Source: Ruania alkalisoli (lineage in GTDB: Bacteria > Actinomycetota > Actinomycetes > Actinomycetales > Beutenbergiaceae). Taken from it: DNA of 64,000 nucleotides. Positions 1-64,000 of the stretch are shown here, piece by piece. Position 1 is the first letter of the stretch. The number at the start of each line of letters is the position of its first letter. A model generated the notes under the pieces. That model saw only the letters and a list, made by a program, of their open reading frames with translations, was not told the origin of the DNA and made no database searches. The stretch covers positions 3,815,581 to 3,879,580 of the forward strand of contig NZ_CP063169.1 of NCBI RefSeq assembly GCF_014960965.1, written 5' to 3'. Made by a program: the position numbers and the translations under genes.

Positions 1-99
1 ACCGGAGGCGAGCCGCCCAGCATCCGGGCATCCCAGGCCCCTAGCCCCAGTCATCACCGAAGATGACAGGACGTTCGGCCGCCTTGCCATGGGGGCTCC

Positions 100-798
100 T
101 CAGCCAGGGTCCTGCTCGTCGTGGTGGGCGGCGCGGAACCGTTCCAGTCGGGCACGCGCCCCTTCCAGGTGGTCGACCAGCTCACGCTCGGCCGCCGCAA
201 CGTCCCCGGCCCGGACGCGCTCCAGGATCAGCCGGTGCGAATCGGCCGACGGATGCAGGTCTCGGTCCTGCGACGTGGCCACCTCGAGCAGGGCGGCGAA
301 TGTGGGCCGGTACCCGTTCCACACCCGCAGCAGCCTGCGGTGCCCGGCCACGTGATACAGACTGGTGTGGAACGCGAGATCCGCATGGGCGAAGGCCACG
401 GCATCGCCGTCGTCGGCCGCCTGATCCAGTTCAGCCAGCCGGTCCTCGGCGGGGCTCCAGACAGGGTCGGCGGCGGCTGCGCACTCGCGCAGCGCGAACG
501 TCTCCAGCGTGCGCCGCAGGGAGAACAGCTCGACGAGGTCCTCAGCCGTCAGGCCCACCACGGACAACCCCCGCCCCTGAACGGCCACCAGCCCTTCGGA
601 CTGCAGCGTCCCGAGTGCGTCGCGGACCGGACCGCGGCTGACGCCGAAGTCGGCCGAGAGGCTCGCTTCCACCAACCGGTACCCGGCCGGCAACTGACCG
701 GTCACGATGAGCAGCCGCAACCGTGCGGCAACCTGATCGCCGAGTGCGTTGCGCTGCACCGGGGCAATGGTCACGCCAGTGCCGTCCAGGGCGCTCAT
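100..798 (-). CDS. GntR-family transcriptional regulator with FCD domain
   Basis: A 232-aa DNA-binding regulator. Residues about 12-80 form the GntR winged helix (recognition segment around FGVSRGPVRDAL). Residues about 90-215 form the all-helical FCD effector domain, with conserved D/H positions such as AFAHADLAFH and the later SADSH. FCD members usually bind small organic acids or sugar acids and repress the genes beside them. The ATG at 798 lies inside the stop region of the upstream BNR gene (4-base overlap), so this is the last gene of a three-gene minus-strand operon after the sulfatase and the BNR protein. Its likely targets are the two palindromes in the divergent promoter region near 3417-3475. 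Family assignment is firm; the ligand is unknown. Confidence 0.9.
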   Translation of the reverse strand: MSALDGTGVTIAPVQRNALGDQVAARLRLLIVTGQLPAGYRLVEASLSADFGVSRGPVRDALGTLQSEGLVAVQGRGLSVVGLTAEDLVELFSLRRTLETFALRECAAAADPVWSPAEDRLAELDQAADDGDAVAFAHADLAFHTSLYHVAGHRRLLRVWNGYRPTFAALLEVATSQDRDLHPSADSHRLILERVRAGDVAAAERELVDHLEGARARLERFRAAHHDEQDPG

Positions 799-1958
799 GA
801 GGTACTGGGGAGCCGGCTGCGGAAGTCGGCGAACCGGTGGAAGGTCAGGTAGTTGCTGTCGTGGAAGTTCTCGGCGCTTCCCTCGGAATCCTCATACGCC
901 GTCCGGGAGACGAAGAGGATGTCCTCACCCTCGACCACCCAGTCCACGTACTGGAAGCCGTGGTCGACGTCGTCCTCATGCTCGAGTAAGACTGCACCCA
1001 CCTGCCACGTGCGCAGGTCCGGCGACGTCACGTGGCACAGCACATGCCGCCCACGCAGTCCCTTGGCAGCACGTTCGGGGTGAGGCACATGGTTGACCAG
1101 CGAGTGGTAGCGCCCAGTGGGCTCGTCCCAGCGGATGGTGAACTTCGAGATGCCGCCGGGCATCGGCACCAAGTCGACCTCCGGGTCGAAGGTCATCGGA
1201 CTGTCCGGGGTCGGCACACGCAACAGCGCGCTGTAGACGTGGTTCCCGGTACCGGGCTCGTCTACCCGCATCACGTTCATCATCTGACCATCGGACCCGA
1301 CGACGGCATTGCCCTCCAACCATGCGTTCATCGTCCCGCCGAGCCAGCTCGGGTCGACCGCCTGAAACGGTGTGCTGGTCCAGTTTCTTGCGTCGAGCAG
1401 GTCCGAACCCACGGGGGCGGAGAACATCCCGGCACGGAAGGACCGACCCCACCGGCTCGTGTCTGTCACATCTTCGATGGCGCGCCACCAGCGCCCCTCA
1501 TGCTCGAGGACCGGCGTGGGTGCGGTGTGGAAGGTCCCGGACTTGATCAGGCCGTTCGCCTCGTCGGTGGGCTCGGTCCAGGTGTGCCCGCCGTCGTCGG
1601 AGCGGCGGATCACGACGTTCCCGTACTGCCGGCTCGCCCCGATCGTCCAGACACTGCCTCCTGCGAGAAACAGCGTGCTCCAGAACTGGCCGGTTACGGT
1701 GGCGCGGTGGGTCCAGGTGGCGCCCTGGTCGGTGGAGCCGTAGATCATCTGGGTGTCGAAGTTCGTCCCCGGCCCGAACAGGTCATGGCCGGCGAGATAG
1801 TCGCCGTCGGGTAGCACGACGATCGACGGTGAGCCGACGTAGGCACGGCTGCTGGCCGGCGAATGGCCGACGACGGTTCCGGGGACGGTGGTGGCGACGG
1901 TCAACGGATACTCCTGGAAGTCTCGGGTGTGATGGGCTGGGGGTGCGGCGCTGGTCAC
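795..1958 (-). CDS. Asp-box (BNR/sialidase-fold) glycan-active protein
   Basis: A 387-aa protein with a six-bladed beta-propeller (sialidase-type) look. Two clear Asp boxes of the form SxDxGxTW are visible at residues 75-82 (STDQGATW) and 120-127 (SDDGGHTW). The C-terminal part ends in an FHDSNYLTFHRF segment that I associate with sialidase-family proteins found next to sulfatases. I do not see a convincing N-terminal RIP motif, so true sialidase activity is not established; another exo-glycosidase or a non-catalytic propeller is possible. No signal peptide is visible, so it probably acts in the cytoplasm on imported oligosaccharides. The GTG start overlaps the stop of the sulfatase gene (GTGA), showing translational coupling. 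Confidence 0.75.
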   Translation of the reverse strand: MTSAAPPAHHTRDFQEYPLTVATTVPGTVVGHSPASSRAYVGSPSIVVLPDGDYLAGHDLFGPGTNFDTQMIYGSTDQGATWTHRATVTGQFWSTLFLAGGSVWTIGASRQYGNVVIRRSDDGGHTWTEPTDEANGLIKSGTFHTAPTPVLEHEGRWWRAIEDVTDTSRWGRSFRAGMFSAPVGSDLLDARNWTSTPFQAVDPSWLGGTMNAWLEGNAVVGSDGQMMNVMRVDEPGTGNHVYSALLRVPTPDSPMTFDPEVDLVPMPGGISKFTIRWDEPTGRYHSLVNHVPHPERAAKGLRGRHVLCHVTSPDLRTWQVGAVLLEHEDDVDHGFQYVDWVVEGEDILFVSRTAYEDSEGSAENFHDSNYLTFHRFADFRSRLPSTS

Positions 1959-3397
1959 GCCACGGTGTTGTGGGGACGTCGTTCGCCTCCGCGCGGCCCG
2001 GCTCGCCAGTGTTGGCGGACCTGCCAGTCGAGCAACGTGGCCGTGAGGTCGGCCCGGACATCGGCCAACGCCGGGTCCTCCCAGAGGTCGGCGTCTTCGC
2101 CTGGATCGGCCTCCAGATCGAACAGCTGCCCGTCGGGCGCGACGGGGTCGTGGTAGCGCACGAGCTTGTGGCGGCCCGAGCGGATCATGGTGGCCAGCAG
2201 CGGGGGGTCGAAGTAGGTGATCGATCTCCCGACGGCGACCCCTCCGTTGCGATAGGAGGAGGCCACGAAGGCATGGGGTTCAGTCTCGCCACTGGCGAGC
2301 AGGCGCAGGTCGAGCACGTTCTCCAGGTCGCCATGGTCCAAGCCGGCCGCACTGAGAACGGTTGCGGCTATGTCGGTCGGCAGGACAGGCTCGGGCACTC
2401 GGACGCCGTCGGGAACCTCGCCCGGATGACGGATGATCAGCGGAACCCTGACGCAGGACTCGTAGAAGAAGGCACCCTTGGTCATGCGCCCGCGGTCACC
2501 GAGCATCTCACCGTGGTCGCCGGTGACGATGACCAGGGTGTCCTCGGCAATGCCGAGTTCGTCGATGCGATCCAGCACCCGGCCGATCTCGGCGTCGAGC
2601 AGCGCGATGGAGGCGTGGTAGCCAACTCTGGCCGCCTCCAGGTCACCGCCGGCGACGTGCGCGGCCACGGTCTTGGAGTCGATCTCCCGCTGCAGACCAC
2701 CGGGGATGCGTTCCGGCACCGGACGAACCGGAGGCAGGTCGCCCACGTGGGCGGCGAACTCCTCCGGGTAGTCGTCGAAGGGGTTGTGCGGGTCGAAGAA
2801 GCCGAGGTAGGCGAGGAATGGCTGCTGGGCTGCGGTGGTCTCGTCGATGAAGCCAAGGGCGCGATCGGCGATCCAGTGGCTCATGTGCACCTCGCGGGGG
2901 TAGTGCAGTACGCCGCGCCCCTCGGTGCGCAGCCGCTCCCGGAACTCCGGGTCCTTCTCGGCGAGCCAGGCGTCATAGGCGTGCAACGGAGACTCCATGT
3001 CGAGGCTGGCCTCGTTGCACCATTCATAGACGTCGAATCCGTCGCCCGGGTGGCGGTGTTCAGCCTCGTCGGCGCGGCCGCTGACGTGCAGTTTGCCGAA
3101 CAGTCCGGTGCGATAGCCGACCTGGCGGAGGCGTTCGGTGAATAGCCCCTCGGACTCGGGAAGTGTGTCGTAGAGCTTCTCCACCCCGTGCTCGGCCACG
3201 TGCTTGCCGGTGAACATACTCGCCCGGCTCGGCGTGCACAGTGGCGAGGTGCAGTAGGCGGCGTCGACGACCGCACCCTGCTGCGCCAATCGATCCAAGT
3301 TCGGCGTATGACCGGCCTCGAAGCCATAGCAGGCGAGGGTGTCGAAGCGCTGCTGGTCGGTGACCACCAGAACGATGTTGGGACGGTCGGATGCCAC
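1955..3397 (-). CDS. Sulfatase (formylglycine-dependent)
   Basis: A 480-aa type I sulfatase that hydrolyses sulfate esters. The formylglycine motif CxPSR is present as C54-T-P-S-R58. An N-terminal metal-site segment (VLVVTDQQR, D14) and a C-terminal GDHGEMLGDRG metal/active-site segment are also visible. The TDQQ form, with one Asp rather than DD, occurs in cytosolic-type sulfatases. No signal peptide is seen, so it is likely intracellular. Start is GTG at 3397, preceded by a GAGGGAG ribosome-binding site. It is the first gene of a minus-strand operon with the BNR protein and the GntR regulator, and is divergent from a secreted beta-helix protein, which suggests desulfation of oligosaccharides released outside. 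Activation would need a formylglycine-generating enzyme, not present in this window. Confidence 0.92.
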   Translation of the reverse strand: MASDRPNIVLVVTDQQRFDTLACYGFEAGHTPNLDRLAQQGAVVDAAYCTSPLCTPSRASMFTGKHVAEHGVEKLYDTLPESEGLFTERLRQVGYRTGLFGKLHVSGRADEAEHRHPGDGFDVYEWCNEASLDMESPLHAYDAWLAEKDPEFRERLRTEGRGVLHYPREVHMSHWIADRALGFIDETTAAQQPFLAYLGFFDPHNPFDDYPEEFAAHVGDLPPVRPVPERIPGGLQREIDSKTVAAHVAGGDLEAARVGYHASIALLDAEIGRVLDRIDELGIAEDTLVIVTGDHGEMLGDRGRMTKGAFFYESCVRVPLIIRHPGEVPDGVRVPEPVLPTDIAATVLSAAGLDHGDLENVLDLRLLASGETEPHAFVASSYRNGGVAVGRSITYFDPPLLATMIRSGRHKLVRYHDPVAPDGQLFDLEADPGEDADLWEDPALADVRADLTATLLDWQVRQHWRAGPRGGERRPHNTVA

Positions 3398-3416
3398 GGC
3401 GCTCCCTCGCAGTCGA

Positions 3417-3426
3417 CGGTTAACCG
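3417..3426. promoter_or_regulatory. Palindrome downstream of the sulfatase -10
   Basis: CGGTTAACCG is a perfect 10-base palindrome. It lies just downstream of the proposed minus-strand -10 and shares the GTTAAC core with the larger palindrome at 3460-3475. It is a candidate second operator for the GntR regulator encoded at the end of the operon. Confidence 0.5.
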
Positions 3427-3427
3427 A

Positions 3428-3456
3428 ACCGTATCGTCTTCAGTTGATCGTCGCAA
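3428..3456 (-). promoter_or_regulatory. Predicted promoter of the sulfatase operon
   Basis: Read on the minus strand, TTGCGA (3456-3451) is followed by a 17-base spacer and TACGGT (3433-3428). The fit to sigma-70-type boxes is moderate. Position and flanking palindromes support it; no experimental evidence. Confidence 0.4.
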
Positions 3457-3458
3457 CG

Positions 3459-3486
3459 TTGACAGTTAACTGTCATCGGTTATCGT
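3459..3486 (+). promoter_or_regulatory. Predicted promoter of the beta-helix gene
   Basis: A perfect -35 box TTGACA (3459-3464) is followed by a 16-base spacer and TATCGT (3481-3486), about 40 bases before the ATG. The palindrome at 3460-3475 overlaps the -35 box, which would allow repression by steric blocking. Confidence 0.55.
3460..3475. promoter_or_regulatory. 16-bp perfect palindrome, candidate GntR operator
   Basis: TGACAGTTAACTGTCA is a perfect palindrome in the divergent region between the sulfatase operon and the beta-helix gene. It overlaps the plus-strand -35 box and lies just upstream of the minus-strand -35. The FCD regulator at 100-798 is the obvious candidate binder. Confidence 0.6.
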
Positions 3487-3525
3487 AGGTCGCGTCCTAC
3501 TTCAACGACGAGGGAGCAGAAACCG

Positions 3526-5436
3526 ATGGACGACCACACGTCTCGGCGCAACATCCTGGGAGCAGGTCTCGCCGGCCTGGCTGCAAGCACTGCAGCCGTC
3601 ACACTGGGCGCACTACCAGCGGCCGCCGACCCCGGGAACGGCAATGGCAATGGCCATGGGAACGGGAACGGGAACGGCCAGGGCAACGGGAACGGCAACG
3701 GCGGAAATCCGCACGCAGGGAACTCCACGACGTCGTCGGTACTCAGCTGGGTGAGCATCCACGACTACAAGGATCAGGTCACCAATCAGGCAGACCCGGA
3801 GGAGGACTGGGACTGGACGGCTGCGATCCAGGCGGCGATCGATGAGAACGCCGGCCGTGTCATCTATTTCCCGAACAGCTCACCGCGCTACCTGGTGAGT
3901 GACTACATTGCCATGCGTTCGAACACGAGCCTGATCGGCGATGGCGATTCGCTCATCTACTTCACCATCCCGATCGAAGACACCGACGACATCCACGTGC
4001 GGGGCGGGTTCTTCCGGCTGCGCGAGCAGGCCGTGATGGACGACCCCACCGGCACCTTCTCCTACGACATCACCGTGCGCTCGCTGAGCTTCGAGTCCCT
4101 GGAGCAGCAGCGCAACGGCGTGTTCAAACTGGTCAACGCCCGCCGCGTGACCATCGCCGACTGCACCTTCGTCAACTGCGGAGCGGCGTTCGTCTGCCAC
4201 GAACTCGAGATGAACAACTCCTACGTCCGCGCCAACGCCGGCGAAAGCGGAGATCCCGCAGTGGAGGCCGGCTTCTCTCCCGATTCCACCGATGACCTCT
4301 GCGAAGACATCTTCTTCGTCAACAACCACGTCGACGGCGTCGAGTACTTCGTCATGGCGCTACGCCTGAACTTCGTCAAGCGCGCCGTCATCACCGGCAA
4401 CATCTGCCGGTTCGGTCAGATCTCCTGGTGGGGCGGCGGGGCCCGCAAGGGCGAGGGCGGAGAGAAGCACTTTCTGCGTCGCTGCCTGCAGTTCACGATC
4501 GCGAACAACTACCTGCACCAGAACAACGGCGCGATCTACGGAAACAACGGCTCCGAGATCACCGTCACGGGCAACATGTGCGAATACTCCATCGATACCG
4601 CGATCGATATGGAGGGCTGCCAGAATTTCACCGTCGACGGTAATACAGTGAAGTACGCAGGCAACTTCTGCTACAGCGTGTTTTATGGCTGCCGCAATGG
4701 TGTGTTCAGCAACAACGTCGCCATTCAGGGCCCAGCCGCAGCCAACATGGGCCCGGTGGGCCAGCAGAAGGGACTGGAGGTCTTCCGTCAGATCGCCAGC
4801 TTCGACGATGCCACACCGGAGCAGTACGCGATCCGCGGCAACACGTTCCGCTGGGACGGGGACACTGACTTCGGTGTGGTCCGCCTGGACAACTATGGCG
4901 ACGTCACCATCTCGGACAACTACTTCGAGAACGTGATCATCGACGGCGTCGCGGGGCACAGCAAAGCGAACCAGTCGTTGGTCAACAACGAGTTCCGGTT
5001 CACCAACGCCAGCTCGGCGAACGACGTCTACATCGCGCTCGGCCGACAGTCCGTGGGCGGGCGCAGTTGCCTGGTGCGGGATAATCGCATCCAGATCGAG
5101 AACGCCGATGCTGCCGCCATTCCCATCATGGTGATCCAGCACCGGTCTGACTCGGCCGCAATGAGCCTGATCGACCGGAACGTGATCGATGCGCAGACAG
5201 ACATCGCCATCGCGTACGGCGACCTGCGCACGGGTACCCGCAATGACGGTCAGGCCTTCACGATGCGCGAGAACGTCCTGGCGTCCGGCAGCATCGCCAA
5301 CCTCAGCCGAGGCGGGAAGACGGATGTGCTGCTCGAGAGCAACCGGGACTGGGACCTCGGGGAGGCCGCCTGGGTCGAGGAGCCGGACACTGAGCGCTAC
5401 ACGAGCCTGAAGACCGGCCTGTCCGTGATGGGCTAG
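3526..5436 (+). CDS. Tat-secreted right-handed parallel beta-helix protein (pectate-lyase-like)
   Basis: A 636-aa exported protein. A twin-arginine signal (SRRNILGAG, R7-R8, then a hydrophobic stretch and an AAADP cleavage region) is followed by a low-complexity Gly/Asn(/His/Gln) linker of about 30 residues (around 38-65). The rest starts with a pectate-lyase-superfamily-type segment (AAIQAAIDENAGRVIYFP) and continues as many short repeats with Asn ladders (NNYLHQNNGAIYGNN, DNYFENV). This is the pattern of a right-handed beta-helix as in polysaccharide lyases and GH28/GH110-type enzymes. The substrate cannot be read from sequence. ATG at 3526 with AGGGAG upstream. Neighbouring sulfatase and BNR genes suggest a sulfated polysaccharide. 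Confidence 0.8.
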   Translation: MDDHTSRRNILGAGLAGLAASTAAVTLGALPAAADPGNGNGNGHGNGNGNGQGNGNGNGGNPHAGNSTTSSVLSWVSIHDYKDQVTNQADPEEDWDWTAAIQAAIDENAGRVIYFPNSSPRYLVSDYIAMRSNTSLIGDGDSLIYFTIPIEDTDDIHVRGGFFRLREQAVMDDPTGTFSYDITVRSLSFESLEQQRNGVFKLVNARRVTIADCTFVNCGAAFVCHELEMNNSYVRANAGESGDPAVEAGFSPDSTDDLCEDIFFVNNHVDGVEYFVMALRLNFVKRAVITGNICRFGQISWWGGGARKGEGGEKHFLRRCLQFTIANNYLHQNNGAIYGNNGSEITVTGNMCEYSIDTAIDMEGCQNFTVDGNTVKYAGNFCYSVFYGCRNGVFSNNVAIQGPAAANMGPVGQQKGLEVFRQIASFDDATPEQYAIRGNTFRWDGDTDFGVVRLDNYGDVTISDNYFENVIIDGVAGHSKANQSLVNNEFRFTNASSANDVYIALGRQSVGGRSCLVRDNRIQIENADAAAIPIMVIQHRSDSAAMSLIDRNVIDAQTDIAIAYGDLRTGTRNDGQAFTMRENVLASGSIANLSRGGKTDVLLESNRDWDLGEAAWVEEPDTERYTSLKTGLSVMG

Positions 5437-5445
5437 TTCGCGACT

Positions 5446-5488
5446 GGGGTCGGGCGGGGCGTGGCACCGTACCTCGCCGCCCGACCCC
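5446..5488 (+). terminator. Hairpin after the beta-helix gene
   Basis: GGGGTCGGGCGG (5446-5457) pairs perfectly with 5477-5488 (12-bp GC-rich stem, 19-base loop), starting ten bases after the stop codon. No U tract follows, as is common for actinobacterial terminators. Confidence 0.6.
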
Positions 5489-5654
5489 TCGAAAGGAGAT
5501 GGGAGCACGTCACCAGAGGTCGGTTGGTCGAGGAGTACGCGTACGGGCCCGAGGACCTAGCGATCCGGTCCCACGGGTCCAAGGTTTGACCCTGACAACG
5601 CTAACGGGTGCAAACTTTCGGCCCCTGGGATGGTGTGGGGGCCACCCGAGGGTC

Positions 5655-7103
5655 TCACCCCACCGGCGGCCGCCGGCCGGACCACGGCAGTGCCTCCTCC
5701 AACGCCGCCGCGAGCGCGAGCAGCCGCTCCTCCGCACCCAACCCCGCCCCCAGGGCGACGCCGAACGGGAGGTCAGGGCCGCCGTCCGGGGAATCGGGCG
5801 CCCAGTGCACAGGCAGGGAGATCGCCGGCCAGCCGAGGATGTTCCAGGTACTGGTCCAGGGCGTGAAGGCACACTGCGCCCAGAAGTCACCCTCGGGGTC
5901 GGCGTCGTCACGGATGGACCCGATCGGCGCCGGCGGCTGCGCGAGCGTGGGCATACAGATCACATCGAACTCCACCCACGCGGTCGCGGTCTGCCGCGTG
6001 AGCCGCTGCCCGGCGCTGATCGCACCCGCGTAGGCGAGCCCGCTCACACCCCGCCCGCGCTCGCGCATCCACTGGGTCAGCGGCACCAGCAGGTGCTCAG
6101 CCTCCTCGGGCAGCGGCGCGCTCGCGGCCATCACCGACCACACGTCCAGGAACGGGGTCCACTCCTCGGCCGCGAACGGCACCGGCGCTTCGCTCACGTG
6201 GTGGCCCATCGCCTCCAGCGCCCGGGCGGTCTTCTCGACGGCGGCCCTCGCCTGCTCGTGCACCGGCGCCTCGGGCGTGATGAACGGTGTGGTCACGACT
6301 CCCACGCGCAGTCCCTGCTCGCGGCGTTCACAGGCGTCGAGGAAGGAGGTCTGCGGCCCCGGAAGCAGCGCCGAGTCGCCGGGCCACGGGGGGCTGAGGA
6401 GATCAAGTGCGAGGGCGGTGTCACGCACGTCCCGGGTGAGCACACCCTGCGTGGCCAGCGCCGGCCCGTCCACCCCGAACGGTCCGGTCGAGACCCGCCC
6501 GCGGCTGGCCTTGAGACCAACGAGCCCGCACGCACTGGCGGGGATGCGGATCGAGCCACCGCCGTCGCTGCCGTGCGCGATCGGGACGATCCGTGAGGCG
6601 ACGGCGGCCGCGGCGCCCCCGGAGGATCCACCGGCGGACCGGGTCAGGTCCCACGGGGTGCGGGCCGGGGGTGCGACCTCGGGCTCGGTGTAGCAGGGCA
6701 GACCGATCTCGGGGGTGTTGGTCTTGCCGATCATGACGGTGCCTGCCTCCCGGAATCGGATGACCAGGCCGTCGTCGACGGGGGCGACGAAACCGTCCAG
6801 GGCGGCGCTCCCGGCGCGCATCGGCACGCCGGCCACCATCGTCAGGTCCTTGATCGGCAGCGGCACCCCGAGCAGGGGATACGCACGGGCCACCTCCTCG
6901 GGTGAGGACTCCTCGAGGAGGCGAGCTGCGTCGTCGGCGTGGGCCCGGGCGAGATCGGGCGCGCGGGTGACGAAGGCACCCACCCGTTCGCTCAGCGCGT
7001 CGGCGCGGGCTTCGGTGTGGGCGAGCACCTCGGCGGGCGAGGTCTGGCGGGTGCGGATCGCGGTGGCGAGTTCACGGGCGGTCAGATCGTGCAGATCGGC
7101 CAT
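5655..7103 (-). CDS. Amidase (amidase-signature family)
   Basis: A 482-aa amidase-signature hydrolase. The Ser-cisSer-Lys triad is visible: K85 in PLPIKDLT, the cis-Ser in the AGGSSGG segment (about 160-161) and the nucleophile S184 in GSDGGGSIRIPAS. Family members cleave carboxamides; some are the GatA subunit of Glu-tRNA(Gln) amidotransferase. The absence of gatB/gatC neighbours and the longer divergent C-terminus argue for a stand-alone amidase of unknown substrate. Not in an obvious operon; the next minus-strand gene (7182-7820) lies 78 bases upstream. Confidence 0.88.
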   Translation of the reverse strand: MADLHDLTARELATAIRTRQTSPAEVLAHTEARADALSERVGAFVTRAPDLARAHADDAARLLEESSPEEVARAYPLLGVPLPIKDLTMVAGVPMRAGSAALDGFVAPVDDGLVIRFREAGTVMIGKTNTPEIGLPCYTEPEVAPPARTPWDLTRSAGGSSGGAAAAVASRIVPIAHGSDGGGSIRIPASACGLVGLKASRGRVSTGPFGVDGPALATQGVLTRDVRDTALALDLLSPPWPGDSALLPGPQTSFLDACERREQGLRVGVVTTPFITPEAPVHEQARAAVEKTARALEAMGHHVSEAPVPFAAEEWTPFLDVWSVMAASAPLPEEAEHLLVPLTQWMRERGRGVSGLAYAGAISAGQRLTRQTATAWVEFDVICMPTLAQPPAPIGSIRDDADPEGDFWAQCAFTPWTSTWNILGWPAISLPVHWAPDSPDGGPDLPFGVALGAGLGAEERLLALAAALEEALPWSGRRPPVG

Positions 7104-7181
7104 GGCACGAGCCTACGCGCCGAGCCACGTTCCAGGCACGGATGGCGGTGGGAACGTCGGTTCGTGTGCATGGCAGGGTGA

Positions 7182-7820
7182 TCAGGCGATCCCGGGGCGA
7201 GATGCACGTGAACGCCGCACGTACCACCAGACCCCGCCACCGACGACCATCCCGACCCCGAGCATCCCCAGTCCGATCGCCAGGAACACTCCGAACACGG
7301 TGCCGAACAGTCCGGAGAAGAAGGCAGGCAAGTCGTCACCCTCGGTGACGACGGCGGTAGCCCACGGGGTGGAGTCCGGGTTGGCGAGCTCTGGGACGTC
7401 GATCGTGTACTCACCGGCGACGCTCGTACGGAAGGTGTGCACACCTTCCGCGGAGACCCCTCCGATGGTGGAGGTGCTGGCCGGGGCGGGGAGCCCGGGC
7501 AAGATCGTGCCCATCGCGTCGGTGACCGTCGGGTCCTCGCTGAGCGCAGCGGTGGCGTTGCTCGGGAACGCGAGGTAGACCGTGTACGCGGTGTCGGTCT
7601 CCAGGGTGAGGGTCACACTGCCAGGCACATCGGTGCCGCCGACCGCGTCCGGCCCCGGTGAGCCGTCGGAGTCGACGATCCCGAGCGGGAGCACCGAGAG
7701 GAACAATCGCACCACGAACACCGCGAGCACCGCGGTGACGACCAGCAGACCGATGCCACCGAAGGTGAGGATCTTCGGGCCGGTGGTCGAGGTCTTCGCG
7801 GGCGGGGCAGGGTAGGTCAC
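7182..7820 (-). CDS. Membrane protein with two transmembrane segments, unknown function
   Basis: A 212-aa protein that I do not recognise. It has an N-terminal transmembrane helix (about residues 17-45, starting ILTFGGIGLLVV), an extracytoplasmic region of about 110 residues rich in Thr/Val and predicted beta, and a second transmembrane helix near the C-terminus (FLAIGLGMLGVGMVVGGGVWW) followed by a basic RRSRAS tail. The GTG start at 7820 has a GGAGG only one or two bases upstream, an unusually tight spacing, so initiation may be weak. Actinobacteria have many such two-TM proteins; no function is proposed. Confidence 0.7.
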   Translation of the reverse strand: MTYPAPPAKTSTTGPKILTFGGIGLLVVTAVLAVFVVRLFLSVLPLGIVDSDGSPGPDAVGGTDVPGSVTLTLETDTAYTVYLAFPSNATAALSEDPTVTDAMGTILPGLPAPASTSTIGGVSAEGVHTFRTSVAGEYTIDVPELANPDSTPWATAVVTEGDDLPAFFSGLFGTVFGVFLAIGLGMLGVGMVVGGGVWWYVRRSRASRPGIA

Positions 7821-7998
7821 TCCTCCACGCTAGCCCGTGCCACTGTCAGCGCCCATGGGTAGCAGTTCCCGACGACAGGATCGTCCACCACCACCCGGCC
7901 CGTTCCACCTTCCATTCCCCTGCCTGGCCGGAATCGGACGACGACCCGGACCCTTGATAGCGTTCCACTATCTGGACAACCCAGGAGGAACGCCAAGA

Positions 7999-9054
7999 AT
8001 GAAGGCCCTGTACAAGACCGGCCCCCACCCCGGGCTGGAGCTCGTCGAGCGACCCGAGCCCGAGCCCGGCCCGCACGAGGTGAAGATCCGTGTGCACACC
8101 ACCGGCATCTGCGGCACCGACCTGCACATCCTCGACTGGGATCACTGGGCCGCCTCGATGGTGACGTCCCCGCTGATCCCCGGGCATGAGTTCTACGGTG
8201 AGGTCGTCGCGGTCGGAGACATGATCCACGACGTCGAGGTGGGTGAGCTGGTCTCCGGTGAGGGGCACATCGTGTGCGGAATGTGCCGCAACTGCCGGGC
8301 CGGCCGGCGGCAATTGTGCATCCGGACCATCTCGGTCGGCGTGCAACGCGAGGGCGCCTTCGCCGAGTACGTGGTGATCCCGCAGGAGAACGTGTGGTCA
8401 CACACCCGCGAGGGAGGCCACGCCGTCAGCCCGGAGCTCGGCGCGATCTTCGACCCCTTCGGCAACGCAGTGCACACCGCGCTGAAGTTCCCGGTGGTCG
8501 GCGAGGATGTGCTGATCACCGGCGCCGGGCCGATCGGACTGATGGCGGCGGCGGTGGTGCGCCACGCCGGTGCCCGCTACGTCGCCATCACCGACGTCTC
8601 CCCCGAGCGGCTGGCACTGGCCGAGAAGATGGGCGTGGATCTGGCGCTGAACGTCTCCACCACTCCGGTCAACCGTGCCGAGGAACTGCTGCACCTGCGG
8701 GAAGGCTTCGACGTCGGGCTGGAGATGTCGGGCCACCCCAGCGCCCTGCCGGAGATGATCACCGTGATGAACCACGGCGGGAAGATCGCCATCCTGGGGC
8801 TGCCGAGCGAGCCGATCGACATGGACTGGTCGCTGGTGGTCACCCAGATGCTGACACTGCAGGGGATCTACGGGAGGGAGATGTTCGAGACGTGGAACGC
8901 GATGAGCTCGATGCTGCAGACCTCCGAGTGGCTGCTCGACGCCGTCACCTCGGTGGTGACCGACCGGCTCCCGGCGTCGCAGTGGGAAGCGGGGTTCGCG
9001 GCCGCGAAGTCGGCCACGAGCGGCAAGGTCGTGCTGGACTGGACGAGGTTGTGA
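7999..9054 (+). CDS. tdh: L-threonine 3-dehydrogenase
   Basis: A 351-aa zinc-dependent medium-chain dehydrogenase that oxidises threonine to 2-amino-3-ketobutyrate with NAD. Catalytic-zinc ligands C38 and H63-E64 are present ([13 protein letters not shown]), as are the structural-zinc cysteines C93, C96, C99 and C107. The Rossmann glycine motif is [10 protein letters not shown]. The start is placed at 7999 because AGGAGG sits at 7983-7988; an open frame extends further upstream but lacks a ribosome-binding site. It is nine bases from the KBL ligase gene, forming the standard two-step threonine-to-glycine operon. A short GATAG-N7-CTATC repeat at 7956-7972 lies upstream. Confidence 0.95.
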
Positions 9055-9063
9055 GGAGCACCG

Positions 9064-10299
9064 ATGTACACGATCGCTGAGGATCTGCGCGCCGAGCTGG
9101 ACGAACTGCGCTCGGCCGGGCTGTACAAGCACGAACGCGCCATCGCCTCGCCCCAGTCCGCGCACGTGCTTGCTTCCCCTCCCGACGGCGACCCTTCCGC
9201 CGTCGGGGATGGCGCACCTGCGGAAGTGCTGAACTTCTGCGCGAACAACTACCTCGGGCTCGCCGGGCATCCGGACATTGTTGCCGCAGCCCACCGGGCC
9301 CTGGACGAGCGCGGATTCGGGATGGCATCGGTGCGGTTCATCTGCGGCACCCAGGATCTGCACCTGGAGCTGGAGCGACGGGTCTCGCAGTTCCTGGGCA
9401 CCGAGGGCACGATCCTGTTCGGCTCCTGCTTCGACGCCAACGGCGGGGTCTTCGAGACGCTGCTCGGTGCCGAGGACGCAGTGATCTCCGACGAGCTCAA
9501 CCATGCCTCGATCATCGACGGGATCCGGCTGTGCAAGGCGACACGGTACCGGTACTCGAACCGGGATATGGCTGATCTGCGGGCGCAGCTCACCCGGGCG
9601 AAGGAGGGTGGAGCGCGGCGGATCCTGGTGGTCACGGACGGCGTGTTCTCCATGGACGGCTACGTGGCCCCACTGGCCCAGATCTGCGATCTGGCCGAGG
9701 AATTCGGTGCGCTGGTGATGGTGGATGACTCCCACGCCGTCGGGTTCATGGGGCCGACAGGGGCGGGGACTCCGGAACATGCCGGCGTCTCTGACCGGGT
9801 TGACCTCACCACAGGAACCTTCGGCAAGGCGCTAGGTGGCGCATCCGGCGGTTACGTCTCCGGGCGGGCCGAGATCGTGGAGCTGCTGCGCCAGCGGGCC
9901 CGACCGTACCTGTTCTCCAACTCCCTCGCCCCGCCGATCGTCGCCGCGACGCTGACGGCACTGGACCTGGTGGCGGCCTCGGGTGAGCTGCGTGAGCGGC
10001 TGGGATCCAACGCCGCGCTGTTCCGCGAGCGCATGAGCGCCGAGGGCTTCGACCTGCTTCCCGGGGAGCACGCCATCGTGCCGGTGATGTTCGGCGACGC
10101 CGCGCTCGCCGCCCGGATCGCCGACGCCATGCTCGCCCGCGGGGTGTACGTGACAGCGTTCAGTTTCCCCGTGGTGCCGCGCGAGAAGGCACGTATCCGG
10201 GTGCAACTCTCGGCCGCACACTCAGCCGAGGATGTCGAGGAGTGCGTCGCGGCGTTCGTGGCGGCGTTCGTGGCGGCGCGGGATGCCGTACAGAACTGA
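9064..10299 (+). CDS. kbl: Glycine C-acetyltransferase (2-amino-3-ketobutyrate CoA ligase)
   Basis: A 411-aa PLP enzyme of the alpha-oxoamine synthase family. It cleaves 2-amino-3-ketobutyrate with CoA to glycine and acetyl-CoA, completing threonine breakdown started by the dehydrogenase just upstream. The PLP lysine is K255 in [15 protein letters not shown], and the PLP-contact Asp/His are in [11 protein letters not shown]. Compared with the E. coli enzyme there is a short Pro/Gly/Asp-rich insertion around residues 37-53 before the [10 protein letters not shown] motif. The C-terminus ends with a duplicated FVAAFVAA segment caused by a repeated codon block (10254-10277). Confidence 0.95.
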
Positions 10300-10315
10300 C
10301 GGGCTCCAGCGATGC

Positions 10316-10525
10316 TCAGTCGTCCAGGACGAACGTGACCTCGAGGACCACCTGGTAGGCGGTCACCGCGCCATCGGTCACTTCGACCTTCTGCTCCTTG
10401 ATCCACGCACCGGAGACGTTCCGCAAGGTGGCGGAGGCACGCGCGATACCTGCCTCGACCGCGTCGTCGAAACTGACGTCGGAGCGGGCGCTGATCGTGG
10501 TGATACGGCCGACAGATGCAGTCAT
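10316..10525 (-). CDS. Dodecin
   Basis: A 69-aa dodecin-family protein that forms a hollow dodecamer binding flavins or CoA as a storage or buffering device. The pattern SARSDVSFDDAVEAGIARASATLRN followed by WIKEQKVEVTDG and YQVVLEVTFVLDD matches the family in length and order. ATG at 10525 with GAGGAG seven bases upstream. It converges with kbl, with only 16 bases between the stops. Confidence 0.93.
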   Translation of the reverse strand: MTASVGRITTISARSDVSFDDAVEAGIARASATLRNVSGAWIKEQKVEVTDGAVTAYQVVLEVTFVLDD

Positions 10526-10546
10526 GGATGTTCTCCTCGTCGAGAG

Positions 10547-10570
10547 CGACGTCGCGTCAGTGCGACGTCG
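10547..10570. promoter_or_regulatory. Inverted repeat upstream of the dodecin gene
   Basis: CGACGTCGC (10547-10555), a six-base spacer and GCGACGTCG (10562-10570) form a perfect 9-bp inverted repeat, 22 bases before the dodecin ATG. It may be an operator or a 5' leader hairpin. Confidence 0.4.
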
Positions 10571-10707
10571 TCATCTTCACCCGGACTGGTGTGCACCGCA
10601 ACCGAAGATGGACGAGCACGCACCCACCCTCGCCACCGGGTAGTCACGCACCTGCCATCTCTTAGGCTGAACTCCACCGCCCCCACCCCATATCGCGAGG
10701 ACCGCAC

Positions 10708-12765
10708 GTGACACACGACCCGTACAGCTGGCTCGAAGACGTCGAGAGCCCCGAAGCCCTCGACTGGGTGCGTGCCCGCAACGCCGAACAGGCCGCCACC
10801 CTCGCCGAGACGACGGAGTTCACCTCCACTCGGGACCGGATCCGATCCATCCTCGACTCCGACGAGAAGATCCCGGGTATCTCCAAGGTGGGCGAGCACT
10901 ACTACAACTTCTGGCGGGACGCCGAGCATGAGCGCGGGATCTGGCGCCGCACCACGCTGGAGTCCTATCACAGCGACGATCCCGAGTGGGAGGTCGTGCT
11001 CGATATCGACGCCCTCAACGAAGCCGAGGGCGCCAACTGGGTCTGGCACGGGGCCAGCGTGCTGCGCACCGGTCCGGATGCCTACCGGCTCGCGATCGTG
11101 GATCTCTCCCGGGGCGGTTCCGATGCGGACGTCTCCCGTGAGTTCGACCTGCAGTCCAAGCAGTTCGTCGACGGTGGCTTCTACCGGCCCGAGTCCAAGG
11201 GCGGAACGTCCTGGATCGACTCTGACACTCTCTTCGTCTTCACCGACACCGGCGAGGGCTCGATGACCTCCTCCGGCTACCCGCGGATCGCTCGCCGGTG
11301 GCGCCGCGGCACCGCGCTCGACCAGGCAGAGGTCGTCTACGAGGGCGAGGTGCAGGACCTGTACATCGCCGCGATGCACGACTCCACCCCCGCATTCGAG
11401 CGGAACCTGGTCTCCCGGGCCATCGCCTTCTATGAGCACGAGCTCTACCTGCTCGGCGACGACGGCACACTCACACGGATCGATGTACCTCGGTCAGCCA
11501 ACCCTGGACTTCACCGCGAATGGCTCACGGTCGAGCTGCGCGAGGACTGGACCGTGGAGGACACCGACGAAGCCGGGCGCACGATCACCCAGACCTACCG
11601 GGGCGGCTCCCTGCTGGCCCTCGGCCTGGACCCCTTCCTTGCCGGTTCGCGCGACTTCCACGTGCTCTACGAACCCACACCGAGCACGTCGCTGGCGGAG
11701 TACACGTGGACCAGGCGCCACCTCGTGCTGAACGTGCTGGACGACGTCAAGAACCGGTTGGTGGTACTCACCCCCGACGGCGGACGCTTCCGGGAGTCGG
11801 AGTTCGTAGGGCCCCCGCAGGTGGGCACCGTGGAGGTCAGCCCGGTGGATCCACGCACCTCGGATGCGGTGTGGGTGTACGCCACCGACTTCCTCACCCC
11901 GACCACCCTGTCGCTGGCCGAGATCGGTGCCGAGCCGGAGCCACTGAAGGCGATGCCGCAGTTCTTCGATCCCGCCGGCCTGGTGATGGAACAGCATTTC
12001 GCCACCTCTGACGACGGCACGCAGGTTCCGTACTTCCTGGTCCGCCCCGAAGGGCTCACCCTGGACGGGTCGAACCCAACCCTGCTGTATGGCTACGGCG
12101 GTTTCGAGATCTCCCTGACCCCCACCTACTCGGGCGCGATGGGTAGCGCGTGGCTGGAACGTGGCGGCGTGTATGTGCTCGCGAACATCCGCGGCGGCGG
12201 GGAGTACGGGCCTACTTGGCACCAGGCGGCATTGAAGGAGAACCGGCACAAGGCGTATGAGGACATGGCCGCCGTCGCGAAGGATCTGGTGGCACGCGCA
12301 GTGACCAGCGCAGAACACCTCGGCGTACAGGGTGGCTCCAATGGCGGGCTACTCACGGGTAACATGCTCACCCAGTACCCCGAGTTGTTCGGCGCCGTGG
12401 TCATCCAGGTACCCCTGCTCGATATGAAGCGCTACTCCCACCTGCTGGCCGGCGCCTCCTGGATGGCCGAGTACGGCGACCCGGACGACCCGGAGCAGTG
12501 GGAGTTCATCCGCACGTTCTCGCCGTATCACCTGTTCGATCCCGACACCTCCTACCCTCCGGTTCTGTTCACCACCTCCACCCGCGACGACCGGGTGCAC
12601 CCGGGGCACGCCCGCAAGATGGCGGCGCAGATGATCGCGGCCGGCAAGGACGTGACCTACTACGAGAACATCGAGGGCGGGCACGGCGGGGCTGCGACGA
12701 ACGCGCAGGCAGCGCACATGAGCGCGCTGGCTTACCGGTTCCTGGCCGAGCGGCTGCGCCTATGA
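10708..12765 (+). CDS. Prolyl oligopeptidase family serine peptidase (S9A)
   Basis: A 685-aa cytosolic oligopeptidase. A seven-bladed propeller occupies roughly residues 60-420, and the alpha/beta-hydrolase domain follows. The catalytic triad is S544 in QGGSNGGLL, Asp 627/628 in TSTRDDRVHP and H659 in IEGGHGG. No signal peptide is visible. GTG start with AGGA upstream. Substrates would be short peptides, cleaved after proline or, in oligopeptidase B-like members, after basic residues; the sequence fits the prolyl oligopeptidase branch better. Confidence 0.93.
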   Translation: MTHDPYSWLEDVESPEALDWVRARNAEQAATLAETTEFTSTRDRIRSILDSDEKIPGISKVGEHYYNFWRDAEHERGIWRRTTLESYHSDDPEWEVVLDIDALNEAEGANWVWHGASVLRTGPDAYRLAIVDLSRGGSDADVSREFDLQSKQFVDGGFYRPESKGGTSWIDSDTLFVFTDTGEGSMTSSGYPRIARRWRRGTALDQAEVVYEGEVQDLYIAAMHDSTPAFERNLVSRAIAFYEHELYLLGDDGTLTRIDVPRSANPGLHREWLTVELREDWTVEDTDEAGRTITQTYRGGSLLALGLDPFLAGSRDFHVLYEPTPSTSLAEYTWTRRHLVLNVLDDVKNRLVVLTPDGGRFRESEFVGPPQVGTVEVSPVDPRTSDAVWVYATDFLTPTTLSLAEIGAEPEPLKAMPQFFDPAGLVMEQHFATSDDGTQVPYFLVRPEGLTLDGSNPTLLYGYGGFEISLTPTYSGAMGSAWLERGGVYVLANIRGGGEYGPTWHQAALKENRHKAYEDMAAVAKDLVARAVTSAEHLGVQGGSNGGLLTGNMLTQYPELFGAVVIQVPLLDMKRYSHLLAGASWMAEYGDPDDPEQWEFIRTFSPYHLFDPDTSYPPVLFTTSTRDDRVHPGHARKMAAQMIAAGKDVTYYENIEGGHGGAATNAQAAHMSALAYRFLAERLRL

Positions 12766-12883
12766 GGTCGTGGGTCGTATCCTGGCGACAGTTCCACAAG
12801 GGCAGCAAAGCCTGGACCACCCGAGGACTGTCAGTGGTCGGCGCTACGGTGAGCGCACAGTCTTCAGAAGGGAAAGTGATCCC

Positions 12884-13078
12884 ATGAGTCCGCGAACCAT
12901 CACAGTCACCAGAGACGAACTCCTCGAGCGCCGCGAGCAGATCCTTCACCACCTCGGGGTGGATCGACGCACGTTCGAACGGCGGGTTGCCGAGGGGGCG
13001 CTGGTCGGCGACGAATGGTACGCGGCTCAGGACCTCGAGGAGATCGCCTTCCTACTTGACGATGAGCGAGACGCCTGA
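12884..13078 (+). CDS. Small helical protein, possible antitoxin or DNA-binding partner
   Basis: A 64-aa protein, mostly helical (ITVTRDELLERREQILHHLG, then EDLEEIAFLLDDERDA). It has no confident family but resembles small antitoxin-like or MerR/excisionase-like peptides in size and charge. ATG at 12884 is preceded by an AAGGGAAAG ribosome-binding site; the upstream extension to 12770 lacks one. It overlaps the next gene by 17 bases, so the two are translated together. Function is not assigned. Confidence 0.65.
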   Translation: MSPRTITVTRDELLERREQILHHLGVDRRTFERRVAEGALVGDEWYAAQDLEEIAFLLDDERDA

Positions 13079-13769
13079 CCTCGCTGCACGTTCCGCCGCA
13101 TTCGCCGAGGACGTGCAGCGATTACTCGACGCCGTCCTACCGCACGACAAGCGCATCATCTCCGTCGAATTCGCGCAACGGTACGTGATTCGTCCCGAAG
13201 GGGAGGGCGCCTACTCACAGCGGATCCCGCTGTTCATCGACGGCGAGCGCTATGCAGATCTGAGTTTCTCGCTCCATCAGGAGCTCGATCGACGCAACGA
13301 ACACCTCAAGACCTCGCGCACAGACTTCGCCGTCTACTCAAGCCTGGATCGTCAGCCCCTGGTTCGAATGGAGTACCGCGCGGACATGCGCTCCGATCCG
13401 GTGTCTCACTGGCAGTTCCACGCTGAGCGCGGCGCCTTTACCGCCCTCCTTGCCATGGCACACCGACACGACCGGGTCAGCGGACCGCATGACCTGTCGA
13501 AGGTACACATGCCGACCGGCGGAGAACGATTTCGGCCCGGAATCGAAGATCTCCTCGAGTTCCTCGTTCGAGAGTGCGGCGTCGACGCTCACCCCGGGTG
13601 GCGACAAGCAGTCGCCGATGGACGCGAGGCGTGGCGCCGCCGCCAACTCCGCGCAGCAGTCAGAGACCTCCAGCACGAGGCCGCCGAGACGCTGCGCTCC
13701 TGTGGATGGGAGGTCAGTGAACCCTTGGCAGTCTCACCTGACCACATCGGACCCTACCGGCGCTGGTAG
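13062..13769 (+). CDS. Uncharacterised protein, partner of the upstream small gene
   Basis: A 235-aa soluble protein I do not recognise. Its first half looks alpha/beta (SVEFAQRYVIRPEGEGAYSQRIPLFIDG, then SRTDFAVYSSLDRQPLVRMEY). A middle His-rich region follows (HWQFHAERG, LAMAHRHDR, DLSKVHMPTGG), and the C-terminus is helical with many Arg (GREAWRRRQLRAAVRDLQHE). ATG at 13062 lies inside the preceding 64-aa gene, suggesting coupled translation of a two-gene unit. Toxin-antitoxin-like architecture is possible but unproven. It converges with the MDMPI-like gene with only three bases between. Confidence 0.7.
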   Translation: MSETPDLAARSAAFAEDVQRLLDAVLPHDKRIISVEFAQRYVIRPEGEGAYSQRIPLFIDGERYADLSFSLHQELDRRNEHLKTSRTDFAVYSSLDRQPLVRMEYRADMRSDPVSHWQFHAERGAFTALLAMAHRHDRVSGPHDLSKVHMPTGGERFRPGIEDLLEFLVRECGVDAHPGWRQAVADGREAWRRRQLRAAVRDLQHEAAETLRSCGWEVSEPLAVSPDHIGPYRRW

Positions 13770-13772
13770 TCA

Positions 13773-14555
13773 CTACCCGGGCAGCAGCGCCGAGGGCCAC
13801 GGCCCCAGCTCAGGCAGCGTTACCTCTTGATCGCCCTGGAGGGCGGTCGGCGGCTCGGCCACATCGCGGCCGGCGAGCCACGCCGTCAGCTCGATGAGCG
13901 ATCCGGTGATGATGAGGGGCTTCTCGGGCAGCCGCACCAACGGACCCGTCGCAGGCCTCGGCCCGGTGACGGTGTAGTTGAAGCCGTCCGCCGGTGCGTC
14001 GAGAGCGATTTCGAGATGGCCGGGCAACCGCACCGAGAGGAAGTCGACCAGGTGTTCGGTGAGTTCGCGGGACCAGACGTCCTCCGGGCGCGCTCCGCAG
14101 TCGAGGTCGACCAGATGCACCCGGCTCTCACGCCACCAGGCCAGCGCCACGTCGACCACTGTGCCGTCCCGGAACGAGACCGGTTCGTACCAGACGAGGT
14201 CGTCAGCATCAGGGCGGCTGGCGTGATGCCGGTCGCGCAACGTGCGCAGCGCGGCCAGGTGTTCCTCGCGGGTGCGCTCGGCACCCGTCTCGACAGCCCG
14301 CTCCAGAGCAGCGCGCCCTCCCTCCAGGAACGGCACCTGACGTCCGCGCGCCGCCTGCTCCACCTGGACCGCGAGCGCCTCCCCCACCACCTCCACGTGG
14401 GCGAGCACGTGGCTGCGGGTCCACCCGGCCAGAGCGACCGGCGCCGACAGGTCGGATCCCTCGAATCCCTCGACGGCCCCGATGATCGAGTCGAGCGCGG
14501 CCTCAGCCTCGTCCACCGCGCGCACGTGGTCGGTGGTCGGGTCGGTTGGGTTCAT
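13773..14555 (-). CDS. Maleylpyruvate isomerase family / mycothiol-dependent DinB-like protein
   Basis: A 260-aa protein with an N-terminal four-helix DinB/MDMPI domain (metal-type His in GWTRSHVLAHVEVV) and a C-terminal MDMPI_C-like domain (about residues 165-255). Family members are mycothiol-dependent isomerases or transferases; the substrate here is unknown. The start is placed at the ATG at 14555 (MNPTDP), which overlaps the stop of the PNPOx-family gene by four bases. Such proteins are typical of mycothiol-making Actinobacteria. Confidence 0.85.
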   Translation of the reverse strand: MNPTDPTTDHVRAVDEAEAALDSIIGAVEGFEGSDLSAPVALAGWTRSHVLAHVEVVGEALAVQVEQAARGRQVPFLEGGRAALERAVETGAERTREEHLAALRTLRDRHHASRPDADDLVWYEPVSFRDGTVVDVALAWWRESRVHLVDLDCGARPEDVWSRELTEHLVDFLSVRLPGHLEIALDAPADGFNYTVTGPRPATGPLVRLPEKPLIITGSLIELTAWLAGRDVAEPPTALQGDQEVTLPELGPWPSALLPG

Positions 14556-15199
14556 GGCCACACCAGTCCTCTCTGCCAGGTCTGTTCGAGGGTGTACCTC
14601 AGCCGGATCTGACCGCCGCTCGGCCTGGCGGCCCAGAACTCCACAGTGGTCGCTGCGATCGCATAGCACCGCCATGTGGCAGGCACGCGGCCGGGATGTT
14701 TCTCGACGGCGTCCCTCGCCTCAGCGTAGGCGCGATCGTAGGTCTCCAGAGAGTCGAGCGGGGCGCTCTGCTCACCAGTCAGGACCGCGGCACGAGATCC
14801 GGGGTGACGAGCGAGGAAATCACGAGCCCCGGCATCCTCACCCAGGTCACGTACCGCCCCCGTCACGCGCACCTGACGTCCGAGCGCGGGCCAGAACGAG
14901 GTGAGGGCGGCGCGCGGGTTGCGGGCCATCTGCCGTGCCTTCGGGCTGGCGGCGTCGGTGGCGAACACCCAGTGCCCGCCGCTGAGGTCGCGCAGCATGA
15001 CCGTCCGGGCGCTGACGTCCCGGTCCGCGGCCGTCGCGAGCGTGACGGCGTGCGGTGCCGGGAGCCCGCGACCAGCGGCGTCGGCGATCCAGCGGCGGTG
15101 CAGCTGCGCGGGATCGTCCGGAGCGTTCGCCGGGTCGAACGGTGGCAGGTGGCTGCTCTCGAGCGGGGGGAGGGCGGCGAGCCAGGTGCGCACGTCCAT
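14552..15199 (-). CDS. pdxH: Pyridoxamine 5'-phosphate oxidase family protein
   Basis: A 215-aa FMN-binding split-barrel oxidase. The order of motifs follows PdxH: PHAVTLATAADRDVSARTVMLRD (FMN/substrate strand), HWVFATDAASPKARQMARNPRAALTSFWP, QVRVTGAVRDLG, and the C-terminal dimerisation region ending in TWQRGLVWP. PdxH converts PNP/PMP to PLP. The canonical C-terminal R-L-x-P ending is altered, so an F420/FMN-dependent relative with another substrate is possible. It is the first gene of a two-gene operon with the MDMPI-like protein. Confidence 0.8.
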   Translation of the reverse strand: MDVRTWLAALPPLESSHLPPFDPANAPDDPAQLHRRWIADAAGRGLPAPHAVTLATAADRDVSARTVMLRDLSGGHWVFATDAASPKARQMARNPRAALTSFWPALGRQVRVTGAVRDLGEDAGARDFLARHPGSRAAVLTGEQSAPLDSLETYDRAYAEARDAVEKHPGRVPATWRCYAIAATTVEFWAARPSGGQIRLRYTLEQTWQRGLVWP

Positions 15200-15249
15200 G
15201 GTCGCCCATCATGTCATCGACGTGCGCACCCGGCTCCCTGACCGGGACG

Positions 15250-16038
15250 TCAGTCGTCGGTGGATTCCTCGCGCGCGGCCAGCACGGACGTGTTCTGCGC
15301 CGTCTTGATCGTGGCGGCCACGAACTCGAGCCCGATCCGGACGCTGATGAGGAACAGTGCCGGCGGGATCCAGCCGAACAGGATGGCCAGCACACCGAGG
15401 ATCGCGCCGCCGCCCCCGTTTCTGCCGCCCCCGAAGTCGCTCATCATGCTTCCGATGGCTCCCGCACCGAATCCGCTGATGATCGCTCCGAGCCACCAGA
15501 GCGCGGCGATGATGATCGCGATGATGAAGATGACCTTGGCGAATGTCAGGGTGACGTACTTCGAGAATGAGAAGTCGAAAAACGCACCGAAGAAGCCGTT
15601 GCCGCCACCGCCTGCCTGCGGGTAGGCGGGCTGGCCATATCCGCCCCCGGGTGGCGGTCCGTAGCCGGCCGGAGGTTGCTGGGCGCCGTACCCAGCCGGA
15701 GGCTGCTGGACGCCATAGCCAGCCGGAGGCTGCTGGGCCCCATACCCAGGAACCGCAGTGCCAGGCTGAGGAGGACCGGGCTGTGCAGACTGCTGAGGGG
15801 CGGGCTGCTGAGGCGCAGGGGGCTGAGGCGCGCCGTAGGCGGGTGCCCCTGGTTCCTGCGGCTGCTGGGACGCCGACCCGTACGACGGCGGCTGCTGAGA
15901 TGCGGATCCATAGGACGGCACCTCGGCAGGGGGCTGCTGCGATGATGCGCCGAATGACGGGATTCCCGGCGGCGGGGGCTGCTGCCCGTACGCGGGGTCC
16001 TGCTCGTTGGGATCGGGCGGGGGCGGGGTGTAGGACAA
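15250..16038 (-). CDS. Pro/Gln-rich membrane protein with DUF4282-type domain
   Basis: A 262-aa protein. Residues about 1-140 are a low-complexity Pro/Gln/Gly/Tyr/Ser region with repeated QQPPAGYG units. A DUF4282-like membrane domain follows, with two transmembrane helices (FAKVIFIIAIIIAALWWLGAI and LGVLAILFGWIPPALFLISVR), and then a C-terminal FVAATIKTAQNTSVLA. The start is TTG at 16038, supported by GAGGAGG seven bases upstream; no better start exists. Function is unknown; such proteins are common in Actinobacteria. Confidence 0.8.
   Translation of the reverse strand: MSYTPPPPDPNEQDPAYGQQPPPPGIPSFGASSQQPPAEVPSYGSASQQPPSYGSASQQPQEPGAPAYGAPQPPAPQQPAPQQSAQPGPPQPGTAVPGYGAQQPPAGYGVQQPPAGYGAQQPPAGYGPPPGGGYGQPAYPQAGGGGNGFFGAFFDFSFSKYVTLTFAKVIFIIAIIIAALWWLGAIISGFGAGAIGSMMSDFGGGRNGGGGAILGVLAILFGWIPPALFLISVRIGLEFVAATIKTAQNTSVLAAREESTDD
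15650..15760. repeat. In-frame tandem repeat coding QQPPAGYG units
   Basis: Imperfect tandem units of about 27 bases (containing AGCCGGAGG and CTGCTGGGC on the plus strand) encode four or more copies of (A/V)QQPPAGYG in the membrane protein at 15250-16038. It is a coding repeat prone to length variation. Confidence 0.7.
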
Positions 16039-16203
16039 GACAACCTCCTCCAGGATGCGGGTGATACCTCCTGAACCCTAGCCACCAGCCGAGCCGACCA
16101 CGAGTCCCGTTCGAATCCACTGGATTCGGGGATGTCGCACGCCCGGGCCGACCAGCGCCCGCGACGCCCTGCCCGGGTCGGCCCCGCCGGTGCCGGTGCT
16201 CGG

Positions 16204-16611
16204 TCAGCGGTGCGGTCGCCAGAGCACCAGGGCGTTCGATTCCACCCTGCGCAGCCGGGTGCCGAGCGGCACCGCGACGACATCACCGGAGGCATCGGCA
16301 GTGAAGACGCGCCGGTTCACCCCGGCCCGCTCACGGAGGCGGGCGTTCTCCACCTCCAGGCGCTCGTTCTCGGCTGCAAGTTCGAGGATCCTCTTGATCC
16401 CGGCGAGATTGATGCCCTCCTCCTGCGAGAGGCGCTGGACCTCCCGCAGCACGTCGACATCGCGCTGAGAATAGCGGCGGCCCCGCCCCTGAGCGCGCCG
16501 GGGCACCACCAGACCGAGGCGGTCATACTGCCGCAAGGTCTGGGCATGCATCCCGGCGCGCTCTGCGGCGATCGAGATCAGGAAGACCGGTGCGTCATAC
16601 CCTGCCGCCAC
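16204..16611 (-). CDS. hspR: HspR, MerR-type repressor of the dnaK operon
   Basis: A 135-aa MerR-family repressor. The wHTH spans about residues 8-75 (AERAGMHAQTLRQYDRLGLVVP, then RRYSQRDVDVLREVQRL), with a coiled dimerisation helix after it. It is the last gene of dnaK-grpE-dnaJ-hspR, six bases after dnaJ, the classic actinobacterial arrangement. HspR with DnaK as co-repressor shuts the operon off by binding HAIR sites; matching sites lie upstream of dnaK at 20292-20375. Confidence 0.95.
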   Translation of the reverse strand: MAAGYDAPVFLISIAAERAGMHAQTLRQYDRLGLVVPRRAQGRGRRYSQRDVDVLREVQRLSQEEGINLAGIKRILELAAENERLEVENARLRERAGVNRRVFTADASGDVVAVPLGTRLRRVESNALVLWRPHR

Positions 16612-16617
16612 GAGGCC

Positions 16618-17649
<1,032 letters not shown>

Positions 17650-17719
17650 CGCGCCACACCTCCTTCGATCATTCTTCCTCCTGCATCCGGGCTGGTCCCG
17701 CCCCTCGGCAACTGCTCGG

Positions 17720-18375
17720 TCACTGTGGTCCGGTCACCGCCACGCGGGCCGGGCGCACCACTCGCTCGCCCACCCGGTAACCGGGCTGAAGCACCTGGGA
17801 GACGGTCTCGGCCTCAACGTCCTCGCTCGTGGAGTGCATGAGCGCCTCGTGCACCGTCGGGTCGAACTCCTCCCCCGCCGCACCGAAGCGTTCCACCTCG
17901 AAGCGAGTGGTCAGCGTGGATTCGAGCTTGTCCACCACGGACGCCAGCGGACCCTCGAGCCCGCCGTGCTGACGTGCGGCGTCGACATCGTCGAGCACCG
18001 GGATCAGCGCCTCCACGACCGACTCGACACCGCGCCCCTTCTCCGCCTGCGCTTCCACACGGGAGCGCTTGACGAACTGGTTGAACCGCTGGTCGAGGTT
18101 GTACAGGTCGGCCTTCGCACGCGCGAGCTGGTCCTGCAGGTCGGCGGCCTCCGCCTTGGCAGCAGCGACCGGGTCCTCAGCCTGTCCGCCCTCGGAACCA
18201 TCGGGAGTGGTGCCGTCAGAGGACTCGGAGGCTGCGCCGTCGGGAATCTGCTCCGCGGCGGTGGCCGCAGCCTCGGCTGCGGCCACCTCCTCCGGGGTAC
18301 GGAGCTCACCCGTGGTCGGGTCCAGGCGGCGCTTGTCGCGTACGACCGGTTGCTCCTCAGATGGTTGAGACTCGG

Positions 18376-18379
<4 letters not shown>
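17720..18379 (-). CDS. grpE: GrpE nucleotide exchange factor
   Basis: A 219-aa GrpE that releases ADP from DnaK. The first 75 residues are a long disordered Ala/Glu/Ser-rich tail. The coiled-coil ([34 protein letters not shown]) and the beta-domain end ([23 protein letters not shown]) are conserved. The ATG overlaps the dnaK stop by four bases. Confidence 0.96.
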
Positions 18380-20250
<1,871 letters not shown>

Positions 20251-20291
20251 GGTCTGTTACTCCTTCCGCTCCGGGATGCCGGAGGCGACTA

Positions 20292-20312
20292 GTTGAGTCT
20301 TCCGCACTCAAG
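20292..20312. promoter_or_regulatory. HAIR element 1 (HspR operator)
   Basis: GTTGAGT (20292-20298), seven bases, then ACTCAAG (20306-20312) matches the HspR inverted-repeat consensus CTTGAGT-N7-ACTCAAG at 13 of 14 positions, about 40 bases upstream of the dnaK start. Confidence 0.9.
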
Positions 20313-20354
20313 TGTGTGACGGTCCGATCCGAAGATCAAATCCAGTGGCTCAGA

Positions 20355-20375
20355 CTTGAGTCTGTTCGGCTCAAC
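20355..20375. promoter_or_regulatory. HAIR element 2 (HspR operator)
   Basis: CTTGAGT (20355-20361), seven bases, then GCTCAAC (20369-20375) matches the HAIR consensus at 12 of 14 positions. It is 63 bases from element 1, about six helical turns. Confidence 0.8.
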
Positions 20376-20494
20376 TGTGGGGTAGTGGATTCTATTCCCG
20401 ACGGCGCCTCTCGCCTCACGCTGGACGTGGCGCAGGTAGCGTTCGCACTGATGTCGGATGGGGGCGGCGGTAGGCGTGGCGGTGGTATTGGCAC

Positions 20495-20541
20495 CTACGC
20501 GGTTGTGAGCAGTCAGCGGGCGACCGCCCACAACCGCGTAG
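20495..20541. repeat. 13-bp perfect inverted repeat
   Basis: CTACGCGGTTGTG (20495-20507) and its exact complement (20529-20541) flank a 21-base centre. The repeat lies in the intergenic region between the dnaK promoter and the plus-strand AbiEi/DUF559-like gene. Function is unknown. Confidence 0.6.
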
Positions 20542-20613
20542 CTGACGACAGGCGCTCCACAACCCCCTGCAGGCACGCACTCACCGATGGGGCGATCTCA
20601 CCAGGATCGGCAC

Positions 20614-21612
20614 ATGGCCGACCCCGCGGTGACACCGGACCCCGCTCTGACCTTGATCGCGTCGATGCTCGCGCAGCAAGAGGGCGTGATCAGCCGCTGC
20701 CAAGCCCACGCATGCGGGCTCACCGACAACGACCTACGCCGACTGCGGCGACGACGTCTCCTGACCTCAGTGCACACCGGCATCTACGTCGATCACACCG
20801 GGCCACGGACGTGGGACCAACGCGCATGGGCCGCCGTTCTTGCATACTGGCCGGCAGCACTGGCCGGCGAATCGGCGCGACGGGCCGTGGCAGGTACGCG
20901 ACGAACAGGACGTGGCGACGACGACGCCATTCACCTCGTGGTGGACCGACACCGGCACCTCTACCCTGACGAAGGAATCGTCATCCGTCGCTCGGCACAC
21001 CTTCGCAACTCCTGCCTCTGGAACACCTCGCCGCCACGCCAGCGAATCGAGTACGTCGCGTTGGAACTGGCGGCGACCGCCCAGTCCGATGTCGACGCAG
21101 TGGCGCACCTCGCCGACGCCCTGGGCGCGCGCATCACGACACCGGAGCGACTGGCCGCAGCCCTGGCGCACCGGGAGCGGTTCGCTCGACGGGCCTTCCT
21201 GACCGGCATCATCGACGATCTCTGCGCGGGAACCTGCTCCACGCTCGAGCATGGCTACTTCACCCGGGTCGAGCGGGCACACCGCCTCCCCCCTGCCAAG
21301 CGCCAGTTCCGCGAGTCACTCAAAGGATCGCTCTACCGAGACGTGTACTACGAGGACCAGGCTCTGCTCGTTGAGCTGGACGGACGGCTCGACCATAGTT
21401 CCACGAGGGATCGCGACCGGGACCACGAGCGTGATCTCGATGCGGCCGCCACGGACCGGCTGACCCTGCGACTCGGGTGGGGGCAGGTGTTCGATCGATC
21501 GTGCGCGACCGCGATGCGGATTGCCGCCGGATTGCAGGCACGCGGATGGAACGGATCACCGCGGCGCTGCCCGGCCTGCCCAGCCTCACTCGCAGTCCCC
21601 TTGCGCGGTTGA
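20614..21612 (+). CDS. AbiEi-antitoxin-like / DUF559 (Vsr-like) domain protein
   Basis: A 332-aa protein common in Actinobacteria. The N-terminus is a helical AbiEi-type HTH (LAQQEGVISRCQAHACGLTDNDLRRL, then LLTSVHTGIYVDHTGP). The C-terminus resembles the DUF559/very-short-patch-repair endonuclease fold (DQALLVELDGRLDH, then DRDRDHERDLDAAA, RLGWGQVF). No toxin gene of the AbiEii kind is adjacent. The role is unknown; DNA binding or nuclease activity is inferred from the fold. The start is placed at the ATG at 20614 (MADPAVTP); an ATG nine codons earlier is also possible. Confidence 0.75.
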   Translation: MADPAVTPDPALTLIASMLAQQEGVISRCQAHACGLTDNDLRRLRRRRLLTSVHTGIYVDHTGPRTWDQRAWAAVLAYWPAALAGESARRAVAGTRRTGRGDDDAIHLVVDRHRHLYPDEGIVIRRSAHLRNSCLWNTSPPRQRIEYVALELAATAQSDVDAVAHLADALGARITTPERLAAALAHRERFARRAFLTGIIDDLCAGTCSTLEHGYFTRVERAHRLPPAKRQFRESLKGSLYRDVYYEDQALLVELDGRLDHSSTRDRDRDHERDLDAAATDRLTLRLGWGQVFDRSCATAMRIAAGLQARGWNGSPRRCPACPASLAVPLRG

Positions 21613-21711
21613 GGACAGTCACCCGGTGACCGGACGCAACCGCACAGTGGGACGACTTAGGCAGTTGGACGGCAGCCCCGGCCGCGCGGAGATTGACTTC
21701 CAGCCCACACC

Positions 21712-21745
21712 GTGTCACTGTATTAAGCACCTAATACAGTGACAC
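21712..21745. promoter_or_regulatory. 34-bp perfect inverted repeat, operator of the YtrA-type regulator
   Basis: GTGTCACTGTATTA (21712-21725), a six-base spacer AGCACC and the exact complement of the first arm (21732-21745) form a perfect repeat with 14-bp arms. It ends just before the AGGAG ribosome-binding site of the GntR gene. YtrA-type regulators autoregulate through such long palindromes. A TTGACT box at 21693-21698 could be the -35. Confidence 0.8.
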
Positions 21746-21759
21746 AGGAGATGCCCGCC

Positions 21760-22143
21760 ATGGAGTTCGACACCAGCTCCCCCATCTGGGGCCAGCTCGT
21801 GACCGAGTTCTCCCGGCGGATCGTGACCGGCGAGTGGCCGGCCGGGGGCCGGATCGCCGGCGTGCGCGATCTCGCCAGTGAGCTGGGCGTGAACCCGAAC
21901 ACGGTTCAGCGCGCCCTCGCGGAGCTGGAACGCCGCGAGCTGTGCCGGTCCGAACGCACCTCCGGCCGGTTCGTCACTTCCGAGGAGAGCCACATCGACG
22001 CCCTCCGGGCCGAGCTCGCCCAAGACGCAGCCGATGACTTCATCCGCCGTGCCAGCGGACTGGGGATGCCCCCCGCGCAGGCCCGGCGACTGATCGAGGA
22101 GAGATGGAATGACCACGACCACCAGCACACGCAGAGAGCGTGA
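21760..22143 (+). CDS. GntR-family regulator, YtrA subfamily
   Basis: A 127-aa short GntR regulator. The wHTH (about residues 5-75, GVRDLASELGVNPNTVQRALAELERRELC) has a short helical tail and no large effector domain, the YtrA pattern. YtrA-type repressors control adjacent ABC transporters that respond to cell-envelope stress. The ATG at 21760 is chosen because AGGAG sits at 21746-21750; ATG at 21751 and GTG at 21739 lie upstream but inside or beside the operator. It overlaps the ABC ATPase gene by 35 bases. Confidence 0.9.
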   Translation: MEFDTSSPIWGQLVTEFSRRIVTGEWPAGGRIAGVRDLASELGVNPNTVQRALAELERRELCRSERTSGRFVTSEESHIDALRAELAQDAADDFIRRASGLGMPPAQARRLIEERWNDHDHQHTQRA

Positions 22144-22858
22144 CCCGGCGATGACCGAGAACGACTCCCTCATCAGCGTCCGCGACCTGACTGTGCGCTA
22201 CGGCCAGCGCCGAGCCGTCGACCACCTCGACCTCGACCTCGCCGGAGGCCAGATCGTCGGGCTCCTCGGTGAGAACGGTTGCGGAAAGTCCACGTTGCTG
22301 AAGACGCTCGCCGGCGTCTACGCCGACCACAGCGGAGAGATCCGCATCGCCGGCCACGCGCTCGGCCCGCAGACGAAGGCGATCGTCTCCTACCTCCCCG
22401 ACCGCAGCGCCCTACCCGAGCGCTACCGGGTCCACTACTTCCTCGACCTGTTCGAGGACTTCTTCACCGACTTCGACCGGGCAAAGGCCGCCGAGCTCAT
22501 CGGGGGCTTCGGGCTGAAGGAGTCGATGAAACTGAAGGAGATGTCCAAGGGGATGCGCGAGAAGGTGCACGTCGCCCTGACCATGGCGCGCCGCGCCCGT
22601 GTGTACCTGCTCGACGAGCCGATCTCCGGCGTCGACCCCTCCGCCCGCGAGGGCATTCTCGAGGCGATCCTGCGCACTCTTGAACCGGACTCCCTCTTGC
22701 TGATCGCCACGCACCTGGTGCACGACCTCGAGACGTCGCTGGACTCGGTGGTGATGATGCGCCACGGCGGCGTCCTACTCACGGGACAGGTCGACGATCT
22801 CCGCGCCGAGCACGGCACCAGTCTCGAGCAGATCTTCCGAAAGGTGTACCGCTCATGA
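22109..22858 (+). CDS. ABC transporter ATP-binding protein
   Basis: A 249-aa ATPase. The Walker A is GENGCGKST, the signature loop is the diverged MSKGMREK, and the Walker B is VYLLDEPISGVDP with H-loop THLVHD. Co-transcribed with a YtrA-type repressor and a membrane protein, which fits YtrB-like exporters linked to antibiotic or envelope stress. ATG at 22109 with GAGGAGAG upstream; an internal ATG at 22151 is an alternative. Confidence 0.93.
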   Translation: MTTTTSTRRERDPAMTENDSLISVRDLTVRYGQRRAVDHLDLDLAGGQIVGLLGENGCGKSTLLKTLAGVYADHSGEIRIAGHALGPQTKAIVSYLPDRSALPERYRVHYFLDLFEDFFTDFDRAKAAELIGGFGLKESMKLKEMSKGMREKVHVALTMARRARVYLLDEPISGVDPSAREGILEAILRTLEPDSLLLIATHLVHDLETSLDSVVMMRHGGVLLTGQVDDLRAEHGTSLEQIFRKVYRS

Positions 22859-23673
22859 TGACCCTCCTCAAGCACGAGTTCATCCAGACGCGCGCCATGC
22901 TCGCGCTCACGGCCGGGGCGGCGCTGCTCGTCACCCTGGCAGGCAGCCTGCTTGCGGCCACCGGATGGCCCGCCATCTCCCAGATCGGGATCGCCGTCGC
23001 GGTGATGGCCGTGCTCGGACTGGTCCCGATCGCGCAGATCCTGCTCGTCGTGCGGTACTGGCAGTCCAGCTACGGCCGCGGCGGCTACCTGACTCAGACA
23101 CTGCCTGTGAAGGGCTCGCGCATCTACTGGGCCAAGATGACCTGGGCATGGCTCGTCTCGCTCGTCGGCACCGTCCTGAGTCTCGGCATGGGCCTGGCAG
23201 CCTCGCCGTTGATCACACTCAGCACCGGCGAGCCCCTGACGGTCATCACCTCGCTGCGCGAGGGGTGGGCGCAGCTCACGCAGGTGACCCCAGCCTGGGG
23301 CGTGGCCGCCGCAGTGGTGACCTTCGCCGTCATGATCCTCATCTGGCCGACGCAGTACTTCTTCGCGGCCTCCATCGGCAGCCAGGCGCCCCTGAACCGC
23401 TGGGGAATCGGCGGCCCTGTGGTGATCTACTTCGCGGTCTACATCGCCGTTCAGATCGTCACGTTCGCCTCCTTCGCCGCCCTGCCGCTGGCGATCGGGA
23501 TGGAGGGAGACCGGCTCGGGCTGGTGCGCTTCGACCTGTTCGCCGAGATGGCGGCCGGTTCGAGCCCGGCCCAGGTGATGCCGATCGGGTTCGTGCCGGC
23601 ACTAGTGCTGACCACGGCCGTGTGCCTGGTGTGGAGCGTGCGCTCCTGGCAGCGGCGCGTGTCGTTGGTCTAG
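22855..23673 (+). CDS. ABC transporter permease
   Basis: A 272-aa integral membrane protein with about six hydrophobic segments (for example ALTAGAALLVTLAGSLLAATG, IGIAVAVMAVLGLVPIAQILLVV, VVIYFAVYIAVQIVTFASFAALPLA). It overlaps the ATPase gene by four bases and is its membrane partner. The substrate is not identifiable; the operon's repressor type suggests an envelope-stress exporter. Confidence 0.88.
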   Translation: MMTLLKHEFIQTRAMLALTAGAALLVTLAGSLLAATGWPAISQIGIAVAVMAVLGLVPIAQILLVVRYWQSSYGRGGYLTQTLPVKGSRIYWAKMTWAWLVSLVGTVLSLGMGLAASPLITLSTGEPLTVITSLREGWAQLTQVTPAWGVAAAVVTFAVMILIWPTQYFFAASIGSQAPLNRWGIGGPVVIYFAVYIAVQIVTFASFAALPLAIGMEGDRLGLVRFDLFAEMAAGSSPAQVMPIGFVPALVLTTAVCLVWSVRSWQRRVSLV

Positions 23674-23695
23674 AGGGGCGAGGATCGACACCTGA

Positions 23696-23725
23696 CCCGG
23701 CGGTATCCCTGTTGATACCGCCGGG
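23696..23725. promoter_or_regulatory. 12-bp inverted repeat at the RHH antitoxin start
   Basis: CCCGGCGGTATC (23696-23707), six bases, then the exact complement (23714-23725) ends two bases before the antitoxin ATG. Its position suits an autoregulatory operator. It could also serve as terminator of the upstream ABC operon. No ribosome-binding site fits between it and the ATG. Confidence 0.6.
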
Positions 23726-23727
23726 CC

Positions 23728-23931
23728 ATGTCGATGACCTTGCGACTGTCAGATGCCGAAGCGGAAGCGCTGCGACGCCGAGCAGCGCACGAGTCTCGCT
23801 CGATGCAGGATGTCGCCCGGCAGGCGGTGCGTGAGTACGTCGAGTATCACAGTCGCGCCGAGTTGCTCGACCGCGTTCTCGACGAAGAGCTCCCGCGCTA
23901 TGCGGAGGCGTTGGAGCGGCTGGGTCAGTGA
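23728..23931 (+). CDS. Ribbon-helix-helix antitoxin-like protein
   Basis: A 67-aa protein with an N-terminal ribbon-helix-helix (MTLRLSDAEAEALRRRAAHESRSMQDVARQAVREYV) and a C-terminal toxin-binding helix (LDRVLDEELPRYAEALERL). It matches the antitoxin partners of Doc-type death-on-curing toxins. The stop overlaps the GTG of a broken doc gene (GTGA). No Shine-Dalgarno precedes the ATG, so translation may be leaderless; a second ATG at 23734 is possible. Confidence 0.85.
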   Translation: MSMTLRLSDAEAEALRRRAAHESRSMQDVARQAVREYVEYHSRAELLDRVLDEELPRYAEALERLGQ

Positions 23932-24163
23932 TCTTTCTGACCGTCGCTGAGTTCCTGCACTCGCTGGCCCGCGACCACGCCTGGTGGATGGGAACAAGCG
24001 CCTCGCTCTGGCCGGCAGCATCGCCTTTCCGGGGATGTACGGATCCCGGCCGATCCTGTCCAACAGCGAGGCATACGAACTGATCATGAACGTCTCGGCC
24101 GGCGAGCTGGATGACGTTGCCCTGGTCGCCGAGCAGATCCGGGCAGCCACAAGGTCTTGGTGA
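23928..24163 (+). pseudogene. doc: Broken Doc (death-on-curing, Fic-fold) toxin gene
   Basis: From GTG 23928 the frame reads VIFLTVAEFL, the usual Doc N-terminus, and then jumps directly to HSLARDHA. About 50 codons normally between these parts are missing. One base is then lost around 23980: the Fic motif continues in another frame as LVDGNKRLALAGSIAF and runs to a stop at 24163 with the normal Doc ending (SNSEAYELIMNVSAGELDDVALVAEQI). The Fic motif HxLVDGNKR is therefore split by the frameshift. The toxin is not functional, while its antitoxin just upstream remains open. Confidence 0.85.
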
Positions 24164-24224
24164 TGGCCGTCTCGTGACGGTGGCGCGCACGGGCAACGAA
24201 GCCCGCTGTCGAGGTGTGCCGTCT

Positions 24225-25061
24225 CTAGCGCCTCGCCGCTGGTTCCTCGGCCAGCGAGACCAGGTGGGCGTGCGCGTACTCGCACACCAGCGCGTGCCGG
24301 TAGACGAGCTGCGGGACATCCACATTGGTGTCCATCCACAGACTCAGGCCGCCCATCTTCCAGTGTTTGAAGGTCTCATCCTTGGTGAGCACGGCGAGGA
24401 TCTCCAGGAACGAATCGTCGAAGCGCAGCGAGTGGATCGCCCGCCGGAACTCCTCCAGGCTCAGCGCGATGCAGAAGGGGATGTTCATCAGGCACAGCGC
24501 GGTCTGGATGTCCAGGCGCATCAGCCGGGGGTGCTTGCGCTCGGGGTCGAGAGGCGGCACGTCGAGGTGGGAGACGTCCAGGTGTTCCGGCGCTTCGATA
24601 TCCACGCCCTCCAGCGCGATCAGCACGTCGTAGACGTTGATGTCGTGCTCGACCACCGCATTGTCGCCCAACCCGGCCAACGTCGTCGGGCGGAGCGTGA
24701 CCGGCTCGATGTCCGCCGGGGTGTTGCGGATGATGAAGTTCACCAGGTTGGTCTCCACCACGAAGTGGCGGATCAGCAGCTCCACGGCATCTGGCGCCAC
24801 GAAACGGCGCAGGAACCACAGGCACAACGCGTCCATCGTGCTCAGGGGCATCCACCGGCCGGGGACCAACCGCTTGAGGATGGAGATCACGGCCACGAGA
24901 ACCCGCGAGACGATGCGTGCGATCGGGTAGAGGTAGCGCCGGGACACCCGCCGCTGGTCCTTGATGATCATCCGCACCAGTGGGCGATCGAGGGGGATGG
25001 AGGGGTCGGCGTAGATCGCCTCCCACATGCTGGGGTCGGACTTGACGAACTCCGGCGGCAT
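24225..25061 (-). CDS. Uncharacterised protein of the KAS III/diiron-protein operon
   Basis: A 278-aa protein I cannot assign. It begins MPPEFVKSDPSMWEAIYADP, then has a strongly hydrophobic or amphipathic stretch around residues 43-68 (YLYPIARIVSRVLVAVISIL) flanked by Arg/Lys, suggesting membrane association. A helical core follows with RHFVVETNLVNFI and the segment HDINVYDVLIALEG. ATG at 25061 is two bases after the stop of the haem-oxygenase-like gene, so the operon order is KAS III, diiron-like protein, this protein. The open frame continuing upstream to 25688 is an antisense-frame artefact over the previous gene. It may anchor or deliver a lipid substrate; this is inference. Confidence 0.75.
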   Translation of the reverse strand: MPPEFVKSDPSMWEAIYADPSIPLDRPLVRMIIKDQRRVSRRYLYPIARIVSRVLVAVISILKRLVPGRWMPLSTMDALCLWFLRRFVAPDAVELLIRHFVVETNLVNFIIRNTPADIEPVTLRPTTLAGLGDNAVVEHDINVYDVLIALEGVDIEAPEHLDVSHLDVPPLDPERKHPRLMRLDIQTALCLMNIPFCIALSLEEFRRAIHSLRFDDSFLEILAVLTKDETFKHWKMGGLSLWMDTNVDVPQLVYRHALVCEYAHAHLVSLAEEPAARR

Positions 25062-25063
25062 CG

Positions 25064-25762
25064 TCAGATCACGTCCAGCTCGGTCAGTTGCAAGGCGTAC
25101 AGGCGGGCCACCACCCGGGCGCAAGAAACGATCGCGTCCGCCGCCGCGGCGTCGATGCGGTCGGAGGTGAGGATCGCATCGAGCTTGCCGGTGTGCTCGG
25201 CATCGGCCTCCTGGTGATAGGTCATGAAGTGGACCTGGTTGTCCGCCAGGCCCAGCACCTCCTGGAACTGCTGCGCCCACTCCGCGGCCTTCTGCGCACC
25301 CAGCCCTTCGATGATGAACATCGCCCCCAGGCACGCGATCGGGTTCGGCTGGTTCGCCTGGTGAAACATGTAGCCCGAGAGCGCCTGCGAGCCGACGTTC
25401 TTCCGCCCCGACCTCAGTTGGTCGAGCGACCCGCCGACGGCCACGTAGTCCCGTTCCAGCAGCAGGTGGTCGCGATGCTCCTCCAGTGCATGGGAGATCG
25501 CAGCCGAGCGCAGGTCGAAATGGTCCATATCGAAGTTCGACGCCGCCCGCGCGATCCACAGCGACCCGTCCACCACCTGCTGGCGCAGGTTGTGCAGCAG
25601 GCACTGGTAGTCGGCCACGGTCACGTCGCCCTCGCGGAGCGCCCGCAGGATCGGCACCACGAGCAACCGCTCCTCGAACTCGGCCCACACATCGGCCAGC
25701 CGGGCCAGCAGACTGGTCTCGTCGTGCTCGGGTGGGCGGTATCCCTCAACGGTGGCGCTCAT
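25064..25762 (-). CDS. Haem-oxygenase-like diiron protein (TenA/CADD/UndA superfamily)
   Basis: A 232-aa all-helical protein. Third-helix ligands H183-x3-D187-x2-H190 are clear, with E152 in IIEGLGAQ and H96 in ALEEHRDH as further candidate metal ligands. This matches the ligand layout known for haem-oxygenase-like diiron oxidases (CADD, SznF). Such enzymes use O2 to cleave, desaturate or decarboxylate amino- or fatty-acid-type substrates. It overlaps the KAS III-like gene by four bases and is followed by an unknown membrane-associated protein. The substrate is unknown; a redox function is inferred from the ligands. Confidence 0.8.
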   Translation of the reverse strand: MSATVEGYRPPEHDETSLLARLADVWAEFEERLLVVPILRALREGDVTVADYQCLLHNLRQQVVDGSLWIARAASNFDMDHFDLRSAAISHALEEHRDHLLLERDYVAVGGSLDQLRSGRKNVGSQALSGYMFHQANQPNPIACLGAMFIIEGLGAQKAAEWAQQFQEVLGLADNQVHFMTYHQEADAEHTGKLDAILTSDRIDAAAADAIVSCARVVARLYALQLTELDVI

Positions 25763-26889
25763 CGGCTGCTCCTTCGTGGTTCAACAACGGTCAGGTGGGC
25801 GAATCCGAACGAGAACCGCCCGGACTCGGGGACTGCGAGCAGGATTGTCTCTCCCGCGGAGAACCGCCCGGTACGCCAGGCCTCCTCCAGGGCGATGAAG
25901 ATGCTGGCCGCGCCAGTGTTGCCGCAGGTCTCGAGGTTGGAGAACCAGCGGTTCGTGTCCAGTCCGGGGACCCGGGTGCTGAGGGCATCGAAGACGACAT
26001 CCCGGAAGGCGTTGGTGCTGTAGTGGCAGATCACGTGGTCGAGCTTTGTCAGATCCACCAAGCCGCGATCCACCAATTCCTCGAACTGGGCCAGCCCGGC
26101 CGCCGCGAGCTCATCGAGCACCTTCGTCTCCTGCCGGATCTGCAGCAGCCCCGCCTTCTCGGCGGTCGCCACGTCGGCGTAGTCCTGCCATGTGCTCCCC
26201 GCGACCGCGGAAGGCCCGTCGAGGCCAGCACGCATACACACCTCATGCTCGTGGGCGAGAGAGACCTGGCGCACCCAGTCCACCCGGAGCGAGGGCCGAT
26301 CCGGACGAGGCTGGAACTCCACGATCGCAGCACCTGCGCCGTCGGAGAGCATCCACCGCAGGAAGTGGGCATCCAGATGGTCGGTGACGCCATCAAATCG
26401 CCGCTGGTGCAGCCAGCGGCTGGCCAGCTCCGAGCCCACGACGGCGGCCCGTGGGTGGTCTCCGAGCCTCACCTTGCTTACGGCCGCGTCGAGCGCAGCG
26501 ATGCTGGAGGCGCACACACCGGCGGCAGTGAGTACCTGCATCGGGCCGCCGCCGAGCCGCCCGTGCACCATCGAGGCGAAGCCGGGGACGAGCAGATCAC
26601 CCTGGGTGGTGGCGCAGGCGAGCATGCCGAGATCGGCGGCGGCGATGCCTCGATCCGCCAGCGCAGCCTCGATCGCGTGGACGGCGAGCTCTTCGTTCAG
26701 CTCGGTGGTGCGCCCGTCGGTGTCCATCGCGTAGTACCGCTGCCGGATGCCGTTGGCGTTCTGGATGCGGGCGCGGATCCGCTCGGTGCGCTTGTCGACG
26801 CCGCCGAGTCGGCTGGCGACCTGGTCATTGGAGACCGGCTCGCCGGGGAGGTACCGGCCGAGTCCGGTGAGGTATGCGGTCGCTGGCAT
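25759..26889 (-). CDS. 3-oxoacyl-ACP synthase III-like (KAS III/thiolase-fold) enzyme
   Basis: A 376-aa thiolase-fold condensing enzyme. The KAS III catalytic triad is complete: C126 in TAAGVCASS, H289 in ICHYSTN and N324 in TCGNTGAAS. The enzyme is longer than FabH (about 320 aa), with an expanded region near residues 195-270 (WVRQVSLAHEHEVCMRAG). This points to a secondary-metabolism or OleA-like acyl condensation or transfer rather than housekeeping fatty-acid initiation. The start is placed at the ATG at 26889 (MPATAYLTGLGRYLPG). The neighbouring diiron-like and unknown proteins indicate a dedicated short pathway. Confidence 0.88.
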   Translation of the reverse strand: MPATAYLTGLGRYLPGEPVSNDQVASRLGGVDKRTERIRARIQNANGIRQRYYAMDTDGRTTELNEELAVHAIEAALADRGIAAADLGMLACATTQGDLLVPGFASMVHGRLGGGPMQVLTAAGVCASSIAALDAAVSKVRLGDHPRAAVVGSELASRWLHQRRFDGVTDHLDAHFLRWMLSDGAGAAIVEFQPRPDRPSLRVDWVRQVSLAHEHEVCMRAGLDGPSAVAGSTWQDYADVATAEKAGLLQIRQETKVLDELAAAGLAQFEELVDRGLVDLTKLDHVICHYSTNAFRDVVFDALSTRVPGLDTNRWFSNLETCGNTGAASIFIALEEAWRTGRFSAGETILLAVPESGRFSFGFAHLTVVEPRRSSR

Positions 26890-27053
26890 GGGTTCATTCA
26901 GCCACAAGTCCCGCGACCTGACCACGGCGTCGGCGCAACCTGTGGACAATTGGACGACGCTGCTCTCGATCGGCAGGCGAGGGCGTCGGCGGCACAGTGC
27001 AGCGCCACGTGCGCGCCGACCCGGTACACCTGCTGGACCTGCCGGCAGCGGAC

Positions 27054-27602
27054 TCAGCCCAGCGGATCCCGCCCGATGAACCCCAGCAACCGCGTCTGCA
27101 CGTCTGAGCCTTCCGGCACGTCCACCCGCGGACCGTACTGGCCGCTCGCGCGGATCAGCTCCTCGATCGGCTCCATCCCGCGAAGCAACTCCCGGCACTT
27201 CTCAGGATCCAGCCTTTCGTCCTGCCCCGTCGCACGCGCCAGGTCCCACGTGTGCATGAAGACGTCGGCGGTATAGAACCGATCGATCGCCTGGGCGAGC
27301 GGAAGGTCCCCGGTATGGGGATCGGAGAAGGTGAGCTCCGCCGTCGCCGGATCATCGAGCAGTTCCTGCACGCCGTCGGCGTGTACCTGCCAGGCGGCCA
27401 CAGGATCGGCATCCACATCGCCGGCGGGCAACTCGATCCCGGCACCCGCCTTGAGGAATCCGGGAAACCAGGTCACGAGGTGACGCACCACGTCCCGCGC
27501 CGCCCAGCCGTCCACCGGCGCCGGGGCATCCCAGTCCCGGGTGCCACGCACCCGGTCGGAGAACACCCCGGCGATCCGGCGATGCTCCTCGGCGGGAGTC
27601 AC
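27054..27602 (-). CDS. TIGR03086/DinB-like metal-binding protein
   Basis: A 182-aa helical-bundle protein of the MDMPI/TIGR03086 type. It has GWAARDVVRHLVTWFPGFL near residue 35 and the C-terminal FMHTWDLARATGQDERLD segment with the metal-binding His. Likely a mycothiol- or metal-dependent small-molecule transferase; substrate unknown. The start is the GTG at 27602, overlapping the SRPBCC stop (GTGA). Third gene of an ArsR-SRPBCC-TIGR03086 operon; this trio is common in Actinobacteria. Confidence 0.85.
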   Translation of the reverse strand: MTPAEEHRRIAGVFSDRVRGTRDWDAPAPVDGWAARDVVRHLVTWFPGFLKAGAGIELPAGDVDADPVAAWQVHADGVQELLDDPATAELTFSDPHTGDLPLAQAIDRFYTADVFMHTWDLARATGQDERLDPEKCRELLRGMEPIEELIRASGQYGPRVDVPEGSDVQTRLLGFIGRDPLG

Positions 27603-28081
27603 ACCGCGCCCTCGGCGAGCAACTCGTCGAGCTTCTCGTAGCCCTCGTTGATGCCGACCTCCATACCGCTGGCGAGCATGCCCTGCTGCGCCTCCATCGA
27701 CTCCACGATCGACTTCGAGACGATCCGGCACCGGCCACCCTCGAGCGGCTCGAACGTCATGATCTCCAGGGCCACGGCCTCGCGCATCTCCTCGAACCCG
27801 AAGGTCTGTACGAGCTTCTCGCCCGGGATGGCGTCATGGAAGCAGCCGAAGAAGTGCGCCACCACCTCACCGTTCTGGATGGCGTTGTAGCGGTAGCTGC
27901 CCCCGGTCTGGCAATCCCAGGTCGCGATATCCATCTCGACCGACCGCGGACCCATCCACCGCTTGACCAGCTCCGGCTCGGCCCAGGCGCGGTAGACCCG
28001 CTCCGGCGGGGCGTCGAACTCGCGGGTGATCGTGATGACGGGGATGTTGGGGTCGGCCTCGATCTGCGCTTCCTTGCTCAT
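27599..28081 (-). CDS. SRPBCC/AHSA1-family protein
   Basis: A 160-aa START-like (SRPBCC) ligand-binding protein. The sequence ITREFDAPPERVYRAWAEPELVKRWMGP is the typical AHSA1 opening, with GGSYRY and EGGRCRIVSKSIVESMEAQQGMLASGMEVGINEGYEKL at the C-terminus. It binds hydrophobic small molecules in a deep cavity. ATG at 28081 overlaps the stop of the upstream ArsR gene by four bases. Confidence 0.9.
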   Translation of the reverse strand: MSKEAQIEADPNIPVITITREFDAPPERVYRAWAEPELVKRWMGPRSVEMDIATWDCQTGGSYRYNAIQNGEVVAHFFGCFHDAIPGEKLVQTFGFEEMREAVALEIMTFEPLEGGRCRIVSKSIVESMEAQQGMLASGMEVGINEGYEKLDELLAEGAV

Positions 28082-28455
28082 GATGCTGCTCCTTCGTTGT
28101 TGATGACCCTGGGGGTCGTCGGGGTGGGATTCTCTTCGTCGGCCATGTCGGCCAGTACTGCGTCCAGGCGTTGGAAGCGTTCCTCCGCCTCGCGCCGGTA
28201 ACGCTCGATCCACTTCGTCATCAGGCTGAGCACCTCGGCTTCCAGATGAACCGGCCGCTTCTGCGCTTCGCGGCGACGGCTCACCAGCCCGGCATCCTCG
28301 AGCACGCGCACATGCTTGGACACCGCCTGCAGGCTCATCTCGTACGGCTCCGCCAGGTCGCCAACCGTCTTGTCGCCCGAAGCAAGGCGCGCCACCAGGT
28401 CCCGCCGCGTCTCGTCGGCCAGGGCCTGGAACACCCGGGACAGCTGATCCGCCAC
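28078..28455 (-). CDS. ArsR-family transcriptional regulator
   Basis: A 125-aa winged-helix repressor (VFQALADETRRDLVARLASGDKTVGDLAEPYEMSLQAVSKHVRVLEDAGLVSRRREAQKRPVHL). No metal-binding cysteines are seen; this is the SRPBCC-associated ArsR type that senses an unknown signal. The GTG start at 28455 is supported by GAGGAGG eight bases upstream; longer open-frame starts lack one. First gene of a three-gene operon; two TCAACx-type palindromes bracket its promoter. Confidence 0.92.
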   Translation of the reverse strand: MADQLSRVFQALADETRRDLVARLASGDKTVGDLAEPYEMSLQAVSKHVRVLEDAGLVSRRREAQKRPVHLEAEVLSLMTKWIERYRREAEERFQRLDAVLADMADEENPTPTTPRVINNEGAAS

Positions 28456-28468
28456 AAGACTCGCCTCC

Positions 28469-28484
28469 TCAACTGATTGGTTGA
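28469..28484. promoter_or_regulatory. ArsR operator, proximal copy
   Basis: TCAACTGATTGGTTGA is an imperfect palindrome (TCAACY-N4-GGTTGA) lying downstream of the predicted -10 and overlapping the leader and ribosome-binding site of the arsR gene. Confidence 0.65.
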
Positions 28485-28492
28485 ATACGACG

Positions 28493-28521
28493 AGCGTAGG
28501 GGTGGACTCGACCACTGTCAA
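28493..28521 (-). promoter_or_regulatory. Predicted promoter of the ArsR-SRPBCC operon
   Basis: On the minus strand a perfect TTGACA (28521-28516) is followed by 17 bases and TACGCT (28498-28493). The -35 overlaps the distal palindrome, and the proximal palindrome lies just past the -10, so a bound repressor would block it. Confidence 0.65.
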
Positions 28522-28533
28522 CCTTTTGGTTGA
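28518..28533. promoter_or_regulatory. ArsR operator, distal copy
   Basis: TCAACCTTTTGGTTGA has perfect 6-bp arms and is followed by the same ATAC as the proximal copy. The two copies are 49 bases apart centre to centre. Confidence 0.65.
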
Positions 28534-28594
28534 ATACAGGTGATCGACTGACACAGGTTCGGCAGACGTCCCCGGGCACGGGGTACGTTGACGT

Positions 28595-29878
28595 ATGCGT
28601 TCCGCCGAGCACACCATCTGGTGGCACGTCTTTCCCCTGGGTTTCCTGGGAGCGGACACCACTGGCACCGACCGCACGCCGGCCACGCGGCTGCCCGCAT
28701 TGATCAGCTGGCTGGACCACCTGCTCGAGCTGGGGGCGAACGGGCTCGCACTGGGCCCGGTGTTCGACTCCTCCACGCACGGCTACGACACCATCGACTA
28801 CTTCCGCATCGATCCGCGCCTGGGCACCGAGGCCGATCTGGTCGCGCTCATCGATGCCGCCCACAGCAGGGGAATCCAGGTGATGCTCGACGGCGTGTTC
28901 AACCATGTCGGCCCCGAGTTCCCTGCGTTGCTCGCCGCCCGCGAGGACCCCTCCTCCCCCGAGGCGCGCCTGTTCGCACAGACTCCCGACGGCGGACCGG
29001 TCACCTTCGAGGGTCACGGCGGCTTGATCACGTTGAACCATGGTGTACCCGAGGTGGCCACGTTGGTCACTGATGTCATGACCTTCTGGTGCGACCGGGG
29101 TGTGGATGCGTGGCGTCTCGACGCCGCCTACAGCGTCCCGGTGGAGTTCTGGACCACGGTGCTGCCCGCCGTCCGCGAGCGCCACCCGCAGGTCTACGTG
29201 ATGGGCGAGGTACTGCACGGCGACTACGTCGCATTCACCCGTGACGGCGGTCTGGACGCCGTCACCCAGTACGAGTTGTGGCAAGGCATCTGGCACTCCA
29301 TCGCCGACCACAACTTCCACGAACTCGACCACGCACTCGGCCGGCACAACACCTTCCTGGAGGCGTTCGTGCCCTACACCTTCGTGGGCAACCACGACGT
29401 GACGCGCATCGCCAGCCAGATCGACGACGAGCGTCACCTCCCGCACGCGCTCGCGCTGCTATTCACGCTGGGTGGCACGCCGTCGGTCTACTACGGCGAT
29501 GAGCTGGGCCTGCACGCGGTCAAGGAGGAACGGTTCGGAGGGGACGATGCCATCCGGCCCGCATTCGGTGCCAGCCGCGACGAGATCGACGGCGCGAAGC
29601 CGGAGGTGTTCACCCTGCACCAGGAACTCATCGGCCTGCGCAGGCGGCACCCCTGGCTACACACGGCGCGAAGCCGGACGGTCGCCGTCGGCAATGACAC
29701 GATCGCCCTGGAGGTGGCCGGGCCGGAAAAGGCGCTGATCGTGGTGCTGAACATCGGCGACGGCGAGGTACGTACCTCCGGCGCAGGCACCTTCCTGGCC
29801 GGCCGCGACGCCGGGCTCGATGGTGAGGACCTGGTCGTCGGCCCGCACGGCTGGGCGATCGCGGAGGCGACTGCCTAG
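28595..29878 (+). CDS. Alpha-amylase family glycoside hydrolase (GH13)
   Basis: A 427-aa cytosolic GH13 enzyme. The catalytic residues fit the family: nucleophile D176 in DAWRLDAAYS, acid/base E205 in VMGEVLHGD and transition-state D268 in FVGNHDVTR. The beta-2 region is LDGVFNHVG. The (beta/alpha)8 barrel is followed by a short C-terminal beta-domain. At 427 residues it is short for GH13 and lacks a signal peptide, suggesting action on internal alpha-glucans or oligosaccharides; specificity is not evident. No Shine-Dalgarno is seen before the ATG. Confidence 0.92.
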   Translation: MRSAEHTIWWHVFPLGFLGADTTGTDRTPATRLPALISWLDHLLELGANGLALGPVFDSSTHGYDTIDYFRIDPRLGTEADLVALIDAAHSRGIQVMLDGVFNHVGPEFPALLAAREDPSSPEARLFAQTPDGGPVTFEGHGGLITLNHGVPEVATLVTDVMTFWCDRGVDAWRLDAAYSVPVEFWTTVLPAVRERHPQVYVMGEVLHGDYVAFTRDGGLDAVTQYELWQGIWHSIADHNFHELDHALGRHNTFLEAFVPYTFVGNHDVTRIASQIDDERHLPHALALLFTLGGTPSVYYGDELGLHAVKEERFGGDDAIRPAFGASRDEIDGAKPEVFTLHQELIGLRRRHPWLHTARSRTVAVGNDTIALEVAGPEKALIVVLNIGDGEVRTSGAGTFLAGRDAGLDGEDLVVGPHGWAIAEATA

Positions 29879-29897
29879 ACGAAGGGGTGGCGACGCC

Positions 29898-31307
29898 TCA
29901 CACCCGATCGCGGCGACGCGTCCGCAACTGAGCCGCCGCCACGAGCGCCACACCGCCGGCGATCAGCGTGAGGCCGACCGTTGACGCGGTCACCCCATCG
30001 ATCCATCCGCCCGTGTCAGGCAACGTGCCGGAGCCGTCGTCCCCGCCGGGCTCGGAGGGCTCCACCGGCCCGGGGGATGCCGAGGGTCCAGGGGTGGGGC
30101 TGGGTACCGAGGTCGGGGTGGGGGTGGGAGTGGGAGTCGGCGTGGGTGTCGGCGTCGGCGTCGGGGTGGGCGTGGGGCCCTCTTCACGGCAGGTCAGCTC
30201 AGCGGCGAACGGGAAGTCATGCACTTCGCGCGGCACCCCCGGCGGAGCCTGGGCCGGGATGCCATGGATGAACGATGCGGCGATCACGTTCCCGGCGATG
30301 TTCTGAGTGACCTGCCAGTTGAGCTCGGCGTGGGGCGCATAGATCGTCCCGTTCACGCTGTCGCCCCCATTGATGACGACGGAGGTCGCGTCGACGAAGT
30401 TGTAGAGGATCGACGGCGCATCCGCCTCTCCGACTCCGGCCTGGTTCGGGAACGCGCCCGCGAACGAGGTGCCGAAGACGTTCACCAGCAACGGTGAGGA
30501 TGCGGTGGGCGGGTCCGGAAAACTGATCTCCGCGGTGTTCGCCAGGTCATCGGTGGTGATGTTCAGGACGTTGGTCTGGTCGGGCTCGATCGGCAGGCGC
30601 ACGTTCGCCCCGGGGGCGAGGGGGGACGTAACCGGGGAGCCGTCGTCGCGGTTCAGCAGTTGCACAGTGGAGGCGCATTGACCGAGCAGCGTGGATGTCG
30701 GCCGGTAACGCTCGAACGCCGTCTCGATGTCGACCAGGTCCGCTGGGACTGGAGCACTGATGGAGGCAGGCGACTGCGGCGAGGTGAGATCGATACGTGG
30801 CGGGTTCGACTCGTAACTCCCCCCGGGCGGCACGACACGGGCGTTCACGTTCGCCCCGTTCGAGTCGGTGTTGAAGGTGTCGTAGGTGCTGGTGTCAGCG
30901 ATCTTCACGTACCCGCCGCCGAGCACCGAGAGCACCTGGGGCCCGCCGGACCAGTCCACCCCTCCCCCGACGAACAGGGCCACCGGAACAGTGTCGCCGG
31001 GCGCCGTGAAGGTCTCGCGTGGGCTCATGACGTTGTACGAGGACGCAAACAACAGATCCCCACCGAGAGCCAGTGTTCCTTCGGCTTCATCGGCGTTCAG
31101 CTGCACATCCCCTTCGACGAACACCAGGAAATCGCTGTTTGCGGGGCGCTCGGACGTCGACTGCCCAAGTGGATAGGTCACCGGGTTCAGCGGTCCGATG
31201 GTGTCCCCTGGTGCGGCCACGGCCGATGAGGTCGCCAGGAGTATGGCGCCAACAGCAGCCAGGAGCCCTCCGGCCATCGTCGTGCGGTGACGTGGCTTGT
31301 GCAACAT
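29898..31307 (-). CDS. LPXTG-anchored choice-of-anchor-A surface protein
   Basis: A 469-aa secreted wall protein. It has a Sec signal (TMAGGLLAAVGAILLATSSAVAA), then a choice-of-anchor-A type domain (about residues 40-350: NSDFLVFVEGDVQLNADEAEGTLALGGDL to NGTIYAPHAELNWQVTQNIAGNVIAASF). A Pro/Thr repeat stalk follows, then the sortase motif LPDTGG, a transmembrane helix and an RTRRRDRV tail. Sortase would link it to peptidoglycan. Such domains are found in adhesin- or matrix-type proteins; the ligand is unknown. ATG at 31307. It converges with the GH13 gene. Confidence 0.88.
   Translation of the reverse strand: MLHKPRHRTTMAGGLLAAVGAILLATSSAVAAPGDTIGPLNPVTYPLGQSTSERPANSDFLVFVEGDVQLNADEAEGTLALGGDLLFASSYNVMSPRETFTAPGDTVPVALFVGGGVDWSGGPQVLSVLGGGYVKIADTSTYDTFNTDSNGANVNARVVPPGGSYESNPPRIDLTSPQSPASISAPVPADLVDIETAFERYRPTSTLLGQCASTVQLLNRDDGSPVTSPLAPGANVRLPIEPDQTNVLNITTDDLANTAEISFPDPPTASSPLLVNVFGTSFAGAFPNQAGVGEADAPSILYNFVDATSVVINGGDSVNGTIYAPHAELNWQVTQNIAGNVIAASFIHGIPAQAPPGVPREVHDFPFAAELTCREEGPTPTPTPTPTPTPTPTPTPTPTSVPSPTPGPSASPGPVEPSEPGGDDGSGTLPDTGGWIDGVTASTVGLTLIAGGVALVAAAQLRTRRRDRV
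30113..30180. repeat. Tandem hexanucleotide-like repeat coding the PT stalk
   Basis: About eleven imperfect GT(C/G)GG(C/G/A) units encode alternating Thr-Pro in the stalk of the LPXTG protein. Such repeats change length by slippage and would alter stalk length. Confidence 0.7.
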
Positions 31308-31477
31308 ACCTGCATCCTCGCTCACGAGTCGGCGAACTTCTAGTCCCCTTCGATCGACGTGCAACCGAATGCGACTTCCTCGTTGTGCTTGATCGAGGCG
31401 TACGGGAGCGCAAGACTGTTGCCGTCGGGGGCACACCATCTGCGCCCTGCGCCTGCATCGACCGGAAGGATCCCGTG

Positions 31478-32461
31478 ATGTGCACGAGAGTCGTCTACCT
31501 GGGTGAAGGTGACCGCATCATCACGGCGCGGTCGATGGACTGGAACGTGGATCTGGGCACCAATATCTGGCTGTTCCCCCGGGGGATGAAGCGCGATGGC
31601 GCCGCCGGCCCCCACTCGATCACCTGGACCTCTCGCTACGGCAGTGTCGTCTCCAGTGCCTACGAGCTGGCAACCGCCGATGGCATGAACGAGAAGGGAC
31701 TCGTCGCCAATGCTCTGTGGCTGGTCGAGTCGAAGTACCCGGATCTGCACGCGAATGAGCCCACACTCTCGATCGCTGCATGGGCACAGTACGCCCTCGA
31801 CAACTTCGCGACCGTCGCCGAAGCGGTCACGGAACTCTCCGCCGAGACATTCATCGTCGCCACCTCCACCGTGCCTGGTCAGGACCGGGACGCCACGATG
31901 CATCTGGCCTTGTCCGATTCGAGCGGGGACAGCGCCATCTTCGAATACCTCGACGGTGAGCTCACGGTCCACCATGATCGGTCCTACCAGGTGATGACGA
32001 ACTCGCCGCCCTATGCTCAGCAGTTCGCGATCAACAGCTACTGGGACGAGATCGGCGGCACCGTGATGATGCCCGGCACCAATCGTGCCGCCGACCGGTA
32101 TGTGCGGGCGAGTTTCTACGTCAACGCCGTCCCTCAGGTCGAGGACCGCACTATTGCGACGGCCGCCGTGTTCGGCGTGATCCGCAACGCTTCGGTGCCC
32201 TACGGAATCTCCACACCGGGCCAGCCGAACATCTCCTCCACGCGGTGGCGCACCGTGGCCGACCACAAGGACGGCCGCTACTACTTCGACTCGGTGCTCT
32301 GGCCCAGTGTCATCTGGGTCGACCTGAGCGACCTCGACTTCTCCGAGTCGGCACCACCACAGAAGCTCGACCTCACCGGGGGTCTGCCGCCGGCACGCGG
32401 CGGCGACGCGTCGGCGCTCTTCGAGCCTGCCGCACCCTTCCCGTTCGCCGGCCCCGAGTGA
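31478..32461 (+). CDS. Linear amide C-N hydrolase (choloylglycine hydrolase/Ntn family)
   Basis: A 327-aa Ntn hydrolase. Removal of Met exposes the nucleophile Cys2 (MCTRVVYLG), followed by the RSMDWNVDLGTNIW motif of the bile-salt-hydrolase/penicillin-V-acylase family. Members cleave linear amides such as N-acyl amino acids, N-acyl-homoserine lactones or bile-salt conjugates. ATG at 31478 is preceded by GGAAGGA; an earlier in-frame GTG at 31475 would bury the Cys and is unlikely. No signal peptide is seen. It converges with the SDR gene. Confidence 0.9.
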   Translation: MCTRVVYLGEGDRIITARSMDWNVDLGTNIWLFPRGMKRDGAAGPHSITWTSRYGSVVSSAYELATADGMNEKGLVANALWLVESKYPDLHANEPTLSIAAWAQYALDNFATVAEAVTELSAETFIVATSTVPGQDRDATMHLALSDSSGDSAIFEYLDGELTVHHDRSYQVMTNSPPYAQQFAINSYWDEIGGTVMMPGTNRAADRYVRASFYVNAVPQVEDRTIATAAVFGVIRNASVPYGISTPGQPNISSTRWRTVADHKDGRYYFDSVLWPSVIWVDLSDLDFSESAPPQKLDLTGGLPPARGGDASALFEPAAPFPFAGPE

Positions 32462-32506
32462 GGCACCCTTGCGGAACGGTTCGGGCAATCTCCGGCGCAG
32501 GTTCTC

Positions 32507-33331
32507 CTACCCGACCATGGTGGCCATCCGCCGCACGAGCGCATCGAACGCCCGGTCCGGCAGCACCCGTCGCAGCCCGATCAGGGGCTTGGCCCCGAAA
32601 CCGATGGCGTATCTCGTGCGCGGCCGGGTGGCCGTGACGGCCCGCTCGACGGCGTCAGCCACCACGTCCGGGGACGAGTCCCGCTCCCCGCTCGCAGCGA
32701 GCATCCCCGCCACGGCGCTCGCCTGCCTCGCATAGGGCCCCGACCCGGAGGTACGGACGACGTTCTCGGCCGCGATGGTGCCCCACTCGGAGCGGATCCC
32801 GCCTGGCTGCACGACCACCACGTCCACGCCGAACGGGCCGAGTTCCAGGCGCAGACAGTCACTGAGGCCTTCGAGGGCGAACTTGGTTCCGTGGTACCAG
32901 CCGCCGAGCGGGGTGTAGATCTCACCGCCCATCGAGGAGATGTTGACGATCCGGCCCGACCGCTGCTCCCGCATCGTCGGCGCCACCAGTTGAACCAGCC
33001 GCATCGCCCCGAAGACGTTGACCTCAAACTGCCGCCGGGCTTCGTCGATCGGCACATCCTCGATCGCCCCGTAGGAGCCGTAGCCGGCGTTGTTCACGAG
33101 GACGTCCAAGCGCCCGGTCTCGGCCAGGATCTGCCCGACGGCGTCCCTTGTGGAGTCCTCGTCCGTCACGTCCAGGCTCAGGGTGCGGATACCGACGGCG
33201 GCCAGCGGTCTCATCCTGTCGGTGCGGCGGGCGGCGCCGTAGGTGACGTAGCCCTGCTCAGCGAGGCGGCGAGCCACCGCCTCCCCGATCCCGGACGAGG
33301 CCCCGGTGACCAGGGCGACCTTCTCGTTCAT
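32507..33331 (-). CDS. Short-chain dehydrogenase/reductase
   Basis: A 274-aa classical SDR. The nucleotide-binding TGASSGIG is at residues 9-16, NNAG follows at about 90, and the catalytic Ser and YxxxK are in NISSMGGEIYTPLGGWYHGTKFAL. The substrate is unknown. ATG at 33331. The similar spacing of TGxxxGxG and YxxxK marks it as a NAD(P)-dependent oxidoreductase acting on a small alcohol or ketone. Confidence 0.92.
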   Translation of the reverse strand: MNEKVALVTGASSGIGEAVARRLAEQGYVTYGAARRTDRMRPLAAVGIRTLSLDVTDEDSTRDAVGQILAETGRLDVLVNNAGYGSYGAIEDVPIDEARRQFEVNVFGAMRLVQLVAPTMREQRSGRIVNISSMGGEIYTPLGGWYHGTKFALEGLSDCLRLELGPFGVDVVVVQPGGIRSEWGTIAAENVVRTSGSGPYARQASAVAGMLAASGERDSSPDVVADAVERAVTATRPRTRYAIGFGAKPLIGLRRVLPDRAFDALVRRMATMVG

Positions 33332-33418
33332 CGCTTACTCCTCGCCGTCGGGATTCCTCGCTCCCATCGTGCCGTGCACACCGGGTGCACGCCGGTTGCT
33401 CGCAGGCTACCCACACTG

Positions 33419-34198
33419 TCAGGCCGGGACGGCGACGCACTCGTGGATCCCCAGATCCAGCGGTGCGGCGTCGGTGACCAGGCGCTGGTCCCGGTCGTAG
33501 CCACCATGGCGCAACGTGCGGTAGTCGATCGGCTCCTCGGCGGGCAATCCGTCCAGCCGCGTCAGGAGGCGGTCACGCTCGTGGTTCAGCCCGCCGAACT
33601 CGCGCCGGTCGGTCGCGGCGATCAGGTGTGGGTGCAGCGGCTGGATGCCGGTGTACCAGAGGATGCCGTGCAGCAACGGGAACAGCAGCGCCTCGAGATG
33701 CCCGTTCACTCCCCCGGCGGCGAACGACGGCGCACGGTCCCCGGCGGTGACCACGACGAGCGCCCGTTTCCCCTCCAGACCGCCTTCACCGTACTTCAGG
33801 GTGCGACCCGCCGCGTTGGTGACGTTGAACGCGAACCCGTTCACGAACACCCGGTCGAACCAGCCCTTGAGGATCGCCGGCATCCCGCCCCACCAGAGCG
33901 GGAACTGCAGCACCAGCAGGTCGGCTTCCCGCAGCTTGGCCTGCTCGGTCCGGATGTCGGGAGCGAGGGTGCCAGCCAGATGCGCCTCCCGCGTGCGGGT
34001 GCCGAAGGTCTGGTCACCACCCACGCCTCCGAGGTCGTCCTCGGTGAGAGCGGCCTGCCAACCCATGGCGTACAGGTCGGAGGTGGCGACGGCGGAGTCC
34101 CGGCTCAGGTGCGCCACGCCCGCGGCGCGGAGGGCGCCGTTGAGGGACCGGTCGGTGGGGTGAGCGGAGAGCCAGAGAGCAGATGCAATGTCAGTCAT
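33419..34198 (-). CDS. NAD(P)H-dependent flavodoxin-fold oxidoreductase
   Basis: A 259-aa quinone- or nitro-reductase-like protein. It has the flavodoxin-2 fold: SAHPTDRSLNGALRAAG, then LLVLQFPLWWGGMPAILKGWFDRVF for FMN/FAD binding, and VVVTAGDRAPSF. It resembles NQO1/ModaB-type enzymes. The start is placed at the ATG at 34198. It is divergent from an HxlR regulator, a frequent pairing in which the repressor senses electrophiles or quinones that the enzyme detoxifies. Confidence 0.9.
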   Translation of the reverse strand: MTDIASALWLSAHPTDRSLNGALRAAGVAHLSRDSAVATSDLYAMGWQAALTEDDLGGVGGDQTFGTRTREAHLAGTLAPDIRTEQAKLREADLLVLQFPLWWGGMPAILKGWFDRVFVNGFAFNVTNAAGRTLKYGEGGLEGKRALVVVTAGDRAPSFAAGGVNGHLEALLFPLLHGILWYTGIQPLHPHLIAATDRREFGGLNHERDRLLTRLDGLPAEEPIDYRTLRHGGYDRDQRLVTDAAPLDLGIHECVAVPA

Positions 34199-34227
34199 GG
34201 CACCATCTGACGTGGTACCACGACCCG

Positions 34228-34268
34228 ACACAAGTACGGTCCTATATTGCATGTACCGACACTTGTGT
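34228..34268. promoter_or_regulatory. Inverted repeat between reductase and HxlR genes
   Basis: ACACAAGT (34228-34235) and ACTTGTGT (34261-34268) form a perfect 8-bp inverted repeat with a 25-base centre containing GGTCCTATAT. Its place in the divergent promoter region suits an HxlR operator. Confidence 0.6.
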
Positions 34269-34281
34269 AAGTATTGAGGTC

Positions 34282-34647
34282 ATGCGCGCATCGGTGATCA
34301 ATGCTCTGGAGGTCTGCCCGGTCGAGGTCGCGATCAGCGCTGTGGGCGGTGCGTGGAAACTCACCATCGTCAAGCATCTGCTCACCGGCACCCTGCGGTT
34401 CGGTGAGCTACGCCGCGCGGTCGGCCCGGTGAGCGAGCGGACGCTGGCGCGCCAGCTGCGGGAGCTGGAGACCGACGGGCTGGTGCACCGCGAGGTGTAC
34501 GCCGAAGTGCCCCCGCGCGTGGAGTACAGCCTGACCCCGCTGGGCGAATCGCTGCGGGAGGTGGTCGCGGCGATGGATGCCTGGGGTTCGACGCTCGGCG
34601 AGCAGATCGGTGCGGCCGGGGCGAACGACGCCGACAGGACGGCGTAG
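34282..34647 (+). CDS. HxlR-family transcriptional regulator
   Basis: A 121-aa winged-helix regulator (VEVAISAVGGAWKLTIVKHLLTGTLRFGELRRAVGPVSERTLARQLRELETDGLVHREVYAEVPPRVEYSLTPLG). A Cys in the N-terminal LEVCPVE may be the redox or electrophile sensor, as in related QorR/YodB proteins. ATG at 34282, with a GAGGT just before it. Divergent from the NAD(P)H oxidoreductase it probably represses. Confidence 0.92.
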   Translation: MRASVINALEVCPVEVAISAVGGAWKLTIVKHLLTGTLRFGELRRAVGPVSERTLARQLRELETDGLVHREVYAEVPPRVEYSLTPLGESLREVVAAMDAWGSTLGEQIGAAGANDADRTA

Positions 34648-34736
34648 GAAGTCCGTCAACATGGTGCGCAACCGTGATCCTCGACCAGTTGGACAGCCCC
34701 TGCAACGGCAACCGGTCACGGATCGCCCGCCATCGC

Positions 34737-35810
34737 TCAGTGACCGAGGCGACTCCCAGTCTCCGGATCGAATGCGTGCCGCCGAGCAGCTGTGGCGTCG
34801 ACGCTGACCGGATCACCCACGCGGAAGGAAGCGAATCCCGGGGTGCGAACGACGAACGTGTGACCGTTCAGATCGATCGAGACGTCCGAGACATTGCCGA
34901 GGGGCTCCACCACCCGCACGGTGCCGACCGCATCCCCTTCACCCTCGGCGAGATGGATCGTGCACTCCTCCGGGCGCAGACCGATGGTCAGCTCGTCGGG
35001 CTCGGCTGCCAGGTCCACCTCAAGAGCCGAGCCGGCCACAGCAAATCGCCCGCGCTCAGTCCTGACGGCCGGTAGAAGGTTCATCTTCGGCTTGCCGACG
35101 AAGCGTGCCACGAACTCGGTGGCAGGTTGGTGGTAGATCTCTTCCGGGGTGCCGTATTGCTCGAGGCGCCCATGGCTCATGACGGCGATCCGGTCCGATA
35201 GCGTCATCGCTTCTTCCTGGTCATGGGTCACGTAGACGCTGGTGGCACCCAGCTCGGCGTGGAGAAGCTTCAGTTCACTGCGCGTCTGGTCCCGCAACAT
35301 GGCATCCAGGTTGGAGAGCGGCTCGTCGAACAGGAACACCTTCGGCCGGCGTGCGATCGCACGGGCGAGTGCCACTCGCTGACGCTGCCCGCCGGAGAGG
35401 TTACGGGGACGGTTGTCCAATACACGGGAGATCTCCAGCCGCCGCGCCGCGTCTGCGACGCGGCGCTCGATCTCGGGCTTGTCCACCTTGCGCATCCGCA
35501 AACCGAAGGCAATGTTCTCGCGGACCGACATATGCGGGTAGAGCGCGTAGTCCTGGAACACGAACGCGAGGTCGCGCTTGTCCGGCGGGAGATCATCGAC
35601 GCGCTCGCCGTCGATGAGGATCTCACCGCTGGTGATTTCCTCCAGGCCCGCAATCATGTTCAGGGTGGTGGACTTTCCGCAGCCGGACGGCCCCAGCAGC
35701 GACACGAACGCGCCGTCCTCAATGGTGTATTCGAGTTCGTGGACCGCACGGACGGCCTTGCGTCCGTGCCCGTAGTCCTTCTGCACTCCGACCAGTTCAA
35801 TCTTTGCCAT
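34737..35810 (-). CDS. Sugar ABC transporter ATPase (MsmK/UgpC type)
   Basis: A 357-aa carbohydrate-importer ATPase. Walker A GPSGCGKST, LSGGQRQRVALARA signature, Walker B VFLFDEPLSNLD and HDQEEAMTLSDR are all present, followed by a C-terminal TOBE/OB regulatory domain. Last gene of the operon Gfo/Idh, binding protein, permease, permease, ATPase (40078 to 34737). MsmK-type ATPases often serve several importers, so it may also energise the ATPase-less importer at 46615-49820. Confidence 0.93.
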   Translation of the reverse strand: MAKIELVGVQKDYGHGRKAVRAVHELEYTIEDGAFVSLLGPSGCGKSTTLNMIAGLEEITSGEILIDGERVDDLPPDKRDLAFVFQDYALYPHMSVRENIAFGLRMRKVDKPEIERRVADAARRLEISRVLDNRPRNLSGGQRQRVALARAIARRPKVFLFDEPLSNLDAMLRDQTRSELKLLHAELGATSVYVTHDQEEAMTLSDRIAVMSHGRLEQYGTPEEIYHQPATEFVARFVGKPKMNLLPAVRTERGRFAVAGSALEVDLAAEPDELTIGLRPEECTIHLAEGEGDAVGTVRVVEPLGNVSDVSIDLNGHTFVVRTPGFASFRVGDPVSVDATAARRHAFDPETGSRLGH

Positions 35811-35813
35811 TGC

Positions 35814-36716
35814 TCAGCCCTTCACTGCACCTTCGACAAGTCCGCGGATAATCCACCGTTGCGCCAGCAACGCCAGGACCAGGACGGGAACCGCGGTGAT
35901 GACTCCTGCCGTGGCAGCCGACGTGTAGTCCATGGCGAACAAGCCTTGGAAAGACGCAGTGCGCACCGGCAGGGTGATGGCATCGGTGATGGTGAGCACC
36001 TTCGCCAGGAAGAAGTCGCTCCAGCTGGTGATGAACGCGAGGATCGCCGTGGCGGCCATTCCCGGAGCGGCCAGGGGGACCGCGATGCGCACCATGATCT
36101 GCATGCGGTTACAGCCATCGATGATCGCGGCTCGCTCCAGACTCGGCGGAATCTCCTCGAAGAAGCCCACGAGCATCCATACGACCAGGGGGAGGATGAA
36201 CGCGCTGTAGGTGACGATCAAGCCGATCAGGCTGTCATAGACGCCGAAGGCGCGCAGGAGGATGAACAGCGGAACAGCGAGCACGATGACCGGGATGGCC
36301 TGGACGGTCAGCATGCTCAGCAGCAGCGCCTGACGCCCCCGGAACCGGAACCGTGCCAGGACGTAGGCGCACGCCGAGCCGAGCACCATGCAAATGATGG
36401 TCGTGGCGATGCCCACGATCGCCGAGTTCGCCAACGGTCGCAGGAAGGTCGGATCCGACAGCAGCGCGACATAGGAGTCGAGCCGGAGCTGGCGGGGATC
36501 GAGATCGGGTGTCAGGGTCTGGAGTGCTGTTGAGGGATACAGACTGTAGACCGTCATCCACACGAACGGAGCGAGCAGGTAGACCAGAAGCACGGCCACC
36601 AGGATCCGGTGGACAACCGTGAAGCGTCGTTGGCGACGCTGCCAAGCGGATCTGCGCCGACCCGTTCCAGCAGCATGAGACCGGTTCGACACTGAAGTAT
36701 CGGGCGCGGAGGTCAT
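35814..36716 (-). CDS. Sugar ABC transporter permease (MalG type)
   Basis: A 300-aa inner-membrane permease with six predicted helices and the EAA loop (EIPPSLERAAIIDGCNRMQIMVRIAVPLAAPG). It pairs with the MalF-type permease encoded just before it, with a four-base overlap. Confidence 0.92.
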   Translation of the reverse strand: MTSAPDTSVSNRSHAAGTGRRRSAWQRRQRRFTVVHRILVAVLLVYLLAPFVWMTVYSLYPSTALQTLTPDLDPRQLRLDSYVALLSDPTFLRPLANSAIVGIATTIICMVLGSACAYVLARFRFRGRQALLLSMLTVQAIPVIVLAVPLFILLRAFGVYDSLIGLIVTYSAFILPLVVWMLVGFFEEIPPSLERAAIIDGCNRMQIMVRIAVPLAAPGMAATAILAFITSWSDFFLAKVLTITDAITLPVRTASFQGLFAMDYTSAATAGVITAVPVLVLALLAQRWIIRGLVEGAVKG

Positions 36717-37678
36717 CGGCGAGCTCCCTTCGGACGTTCACGGAGCAGGACCACCCAGAGCACGGCGAAGACAAGCACGAGCAGCATCGCGATGACTGCG
36801 ATCGCTGCCCCATATCCTCGATCGAGATTGCTGAAGGTGACCAGATAGGCGAGGAAGTTGATCGTGGTCGTTCCCTCGGCCGGCCCACCGGAGCCGCCGG
36901 TGAGGACGAAGATGGTGTCGAAGACCTTCAGCGACCACATCGTCTGCACCACCAGCGCGAACAGGATCGGCACCCGCAGGTTCGGGACGATGATGCGGGA
37001 GAACCGCTGCCATGCGTTGGCCCCGTCGATACGCGCCGCTTTCGAGAGGTTGGCGGGGATTCCCTGCAACCCGGCGAGCATCAGCAGGCACAGGAACGGC
37101 AGGAGTTTCCACATCTCGGCAAAGATCAGCACGCTGAGTGTGAGGTCGGGATCGGCCAGGAACTGCACGCGTTCGTCGAAGACACCAAGGCCGAGTCCGA
37201 TCGCGTTGACGATGCCGGTGGCACCGTCGAAGATCAGCTTCCACATGATGCCGTTCACGACGGGCGGTACGGCCCACGGGACCAGCAGGAGTACGCGAAC
37301 GACCGTGCGTCCGCGAAAGTCCACGTTCAGCAGCGCACCGATCAGGACCGCGAGCACCACACCACCGATCACGGTGAACGCCGCGAAGACCAGCGTCCGC
37401 CCGAGCGCGGCATGCACCTGAGCATCACCGAGAAGCGCGACGTAGTTGCCCAGACCGACGAAGGGGCGGTGACCACCGAGCTTGTCGTTCCAGTCGTAGA
37501 GCGACATGTAGAACGCGTAGCCCATCGGGTAGCCAAGCAACAGGACGATGATCGCCAGCGCCGGTCCAGCCATCAGCAGGCCGAAGCGGAAGTCGCGCAG
37601 GCGCCGCCCACGCCCCCGGCCCGCGCTGTCGCGGGGCCCCGGGAGCGCCGGGCGCCTCGTGGTGGTCGCCATGCTCAC
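36713..37678 (-). CDS. Sugar ABC transporter permease (MalF type)
   Basis: A 321-aa permease with six predicted transmembrane helices and the EAA-type loop (NLSKAARIDGANAWQRFSRIIVPNLRVP). GTG at 37678 or ATG at 37672 start; four bases after the binding-protein stop. Confidence 0.92.
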   Translation of the reverse strand: MSMATTTRRPALPGPRDSAGRGRGRRLRDFRFGLLMAGPALAIIVLLLGYPMGYAFYMSLYDWNDKLGGHRPFVGLGNYVALLGDAQVHAALGRTLVFAAFTVIGGVVLAVLIGALLNVDFRGRTVVRVLLLVPWAVPPVVNGIMWKLIFDGATGIVNAIGLGLGVFDERVQFLADPDLTLSVLIFAEMWKLLPFLCLLMLAGLQGIPANLSKAARIDGANAWQRFSRIIVPNLRVPILFALVVQTMWSLKVFDTIFVLTGGSGGPAEGTTTINFLAYLVTFSNLDRGYGAAIAVIAMLLVLVFAVLWVVLLRERPKGARR

Positions 37679-37682
37679 CTGA

Positions 37683-39005
37683 TCACCCGAGGTATCGATC
37701 GACGAGTTCCTGGGTCTGTTGCGCTGCCGAGTCGAGCGCGTCCTGTGCGCTCGTCCGTTCGTTCAGCACGTCAGAGATCTGCACCGAGAGCAACTGATCG
37801 AGCTCGTTGGACCAGGGCACGCCCCACCGTTTGGTCGCGTACTGAGTGGACTCTTCGTACGTCTCGAGCACAGGCAACGCCTCCCGGCTCTGCGGATCCT
37901 CAAGCACCGTCTGCGACACGGGGAACCATCCCTCACGTTCGACGATCTCGCGCTGGACCTCGGCCGAGGCGGCGAACTGCAGCCATGCGAGAGCGGCGTC
38001 CTTGTTCTGGGAGAACTTGCTGATGGCGAACCCTTCCGAGCCATCGATCGACGCCGAACGCACGCTCATCCCCGGGATCAACCCATTGCCGACGGACTCG
38101 GTGTCGAGCTGCGACTCGGCGGCGGTGGCCACGGCGTACTGGAACGGCCAGTTGAACACCATCCCGGTGCTGCCCCGCGCGAACTGGTCGCCGAGATCGG
38201 AGGCATTCGTCGTCTGGAGGGAGGCCGGATCCATGACTCCGTGCACCGTGAGCAGCTCGGCGAACTTGGCCAGCGCCTCCACACCGTGCTCGCTGTTGAA
38301 GATAGGCCTGAACTCGTCGTCGTACATGTCCCCGCCGTTGAGCAGCAGCACCCGCAGGAAGTTCTGGTAGGCGCCGGCGGGATTGCCGACATCGCAAGCG
38401 AAGCCCCACCGGTCCTCGGTCGTCATGGCCTTCGCGGCCTCGACGAACTCATCCCAGTTCTGCGGCCCGGCCTCGGGATCGAGGTCGGCCTCGCCCATCA
38501 TGTTCTTGTTCCAGAACATGGTCTGAACGCTGGCGAACTTCGGAAGACCGTAGACCTTGCCATCCCAGCTCACCGCGTCGAGAGCAGGCTGGATGAGGTC
38601 ATCCGGAACTGCAGCGGAGTCGAGCTCCTGCAACCATCCGGCTTGCCCGAACTCAGCTGTCCATCCTGCCCAGGTCATGACGACGTCGATGCTGGTGTCA
38701 CCAGCGGCGAACAGTGTGGCGAATCGGTCGTGCAGATCGTTGAAATTGCCTTGGGTGTAGGTGCGGACGGTAATGCCGGTCGCCGCCTCGAAGGCCGCGA
38801 TGGTCGAGTCCTGGAACACCTGATTGGTGTTGTCGTCGAGGATCGTGATCTCGCCCGAGGGTGAGTCCCCGGGAGCGAGCGGCCCGTCCTCCGCTCCGGT
38901 ATTGCTATCGGTGCTGTTGGCGCCGACGCATCCAGCCAGTGCGAATGTTCCGGCAGTCGTCGCGCCCAGCTGCAGCGCCCGACGACGGGAGAGTGAGTAC
39001 ACCAT
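37683..39005 (-). CDS. Extracellular solute-binding lipoprotein (sugar ABC importer)
   Basis: A 440-aa solute-binding protein with a Tat-like lipoprotein signal (SRRRALQLG, lipobox LAGC). The mature part has the family-1 sugar-binding fold (EITILDDNTNQVFQDSTIAAFEAATGITVR). The ligand is unknown, probably a sugar or sugar-acid. ATG with AAGGAG. First transport gene after the Gfo/Idh dehydrogenase. Confidence 0.92.
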   Translation of the reverse strand: MVYSLSRRRALQLGATTAGTFALAGCVGANSTDSNTGAEDGPLAPGDSPSGEITILDDNTNQVFQDSTIAAFEAATGITVRTYTQGNFNDLHDRFATLFAAGDTSIDVVMTWAGWTAEFGQAGWLQELDSAAVPDDLIQPALDAVSWDGKVYGLPKFASVQTMFWNKNMMGEADLDPEAGPQNWDEFVEAAKAMTTEDRWGFACDVGNPAGAYQNFLRVLLLNGGDMYDDEFRPIFNSEHGVEALAKFAELLTVHGVMDPASLQTTNASDLGDQFARGSTGMVFNWPFQYAVATAAESQLDTESVGNGLIPGMSVRSASIDGSEGFAISKFSQNKDAALAWLQFAASAEVQREIVEREGWFPVSQTVLEDPQSREALPVLETYEESTQYATKRWGVPWSNELDQLLSVQISDVLNERTSAQDALDSAAQQTQELVDRYLG

Positions 39006-39052
39006 TGGTCATGCTCCTTGGGTCGTGTCGTCCTTGCTCGGTTCGTGATGTG

Positions 39053-40078
39053 TCACACGGCAATCGCCACGGGTCCGCCAGTGGCGAGACTCTCGTGGAC
39101 TGCCGCGATGCTGCGGGTGATGGCCAGTCCCTGCCGAAGGTCCGGCAGGTCACGCTCGGCGCCGCCGAGGACGTCGACGAACTCGTCGATCATGTCGATC
39201 GGGATGCCTCGTAGACGTCCCGCACGCTCGTAGACGCCGAACTGAAGCCAGCTGGCGCCGTCAGGGGCGTACCGGGTGACACCGCTGGGACTGATCTCCA
39301 CGTGGTACGTCATTGCCTCGGTGTGGATCTCGTGCCGGAAGTCGAAGACAGAGGGCGCCGATGTGGGCATCACCCACGAGGAGTTCAACGACACCAGGGA
39401 CCCGTCGGAGAGGGTGAAGGAGGCCGTGACGACGTCCCACGTCGGCACTCCCAGGGCCGGAAGAACGCGGCGAACCCCTCGGGCGTACACCTCAACCGGC
39501 TGGGCCTGGGCCAGCCAGGTGGCCAGATCCAACGTGTGCGGCATGAGGAACCAGGCTGGTGAGCTCTGACCAGCCCAGCTGAGCATCTCGGTGGGCACGA
39601 AGCGGGTGTCGTTCAGGTTGGCGACTTGGTGCAGTACCTGACCCGGCTCGCCACCTGCCAACTGACGGCGCACCTCAAGGAACCGTTCGTTCCACCGGTT
39701 TTCGAATCCGACCACAGCGCGCACCCCGGCCCGCTCAACCGCCTCCGCGATCGCTTCGGCGTCCTCGACGGTTGTGGCGAGCGGCTTCTCGATCAGGAGA
39801 TCGATTCCGGCGTCCGCGAGTCGCACGGCCGCTGCACGGTGAGCGAAGTCGGGGGTGGCAATGACGGCGGCTGTCACCTCGGGATGCCGGCTCAGCAACT
39901 CATCCACCCCGGTGTAGGCAGGCACTCCCAGCTCCGACGCTCGCTCGGCCCCCAGATCGGGCGCGCGGTCGACAAGGGCTACGAGGTCCGCTGCCGGGTT
40001 CTGGCTCACCGCGCGGGCGAACATCGCGCCACGGATACCCGCTCCAACAACCGCGAGCCTGGGGAGATCTGCCGACAT
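39053..40078 (-). CDS. Gfo/Idh/MocA-family oxidoreductase
   Basis: A 341-aa NAD(P)-dependent dehydrogenase. The N-terminal Rossmann fold starts VVGAGIRGAMFARAV, the EKP motif is LLIEKPLATT, and the C-terminal domain has MPHTLDLATWL. Family members oxidise or epimerise sugars such as myo-inositol or sugar phosphates. First gene of the ABC importer operon, divergent from a ROK regulator; it probably processes the imported sugar. Confidence 0.92.
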   Translation of the reverse strand: MSADLPRLAVVGAGIRGAMFARAVSQNPAADLVALVDRAPDLGAERASELGVPAYTGVDELLSRHPEVTAAVIATPDFAHRAAAVRLADAGIDLLIEKPLATTVEDAEAIAEAVERAGVRAVVGFENRWNERFLEVRRQLAGGEPGQVLHQVANLNDTRFVPTEMLSWAGQSSPAWFLMPHTLDLATWLAQAQPVEVYARGVRRVLPALGVPTWDVVTASFTLSDGSLVSLNSSWVMPTSAPSVFDFRHEIHTEAMTYHVEISPSGVTRYAPDGASWLQFGVYERAGRLRGIPIDMIDEFVDVLGGAERDLPDLRQGLAITRSIAAVHESLATGGPVAIAV

Positions 40079-40096
40079 ATCGCTCCTTCACGTAGG

Positions 40097-40124
40097 TATG
40101 AGGTAGTAACATACATACTTCATA
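40097..40124. promoter_or_regulatory. Inverted repeat between importer operon and ROK regulator
   Basis: TATGAGGTAG (40097-40106) and ATACTTCATA (40115-40124) are imperfect inverted repeats (8 of 10) with an eight-base centre, located in the divergent region. A ROK repressor operator is the likely reading. Confidence 0.5.
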
Positions 40125-40192
40125 GCGACTTGACCAGACCACTTCCGGTCCTGGGTCGGGCACGATGGGCTCCGGACGAGAGGAACTCCCGC

Positions 40193-41380
40193 ATGACTAC
40201 GGGTCAGACGAGCAGGCCGGTGAAGCTGGTCAGCCCCACCTCGATGGGGCGCACCAACCGATCACGCGTGCTTCAGCTCCTGCTGCGCAACGGCCCCGCA
40301 AGCCGCGCTCATCTCGCCCGCACTCTTGGCGTCAATCGAGCGACGATCGCGACGATCCTGCAGCCAATGATCGATGACGGCACTCTCGTCGAGGGCGAGG
40401 CGGTGTCCGCCTCGCCCTCAGGCGGCAAGCCAGCCCGGCCGCTCTGGTTCAACGAGAGGGGCGCCGAACTCGGGTCGCTCCGGATCTCTTCGACCCGGCT
40501 CACGGCGGCCAGGCTCGGGATGGACGGCAGTATCCGGCAGCAGTCAGCCCGTGACATCGAGCCAGGCTGGGCCCTGGACCACATCGTGGACACACTCCTG
40601 GACCTCACATCCGAGTGCTTCGAAGGGCGCGACCTGGTCGGCGTCGGAATCGCAGCGGCAGGCATGGTCGACACCTCAACGGGCACCATCCTCTCGCTGC
40701 ACCTGGCACCCGTGCTGAACGGATTTGCGATCGCTGACCTTCTCGGCTCCGAGCATGGCGTCCCGGTCGCAGTCGATCACCACCCACGGGTCCTGGCCCT
40801 GGGTGACAAGTGGTTCGGACTCGGTCGGACGCTGGACGACTTCGCTTCCGTCTACACGGGGGAGGCGCTCGGGATGGGAATCGTCCACGACGGTGACGTC
40901 TTCCGCGGGTACAACGGCGCCGGTGGCGAATACGGGCACACCGTCGTCGACGTGCGCGGCGACCTGTGCATGTGCGGGCGCCGCGGATGCTGGGAGACGA
41001 TCGCCACGACGCGGTGGCTACGGGCACAAGCCACCGCGGCAGGGCTCCCCGGCGCCTCGTCGATGGACTGTGCCGAACTGGTCGCTCTCGCGGCCCGCGG
41101 CCATCCGATGGCGGCGGAACTTGCTGATCGCTACGCCGCCAACATCGCGATCGGCCTGGCGAACAATGAACACATGCTCGCCTCGAGCACCTACATCATG
41201 CACGGCGACGTGGTGGGCGGCGGCGCCTACATGCGCCGGCGCCTGCAGCACCACCTGACGGCCTCTGCACCGCACCGTGGTGAACAGCCGACCGTGCTGC
41301 TCGACCTCAGTGACGACGACACCGTGCTGCTTGGTGGCGGCGGCCTCGTCCTGTCCTCCGTCTACGCCACGACCGTCTGA
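40193..41380 (+). CDS. ROK-family transcriptional regulator
   Basis: A 395-aa ROK regulator. It has an N-terminal winged helix (RSRVLQLLLRNGPASRAHLARTLGVNRATIATIL) and a sugar-kinase-like domain. Its ROK motifs are GAGGEYGH and the zinc motif CMCGRRGCWE. The ATG at 40193 has AGAGGAAC upstream. Likely represses the divergent Gfo/Idh-ABC operon until its sugar ligand binds. Confidence 0.9.
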   Translation: MTTGQTSRPVKLVSPTSMGRTNRSRVLQLLLRNGPASRAHLARTLGVNRATIATILQPMIDDGTLVEGEAVSASPSGGKPARPLWFNERGAELGSLRISSTRLTAARLGMDGSIRQQSARDIEPGWALDHIVDTLLDLTSECFEGRDLVGVGIAAAGMVDTSTGTILSLHLAPVLNGFAIADLLGSEHGVPVAVDHHPRVLALGDKWFGLGRTLDDFASVYTGEALGMGIVHDGDVFRGYNGAGGEYGHTVVDVRGDLCMCGRRGCWETIATTRWLRAQATAAGLPGASSMDCAELVALAARGHPMAAELADRYAANIAIGLANNEHMLASSTYIMHGDVVGGGAYMRRRLQHHLTASAPHRGEQPTVLLDLSDDDTVLLGGGGLVLSSVYATTV

Positions 41381-41462
41381 GACCACGTGGCGACGTCGGC
41401 TGTAGCTGGCACCGGAAATCGGGGTCGGGCAGGCTTGTCGCACCCCACCCCAAGGAGCACGC

Positions 41463-42248
41463 GTGCAGCACCACGAGGAAACCGTCGCCGCTTTCGTCGA
41501 GCACGTCCGCCACGACCCTGATGTGGTGGGCGTGGTGGTCACCGGATCAGTGGCCCACGGCACCGAGCGCCCCGACTCCGATGTGGATGTCCAGCTCGTC
41601 CTGACCGAGGACGCATTCACTCAAGCGTGGGAGCAGAACAAGCTCAGCTACGTCGTCCGGGACGTCGCCACCTACGACGGTGGCTACGTCGACATCAAGG
41701 TGGCGAGCCCCGACTTCCTGCGGCAAGCAGCGCAGCACGCGGACGATCCGATGCGTCACTCGATGATCGGCGCGCGGGTTGCCTGGTCGCGGATGGAAGG
41801 CCTGCAAGAACTGGTCGACGCGATCCCGGTGCTGCCCGCGGGCCTCTGGGAGGACCGGATGGCGTCGTTCATCGCGCAAGTGCGGCTGCACGGTCGCTAC
41901 TTCCTCCCACAAGCCGTGAAGCTGGAGAACACGCACCTCCTGCACCACGCGGCCGTCCATGCGGTCACCGCCGGCGGCCGCGCGCTGCTTGCCCTGAACC
42001 GGACCCTGTTCAAGGGGCACAAGTATCTGGATGGGATGCTCGCTTCGGCCGAGCATGTGCCCGACGGGTACGCGCACGCGGCGGCCGAGCTACTGCACCG
42101 ACCCAGCATGGAGTCCGGGGCGGCCTACATGGACCTGCTGGAGTCATTCCACCCCTGGCCACTCAGCAAGGAGCAGACGCTGTCCACGTTCGTCCGGGAC
42201 AACGAGCTCGGCTGGTACTCCGGCAGGATCCCGCCGGAGTACATCTGA
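41463..42248 (+). CDS. Nucleotidyltransferase-domain protein
   Basis: A 261-aa protein with a pol-beta-type nucleotidyltransferase fold: G28-S29 then D40-x-D42 (VTGSVAHGTERPDSDVDVQLV), and a helical C-terminal region (LLHHAAVHAVTAGGRALLALN). It could modify a small molecule such as an aminoglycoside, or serve as a MNT-like partner; a minimal-NT toxin system is not indicated by neighbours. GTG start with AAGGAG. Confidence 0.85.
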   Translation: MQHHEETVAAFVEHVRHDPDVVGVVVTGSVAHGTERPDSDVDVQLVLTEDAFTQAWEQNKLSYVVRDVATYDGGYVDIKVASPDFLRQAAQHADDPMRHSMIGARVAWSRMEGLQELVDAIPVLPAGLWEDRMASFIAQVRLHGRYFLPQAVKLENTHLLHHAAVHAVTAGGRALLALNRTLFKGHKYLDGMLASAEHVPDGYAHAAAELLHRPSMESGAAYMDLLESFHPWPLSKEQTLSTFVRDNELGWYSGRIPPEYI

Positions 42249-42293
42249 TCCTCTAGTACGACCGACAGGACGTCCCCCAGCCAGCACGTACAC

Positions 42294-42355
42294 AACTGAC
42301 GGGCCGGGAGCATGCCGCGCCACTATTGGCACGGCATGTCCGAGGGCCGTCAGTT
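42294..42355. terminator. Nested hairpin between convergent genes
   Basis: An outer stem AACTGACGG (42294-42302)/CCGTCAGTT (42347-42355) encloses an inner 11-bp stem at 42311-42321/42328-42338 with one mismatch and a six-base loop. It lies between the convergent nucleotidyltransferase and arsC genes and is a likely bidirectional terminator. The right arm reaches into the arsC stop. Confidence 0.65.
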
Positions 42356-42775
42356 CGGGACGGAAGCCGCCGCCACGCCCAGCTCCGCAAGCAACGCGAC
42401 GATCCGTCCCCGGATCTCGTCCCGGATCGGGCGCACGGCCTCGATCCCCTGCCCGGCGGGGTCCTGCAGCGCCCAGTCTTCGTACCGCTTGCCGGGGAAG
42501 ATCGGGCAGGCGTCGCCGCAGCCCATGGTGATCACCACGTCCGAGGCCTGCACGGCGTCGGTGGTGAGCACCTTGGGCTGCTCGGCAGTGATGTCGATGC
42601 CGAGCTCGGCCATCGCCGCCACCGCGACCGGATTGATCTGATCGGCGGGCGCCGACCCGGCCGACCGGACCTCGACGCCGTCACCGCCGAGTGCACGCAG
42701 GAAGCCGGCGGCCATCTGCGAGCGCCCGGCGTTGTGCACGCACACGAACAGGACGCTGGGCTTGTCAGTCATCAT
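42350..42775 (-). CDS. arsC: Arsenate reductase (low-molecular-weight phosphatase type)
   Basis: A 141-aa arsenate reductase. The P-loop CVHNAGRSQ (C-x5-R) is followed by the GCGDACP cysteine motif, a thiol chain typical of mycothiol/mycoredoxin- or thioredoxin-coupled actinobacterial ArsC. It reduces arsenate to arsenite for export. Last gene of the arsenic operon; ATG 42775 or 42772 (the second has the better ribosome-binding spacing), overlapping the fusion gene. Confidence 0.93.
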   Translation of the reverse strand: MMTDKPSVLFVCVHNAGRSQMAAGFLRALGGDGVEVRSAGSAPADQINPVAVAAMAELGIDITAEQPKVLTTDAVQASDVVITMGCGDACPIFPGKRYEDWALQDPAGQGIEAVRPIRDEIRGRIVALLAELGVAAASVPN

Positions 42776-43826
42776 TCTCCTCGAGATGGGTGGACTGGGC
42801 GACGGAAGGGCCGTCGCCGGGAATAGTCAGATCGGTCACGAGGGTGGCAAGCAGCTCGCGCACGTGGGAGTCGATCTCGGCCTGGATGGCTGCGACGCCG
42901 GCGGCCGAGGCGAGTGCCGGATCTCCGACCTGCCAGTCCTCGTAGCGCACGCCGGGGATCACCGGGCAGACGTCACCGCAGCCCATGGTCACGACCACGT
43001 CGGCGGCGCGGACGGCATCGTCGGTGAGCGGCTTGGGGAAGGCGTCAGTAGCGCTACCGAGCGCGTCGAGTGCGTCACGCACGCCCGCGTGGATCTCCGA
43101 CGCCGGAGTCGAACCTGCCGATCGGACAGTCACCCGGTCTCCGGCGTAGTGCCGCACCAGGGCCGCAGCGAGCTGGGATCGGCCGGCGTTGGCTACGCAC
43201 ACGAACAGCACCTGGGGCGGGGTGCTCGCGCGGTCACGGGTGATGTCGACCAGGCGCTGCCGGGCGAATCGTTCGGTGAGGGGCACCAGGTGAGCGCTGA
43301 TGGTGGCGGTTCGGGCGAGCCCTGTGTAGGACTCCCGGACGATCGTGCGCACCAGGGTGGGGTCGACGTCGGCGAAGCGGCTCGTCAACGCGGTCGTGAG
43401 GTGATCGAGAGCGAGTTCGACATCGGACAGGCCGGTCAGGTGCGGCGAGGCGTCGCGAGCAGCGAGCGCCGCCGGGGCGAAGGAATCCAGCAAGGCCGTG
43501 ACGGCGCTGCGGTAGCCCGGGGTGATGGAGTACCAGACCCAGGTGCCGCGGCGCTCGCTGGTGAGCACGCCGACCTCGCGGAGCACCTTGAGGTGGTGGG
43601 AGACCGTCGGCTGCGACAGGTCGGTCAGCGCGGTGAGATCGCAGACGCACGCCTGACCTGCGGGAGCGGCGGAGATGAAGGAGAGCATCCGCAGCCGGAG
43701 CGGGTCGGAGAGCGCCTTGAGGGCGGCTCCCACCTGGTCGGCGACGGAGCGGTCGATGGCGCGCGCCTCGAGGGCGGGGGCGCAGTCGGGATCGGTGGAC
43801 AGGGGCTGGAGTTCGGAGGTGGTCAT
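42765..43826 (-). CDS. arsR: ArsR-three-helix-bundle-ArsC fusion protein
   Basis: A 353-aa fusion. Residues about 30-110 are an ArsR winged helix with arsenic-type cysteines C60 and C62 (GQACVCDLTAL). About 115-195 is a three-helix bundle linker. From about 205 there is an arsenate reductase domain (P-loop CVANAGRS, C210-R216, and GCGDVCP). It joins sensing and arsenate reduction in one chain. It overlaps acr3 by four bases and arsC by eleven. Confidence 0.93.
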   Translation of the reverse strand: MTTSELQPLSTDPDCAPALEARAIDRSVADQVGAALKALSDPLRLRMLSFISAAPAGQACVCDLTALTDLSQPTVSHHLKVLREVGVLTSERRGTWVWYSITPGYRSAVTALLDSFAPAALAARDASPHLTGLSDVELALDHLTTALTSRFADVDPTLVRTIVRESYTGLARTATISAHLVPLTERFARQRLVDITRDRASTPPQVLFVCVANAGRSQLAAALVRHYAGDRVTVRSAGSTPASEIHAGVRDALDALGSATDAFPKPLTDDAVRAADVVVTMGCGDVCPVIPGVRYEDWQVGDPALASAAGVAAIQAEIDSHVRELLATLVTDLTIPGDGPSVAQSTHLEENDD

Positions 43827-44953
43827 GATCGGATCTCCTCATGGGAGGTGGGGGTCTCAGCGGTGACAGCGGCGTCGCCCTGTGAGCTGCGTGGATCACG
43901 GCCCCACCAGCGGCGGCCGACCCACAGGGAGACGTAGACGAGGCCCACGAGCACGGGAACCTCGATGAGCGGGCCGACGACGCCCGCGAGTGCCTGCCCG
44001 GAGGTGGCTCCGAAGGTGCCGATCGCCACGGCGATCGCAAGCTCGAAGTTGTTGCCGGCGGCGGTGAATGCGAGCGTGGCGGAGCGTTCGTAGCCCAGGC
44101 CGAGGGCCTTGCCGGCGACGATCCCGAGGCCCCACATGAGCGCGAAGTAGACGAGCAGCGGCAGTGCGATGCGGACGACGTCCCAGGGGTTGGAGGTGAC
44201 CGCCTCACCCTGGAGCGCGAACAGCAGCACGATGGTGAACAGCAGACCGTAGAGGGCCCACGGTCCGATGCGGGGGACGAAGCGCTCCTCGTACCAGTCG
44301 CGTCCGCGGGCGCGTTCACCGATGAGGCGGGAGAGGAAGCCGGCCAGGAGCGGTATCCCGAGGAAGACGAGCACGTTGATCGCGATCTTCCCCATGGAGA
44401 CGTCCAGGGCAGCACCCTCGAGGCCGAGCCAGTCGGGCAGCACGGCGAGGTAGAAGTAGCCGAGCAGGCTGAAGGCGAGCACCTGGAAGACGGAGTTGAG
44501 GGCGACGAGCACGGCAGCCGCTTCGCGGTCACCGCAGGCGAGGTCGTTCCAGATGACCACCATGGCGATACACCGGGCCAGGCCCACGATGATCAGACCG
44601 GTGCGGTACTCGGGCAGGTCGGCGAGGAAGATCCACGCCAGGGCGAACATCAGCAGCGGGCCGAGCAGCCAGTTCAGCGCGAGCGAGGCGAGCAGGAGTT
44701 TACGGTCGCCGGTGACGGCGGCCACTTTGTCGTATCGGACCTTCGCCAGCACCGGGTACATCATCACCAGCAGGCCGAGGGCGATCGGCAGGGAGATCCC
44801 GCCGATCTCGAGCCGGGCGAGCAGATCGCTCAGCGCGGGGACGAAGCGGCCGAGAATCAGCCCGGCGACCATCGCGAGCCCGATCCAGAGCGGGAGGCCA
44901 CGGTCGAGGGCGGAGAGACGGGCCGGCTGAGCGGCCGGATGCTGCATCGACAT
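43823..44953 (-). CDS. acr3: Arsenite efflux transporter ACR3
   Basis: A 376-aa ACR3-type arsenite exporter with about ten transmembrane helices. The conserved cysteine is in GLARCIAMVVIWN, and LACGD follows. The ATG at 44953 coincides with the predicted transcription start; an in-frame ATG at 44947 follows. First gene of acr3-arsRC-arsC. Confidence 0.95.
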   Translation of the reverse strand: MSMQHPAAQPARLSALDRGLPLWIGLAMVAGLILGRFVPALSDLLARLEIGGISLPIALGLLVMMYPVLAKVRYDKVAAVTGDRKLLLASLALNWLLGPLLMFALAWIFLADLPEYRTGLIIVGLARCIAMVVIWNDLACGDREAAAVLVALNSVFQVLAFSLLGYFYLAVLPDWLGLEGAALDVSMGKIAINVLVFLGIPLLAGFLSRLIGERARGRDWYEERFVPRIGPWALYGLLFTIVLLFALQGEAVTSNPWDVVRIALPLLVYFALMWGLGIVAGKALGLGYERSATLAFTAAGNNFELAIAVAIGTFGATSGQALAGVVGPLIEVPVLVGLVYVSLWVGRRWWGRDPRSSQGDAAVTAETPTSHEEIRS

Positions 44954-44956
44954 ACT

Positions 44957-44966
44957 TCAATATTGA
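44957..44966. promoter_or_regulatory. ArsR operator over the acr3 -10 region
   Basis: TCAATATTGA is a perfect palindrome directly before the acr3 start. On the minus strand it overlaps the -10 (CAATAT at 44965-44960), with TTGACG as -35 at 44988-44983 and a 17-base spacer. ArsR binding here would block transcription. Confidence 0.75.
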
Positions 44967-45158
44967 CGGACTTCGATCCAGCCGTCAACTGCTGGTCGAG
45001 ACCGGACCAGACTCGCCACAGCGCGGTGCGTCACAACGCTATTTCTCAAACTGCAACGCCCCAGTATCGACATCTTTCATTCTTATGATCGATCGCGACA
45101 CCCGACGACCTCGCCATCTACTCTCGCTGCATCATCCTGTCTCCCGGAGGTGCGCACC

Positions 45159-46580
45159 GTGCCTGACACTCGCCGACCGAACATCGTGCTCATCCTGAGC
45201 GACGACCACGCCGCGCACGCGATGAGCTGCTACGGCAGCCAGGTGAACGAGACGCCCTCCTTGGACCGCATCGCCACTGAGGGCGTCAGATTCGACCGCG
45301 CGGGCTGCACCAATGCGCTCTGCGCCCCGAGCCGGGCGTCGATCCTCACCGGCACCCACAGTCACCGCAACGGGATGATGACCCTGACCACGCCCTTCGA
45401 CTCGACTCAGCCGACCTTCCCGGCACTGATACAGGCCGCCGGATATCGCACGGCACTGTTCGGCAAATGGCACCTGGGGCACGGCGCCGGGCACGACCCC
45501 GACGGTTTCGACGAGTGGCAGATCCTGGACGGCCAGGGTGAGTACGACGATCCCGAGCTGATCAGCCCAGCCGGACGCACCCAGCACCCCGGGTACGTCA
45601 CCGACGTCCTCACCGACCTTGCCCTCGAATGGCTGGATCAGCAGGGCGGCACACAACCCTGGCTGCTGCTGCTGTGGCACAAGGCCCCGCATCGGCGGTG
45701 GTTCCCGGGTCCGCACGAGCAGCACCTCTACACCGACGTCACCTTCCCTGAACCGTCGACTCTCTTCGACGACTACGAAGGACGGGCTGATGCCGCGGGC
45801 GAGGCCGCGATCCGGGTAGGCCGCGACCTGGACGAGCTGGACGTGAAGACCACGATCCCGGCGTTCGACACGGCCGACGAGCGCACCTCGTGGTTCTACC
45901 AGCGCTACCTGCGTGACTACCTGCGCTGCGTCGCCGGGATCGACCGCACCACGGGCCGCCTCCTGGACTACCTGGACGCCACCGAACAGTCCGACGACAC
46001 CCTGGTCACCTACGCCAGCGACCAGGGCTTTTTCCTCGGCGACCACGGGTGGTTCGACAAGCGATTCATGTATAGCGACTCGATGCGCATCCCGCTCGTG
46101 ATGCGCTACCCGGCCGAGATCCCACCCGGGACGGTCAGCACCGACTTCGCCCTCAACCTCGATCTGGCGCAGACGTTCCTCGACTTCGCCGGGATCGAAG
46201 CGCCGGATCGGATGCAGGGACGCAGCCTGCGGCCGCTCTGCCGTGGCGAACACACCCCCTGGCGCACGCACGTCTACTACCGCTACTGGGAACACCTCAA
46301 GGCCGGTGTGGGTGCCCATGTGGGCGTGCGGACCGAGCGGTACGCGCTCATCCATTACTACGGCGAGGCCCTCGGAGTCACCGGCTCGATCGATGAGCCA
46401 CGCCATCCGGAGTGGGAGCTTTTTGACCTCGAGTCCGATCCGCTGGAGCTGCGGTCCTGCTACCACGACCCTGCCTACACACAGGTCCGTGACGAGCTGA
46501 CGGAGCTACTCGTGTCCACCATCCATGAGACCCATGACACACCCCCACCGAGCCTGCACCACCTCGCCCACGCCTCCTAG
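45159..46580 (+). CDS. Sulfatase (formylglycine-dependent)
   Basis: A 473-aa type I sulfatase. The motif CAPSR (NALCAPSRASILTG) gives the formylglycine, the metal site is ILSDDHAAHAMSCYG, and GKWHLGHG and SDQGFFLGDHGWFDKR are the other family blocks. No signal peptide is seen. The GTG at 45159 is preferred over GTG 45150 because CGGAGG lies eight bases upstream. It opens the locus of a sugar importer, a MurQ-like enzyme and GH89, suggesting desulfation of an imported amino-sugar glycan. Confidence 0.93.
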   Translation: MPDTRRPNIVLILSDDHAAHAMSCYGSQVNETPSLDRIATEGVRFDRAGCTNALCAPSRASILTGTHSHRNGMMTLTTPFDSTQPTFPALIQAAGYRTALFGKWHLGHGAGHDPDGFDEWQILDGQGEYDDPELISPAGRTQHPGYVTDVLTDLALEWLDQQGGTQPWLLLLWHKAPHRRWFPGPHEQHLYTDVTFPEPSTLFDDYEGRADAAGEAAIRVGRDLDELDVKTTIPAFDTADERTSWFYQRYLRDYLRCVAGIDRTTGRLLDYLDATEQSDDTLVTYASDQGFFLGDHGWFDKRFMYSDSMRIPLVMRYPAEIPPGTVSTDFALNLDLAQTFLDFAGIEAPDRMQGRSLRPLCRGEHTPWRTHVYYRYWEHLKAGVGAHVGVRTERYALIHYYGEALGVTGSIDEPRHPEWELFDLESDPLELRSCYHDPAYTQVRDELTELLVSTIHETHDTPPPSLHHLAHAS

Positions 46581-46614
46581 ACAACCGACCGACGCGATGC
46601 AAAGGAGCAACACC

Positions 46615-48003
46615 ATGAGAAGAGCAGGACGACTCACTGGAACGGCGGCGGCAGCGCTGGCCTCCTGTCTGGCACTGGCCGCCTGTTCAGGCGGCGGAGA
46701 TGGCAACGGCACCGACGACGGCGATGCTGCGGACAGTGCCATCACCTTCTGGACACCACACGTCCAGCCGGACCGGATGGCCGCGCAGCAAGAGATCGCC
46801 GCAGAGTTCACCGCCGAGAGCGGCATCGAGGTAGAGGTCGTGGCCATGGCAGGCGCCGACCAGGACCAGGCACTGATCACCGGGGCAGCGTCCGGCGATG
46901 TCCCCGATGTGGTGCTGCACGCCCCTGACCTGAGCGCCTGGCAGTCCCAAGGGCTGGTCGACTCCGGCGCCGCCACCTCGGTGATCGAAAGTCTCGGCGC
47001 GGATACGTTCAACCAGCAAGCTCTCGACTTCATCACGATCGAAGACACCTACCAAGCGATCCCGGCCGACGGTTGGGTCCACTTGATCGCCTATCGTACG
47101 GACCTGCTCGACGAGGCAGGCATTTCCGTGCCCGCTTCCCTGGATGAGCTCGCCGATGCGGCCCAGACCATCCGAGCCGATGTCGGGATCACGGGAATGG
47201 CGATGGGCACGCAGGCTGGCACGCCATCAGCCACCGAGGCGATCGAGTCCACCTTCCAGCAGACCGGGTGCGAACTGGTGCAGGACGGAACGGTCACCTT
47301 CGACTCCCCGGAGTGCGTCCAGGCCGCCGGGAACTTCGCCACCCTCGCCGACTCCAGCGCTGCCGGACCGTTCGACGTGCTCAGCGCACGCTCGGCGTAC
47401 CTCAACGGCGACGCCGCGTTCCTGCTGTTCTCCACGCACATCCTGGACGAGCTCGCCGGCCTCGATGCGGACAACCCACTCACCTGTGACGAGTGCGCCG
47501 ACAACGAGAACTTCCTGATGGAGAACACCGGGTTCATCACCGTGCTGGACGAGAGCAACCCCGCTCAGTACGGCACGACCCTGAACTACGTGATCCCCGA
47601 AGGTGCGAACGCCGAGGGCGCGAGTGAGTTCGTGGAGTACATGCTCAGCGATGGCTACAGCGCCATGCTCGGCACGGCCCCCGAGGGACGGATCCCGCTG
47701 CGACCGGGCACTGCCGACAGCCCGACCGAGTATCTGGATGCGTGGGGCACCCTGCCGATGGGCGGGTCGGACCAGTCGGTCGCCGATCTGTACGGCGATG
47801 AGCTGGTGACCTCTCTCGGCGACGGCATGAACGCCGTCTCCCGTTGGGGTTTCGGGACCGAGGATGCAGTGCTCGCGGGTGAGGCGTTCGCGCAGAACAC
47901 TCTTGCGGAGCAGCTGGAGGCGCTCTACTCCGGTACCGATCCTGAGCAGGTGGTGGCAGACATGGCCGCCGCGGTCCAGTCGCTGCAGGACGAGCTCGGC
48001 TAG
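46615..48003 (+). CDS. Extracellular solute-binding lipoprotein
   Basis: A 462-aa binding protein with a lipoprotein signal (ALASCLALAACSGGG; lipobox LAAC) and a family-1 sugar-binding fold (ITFWTPHVQPDRMAAQQEIAAEFTAESGIEVEVV). ATG at 46615 with AAGGAG. It feeds the two permeases that follow; the ligand is probably an oligosaccharide related to the locus hydrolases. Confidence 0.92.
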   Translation: MRRAGRLTGTAAAALASCLALAACSGGGDGNGTDDGDAADSAITFWTPHVQPDRMAAQQEIAAEFTAESGIEVEVVAMAGADQDQALITGAASGDVPDVVLHAPDLSAWQSQGLVDSGAATSVIESLGADTFNQQALDFITIEDTYQAIPADGWVHLIAYRTDLLDEAGISVPASLDELADAAQTIRADVGITGMAMGTQAGTPSATEAIESTFQQTGCELVQDGTVTFDSPECVQAAGNFATLADSSAAGPFDVLSARSAYLNGDAAFLLFSTHILDELAGLDADNPLTCDECADNENFLMENTGFITVLDESNPAQYGTTLNYVIPEGANAEGASEFVEYMLSDGYSAMLGTAPEGRIPLRPGTADSPTEYLDAWGTLPMGGSDQSVADLYGDELVTSLGDGMNAVSRWGFGTEDAVLAGEAFAQNTLAEQLEALYSGTDPEQVVADMAAAVQSLQDELG

Positions 48004-48006
48004 GAG

Positions 48007-48966
48007 ATGTCTGACGCCCGCTCGACGAGGGTGGCGCGGGGGTCCCGGCTCAGCCGGGGCCAACGCGCCAATCTCCATGGATACCTGCTCTCAGCACCGT
48101 CCTACCTGACCATCACCCTGGTCATTCTCATCCCGTTCTGCGCCGTAGTGGTGTTCGCGTTCGCAGAGTTCCGGCTGATCGACGTTTCTCAGATGAGCCT
48201 GGGCACGATCGACTGGTCGCTGGCGAACATGTCCGGTGCCCTGCAGTCCGGCCGGTTCTGGAGCTCGCTCGGGACCACCGTGGCCTACGCGGTTTTCACC
48301 ACGATCGGTGTGATCGCCGGCGGCGTCATCGTGGCGCTGGCGATGCGCAAACCGTTCCGCGGTCAGCACGTGGTCAGGGCGCTCTTCCTCGTGCCGTACG
48401 TACTGCCGGTGATCGCCGCGGCCACGATCTGGCGCACCATGCTCAATCCCCAGTACGGGATCATCAATGCGTTCGGCACATCCGTGCTCGGGTGGGAAGC
48501 GCCGATCGCGTTCCTGACCACGCGGTCGGCGGAGATCGGCGGCCTGTCGATCCCGGTGGCCTTGACGATGGTGATCCTGTTCGAGATCTGGAAGTCGGCG
48601 CCGTTCACCTTCCTGTTCGTCACGGCCCGCTTGCAGAACGTCCCAGCGGAGCTGGAGGACGCTGCGGCGATCGACGGCGCCAACGCCCGTCAACGGCTCA
48701 CTCACATCGTGCTGCCACAACTTCGGACCGTGGTGATGGTGCTCGTCCTGCTCCGATTCATCTGGTCGTTCCAGAACTTCAACGACATCTACCTGCTCAC
48801 CCAGGGCGCCGGCGGTACCGAGGTGATGGCCGTGCAGGTGTTCAAGCAGCTCACGGTGCGCGCTGACGTCGGCAGTGCCGCGGCATACGGCCTGTGCATG
48901 ACGGCGATCCTGGCCGTGTTCGGGATCGCGTGGGCGTTGACCAACCGGCGGAAGGAGGCGCTGTGA
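48007..48966 (+). CDS. Sugar ABC transporter permease (MalF type)
   Basis: A 319-aa permease with six predicted transmembrane helices and the EAA loop (AELEDAAAIDGANARQRLTHIVLPQLRTV). Three bases after the binding-protein gene and overlapping the second permease by four bases. Confidence 0.92.
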   Translation: MSDARSTRVARGSRLSRGQRANLHGYLLSAPSYLTITLVILIPFCAVVVFAFAEFRLIDVSQMSLGTIDWSLANMSGALQSGRFWSSLGTTVAYAVFTTIGVIAGGVIVALAMRKPFRGQHVVRALFLVPYVLPVIAAATIWRTMLNPQYGIINAFGTSVLGWEAPIAFLTTRSAEIGGLSIPVALTMVILFEIWKSAPFTFLFVTARLQNVPAELEDAAAIDGANARQRLTHIVLPQLRTVVMVLVLLRFIWSFQNFNDIYLLTQGAGGTEVMAVQVFKQLTVRADVGSAAAYGLCMTAILAVFGIAWALTNRRKEAL

Positions 48967-49820
48967 GCGCGGCACGAGAGCCAACCTCCATCCGGGCGCT
49001 GCGGGCCACGATCATCGTCGGTGCCATGGTGCTCACCTGCGGGCCGGTGCTGTACGGCGTGCTGCTGTCCCTGCGCCCGTTCGCCGCGGCGCTGAACGAC
49101 CCGCTCAGCATCGTGCCGACCCTGGACGAGATCAGCTTCGACGCCTACGTGCAAGCCATGCGATCGACCGCCGACGGCGGCTACGGTCTGGGCGGATTCC
49201 TGCTCAACTCCCTGATCCTGGCCGCCGGGACGGTGCTCGCCTCGATCCTTGCGAGCATCCTGGGCGCCTACGCCACCGCCCGGATCCACTTCTCCGGACG
49301 CAGCGTGGGCAACACCATCATCGTGGCCGTCTACATGTTCCCCGGCATCGTGCTGGCGGTGCCGCTGTTCGTGCTGCTCAGCCGTGCCGGACTCACCTCG
49401 AGCCTGGTCGGGCTGGTCATCGTCTATGTCGCCCTGACCGTGCCGGTATCGCTGTACATGCTGCGCAACTACTTCATCGCTCTGCCCGCCAGCATCGAGG
49501 ATGCCGCCATGATCGACGGGTGCTCCCTGCTGGGCGTGATCTGGCGGATCGTCCTGCCGATCGCCCTCCCCGGGATCGCGGCCACAGCGATGTACATCTT
49601 CATGATCGCGTGGAACGAGTACCTGTACGCCCTGCTGTTCCTCGTTCAGGCGCGCGACCTGTGGACCGCACCGCTGGGTATCGCCCAGCTGACCGAGTTC
49701 GACACCCCGGTGACGATCCTGCTCGCCGGGTCGATCGTGGTGACGATCCCGGTGGTGCTGCTGTTCGTCCTCGCCCAGCGGCTGCTGATCAGCGGGCTGG
49801 CAGCGGGAGCAGAGAAGTGA
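48963..49820 (+). CDS. Sugar ABC transporter permease (MalG type)
   Basis: A 285-aa permease with six predicted helices and the EAA loop (ASIEDAAMIDGCSLLGVIWRIVLPIALPG). The GTG start at 48963 overlaps the previous stop (GTGA). No ATPase gene follows; one from another operon must power this importer. Confidence 0.92.
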   Translation: MSAAREPTSIRALRATIIVGAMVLTCGPVLYGVLLSLRPFAAALNDPLSIVPTLDEISFDAYVQAMRSTADGGYGLGGFLLNSLILAAGTVLASILASILGAYATARIHFSGRSVGNTIIVAVYMFPGIVLAVPLFVLLSRAGLTSSLVGLVIVYVALTVPVSLYMLRNYFIALPASIEDAAMIDGCSLLGVIWRIVLPIALPGIAATAMYIFMIAWNEYLYALLFLVQARDLWTAPLGIAQLTEFDTPVTILLAGSIVVTIPVVLLFVLAQRLLISGLAAGAEK

Positions 49821-50701
49821 GGCATCCCGACTCCACCGAGGACCGCCACCCGGGCACTGCCGACATCGACACCTGGGAACCTCAGGCAGCGATCGAAGCG
49901 ATCCTGACCGAGGACCTGGCCGGAGTGCGCGCCGCCATAGCTGTCTCCGGCGAGCTCGCCTCTCTGGTGGAGCAGGCCCACGCGCGAACCCGGGCAGGGG
50001 GCCGCATCCACTACTTCGGCGTCGGCACCTCAGGACGTCTGGCATTCCTGGACGCCACCGAGTCCCGGCCCACGTTCGGCGTGCAGGGCCTGTTCACTGC
50101 CCACTTCCCCGGTGGCCCCGATGCCCTGCTGGACTCCTCGATCGACCGGGAGGACGCCGAAGCTGCTGGGGCGGAGGACGCCGGGGCTCTCACCTCCGGT
50201 GACGTCGCGATCGGCGTGACCGCCTCGGGCGGCACTGCCTATGTCCGCGGTGCCCTCGCCGAGGCACGCCATCGCGGCGCGTACACGGCGCTGATCGCCC
50301 ACCGCGCCGGCGCCTCGCTCAGCAACAGCGTGGACCTTGCGATCGAGGCAGCAACCGGTCCCGAGGCCCTCACCGGTTCCACCCGGTTGAAGGCCGGCAC
50401 CGCCACCAAGGTGCTGATCAACGCCTTCTCCACAGCGCTGATGATGCGCTCGGGGCGCACCTGGTCCAACCTCATGGTGCAAATGGTTGCCACCAACTCC
50501 AAGCTGGACGAACGAGCCGTGCGGATCCTGGCCATGGCCACGTCTCGCCCGAGCGAGGAGTGCGGAAAGGTTCTCGCCGCCTGCGAGGGCGAGCTCCCGG
50601 TCGCGCTGACGGCGATGCTCTCCGGAGCGACCCCGGAGGCGAGCCGCCGCGCCCTGGCCGCGGGCGGCGGGGTTCGCGACGCCGTTCAGTGCCTCAGCTA
50701 G
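49817..50701 (+). CDS. MurQ-like (SIS-domain) N-acetylmuramic acid 6-phosphate etherase
   Basis: A 294-aa SIS-domain protein resembling MurQ, which removes the lactyl ether from MurNAc-6-P. Recognisable blocks are YFGVGTSGRLAFLDATES, TGSTRLKAGTATKVLINAFSTALMMR and MVATNSKLDERAVRILA. The canonical VEGAEDD catalytic block is altered to IDREDAEAAG and SGRTPY to SGGTAY, so activity on MurNAc-6-P is uncertain. The GTG start overlaps the permease stop by four bases. It shares its 3' end with GH89 (eight-base overlap, convergent). Confidence 0.82.
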   Translation: MRHPDSTEDRHPGTADIDTWEPQAAIEAILTEDLAGVRAAIAVSGELASLVEQAHARTRAGGRIHYFGVGTSGRLAFLDATESRPTFGVQGLFTAHFPGGPDALLDSSIDREDAEAAGAEDAGALTSGDVAIGVTASGGTAYVRGALAEARHRGAYTALIAHRAGASLSNSVDLAIEAATGPEALTGSTRLKAGTATKVLINAFSTALMMRSGRTWSNLMVQMVATNSKLDERAVRILAMATSRPSEECGKVLAACEGELPVALTAMLSGATPEASRRALAAGGGVRDAVQCLS

Positions 50702-52895
50702 CGTCGCGGTACCTGGCCAGCAGTTCGGTCGCGATGGTGGTCAGGTCCCCGCTGGGCTCCGTCGGCCCGATGGTCACCTGGTCCGCCCAGGACTCCTCGA
50801 ATCCCACGACGGCGTCCCGCAGCTCGGTCAGATCGCCCTGACCATCGTGGGTGGCCACCCGGGTGAGCCAGTCGATCCAGATCTGCCAGCGCGGTAGGTA
50901 GAACCCGCCGAGCAAACCGGCCCAGTGCCGTCCGGAGTAGTCGTGCAGCCCCGAGGTCTGCTCGCCCCACACCGTCAGGAGACGGCGCGCATCGCGCACC
51001 AGCGTCTGCTGCTCACCGGCGTCAGAACCCCAACGGGACGCATCGGTGAGCCAGGTGCCCAGGAGCCGCTCACGCTGAGTGCCGGCCAACCGGTCCAGGT
51101 CGGCCAACGCCCAGGTGAGAAGGCCACCGTAGTGAGCGACGCCGTCGGGATCTGCCGCCTGGGCGGCCGCCGAGAGGGCGCGGATCGTGGCACGGCTACG
51201 TTGCGCGATCAAGTGGGTGAGCGCATCCACGAGGTCGCTCGCCAGGGCCGGTGACGCACCCGTGTGGCTGGCCACCTCGAGCAGGTGGCCGGCGGACGCG
51301 GCAATCGCCGGTAGGTCCCCTTCCACGGTCGGGTCCGACTCGGCGTCGATGTTCGCCGAGATCAGCACCGGTGCGTCCGGGTCGAGGAACTCCCCCGCGC
51401 TGCGCTGGCGGGCGAAGGGCGGATCCACGTCCCACGGGCGTGCGATCAACGGGGACGGAATCGAACGGCTCGCCCCGGGCCGGTAGAGCGTGGTCACCAG
51501 CAGGTCCCACGCGCGGGTGGCCGCAGCCTTCGCCGACGGCGGAGCGTCCCGGAGGTCGTAGCGTTGCCACGCGTAGTCGCGCACCCAGGTCTCGACCTCC
51601 GGGGTGTGCCAGGTCAGGTCCGTGGCCAGCTCGTAGAAGACCGGGTTGTTCTCGATCGCCTCCATCGCGAGCCCGGTGCCGACCAGCTGGCCGACCTGGT
51701 CCTGCCCCTCCCGTGCGGCGTCGAGCACACCGCCGAGGTCACGGGTCAGGCCGTGCAGATCGCCGTGCACGGAGAACCGGCCGCCGAAGTTGTGCACCGC
51801 GGACCACAGCCACGGGGTGCTGGAGATGCCGCGGCCGTCGTTCCAGACCGGCGCGTGCTCGGCCCACAGGTCCAGCACGAGCAGTCGTCCACGGGGCACG
51901 GCACCGGTGACGGCGGCGATTCGCTCGGTGGTCCAGAACTGCCGGTGGTAGTGGAACGGCCATCCCTGCATCACCCAGATCGCGTCCGGGTCGGTCGCGG
52001 CCATCCCGGCATAGACGGCGCGGGTGTGCTCGGCGAGGCGTTCCGGCTCACTGGTCGGCGGGATGGACTCGATGAACGGGTCGGCGCTGTAGAGGTGGTC
52101 GGTCCCGAGCAGCTCGGTCTGCGCGCGGGTGACGGCATCGGCAACCCTCGCGAACCGAGGTTCGCGGGCATCGAGCAGTGCCGTGGAGAAGCCCTGCCAA
52201 GTGGTGCGCGGGGTGTCGGCACCCGCGAGGGAGTTCGGTACGTGCCCGCCGAACGCGGGCAACACAGCGCGCATGCCGAGCTCGCGCTGCCGAGCCAGGA
52301 TGCGCTGAGCGAGGTCCAGGCGTTGGTCGAACCAGGTGGCGGGCACAGGTCCGCCGAAGGCGTTCGTGCAGCCCATCAGCGTCCAGGGCAGGTGGGCTGC
52401 GGAGCCGAGCCAGGTGCGCACGTCGTCCGGGTCCGCGCCCTGCTCGGTGAACGCCCGAGCCAGCACCGCCTCGTGGGCCACCATCATCAGTGGGGTGGTG
52501 ATGCCGTGCAGTGCCATCCAGTCGATCTCACGCTGCCACCGCTCCCAGTCCCAGTACGGCGCGGTGTAGCCGGTGGTCACCACGTTCAGGTAGTAGCGGT
52601 GCTGGGCCGGTGTGGAGCGCCGCACCGGGGCGGCGTCGGGCCAGCCGCCGTCGACCGACAGCGGGAGCGTGCTGTCCCAGGCGACCTGAACCCCGCAGAT
52701 GTCCTTGAGGTAGGCGTACAGTCCGGCGCAGGCCGCAGGCGTGTCGGTCGCTCGCACCTGGACCACGCCGGCCCGGGCGGCGTACTCGTAGCTTGGGGAT
52801 TCGCCGTCCAGGTGGGCGACTTGCAGGCCCTGGGCATGGCCGAGCACCCGGTGGGCGAGTTGTTCGACCGCGTGGGCGTTGACGGGTGTGGTCAT
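50694..52895 (-). CDS. Alpha-N-acetylglucosaminidase (GH89, NAGLU-like)
   Basis: A 733-aa GH89 exo-enzyme that removes terminal alpha-linked GlcNAc, as human NAGLU does for heparan sulfate and bacterial relatives do for mucin. The three-part architecture is clear: an N-terminal mixed domain, a TIM-barrel core with NVVTTGYTAPYWDWERWQREIDWMALHGI, WVMQGWPFHY and LLVLDLWAEHAPVW, and a C-terminal helical domain (ENNPVFYELATDLTWH onward). No signal peptide is seen, so it acts on imported substrate. First two minus-strand genes are the Gfo/Idh protein and this one (four-base overlap). Confidence 0.93.
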   Translation of the reverse strand: MTTPVNAHAVEQLAHRVLGHAQGLQVAHLDGESPSYEYAARAGVVQVRATDTPAACAGLYAYLKDICGVQVAWDSTLPLSVDGGWPDAAPVRRSTPAQHRYYLNVVTTGYTAPYWDWERWQREIDWMALHGITTPLMMVAHEAVLARAFTEQGADPDDVRTWLGSAAHLPWTLMGCTNAFGGPVPATWFDQRLDLAQRILARQRELGMRAVLPAFGGHVPNSLAGADTPRTTWQGFSTALLDAREPRFARVADAVTRAQTELLGTDHLYSADPFIESIPPTSEPERLAEHTRAVYAGMAATDPDAIWVMQGWPFHYHRQFWTTERIAAVTGAVPRGRLLVLDLWAEHAPVWNDGRGISSTPWLWSAVHNFGGRFSVHGDLHGLTRDLGGVLDAAREGQDQVGQLVGTGLAMEAIENNPVFYELATDLTWHTPEVETWVRDYAWQRYDLRDAPPSAKAAATRAWDLLVTTLYRPGASRSIPSPLIARPWDVDPPFARQRSAGEFLDPDAPVLISANIDAESDPTVEGDLPAIAASAGHLLEVASHTGASPALASDLVDALTHLIAQRSRATIRALSAAAQAADPDGVAHYGGLLTWALADLDRLAGTQRERLLGTWLTDASRWGSDAGEQQTLVRDARRLLTVWGEQTSGLHDYSGRHWAGLLGGFYLPRWQIWIDWLTRVATHDGQGDLTELRDAVVGFEESWADQVTIGPTEPSGDLTTIATELLARYRDAS

Positions 52896-54259
52896 GCTGT
52901 CAGCTCCACCGTCTGCCCGGCGTGGCGGGAACGTTCGGCGGCGAAGGCGATCCGGTGGCTGCGCTCGGCATCACGGAGCTCGGTCGGCAGTGCGGCGGTC
53001 TGCCCCGACCGCCATTGCTGCACCTGCTCGACGAACTCGTGCATCAGGCCGTCGTCGCCACCGGCATGACCGTCGCTCTCCCGGCGCCCGGGGCGATCGG
53101 CCAGGTCCGGGTCCGAGGTGGGCCCGGCGGAGATCGTCCACGTCTCATCGTCCGGGAGGCCAGAGCGCCCCTGCACTTCTCGGTCCCACCGTGACCACTC
53201 GTGCACCGTGTCTCCGCGAGCGGGCAGGAACCGGCGCACCTCCAGCTCGCCGGTGTCCAGCCGCCCGCTGATCTCCCCGTGCGAACCCAGGATCCGGATC
53301 GTGCGCGTGTTGGACGCGGTGAACGCACCGATGCGCAGGGTGGCGAGCACGCCGGTACCGAAGGAGATGGTCACCACCTGGTGGTCCACCTGATTGTTGT
53401 CGCTGCGGTACACGCACCGACCGTAGGGACCGTCCTGCAGGGCGGCGAGCCGGCCGGCGTCACTGGTGTCCCTCGTGACGGCGGTGACCGGCCAGGTGTG
53501 GTGGCCGGAGAGCCGGTCGAGATAGAGGCGCGGGGCGTAGAAGGGGCAGGTATCGGCGGCGGGGCAGCCGTCCGTGCACCGCTCGGGGGCACCTTCGGGT
53601 GCGTGCTGGGGCGTGAAGTGGGTCAGTGTTCCGGAGGAGGACACCGACTCGGCTGGTTCGTCGATCAACCAGGTGAGCAGGTCCAGGTCGTGGCAGGACT
53701 TGGCCAGCAGCATCGGGCTCGACTCCTCGGCGCGGCGCCAGTTGCCGCGCACGTAGCTGTGCGCGAAGTGCCAGTAGCCGATGTCCTCGGTCTGGTCGAT
53801 ATGAATCAGCCTGCCGATGGTGCCCTCGTCGATGAGCCGCTTCACCGTGCGGTAGAAGTTCGTGTACCGGAGCACGTGGGCGACCCCGACGAATGCGCCG
53901 GTCTCGGTGATCGCTGCGGACATCGCGTCCAGCTGCTCCTCGGTGGGAGCGAACGGCTTCTCCACCAGCAGGGCGTAGCCCTTGCGGGCACCGGTGACCA
54001 CCGGGCCGTCGCGGATCAGGTCCGGGGTCGCCACCACGAGACCGTCACTGAGCCGGTCGTGGGCCAGCAGATCGGACCAGGTGGCGAACTGCCTCTCGGC
54101 GGGGATCTGGTGGTCCTCGGCGAACTCCGCGCGACGCACCGGGTCCGGTTCGGCGACCGCCACCACGCGGGCGCGATCGGGGTAGCGCAGGCAGTAGTCG
54201 CCGTACGCCTCCGCCCCTCGATGTCCGGCGCCCACCACGCTCAATGTCACTGGAGTCAT
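52892..54259 (-). CDS. Gfo/Idh/MocA-family oxidoreductase
   Basis: A 455-aa dehydrogenase of the long subfamily. The Rossmann motif is SVVGAGHRGAEAYGDY, the EKP motif is LLVEKPFAPT, and there is a Cys-rich segment CTDGCPAADTCPFYAP. The ATG at 54259 has a GAGG nine bases upstream; an earlier ATG at 54268 is less favoured. Some members of this subfamily are glycosidases using NAD (GH109-type), so a hydrolytic role alongside GH89 is possible. Operon with GH89. Confidence 0.88.
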   Translation of the reverse strand: MTPVTLSVVGAGHRGAEAYGDYCLRYPDRARVVAVAEPDPVRRAEFAEDHQIPAERQFATWSDLLAHDRLSDGLVVATPDLIRDGPVVTGARKGYALLVEKPFAPTEEQLDAMSAAITETGAFVGVAHVLRYTNFYRTVKRLIDEGTIGRLIHIDQTEDIGYWHFAHSYVRGNWRRAEESSPMLLAKSCHDLDLLTWLIDEPAESVSSSGTLTHFTPQHAPEGAPERCTDGCPAADTCPFYAPRLYLDRLSGHHTWPVTAVTRDTSDAGRLAALQDGPYGRCVYRSDNNQVDHQVVTISFGTGVLATLRIGAFTASNTRTIRILGSHGEISGRLDTGELEVRRFLPARGDTVHEWSRWDREVQGRSGLPDDETWTISAGPTSDPDLADRPGRRESDGHAGGDDGLMHEFVEQVQQWRSGQTAALPTELRDAERSHRIAFAAERSRHAGQTVELTA

Positions 54260-54359
54260 CACGCTCATCCTCGCCGTCGCCCGCCCTGCTCTGGATCCGG
54301 TCAGTACAGATGCATGCTTGATCGGGCGATGACCTGGATGCAAGAAGTGCGGTCTAGAT

Positions 54360-54379
54360 GAACGATAGTGATATTGTTC
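54360..54379. promoter_or_regulatory. Inverted repeat upstream of the tandem Lrp regulator
   Basis: GAACGATA (54360-54367) and TATTGTTC (54372-54379) pair at 7 of 8 positions around a four-base centre, ending nine bases before the ATG. A likely autoregulatory site between the divergent Gfo/Idh-GH89 operon and the regulator. Confidence 0.5.
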
Positions 54380-54388
54380 CTAGCCATC

Positions 54389-55414
54389 ATGGTAGAAACA
54401 GACACCCTGGAGCTGCTGGACCAGAAGGTGGTCGCAGCCCTGTTGGCTCACCCGCGATGCCGGATGAGCGCCCTGGCCGCCGCGGCTGGAACCAGTGCGC
54501 CGACCGTGTCACGCCGGCTCAACTCGTTGTTCGAGCGGAAACTGATCCGGGTGGTCAGCGTGATCGACCAGCAGCGTGCCGGTTACGGGTTCGCCGTCTT
54601 CCTCAGGTTGCGGTGCATCCCCGGTGCGAGTGCGGATGTCGCACAGGCTGTCGCGCAATGGCCGGAATCGGGCTATGTGTCAGTCGTCGGTGGCGATCTG
54701 GACTGCACGGCACAGTTGCATGTGCGGTCCACCAAGCACCTGATGGAGCTCCTCAACAGTCGCCTCACCCAAGTCCGCGGCGTGACCGGCAGCTCGACAT
54801 CGAAGATCATCCGCCGCTTCTCCACACCGCACGGCTGGTCCGGAGGACTGGTACCGGAGGCGACCCTGGCCACCTTGCGTGCGGAGCGGCTCGATCACTG
54901 GTCCGAGGATCGCCCGTGCGACGCACGACCCATCGACGCGCTCGATCAGGCGCTGGTCGACCTGCTCAGCGCCGACGGGCGGCGCAGCTGGCGAGACCTC
55001 GCCGAGCACCTGCAGATCCAGCCGGCCACCGCTCGCCGGCGGGTGGAGGCGCTCATGTCCGCCGGCCTGCTGCGGCTGCGAGCCGTGGTGCAGCCCGCGG
55101 TGATCGGGCAACCTGTGGTCGCCTCCCTGTGGTTGCGTGTGACGCCGGCCCGGCTGGAGGCGGTCGGCCGGACGTTGGCCGCCCATCCGAACGTGCTGAA
55201 CATCGCGGCCACGACCGGGCTGACGAACCTGAGCGGCGAGATCGCCACATCCGACGATGACGCGCTCTACACCTTCCTCACCGAGGAAGTCGGGCGACTA
55301 CCTGGCGTAGCCGCCGTTGACGTCTCGGACGGCCTGCAAGTCATCAAGCGAGCATCCCTCGTCTACGACCCGGAGCATCCAGAGCGGGTGCGCTCCGAAG
55401 TCACACCGGGATAA
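54389..55414 (+). CDS. Tandem Lrp/AsnC-family transcriptional regulator
   Basis: A 341-aa protein with two Lrp/AsnC halves in one chain, each with an HTH and a RAM-like ligand domain. The first HTH is ALLAHPRCRMSALAAAAGTSAPTVSRRLNSLFERKL; the second is LLSADGRRSWRDLAEHLQIQPATARRRVEALMSAGLL. It is twice the usual 150-160 aa. ATG at 54389. Divergent from GH89-Gfo/Idh, so it may control the amino-sugar locus, an unusual job for the family. Confidence 0.9.
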   Translation: MVETDTLELLDQKVVAALLAHPRCRMSALAAAAGTSAPTVSRRLNSLFERKLIRVVSVIDQQRAGYGFAVFLRLRCIPGASADVAQAVAQWPESGYVSVVGGDLDCTAQLHVRSTKHLMELLNSRLTQVRGVTGSSTSKIIRRFSTPHGWSGGLVPEATLATLRAERLDHWSEDRPCDARPIDALDQALVDLLSADGRRSWRDLAEHLQIQPATARRRVEALMSAGLLRLRAVVQPAVIGQPVVASLWLRVTPARLEAVGRTLAAHPNVLNIAATTGLTNLSGEIATSDDDALYTFLTEEVGRLPGVAAVDVSDGLQVIKRASLVYDPEHPERVRSEVTPG

Positions 55415-55429
55415 CCGGCGCTCCGCCGG
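55415..55429. terminator. Small GC hairpin between convergent genes
   Basis: CCGGCG-CTC-CGCCGG directly follows the regulator stop codon; a weak 6-bp stem between it and the convergent GH5-like gene. Confidence 0.35.
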
Positions 55430-55482
55430 AGACGCTCACTCCCGCTTCTCCACACCGGCCACTCCCACGTTGACACCTGAGG

Positions 55483-56667
55483 TCAGCCCGCCGGCAACGC
55501 CACCAACTGCTCGATCCCCCGACCGGCCAGGTACGCAGCGTCGTGCCGCCGCTCGGCCCGGACCAGGGCCATCGGCTCCGGCTGCTGCAACCACACGGCC
55601 ATCACGTCCAGGTCTGGAATCCGGTCCGGAGGCAGCACCAGCGCGGCACGTCGCGGCTCGGGCGCCGTCGTACCCCCGGATCGCACCTGCTCGGCCAGCT
55701 CGGCAAAGACCTTCCCGATCGGCTTCAGCTCGTTGCCGACGGTCAGCAACCCCAGCTCGTACTCGAGGTTCGCGAACGCCGAGAACCGGCGGTCCACGTC
55801 GTGCGAGCACCACCAGGTGATGCCCTCCACCGACGGCGTCGCTACCGTCGCCGCCAGCAGGTCACCGGCGTAGCCGGTGGGGTCCGACACCCACTCCGGC
55901 GCCACGCCGAGCTCCTGCACCCAGACGGGTCGGACGCCGTCGGGCTGGGACGCCAGCGCTACCTGGACAAGGAAATCGGCCACGCGCAGGCTCCCCTGCT
56001 CACCGAACCGCGTGAGCGCACCGCTGAACCAGGGCCAGGCATGCACCGCGGCCATCGAGCCCGTGCTCGCGAGCAGCTCCGGGCTGGGCGAGGGCTCATC
56101 ATTGATCCAGGGCCGCTGGTCCACACCGATCACCACGTGAGCACGCGGGGCATGCTCGGAGATCGTCGCGACCATGGCGGTGCACCAGGCGTCGAGTGTG
56201 GCCTCGTCGGCCGGGTTCCATGCGGTGAGTACGTTCGGCTCGTTCCCGACGTCGTAGCCCCACAGGGCCGGGTGATCGGCGGTCCGCTCGCACACGGCGG
56301 CCAGCAGGTGCTGCTGCGCGGCGATCACCCAGGGGTCGGTGAAGATGTTGCGCTGGGTCTCGGTTGCCGTGTCCAGCAGCCAGGCGGGTCGGAAGTCGAA
56401 CCCGGAGAGCCACCCGTTCAGCACGGTGACGCAGACCTGCAGGTCCCGTTCGCCGGCGAGGTCGAGCAACTGCTCCAGCCGGTCGAGCATGACCGGCGAG
56501 ACCCACGCCGGGTTCGGTTGGAACCAGGGCCAGATGCACTGGATCCGGATGTGGTCGACCTCGAGCGCAGCCACCGCGTCCAGGTCGCGGGCGATGCTGG
56601 TGGCGTCCCAGTCCAGCCAGCAGTAGTACCAGTGCTGGGACGGAACGTAGTTCACTCCGATGCGCAT
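55483..56667 (-). CDS. GH5-like (cellulase-superfamily) glycoside hydrolase
   Basis: A 394-aa TIM-barrel hydrolase of clan GH-A. The acid/base E143 lies in GYDVGNEPN and the nucleophile E252 in VWVQELGV, with WPWFQPNP and HAWPWF as aromatic subsite segments. It lacks a signal peptide, so the substrate is an imported oligosaccharide. ATG at 56667 with GAGGAG upstream. Last gene of an operon after LacI and the FAD oxidoreductase; a 23-bp inverted repeat precedes it. Confidence 0.88.
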   Translation of the reverse strand: MRIGVNYVPSQHWYYCWLDWDATSIARDLDAVAALEVDHIRIQCIWPWFQPNPAWVSPVMLDRLEQLLDLAGERDLQVCVTVLNGWLSGFDFRPAWLLDTATETQRNIFTDPWVIAAQQHLLAAVCERTADHPALWGYDVGNEPNVLTAWNPADEATLDAWCTAMVATISEHAPRAHVVIGVDQRPWINDEPSPSPELLASTGSMAAVHAWPWFSGALTRFGEQGSLRVADFLVQVALASQPDGVRPVWVQELGVAPEWVSDPTGYAGDLLAATVATPSVEGITWWCSHDVDRRFSAFANLEYELGLLTVGNELKPIGKVFAELAEQVRSGGTTAPEPRRAALVLPPDRIPDLDVMAVWLQQPEPMALVRAERRHDAAYLAGRGIEQLVALPAG

Positions 56668-56692
56668 ACTTCTCCTCGTTGAACTCCCCCGC

Positions 56693-56747
56693 CGACCGCT
56701 GACTTCCTCGGCGTCTGGGCCGTGGACGCCGAGGAAGTCAGCGGTCG
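56693..56747. repeat. 23-bp perfect inverted repeat between FAD gene and GH5-like gene
   Basis: CGACCGCTGACTTCCTCGGC + GTC (56693-56715) has an exact reverse complement at 56725-56747 around nine bases. It sits between the end of the FAD oxidoreductase gene (56768) and the GH5-like start (56667) with no U-tract. It could be an mRNA processing or stabilising stem, an intrinsic terminator or an operator. Confidence 0.8.
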
Positions 56748-56767
56748 CGCGCGGGGTGGGCCCGGTG

Positions 56768-58372
56768 TCAGTACCCTTCGACCCCGTCGGGCCAGTGCAG
56801 TTCCACCCCGTCGGCTTCGAGGGCGGCCTGGAACTCCGCGAGCCCCTCGCCCTCGGCCACCTTGTGCGGTGCGGTTCCCTGCTCCAGGCACCAGGCCGCG
56901 AGCGCACCGGCTGATTCGCCGATGTTCCACTCCACCGGGTGCAGCCGGAACGCGCCGTTGGTGATGTGGGTGGTGCCGACGTTCTTCCCGGCGGCCAGCA
57001 GGTTGCTCATCCGCTGCGGTACGAGCGTGCCGAGCGGGATCTCGAACGGTGCGCAGGCGACGTCGATGTAGTTGTCGCCGCCGGTGGAGGGGTGCAGGTC
57101 GATGCGGTACATCCCCACACCCACCGAGTCGGGGAAGGTGGCCGGTCGGGCGTGGCCGCGCACGTCCACGGAGACGTCCTGCTCGATCACGGTCCGCAGC
57201 GCCTTGATGCGGCGCGACTCGCGGATGTAGGGCGCCTGGGCGAAGCCGTCGTCGGTACCGGTGGCCTGCGGCACTAGGCGCAGCCCCGGCCAACCTGTGC
57301 CGCCGTCGGGGCGCGGGGCCTCGGTCTGCAGCCAGTAGAACATGCTCAGCGCGAAGCGCTTGGCCTGGGCGAGGTGGTGCTCCACGTCCGGCACGTCCAC
57401 CACGGGCGAGTCCAGGTAGTCGATCATCGGCCAGTTCACGAGCACCTGGTCGCTCTCGTACGCCCCGGGCTCGAACAGGTCCCGGGCAATGATGCGCCGG
57501 AAGGTCCACAGCTCCTTGTCCCCGGCCGCCTGGCGCTGGTCGGCGGTCTGGTTCAGCGGGTCGTCGTTGATGTCCGGGGTGAACGTCCTGGTCACGGTGG
57601 CCAACGTCCGCGGGTCCGGCGCAGTCAGCGAGAGCATCGGCGCACCCCAATACTCCGGCTCATAGGAGCGCCAGTGGTCGTAATCCTCCGGGCGCTCGAT
57701 GGTGTGGTCGCCCTCGACGTGCTCGATCACGAAGCACCAGCTGATCGCCTGCTGGTTGTGCGGCTGAGCCTGCGCCGGCGCACTCGGCTCGCCGTGCTCC
57801 GACCGGGCCTCGAAGCCGGTCACGTACTCGGTGCCGGTCAGCGGCAGCAGGTCGCCGAGCTCGGTGGCATCGAGCACATAGTCGGCCTGAACCGTCGTCT
57901 CCTCGCCGGTGCGCACGTCGGCCACGGTGACCGCCCGGACCACGTCTCCCTCGACGTCGGCGCTCACCGGACGGGTGCGCTCGAGCACCCGGATGACCCC
58001 GGAGGATCGGAACGGGGCAAGCATGCTCTCGATCACGGCAGCGGCCACACGCGGCTCGGCGCAGATGCGGCTGACCATGCCGGCGCCGGGGTTGAGGTCC
58101 TTCTTCGCCTTGGCGCCCTCGGTGAGGGGGTAGTGGTCGCGGTAGTAGTCGCGGATCCCCTCACGCAGCCGGCGGTAGGAGGCGGTGACCCCGAACTCCT
58201 CCACCCACGTGTGCTCGTCGGCGGGTACGGCCTGGCTGGTCAGCTGGCCGCCGAGCCAGGGGTACTCCTCGGTCAGCACCACGCGGCGGCCGGCTCGCGC
58301 AGCAGCCAGGGCGGCAGCCACACCGCCCATCCCACCGCCAACCACCAGGACATCTGTCTGCATGTCAGTCAC
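56768..58372 (-). CDS. FAD-dependent oxidoreductase (FAD_oxidored type)
   Basis: A 534-aa flavoprotein. The N-terminal dinucleotide motif is VLVVGGGMGGVAAALAAARAG, followed by YVLDATELGDLLPLTG and a C-terminal GTTHITNGAFRLHPVEWNIGESAGALAAW block; family members work near polysaccharide lyases and glycosidases. The GTG at 58372 is chosen because GAGGAG lies seven bases upstream; an ATG at 58363 follows. It overlaps the LacI stop and is followed by the GH5-like gene, so all three are co-transcribed. It may oxidise a sugar unit. Confidence 0.85.
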   Translation of the reverse strand: MTDMQTDVLVVGGGMGGVAAALAAARAGRRVVLTEEYPWLGGQLTSQAVPADEHTWVEEFGVTASYRRLREGIRDYYRDHYPLTEGAKAKKDLNPGAGMVSRICAEPRVAAAVIESMLAPFRSSGVIRVLERTRPVSADVEGDVVRAVTVADVRTGEETTVQADYVLDATELGDLLPLTGTEYVTGFEARSEHGEPSAPAQAQPHNQQAISWCFVIEHVEGDHTIERPEDYDHWRSYEPEYWGAPMLSLTAPDPRTLATVTRTFTPDINDDPLNQTADQRQAAGDKELWTFRRIIARDLFEPGAYESDQVLVNWPMIDYLDSPVVDVPDVEHHLAQAKRFALSMFYWLQTEAPRPDGGTGWPGLRLVPQATGTDDGFAQAPYIRESRRIKALRTVIEQDVSVDVRGHARPATFPDSVGVGMYRIDLHPSTGGDNYIDVACAPFEIPLGTLVPQRMSNLLAAGKNVGTTHITNGAFRLHPVEWNIGESAGALAAWCLEQGTAPHKVAEGEGLAEFQAALEADGVELHWPDGVEGY

Positions 58373-59357
58373 TGAGTCTCTCCTCGGGCGCCGTCAGGGT
58401 GGTTCCACTCACCGTGGCGCAGGCGATGAGCGAACGGGTCTGGTTCAGGGAGTCATCGATGAGGTCGGTGAGTACGCGCACGCACTGCCGGCCGAGTTCG
58501 GTTCGTGGTGGCACGAGCCGGGTGATGCCGTCGGCACCAGGGGTGTCACCGAGCGCAATGAGGCTGATGCCCTGGCTGGCTGCCCGCTCCCGCAAAGCCA
58601 CGGCCCGCACCGGGTCCTCCACCACCACGACGGTGGCACTCCCGACGGCGGCCCAATCCGCCGCAGGATCCTCACCCTGGGTGGTACGCACCCGGGCCTG
58701 CACCCCGACGGCGTCCGTCGCCTGCGCGAAGCCCTTCGCCCGGTCTTCGCCCGCCTCACCTGGCTTGGGGTCGCGCAGCAGGAGCAGGTCGCGGTGGCCG
58801 AGGGCGAGCGCCTGCTCGACCAGGGCTCGGGTGGCGTTGACATAGTCGATACCGACGTAAGGGATCCCCGGGACATCCCGTCGGCCCACGGCCACGGCCG
58901 GGTGACCGTCCCGGACCAGACGCTCCAGGTCGCCGTCGGGCATCGAACGCCCGAGCAGGAGCACGCCATCGGATAGGCGCAGGCGGCTCTTGCCCGTGAA
59001 CAGGGTTCGCACTCCTTCGCGGACCGGGCCGGAGGTGAACATCAGCAGGTCGGCACCGACCTGCTCGGCCTCACTCTCGATCCCGCGCAGCAGCGGGGTG
59101 TAGAAGTCGACGTGCTCGGTGGGGAAGGCGGGTTCATAGGTGAACACGCCGAGGATCTTGTTATCGGCGCCCACGAGCCGGCGGGCGGCAGGGTCGGCCG
59201 TGTACTCCGTCTCCTCCAGCACCTGCTGCACCCGGCGGCGGGTCTCTTCGCCGATGCGGGCGGTGGGCGTGCCGTTGAGCACGAGCGACACGGTCGATTG
59301 ACTCACGCCGGCACGTGCAGCGATCTCGTGCTGGGTGATGCGGGGCGGGCGGGGCAC
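58365..59357 (-). CDS. LacI-family transcriptional regulator
   Basis: A 330-aa regulator. It has the LacI HTH (TQHEIAARAGVSQSTVSLVLNG) and a periplasmic-binding-protein-like sugar domain with GVLLLGRSMP, AVAVGRRDVPGIPYVGIDYVNATRALVEQALALGHR. GTG start with GAGGAG. First gene of an operon with the FAD oxidoreductase and GH5-like hydrolase. Confidence 0.93.
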   Translation of the reverse strand: MPRPPRITQHEIAARAGVSQSTVSLVLNGTPTARIGEETRRRVQQVLEETEYTADPAARRLVGADNKILGVFTYEPAFPTEHVDFYTPLLRGIESEAEQVGADLLMFTSGPVREGVRTLFTGKSRLRLSDGVLLLGRSMPDGDLERLVRDGHPAVAVGRRDVPGIPYVGIDYVNATRALVEQALALGHRDLLLLRDPKPGEAGEDRAKGFAQATDAVGVQARVRTTQGEDPAADWAAVGSATVVVVEDPVRAVALRERAASQGISLIALGDTPGADGITRLVPPRTELGRQCVRVLTDLIDDSLNQTRSLIACATVSGTTLTAPEERLSD

Positions 59358-59397
59358 GGCGGGGCTCCTCAGACGGCGGTCTGATGGAACGATATGT

Positions 59398-59413
59398 GAT
59401 CATACGCATTATC
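59398..59413. promoter_or_regulatory. LacI-type pseudo-palindrome
   Basis: GATCATACGCATTATC matches its reverse complement at 12 of 16 positions around a central CG, 41 bases before the lacI-type start; a likely autoregulatory operator. Confidence 0.5.
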
Positions 59414-59626
59414 AGAAGGAGAGGGCCCCGTCGGTAGTTCGCTGACCCTCCCCGACCGGCCCCGCTGACCGCCTCGACCCGGCTACGCCAAGTCGCGGCA
59501 GCATTGTGCGACAGACTGACGCAACCGTGTCGCTCCGGTCAGGCGTGGACGCGTCGGCGGCAGCCCAGGCCGGTCTGGTTGGATCAGACCTGGCTGGACG
59601 AGGAACTCACAGACGAGAGGGAGCCG

Positions 59627-60637
59627 ATGTACGAGTACGCACTGGACGACGACCGCCTGCACTGGACCGGCCTGGTGAACCTGGAGCACTCAGGCACCGA
59701 TCGCTGGCAGCCGTGGCGACTTCCGGCCGATGCCGGGCTCGACTCGATGTCACCGGAACTGGCTTCGCGTGCGCGGATGGCGTCTGGGGCGTGTACCCGG
59801 CTCGTGACCGATGCGACTGTGCTGGACCTGACCATCGACTCGAGCGAGGATCAGGACGACCCCCGGCCGGTGGACATCGTGGCCGGCGGCAGCGTGATAG
59901 CGAGCGTGCTGCCTGACACCTCCGGGCACGTGCGCGCGGACCTTCCCGCTGGGTCGAAGGAGGTCGAGATCTGGTGGCCGCAGTGGGGTGAGCTGACCCT
60001 GGGCCCCATCCGCACCGACGCCCCGGTCCAGGCGACAGGGTGGCAACCGGCGCTGCGCTGGGTGACCTACGGCAGTTCGATCACCCACTGCCGCAGCGCC
60101 GACTCCCCCACCGGCACCTGGCCGGCGCTCGTCGCCCGCGCACGCAACTGGGACCTGACCTCGCTCGGATTCGGCGGCCAGTGCCACCTCGACCCGGTCG
60201 CCATCCGCACGATCCGCGACCGCCCGGCTGACCTCATCTCCCTCTGCCTGGGGATCAACATCCAGGGCGGCGGCACGTTCAATGCCCGCACCCTGGGCCC
60301 TCAGGTGGCCGGCGCCATCGAACACATCCGGGAGGGACACCCGCACACCCCGATCGCCGTGATCACGCCGATCGCCTCACCGGACCGGGAGCAGCAGCCG
60401 GGAGGGGCGGGTCTCACGCTTGCCCAGGTTCGGGAGATCGTCGGCGAGGCGGCCGCGAACGTCGTCGAGCGTGGGGATTCTGATCTCCATGTCGTCGACG
60501 GACTGAGCATCATCGGCGCCGGCGATGCTCACCTCATGCCCGACGGGCTGCACCCCGGCCCAGAGGGGTACCGGCTGATGGCGGAGCGAATCGGGCCGGT
60601 TCTGGAGGGGATTGCTGGTCAGACCACCGGCGCCTAA
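59627..60637 (+). CDS. SGNH/GDSL-type esterase
   Basis: A 336-aa esterase. Residues 1-140 form a beta-sandwich-like domain (LHWTGLVNLEHSGTDRWQPWRLP). The SGNH hydrolase then has its blocks: nucleophile in VTYGSSITHC, Gly in LGFGGQC, Asn in LCLGINI, and DGLHPGPEGY with the catalytic Asp and His. The two-domain order resembles SsfX3-type esterases. It probably de-acylates a sugar or small molecule. ATG with GAGAGGGAG upstream. Confidence 0.88.
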   Translation: MYEYALDDDRLHWTGLVNLEHSGTDRWQPWRLPADAGLDSMSPELASRARMASGACTRLVTDATVLDLTIDSSEDQDDPRPVDIVAGGSVIASVLPDTSGHVRADLPAGSKEVEIWWPQWGELTLGPIRTDAPVQATGWQPALRWVTYGSSITHCRSADSPTGTWPALVARARNWDLTSLGFGGQCHLDPVAIRTIRDRPADLISLCLGINIQGGGTFNARTLGPQVAGAIEHIREGHPHTPIAVITPIASPDREQQPGGAGLTLAQVREIVGEAAANVVERGDSDLHVVDGLSIIGAGDAHLMPDGLHPGPEGYRLMAERIGPVLEGIAGQTTGA

Positions 60638-60647
60638 GTGCGACCGA

Positions 60648-60691
60648 GCGGTCTTCGCGAGCTGGATAGACGACCAGCTCGTGAAGACCGC
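60648..60691. terminator. Bidirectional hairpin between convergent genes
   Basis: GCGGTCTTCGCGAGCTGG (60648-60665) pairs with 60674-60691 over 18 bp with one G-U position and an eight-base loop, between the SGNH gene and the convergent beta-propeller gene. No U-tract. Confidence 0.65.
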
Positions 60692-60824
60692 CCAGCCGCC
60701 GGGAACGCCATGACGGAATGCCTCTTGAGGGCTGCCACGCATCTGTCCGTCCCGGGATCGCGACCTTCGGGCGAAAGTTGCACGACCAGCCCACAACCAC
60801 TGCGACATTCGGGCTACGGAGGCA

Positions 60825-63119
60825 TCAACGCACCTGGGCAGCAGGCAGGGCATTGGCGGCGAGCCGCAGCGCGGATCTAACCTCAGGTGAACCGACCTCA
60901 TCTATCAGTGCAGACAGCCGTTCCCATGCCCGCTCCGCTGGCCGACCACTCCTGCGTTCCATCACACTAAGGTCGGCCCGTAGACGCATCGCAACAGACT
61001 GATGAACTCGACCACTATCGAGATAGTAGTCAACAAGGCTTTGCACTTCGTCGGTCGCCGATGCCACGTCGCGAACGGAAATCAGTCGCCGGTCACGCAG
61101 GGTGTATAGAATTCCATCCTCGTCTACAGCAAGGTCGGGGCGCCCGTACCATGAGTCCCCGAGATTCTCGACCAGTGGCGTCCACTCATAGTTCGCCAGA
61201 CTTACGCGATACATGGCCTCCTGGGTGACGTGATACATCGTGCCATTGGCGAGGAGCAATTTCTGCGGGCCGGCACTGCCTTGACCGTGAGGCGCATCCT
61301 GCTGATGCAACACTTCGCGAGCGCTCGTATCAAAAGCGAAGAATGAGCGTACGCCGCTGACCGGCTCGTACGCGAGGCCATACAGCACGCCATCACCCGC
61401 CACCATCGACTGAATCAGCCCTCCGGAAAGATCGGGCTGCACGACCCAGTCCGGTTCCGGGCTCAGCGGATTCCACGCAGCCAGGTGTCCCGGCTGATTG
61501 GGCTCTGATCCACCTGCCTGCCGCACTCCATGAACACTCGCCACGTAGGCCATTCCATCTGAACCAACCGCAAGGGAACGCAGCGACTCCTCGTCACCAA
61601 ACGGATCGAGACGCTCCTCCCACTCACCAGAGTCCGGAGCGTAGACGATCAGGGCACCACCGCCGTTGTCAGCTTCTAGTGTGACGAGGACACGTTCGTG
61701 AACGCCGTCCCACGCCACATCCCACGGCCGGTTGTACCGGTACGGACGCCCAGGAGTTGATGGGAACCCGAACTCCTGTATCGGCGACTCACCGGGAACG
61801 TGGGTCCACATGCCGCGAGCGGAATACGACGGCGCAAAGAGCGTATCCTCCAGCACGAGCATCGACTTCACCTCACCCGGAATCGCGAGGTTGGACACAT
61901 TGCCAACCTCGGCTTCATGTGCGGCGACCACCTGGGTGCCACCCACGTAGACCCGGCCGTTTCCCGCTGCGATAGACATGCCGAGAACAGGGTCCGATTG
62001 AGCACCTACATCGAGAAGACTGCGACGCTCCGCGTGTCCATTCGCCACGTCGTAGGAGACGACCGTACCGTCATCCATACCCGCATAGATGACACCGGCA
62101 GCATGACCCAAACCCCATGCGAAATTGTGAGGCGACAGTTCAGCAACCTTCTCTACAGAATTCGATACTCTGGAATAGCGGTAGAGGTCGTGACCCGCAA
62201 CGTACACATCGTCTTCGACCGCCATGAACTGACTGCGCGTGTTGACCACGGAGGGGCCGAGCGCAACGGTGGAGAAGTCGTCCAGCGAGAGGACCGCCAT
62301 CCCTCCGAGTCCACGCAGATACAACTCTCCACCAAGGACCCCCAACCACCCGACTGTCCCCGGGTCGATCTCTGGAGGCAACGGCACCAGCGACACCTCA
62401 CGAGTCGTCCGGTTGACCTGGAAGAGCCCGTCCTCACTCGCCACGAACACCAGCGTCTCAGTCGCAGCAACAGCTCGCGCCATGGTGCCGTTCGAACCGA
62501 TCAGCCCAAGACTTTCAGTCGCTCCGGTCGTCGGGTCGATCTCGTACAGGCGGGCAGGTCGTCCAGTGGCGTAGAGCATCCCGTCCGGCGCAACAGCGAG
62601 GACGATGTTTCGATTCAGACCCGGCCGTGCCAGTGGCTCCGGTTTCGCACCTGGATCCGTCATATCCCAGCGAAAGATGCTGGCCTCACCGGCGGATAGC
62701 AAGTTCGGCACCGCATTCCCAGTGAACATGACGCCGTCCCTCTCCACCATCGACTTCACCATCCCGGTGGAGCCCACGTCGACGGCGTCAGTGACGCGCC
62801 CCTCACTGGTGTCATATCCAAGCACCTGAAGAGGACTGCGATTCCTAGTGCCGACGTAGAACATTCCGTCATGGGCCATACCACTGAACAGCACCAAACC
62901 CTGTACACCAACGCCGAGATCGCGCACCTCCGGCGCCTCGTTTCGCGCCCCCGGACTGCTGGACTCGTCTCGACCCAGGGCTGAGGCACTGGTGCCGACC
63001 ACCCCTGTAGCACCAAGTGTCGCTACGCCACCTCCGACTTGCAGCAACGCTCGGCGGCTCAGCGCGCGCTCGCGCTGGACTCGCGGATCGACCTTCTGTT
63101 GCGAGTTTCGGCGTCCCAT
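60825..63119 (-). CDS. Tat-secreted beta-propeller (quinoprotein-like) protein
   Basis: A 764-aa exported protein. A twin-arginine signal (LSRRALLQVGGGVATLGA) leads to repeated WD/PQQ-like propeller blades (DGMFYVGTRNRSPLQVLGYD, DGMLYATGRPARLYEIDPTTGATESLG, NGTMYHVTQEAMYRVS). A roughly 80-residue helical tail follows (ATDEVQSLVDYYLDSGRV to RSALRLAANALPAAQ). It looks like a scaffold or sensing domain rather than an enzyme with known residues. ATG at 63119 with AGGAGG six bases upstream. The base composition appears lower in GC than its neighbours, hinting at transfer. Divergent from a ROK regulator. Confidence 0.82.
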   Translation of the reverse strand: MGRRNSQQKVDPRVQRERALSRRALLQVGGGVATLGATGVVGTSASALGRDESSSPGARNEAPEVRDLGVGVQGLVLFSGMAHDGMFYVGTRNRSPLQVLGYDTSEGRVTDAVDVGSTGMVKSMVERDGVMFTGNAVPNLLSAGEASIFRWDMTDPGAKPEPLARPGLNRNIVLAVAPDGMLYATGRPARLYEIDPTTGATESLGLIGSNGTMARAVAATETLVFVASEDGLFQVNRTTREVSLVPLPPEIDPGTVGWLGVLGGELYLRGLGGMAVLSLDDFSTVALGPSVVNTRSQFMAVEDDVYVAGHDLYRYSRVSNSVEKVAELSPHNFAWGLGHAAGVIYAGMDDGTVVSYDVANGHAERRSLLDVGAQSDPVLGMSIAAGNGRVYVGGTQVVAAHEAEVGNVSNLAIPGEVKSMLVLEDTLFAPSYSARGMWTHVPGESPIQEFGFPSTPGRPYRYNRPWDVAWDGVHERVLVTLEADNGGGALIVYAPDSGEWEERLDPFGDEESLRSLAVGSDGMAYVASVHGVRQAGGSEPNQPGHLAAWNPLSPEPDWVVQPDLSGGLIQSMVAGDGVLYGLAYEPVSGVRSFFAFDTSAREVLHQQDAPHGQGSAGPQKLLLANGTMYHVTQEAMYRVSLANYEWTPLVENLGDSWYGRPDLAVDEDGILYTLRDRRLISVRDVASATDEVQSLVDYYLDSGRVHQSVAMRLRADLSVMERRSGRPAERAWERLSALIDEVGSPEVRSALRLAANALPAAQVR

Positions 63120-63468
63120 ATGCTCCTCCTTGAGCGAGTTTTCTTCGGTCACCATCCAAACTAGTGGGAGATCCGACACCTGTCTAGACGCCATTCCTCG
63201 ACAGGAGGTCGCCCGCAGAGCACTGCTACGCACAATCGAATCCCCCTTGCCACGCTTCCGACTGAGCCAGAACGCGGACAGGCAGCGCTGCGAACGGCTA
63301 ACCCCACCCAACGAGCACATGACCGGATCGAAGGCGCAGAGAGGAACACCTACGAGCTCCGCCGCTACCCACCACACGGGAGGGTCGCCAGCCACGCTGG
63401 GGGGCGCATTCCGCACCGGCACTTGACCCCATATAGTCTAGTGACCAAATAAAGAGGAGGGACGCGAC
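63120..63468. other. Divergent intergenic region upstream of the beta-propeller and ROK genes
   Basis: This 349-base stretch has no convincing gene. It holds CTAGTG near 63161 and GTCTAGTGACC near 63436, possible parts of ROK operators, and a GAGGAGGG ribosome-binding site for the ROK gene. No firm promoter is assigned. Confidence 0.6.
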
Positions 63469-64000
63469 GTGACACGCTCGACTCTCGGTGTCAGTTGGAC
63501 TCAACCGGCGAACAAGGGTTTGATTCGCCAGATCAATGAGGCCCGGGTACTGGACGTGCTCCGGGTCAACGGGCCGACGGCTCGTGCCCGGATCGCCCAG
63601 ATCACCGGCCTGAGTCCCGCCACCGTCACGCAGATCACCGCCCAGTTGATCGAGCATGCCCGGATCCGGGAGGCGGACTCGGTCCGCTCCACCCGGGGCC
63701 GCCCCGCCCAGTTGCTGGAGCTGGACCGCTCGCACGTGCGAGTGATCGGAATCGACATCAGCCGCGAACATCTGGTCGCGGTGGCCATCGACCTCACCGG
63801 CGAGGTCGTGCTGCGGCGGCGAATGACACGCCGCGGGACTGACGCCCACACCGCTGTGGACGACGTCACGACCCTGATCGGAAGGCTTCGCAAGGACGTC
63901 TCCTCCCAGGAGTTGGTCGGGGTGGGGATTGCCGTCTCCGGCACGGTCGATGCCGAGCAGGGATCGGTCGTACACTCCGGACTCCTCGGCTGGGACGACG
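63469..64000 (+). CDS. ROK-family transcriptional regulator, partial (cut by window edge)
   Basis: At least 177 codons from GTG 63469; the gene continues beyond the window. The visible part is a winged helix (ARVLDVLRVNGPTARARIAQITGLSPATVTQITAQL) followed by the start of the ROK kinase-like domain (VRVIGIDISREHLVAVAIDLTGEVVLRRR, then GVGIAVSGTVD). GAGGAGGG lies upstream. Likely controls the divergent beta-propeller gene and an adjacent carbohydrate locus. Confidence 0.9.
   Translation, partial: MTRSTLGVSWTQPANKGLIRQINEARVLDVLRVNGPTARARIAQITGLSPATVTQITAQLIEHARIREADSVRSTRGRPAQLLELDRSHVRVIGIDISREHLVAVAIDLTGEVVLRRRMTRRGTDAHTAVDDVTTLIGRLRKDVSSQELVGVGIAVSGTVDAEQGSVVHSGLLGWDD

What the first reader, a model, noticed from the sequence alone, without database searches (positions are those of the whole stretch)
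24225..26889. KAS III-like enzyme, haem-oxygenase-like diiron protein and an unknown protein in one coupled operon
Seen: three minus-strand genes with overlaps or gaps of only two to four bases. The first keeps the full KAS III triad (C126, H289, N324) but is longer than FabH. The second carries H183-x3-D187-x2-H190 plus E152 and H96, the ligand pattern of haem-oxygenase-like diiron oxidases such as CADD and SznF. The third is unrecognised, with a hydrophobic stretch near residues 43-68. Known: such diiron enzymes cleave or desaturate fatty or amino acids using O2. Inference: the KAS III-like enzyme makes or transfers an acyl unit, which the diiron enzyme then modifies, with the third protein as membrane partner. 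This is the best candidate in the window for an undescribed pathway.
Basis: partly seen in the sequence, partly recalled or inferred. Interest (0 to 1): 0.72.

Follow-up and report, generated by a model that had tools for sequence, protein, structure and literature searches.

The report
Conserved ketosynthase and iron-oxidase gene trio
Three neighbouring genes in an actinobacterium form a small unit kept together in many relatives but not described in the papers searched; it probably joins two fatty-acid units and oxidises the product with oxygen, and in some relatives the first two genes are fused into one protein, which suggests the two enzymes work hand in hand.

Summary
All three genes lie together, same order and strand, in 48 of 49 loci of a genome scan; the exception carries a deletion scar. 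HDO and DUF6999 occur in the same 6 of 394 sampled class genomes. Pseudoalteromonas THAF3, a gammaproteobacterium, has the same trio. In four Glycomyces/Phytomonospora loci ketosynthase and HDO are one in-frame protein of about 604 aa. Gene 1 is a sub-threshold relative of the StlD/DarB cyclising ketosynthases, not FabH. Gene 3 is DUF6999: no fold match at E <= 0.001, no paper found, invariant His/carboxylates on several helices. Best reading: a ketosynthase-oxidase module making an oxidised ring or beta-dicarbonyl lipid, possibly a dialkylresorcinol with the HDO replacing DarA. Product, cofactor and DUF6999 role are inferred. New variant of known kinds; interest 0.6.

The parts
25759..26889 (-). 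KAS III-fold ketosynthase, StlD/DarB-like (P0001, 376 aa)
   Evidence: NF005293 StlD/DarB 327 bits (cut-off 450) versus TIGR00747 fabH 82 bits; best solved relatives StlD 5gk0 and 5gk2; C126/H289/N324 in 50 of 50 rows
25064..25762 (-). Haem-oxygenase-like dimetal oxidase candidate (P0002, 232 aa)
   Evidence: PF14518 47.2 bits over cut-off 28.9; AF2 pLDDT 93.9; Foldseek 3dde TM 0.84, CtCADD TMt 0.86, UndA TMt 0.64
24225..25061 (-). DUF6999 protein (P0003, 278 aa), all-helical model, fold without match
   Evidence: PF22523 312 bits; AF2 pLDDT 83.1; no PDB or BFVD match at E <= 0.001
25759..25762 (-). ATGA start/stop overlap between ketosynthase and HDO genes
   Evidence: sequence; same 4-base overlap in 33 of the 44 unfused loci among L015-L062, and fusion in 4 of the 48 (start codons chosen by script)

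Best explanation
The three genes encode one small biosynthetic module. The StlD/DarB-like ketosynthase joins two fatty-acyl-type thioesters (Claisen, probably with Michael ring closure) to a 1,3-cyclohexanedione or similar beta-dicarbonyl. The HDO, acting directly after it and in some species fused to it, activates O2 at a metal site and oxidises that product. DUF6999 is a third component kept with them, possibly itself metal-binding. The most specific version, which I put at about 0.25: a DarB-type product, 4-carboxy-2,5-dialkylcyclohexane-1,3-dione, loses the C5 hydrogen and CO2 in an UndA-like oxidative decarboxylation and becomes a 2,5-dialkylresorcinol, so the HDO stands in for the DarA aromatase. 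Shown: synteny, fusion, co-occurrence, families, folds. Inferred: substrate, order of steps, product, metal and DUF6999's role. The 0.6 is for the general version.
For: Trio intact in 48 of 49 scan loci; with Pseudoalteromonas this is 12 named genera plus the window. KS-HDO in-frame fusion in 4 of 48 loci, linkers differing. HDO and DUF6999 in the same 6 of 394 class genomes; trio-grade KS (718-744 bits) in the same 6. Same order in Pseudoalteromonas THAF3 at 42/44/26% identity. Pairwise identities of the three proteins correlate at 0.86-0.91 over 49 rows without Pseudoalteromonas; 0 of 999 permutations as high for HDO-DUF6999, the pair tested. No other gene family in more than 6 genera around the trio at the settings used. 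KS nearest to StlD. DarB and StlD make cyclohexanediones (PMC5515871, passages); UndA turns fatty acids into 1-alkenes plus CO2 (PMC13108848, passages).
Against: No product, no assay. P0001 is under the StlD/DarB curated cut-off. The HDO departs from the usual ligand set at one position, so its nuclearity and even metal binding are open; TenA and haem oxygenase proteins share the fold too. The Pseudoalteromonas HDO gives no Pfam match at E 0.01. No conserved ACP, acyl ligase or 2-enoyl supplier is linked to the trio. A KS tree does not show the trio KSs as one clade: a Streptomyces KS without an HDO falls among them (80/65 support); one clade is neither shown nor rejected (p-AU 0.332). Distant KSs occur without HDO or DUF6999 beside them. 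3 of 7 other genomes of the window's genus in the sample lack the HDO.
Confidence: 0.6

Rival explanations
1. The KS makes a linear beta-keto acyl chain and the HDO cleaves or decarboxylates it, giving a hydrocarbon, methyl ketone or other volatile, as UndA does with fatty acids; no ring is formed.
For: UndA is among the fold matches and makes 1-alkenes from fatty acids (PMC13108848, passages); no conserved aromatase or ACP beside the trio.
Against: The nearest KS relatives are ring-forming StlD/DarB; that UndA needs no KS partner is recalled.
Confidence: 0.17
2. The KS is an acyl-transfer type KAS III that loads an acyl group onto a small molecule or amine, and the HDO oxidises the nitrogen or carbon of that acceptor.
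For: Characterised HDOs act mainly on fatty- and amino-acid substrates (PMC13108848 section 4); that KAS III folds can do acyl transfer is recalled.
Against: Full Cys-His-Asn triad invariant in 50 of 50 rows, as in condensing enzymes; no further conserved gene in the unit.
Confidence: 0.1
3. The HDO is a protective or metal-handling protein, as is one proposal for DtpC, and the KS adapts membrane lipids; the link is a stress regulon.
For: DtpC, an HDO-domain protein, supports Acinetobacter desiccation tolerance redundantly with KatE (PMC13232832, passages); the trio is patchy, 6 of 394 class genomes, and lost in Ruania rhizosphaerae, as for an accessory trait.
Against: KS-HDO fusion in four loci points to sequential catalysis.
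Confidence: 0.08
4. Chance neighbours, or housekeeping FabH beside unrelated genes.
For: None found.
Against: fabH model 81.6 bits against cut-off 292.1; conserved synteny, fusion and co-occurrence.
Confidence: 0.01

Closest known systems
StlD / DarB cyclohexanedione-forming ketosynthases
   Same: Best family and best solved structures; triad, length and E154 align with StlD.
   Different: 327 bits against the curated 450; paired with an HDO and DUF6999, whereas in Azoarcus darB lies beside darA, listed as the aromatase, with darC, an ACP, nearby (PMC3949708, passages).
Haem-oxygenase-like dimetal oxidases (CADD, UndA, SznF, BesC; PF14518)
   Same: Pfam cut-off met and fold shared; E152 and H183-x3-D187-x2-H190 kept.
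   Different: Canonical second alpha-1 ligand His is an invariant Asp98 by alignment, with an extra invariant His91; coupled or fused to a ketosynthase, a word that does not occur in the main text of the 2026 HDO review.
3dde (Sden_3740, Shewanella denitrificans, unknown function)
   Same: Closest fold, TM 0.84 over 216 columns, 18% identity.
   Different: Has His at the D98 position; gene context not examined.
DUF6999 (PF22523)
   Same: Gene 3 is a clear member, 312 bits.
   Different: The family had no paper, no solved relative by sequence and no fold match in what was searched.

Membership tests
HDO (PF14518) | Pfam score over cut-off | tested here: met
   47.2 bits, cut-off 28.9; the Pseudoalteromonas homologue gives no match at E 0.01
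HDO (PF14518) | Haem-oxygenase helical fold | tested here: met
   AF2 pLDDT 93.9; 3dde, CtCADD and UndA among matches at E <= 0.001, with TenA and haem oxygenases as well
HDO (PF14518) | 3H/3C ligand set; E-H-X-H-D/E-H motif in about 85% of analysed groups (PMC11363339 section 10) | tested here: not met
   E95, E152, H183, D187, H190 fit; second position is D98, not His, in 50 of 50 rows. Sequence alignment only
HDO (PF14518) | Dimetal cofactor and O2 activation | not testable with these tools
   needs protein and spectroscopy
CADD family (TIGR04305) | curated score cut-off 200 | tested here: not met
   17.6 bits
StlD/DarB ketosynthase (NF005293) | curated score cut-off 450 | tested here: not met
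   327.3 bits; Pseudoalteromonas trio KS 372.1; a Prevotella KS reaches 492.1
StlD/DarB ketosynthase (NF005293) | Cys-His-Asn catalytic triad | tested here: met
   C126, H289, N324 in 50 of 50 rows
StlD/DarB ketosynthase (NF005293) | cyclohexanedione-forming activity | not testable with these tools
   needs assay
StlD/DarB ketosynthase (NF005293) | DarA aromatase and DarC ACP partners | tested here: inconclusive
   no further conserved neighbour, but no DarA sequence or model was at hand; one guessed accession was unrelated
Housekeeping FabH (TIGR00747) | curated score cut-off 292.1 | tested here: not met
   81.6 bits
DUF6999 (PF22523) | Pfam score over cut-off | tested here: met
   312 bits, cut-off 27

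The most novel reading that the evidence does not exclude
A ketosynthase-coupled HDO with a rearranged metal site (H91, E95, D98, E152, H183, D187, H190) that aromatises a DarB-type 4-carboxycyclohexanedione by oxidative decarboxylation, an O2-dependent route to dialkylresorcinol-like lipids independent of DarA, with DUF6999 as a third, structurally new metal-binding enzyme of the pathway.
Probability: 0.2. Interest if true: 0.82.

Novelty: new variant of a known kind. Interest (0 to 1): 0.6.

Why it matters
Only about a dozen HDOs have a shown function (PMC13108848 section 4). A free-standing three-gene unit with natural KS-HDO fusions gives a small, testable case of an HDO whose substrate is handed over by a known kind of condensing enzyme, a non-standard ligand position conserved across two phyla, and a first context for DUF6999. 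It would add an oxidase-coupled branch to the StlD/DarB lipid and resorcinol pathways.

Tried and rejected
Housekeeping FabH: rejected on scores. Chance neighbours: rejected. DUF6999 as a distant HDO: profile comparison gives 1.6% probability; the weak Foldseek hits to PolF and haem oxygenases among the 50 of 79 rows listed have E of 2.8 or worse and TM of 0.16 or less, so meaningless. A wider operon: the gene-family count over L015-L064 and 20 kb of the window (ORFs of 110 aa or more, E 1e-20, greedy listing in which groups overlapping an earlier group are skipped) showed no family outside the trio in more than 6 genera; the top two look, by reading, like ABC-transporter and response-regulator proteins at scattered distances; antisense and frame-shifted ORFs inside the trio were set aside by eye. 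Viral contigs: 50 pattern matches, none a relative. DarA: one guessed NCBIfam accession proved unrelated, so DarA's absence is not shown. A first KS tree held a badly cut row (L066, a 699-residue frame) and was dropped; the second leaves the trio KSs neither shown nor rejected as one clade.

Papers seen: PMC13108848 outline, abstract, passages and section 4; PMC11363339 passages and section 10; PMC13232832, PMC11965152, PMC3949708, PMC8406957 and PMC5515871 passages only. The searches were read as listings, several of them capped (15 of 188, 20 of 38, 15 of 734, 8 of 41; one search found 0); none of the listed titles or abstract starts describes this trio. The term DUF6999 gave 0 papers.

Rows dropped: alignments A1 and A2 used 29 rows, the window and 28 of the 48 loci. 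The conservation counts use 50 rows (window, L015-L062, L064), without L063, which has no trio, and without the G-handle relatives L002-L014. The KS trees used 17 and 16 rows.

Full report
What is there. Three minus-strand genes at 26889-25759, 25762-25064 and 25061-24225, with a 4-base overlap and a 2-base gap. The window lies in a 4.45 Mb single-contig genome whose 33019-26997 stretch matches Ruania rhizosphaerae at 90.6% DNA identity, so Ruania or a near genus is inferred.

Gene 1. P0001 scores 327 bits with the StlD/DarB ketosynthase model (cut-off 450), 299 with the DarB model (cut-off 550), 105 with the beta-ketoacyl-ACP synthase 3 model and 82 with fabH. Its best solved relatives are StlD entries 5gk0/5gk1 and 5gk2, E 4e-61 and 9e-60. 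The triad C126/H289/N324 and E154 are invariant in 50 of 50 rows. It is a relative of the cyclising ketosynthases but not a certified member. DarB and StlD are reported to make 2,5-dialkylcyclohexane-1,3-diones (PMC5515871, passages). With P0001 as query the genome shows one other, weak hit (27.8 bits).

Gene 2. P0002 passes the PF14518 cut-off (47.2 versus 28.9). Its AF2 model (pLDDT 93.9) matches 3dde (TM 0.84), CtCADD (TMt 0.86) and UndA (TMt 0.64), but TenA and haem oxygenases match too, so the fold alone does not prove a dimetal site. E152, H183, D187 and H190 are invariant in 50 of 50 rows. The alpha-1 motif reads H91-x2-E94-E95-H96-R97-D98, the named residues all invariant. The profile alignment to 3dde pairs D98 with a His, and three HDOs from other operons read EE-x-G-H at the same columns. 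So the usual E-x2-H is here E-x2-D, with H91 seven residues before D98 and hence on the same helix face (inference from spacing). H96 is two residues from D98 and would point elsewhere. A survey of the 150 largest HDO groups found E-H-X-H-D/E-H in about 85% and no strong prediction in about 9% (PMC11363339 section 10).

Gene 3. P0003 is DUF6999 (PF22523, 312 bits). The AF2 model (pLDDT 83.1, pTM 0.84) is almost all helix and has no match at E <= 0.001 in the PDB or BFVD; the best sequence-profile hit among solved structures has E 1.4. H99, E103, N105, N108, E138, H139, D140, D184, H256 and E261 are invariant in 50 of 50 rows including Pseudoalteromonas at 26% identity. They sit on helices 90-112, 135-150 and 249-272, with D184 just before helix 185-199, a spread that would suit a metal or catalytic site (inference).

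Conservation as a unit. A genome scan with P0003 gave 49 loci; 48 carry all three genes in the same order and strand. The 49th, Ruania rhizosphaerae, keeps the flank upstream of the trio but has only two DUF6999 fragments (76 and 49 bases) and unrelated open frames where the operon would be, a natural loss. Seven of 38 other relatives have the HDO, and all seven have the trio; in the window's own genus 4 of 7 have it and 3 do not. In 394 class genomes DUF6999 and the HDO hit the same 6; the KS profile hits these 6 at 718-744 bits and 3 more at 302-380 bits, and those three have neither partner within the 16 kb fetched. In 396 phylum genomes DUF6999 hits 4. The scan was seeded on DUF6999, so 48 of 49 does not test whether KS or HDO occurs alone; searches do, at the sensitivity of a first look that scored at most 7 and 4 candidates a genome in the rows shown.

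Fusion. In L058, L060, L062 (Glycomyces) and L061 (Phytomonospora) the KS and HDO hits lie in one open frame of 603-605 residues, with differing linkers. Of the 44 unfused loci, 33 have the 4-base overlap (start codons were chosen by script).

Beyond the phylum. The Pseudoalteromonas sp. THAF3 chromid has KS, HDO and DUF6999 in the same order, with a 2-base gap and an 8-base overlap. DUF6999 there scores 322 bits; the HDO, 44-46% identical to P0002, gives no Pfam match at E 0.01. It is the only one of 72,556 plasmid records found with P0003 at E <= 0.001. Among 14 control genomes only Caulobacter vibrioides has DUF6999; it also has PF14518 (2 of 14) and a hit with the StlD/DarB model (9 of 14 ring, 1 over the cut-off and not named, so weak). 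Linkage there was not seen.

Surroundings. At the settings used, no gene family outside the trio is shared by more than 6 of the 13 genera. The module thus has no conserved ACP, ligase or transporter and would draw on the host's acyl pool (inference). Pairwise identities of the three proteins correlate at 0.86-0.91 over 49 actinobacterial rows; the HDO-DUF6999 pair was tested by permutation, 0 of 999 as high. This shows a shared history; it does not by itself show interaction.

How it may work. Fusion, overlap and co-occurrence argue that the KS product passes to the HDO. DarB's product is described as a 4-carboxy-2,5-dialkylcyclohexane-1,3-dione (PMC5515871), and darA is listed as the aromatase of that pathway (PMC3949708). 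[quoted passage not shown] that the beta hydrogen is taken is recalled). The same step on the DarB-type product would give a C4=C5 bond and, by tautomerism, a resorcinol. This is my inference, about 0.25. Against it: no assay, no linked ACP, KS below the family cut-off, a KS tree in which a Streptomyces KS without HDO falls among the trio KSs, and the altered ligand position.

Verdict. Observation confirmed with one ligand corrected; interpretation partly supported. The families are known; the combination and the HDO site were not found described in the searches made. New variant of a known kind; interest 0.6.

Noticed in passing
L073:2885-6565, L074:839-4409, L075:834-4437: A different HDO operon in Variovorax, Pseudoalteromonas and Vibrio: 'thermostable hemolysin'-annotated protein, AMP-binding ligase, HDO, SDR; in P. 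donghaensis the HDO match lies inside the protein annotated AMP-binding, so the two look fused.
   Followed up: partly
L064:13342-13899: A 185-aa, by eye membrane-like protein with several His/Glu clusters ends one base before the KS gene in Pseudoalteromonas THAF3; no Pfam or NCBIfam match. No such family came up around the actinobacterial loci.
   Followed up: partly
L089, L090: In two class genomes of one genus a distant StlD/DarB-like KS lies near open frames that look like type I PKS, ligase and FAD monooxygenase; labels from reading the frames, not from a family search.
   Followed up: no
L076:9712-18150: Streptomyces NBC_00008 plasmid: KS 39.5% identical to P0001 in a cluster with ACPs, FAD monooxygenase, FabF, FabG and P450, no HDO annotated in the stretch.
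   Followed up: no
window 29898-31439: Protein with an ice-binding-like adhesive domain PF20597, a TP-rich stretch and an LPDTG motif near the C terminus.
   Followed up: no
window 31073-32461: Choloylglycine-hydrolase (CBAH, PF02275) family protein.
   Followed up: no
window 27599-28776: ArsR-type regulator followed by an AHSA1-domain protein upstream of the trio; this flank is kept in Ruania rhizosphaerae while the trio is gone.
   Followed up: no
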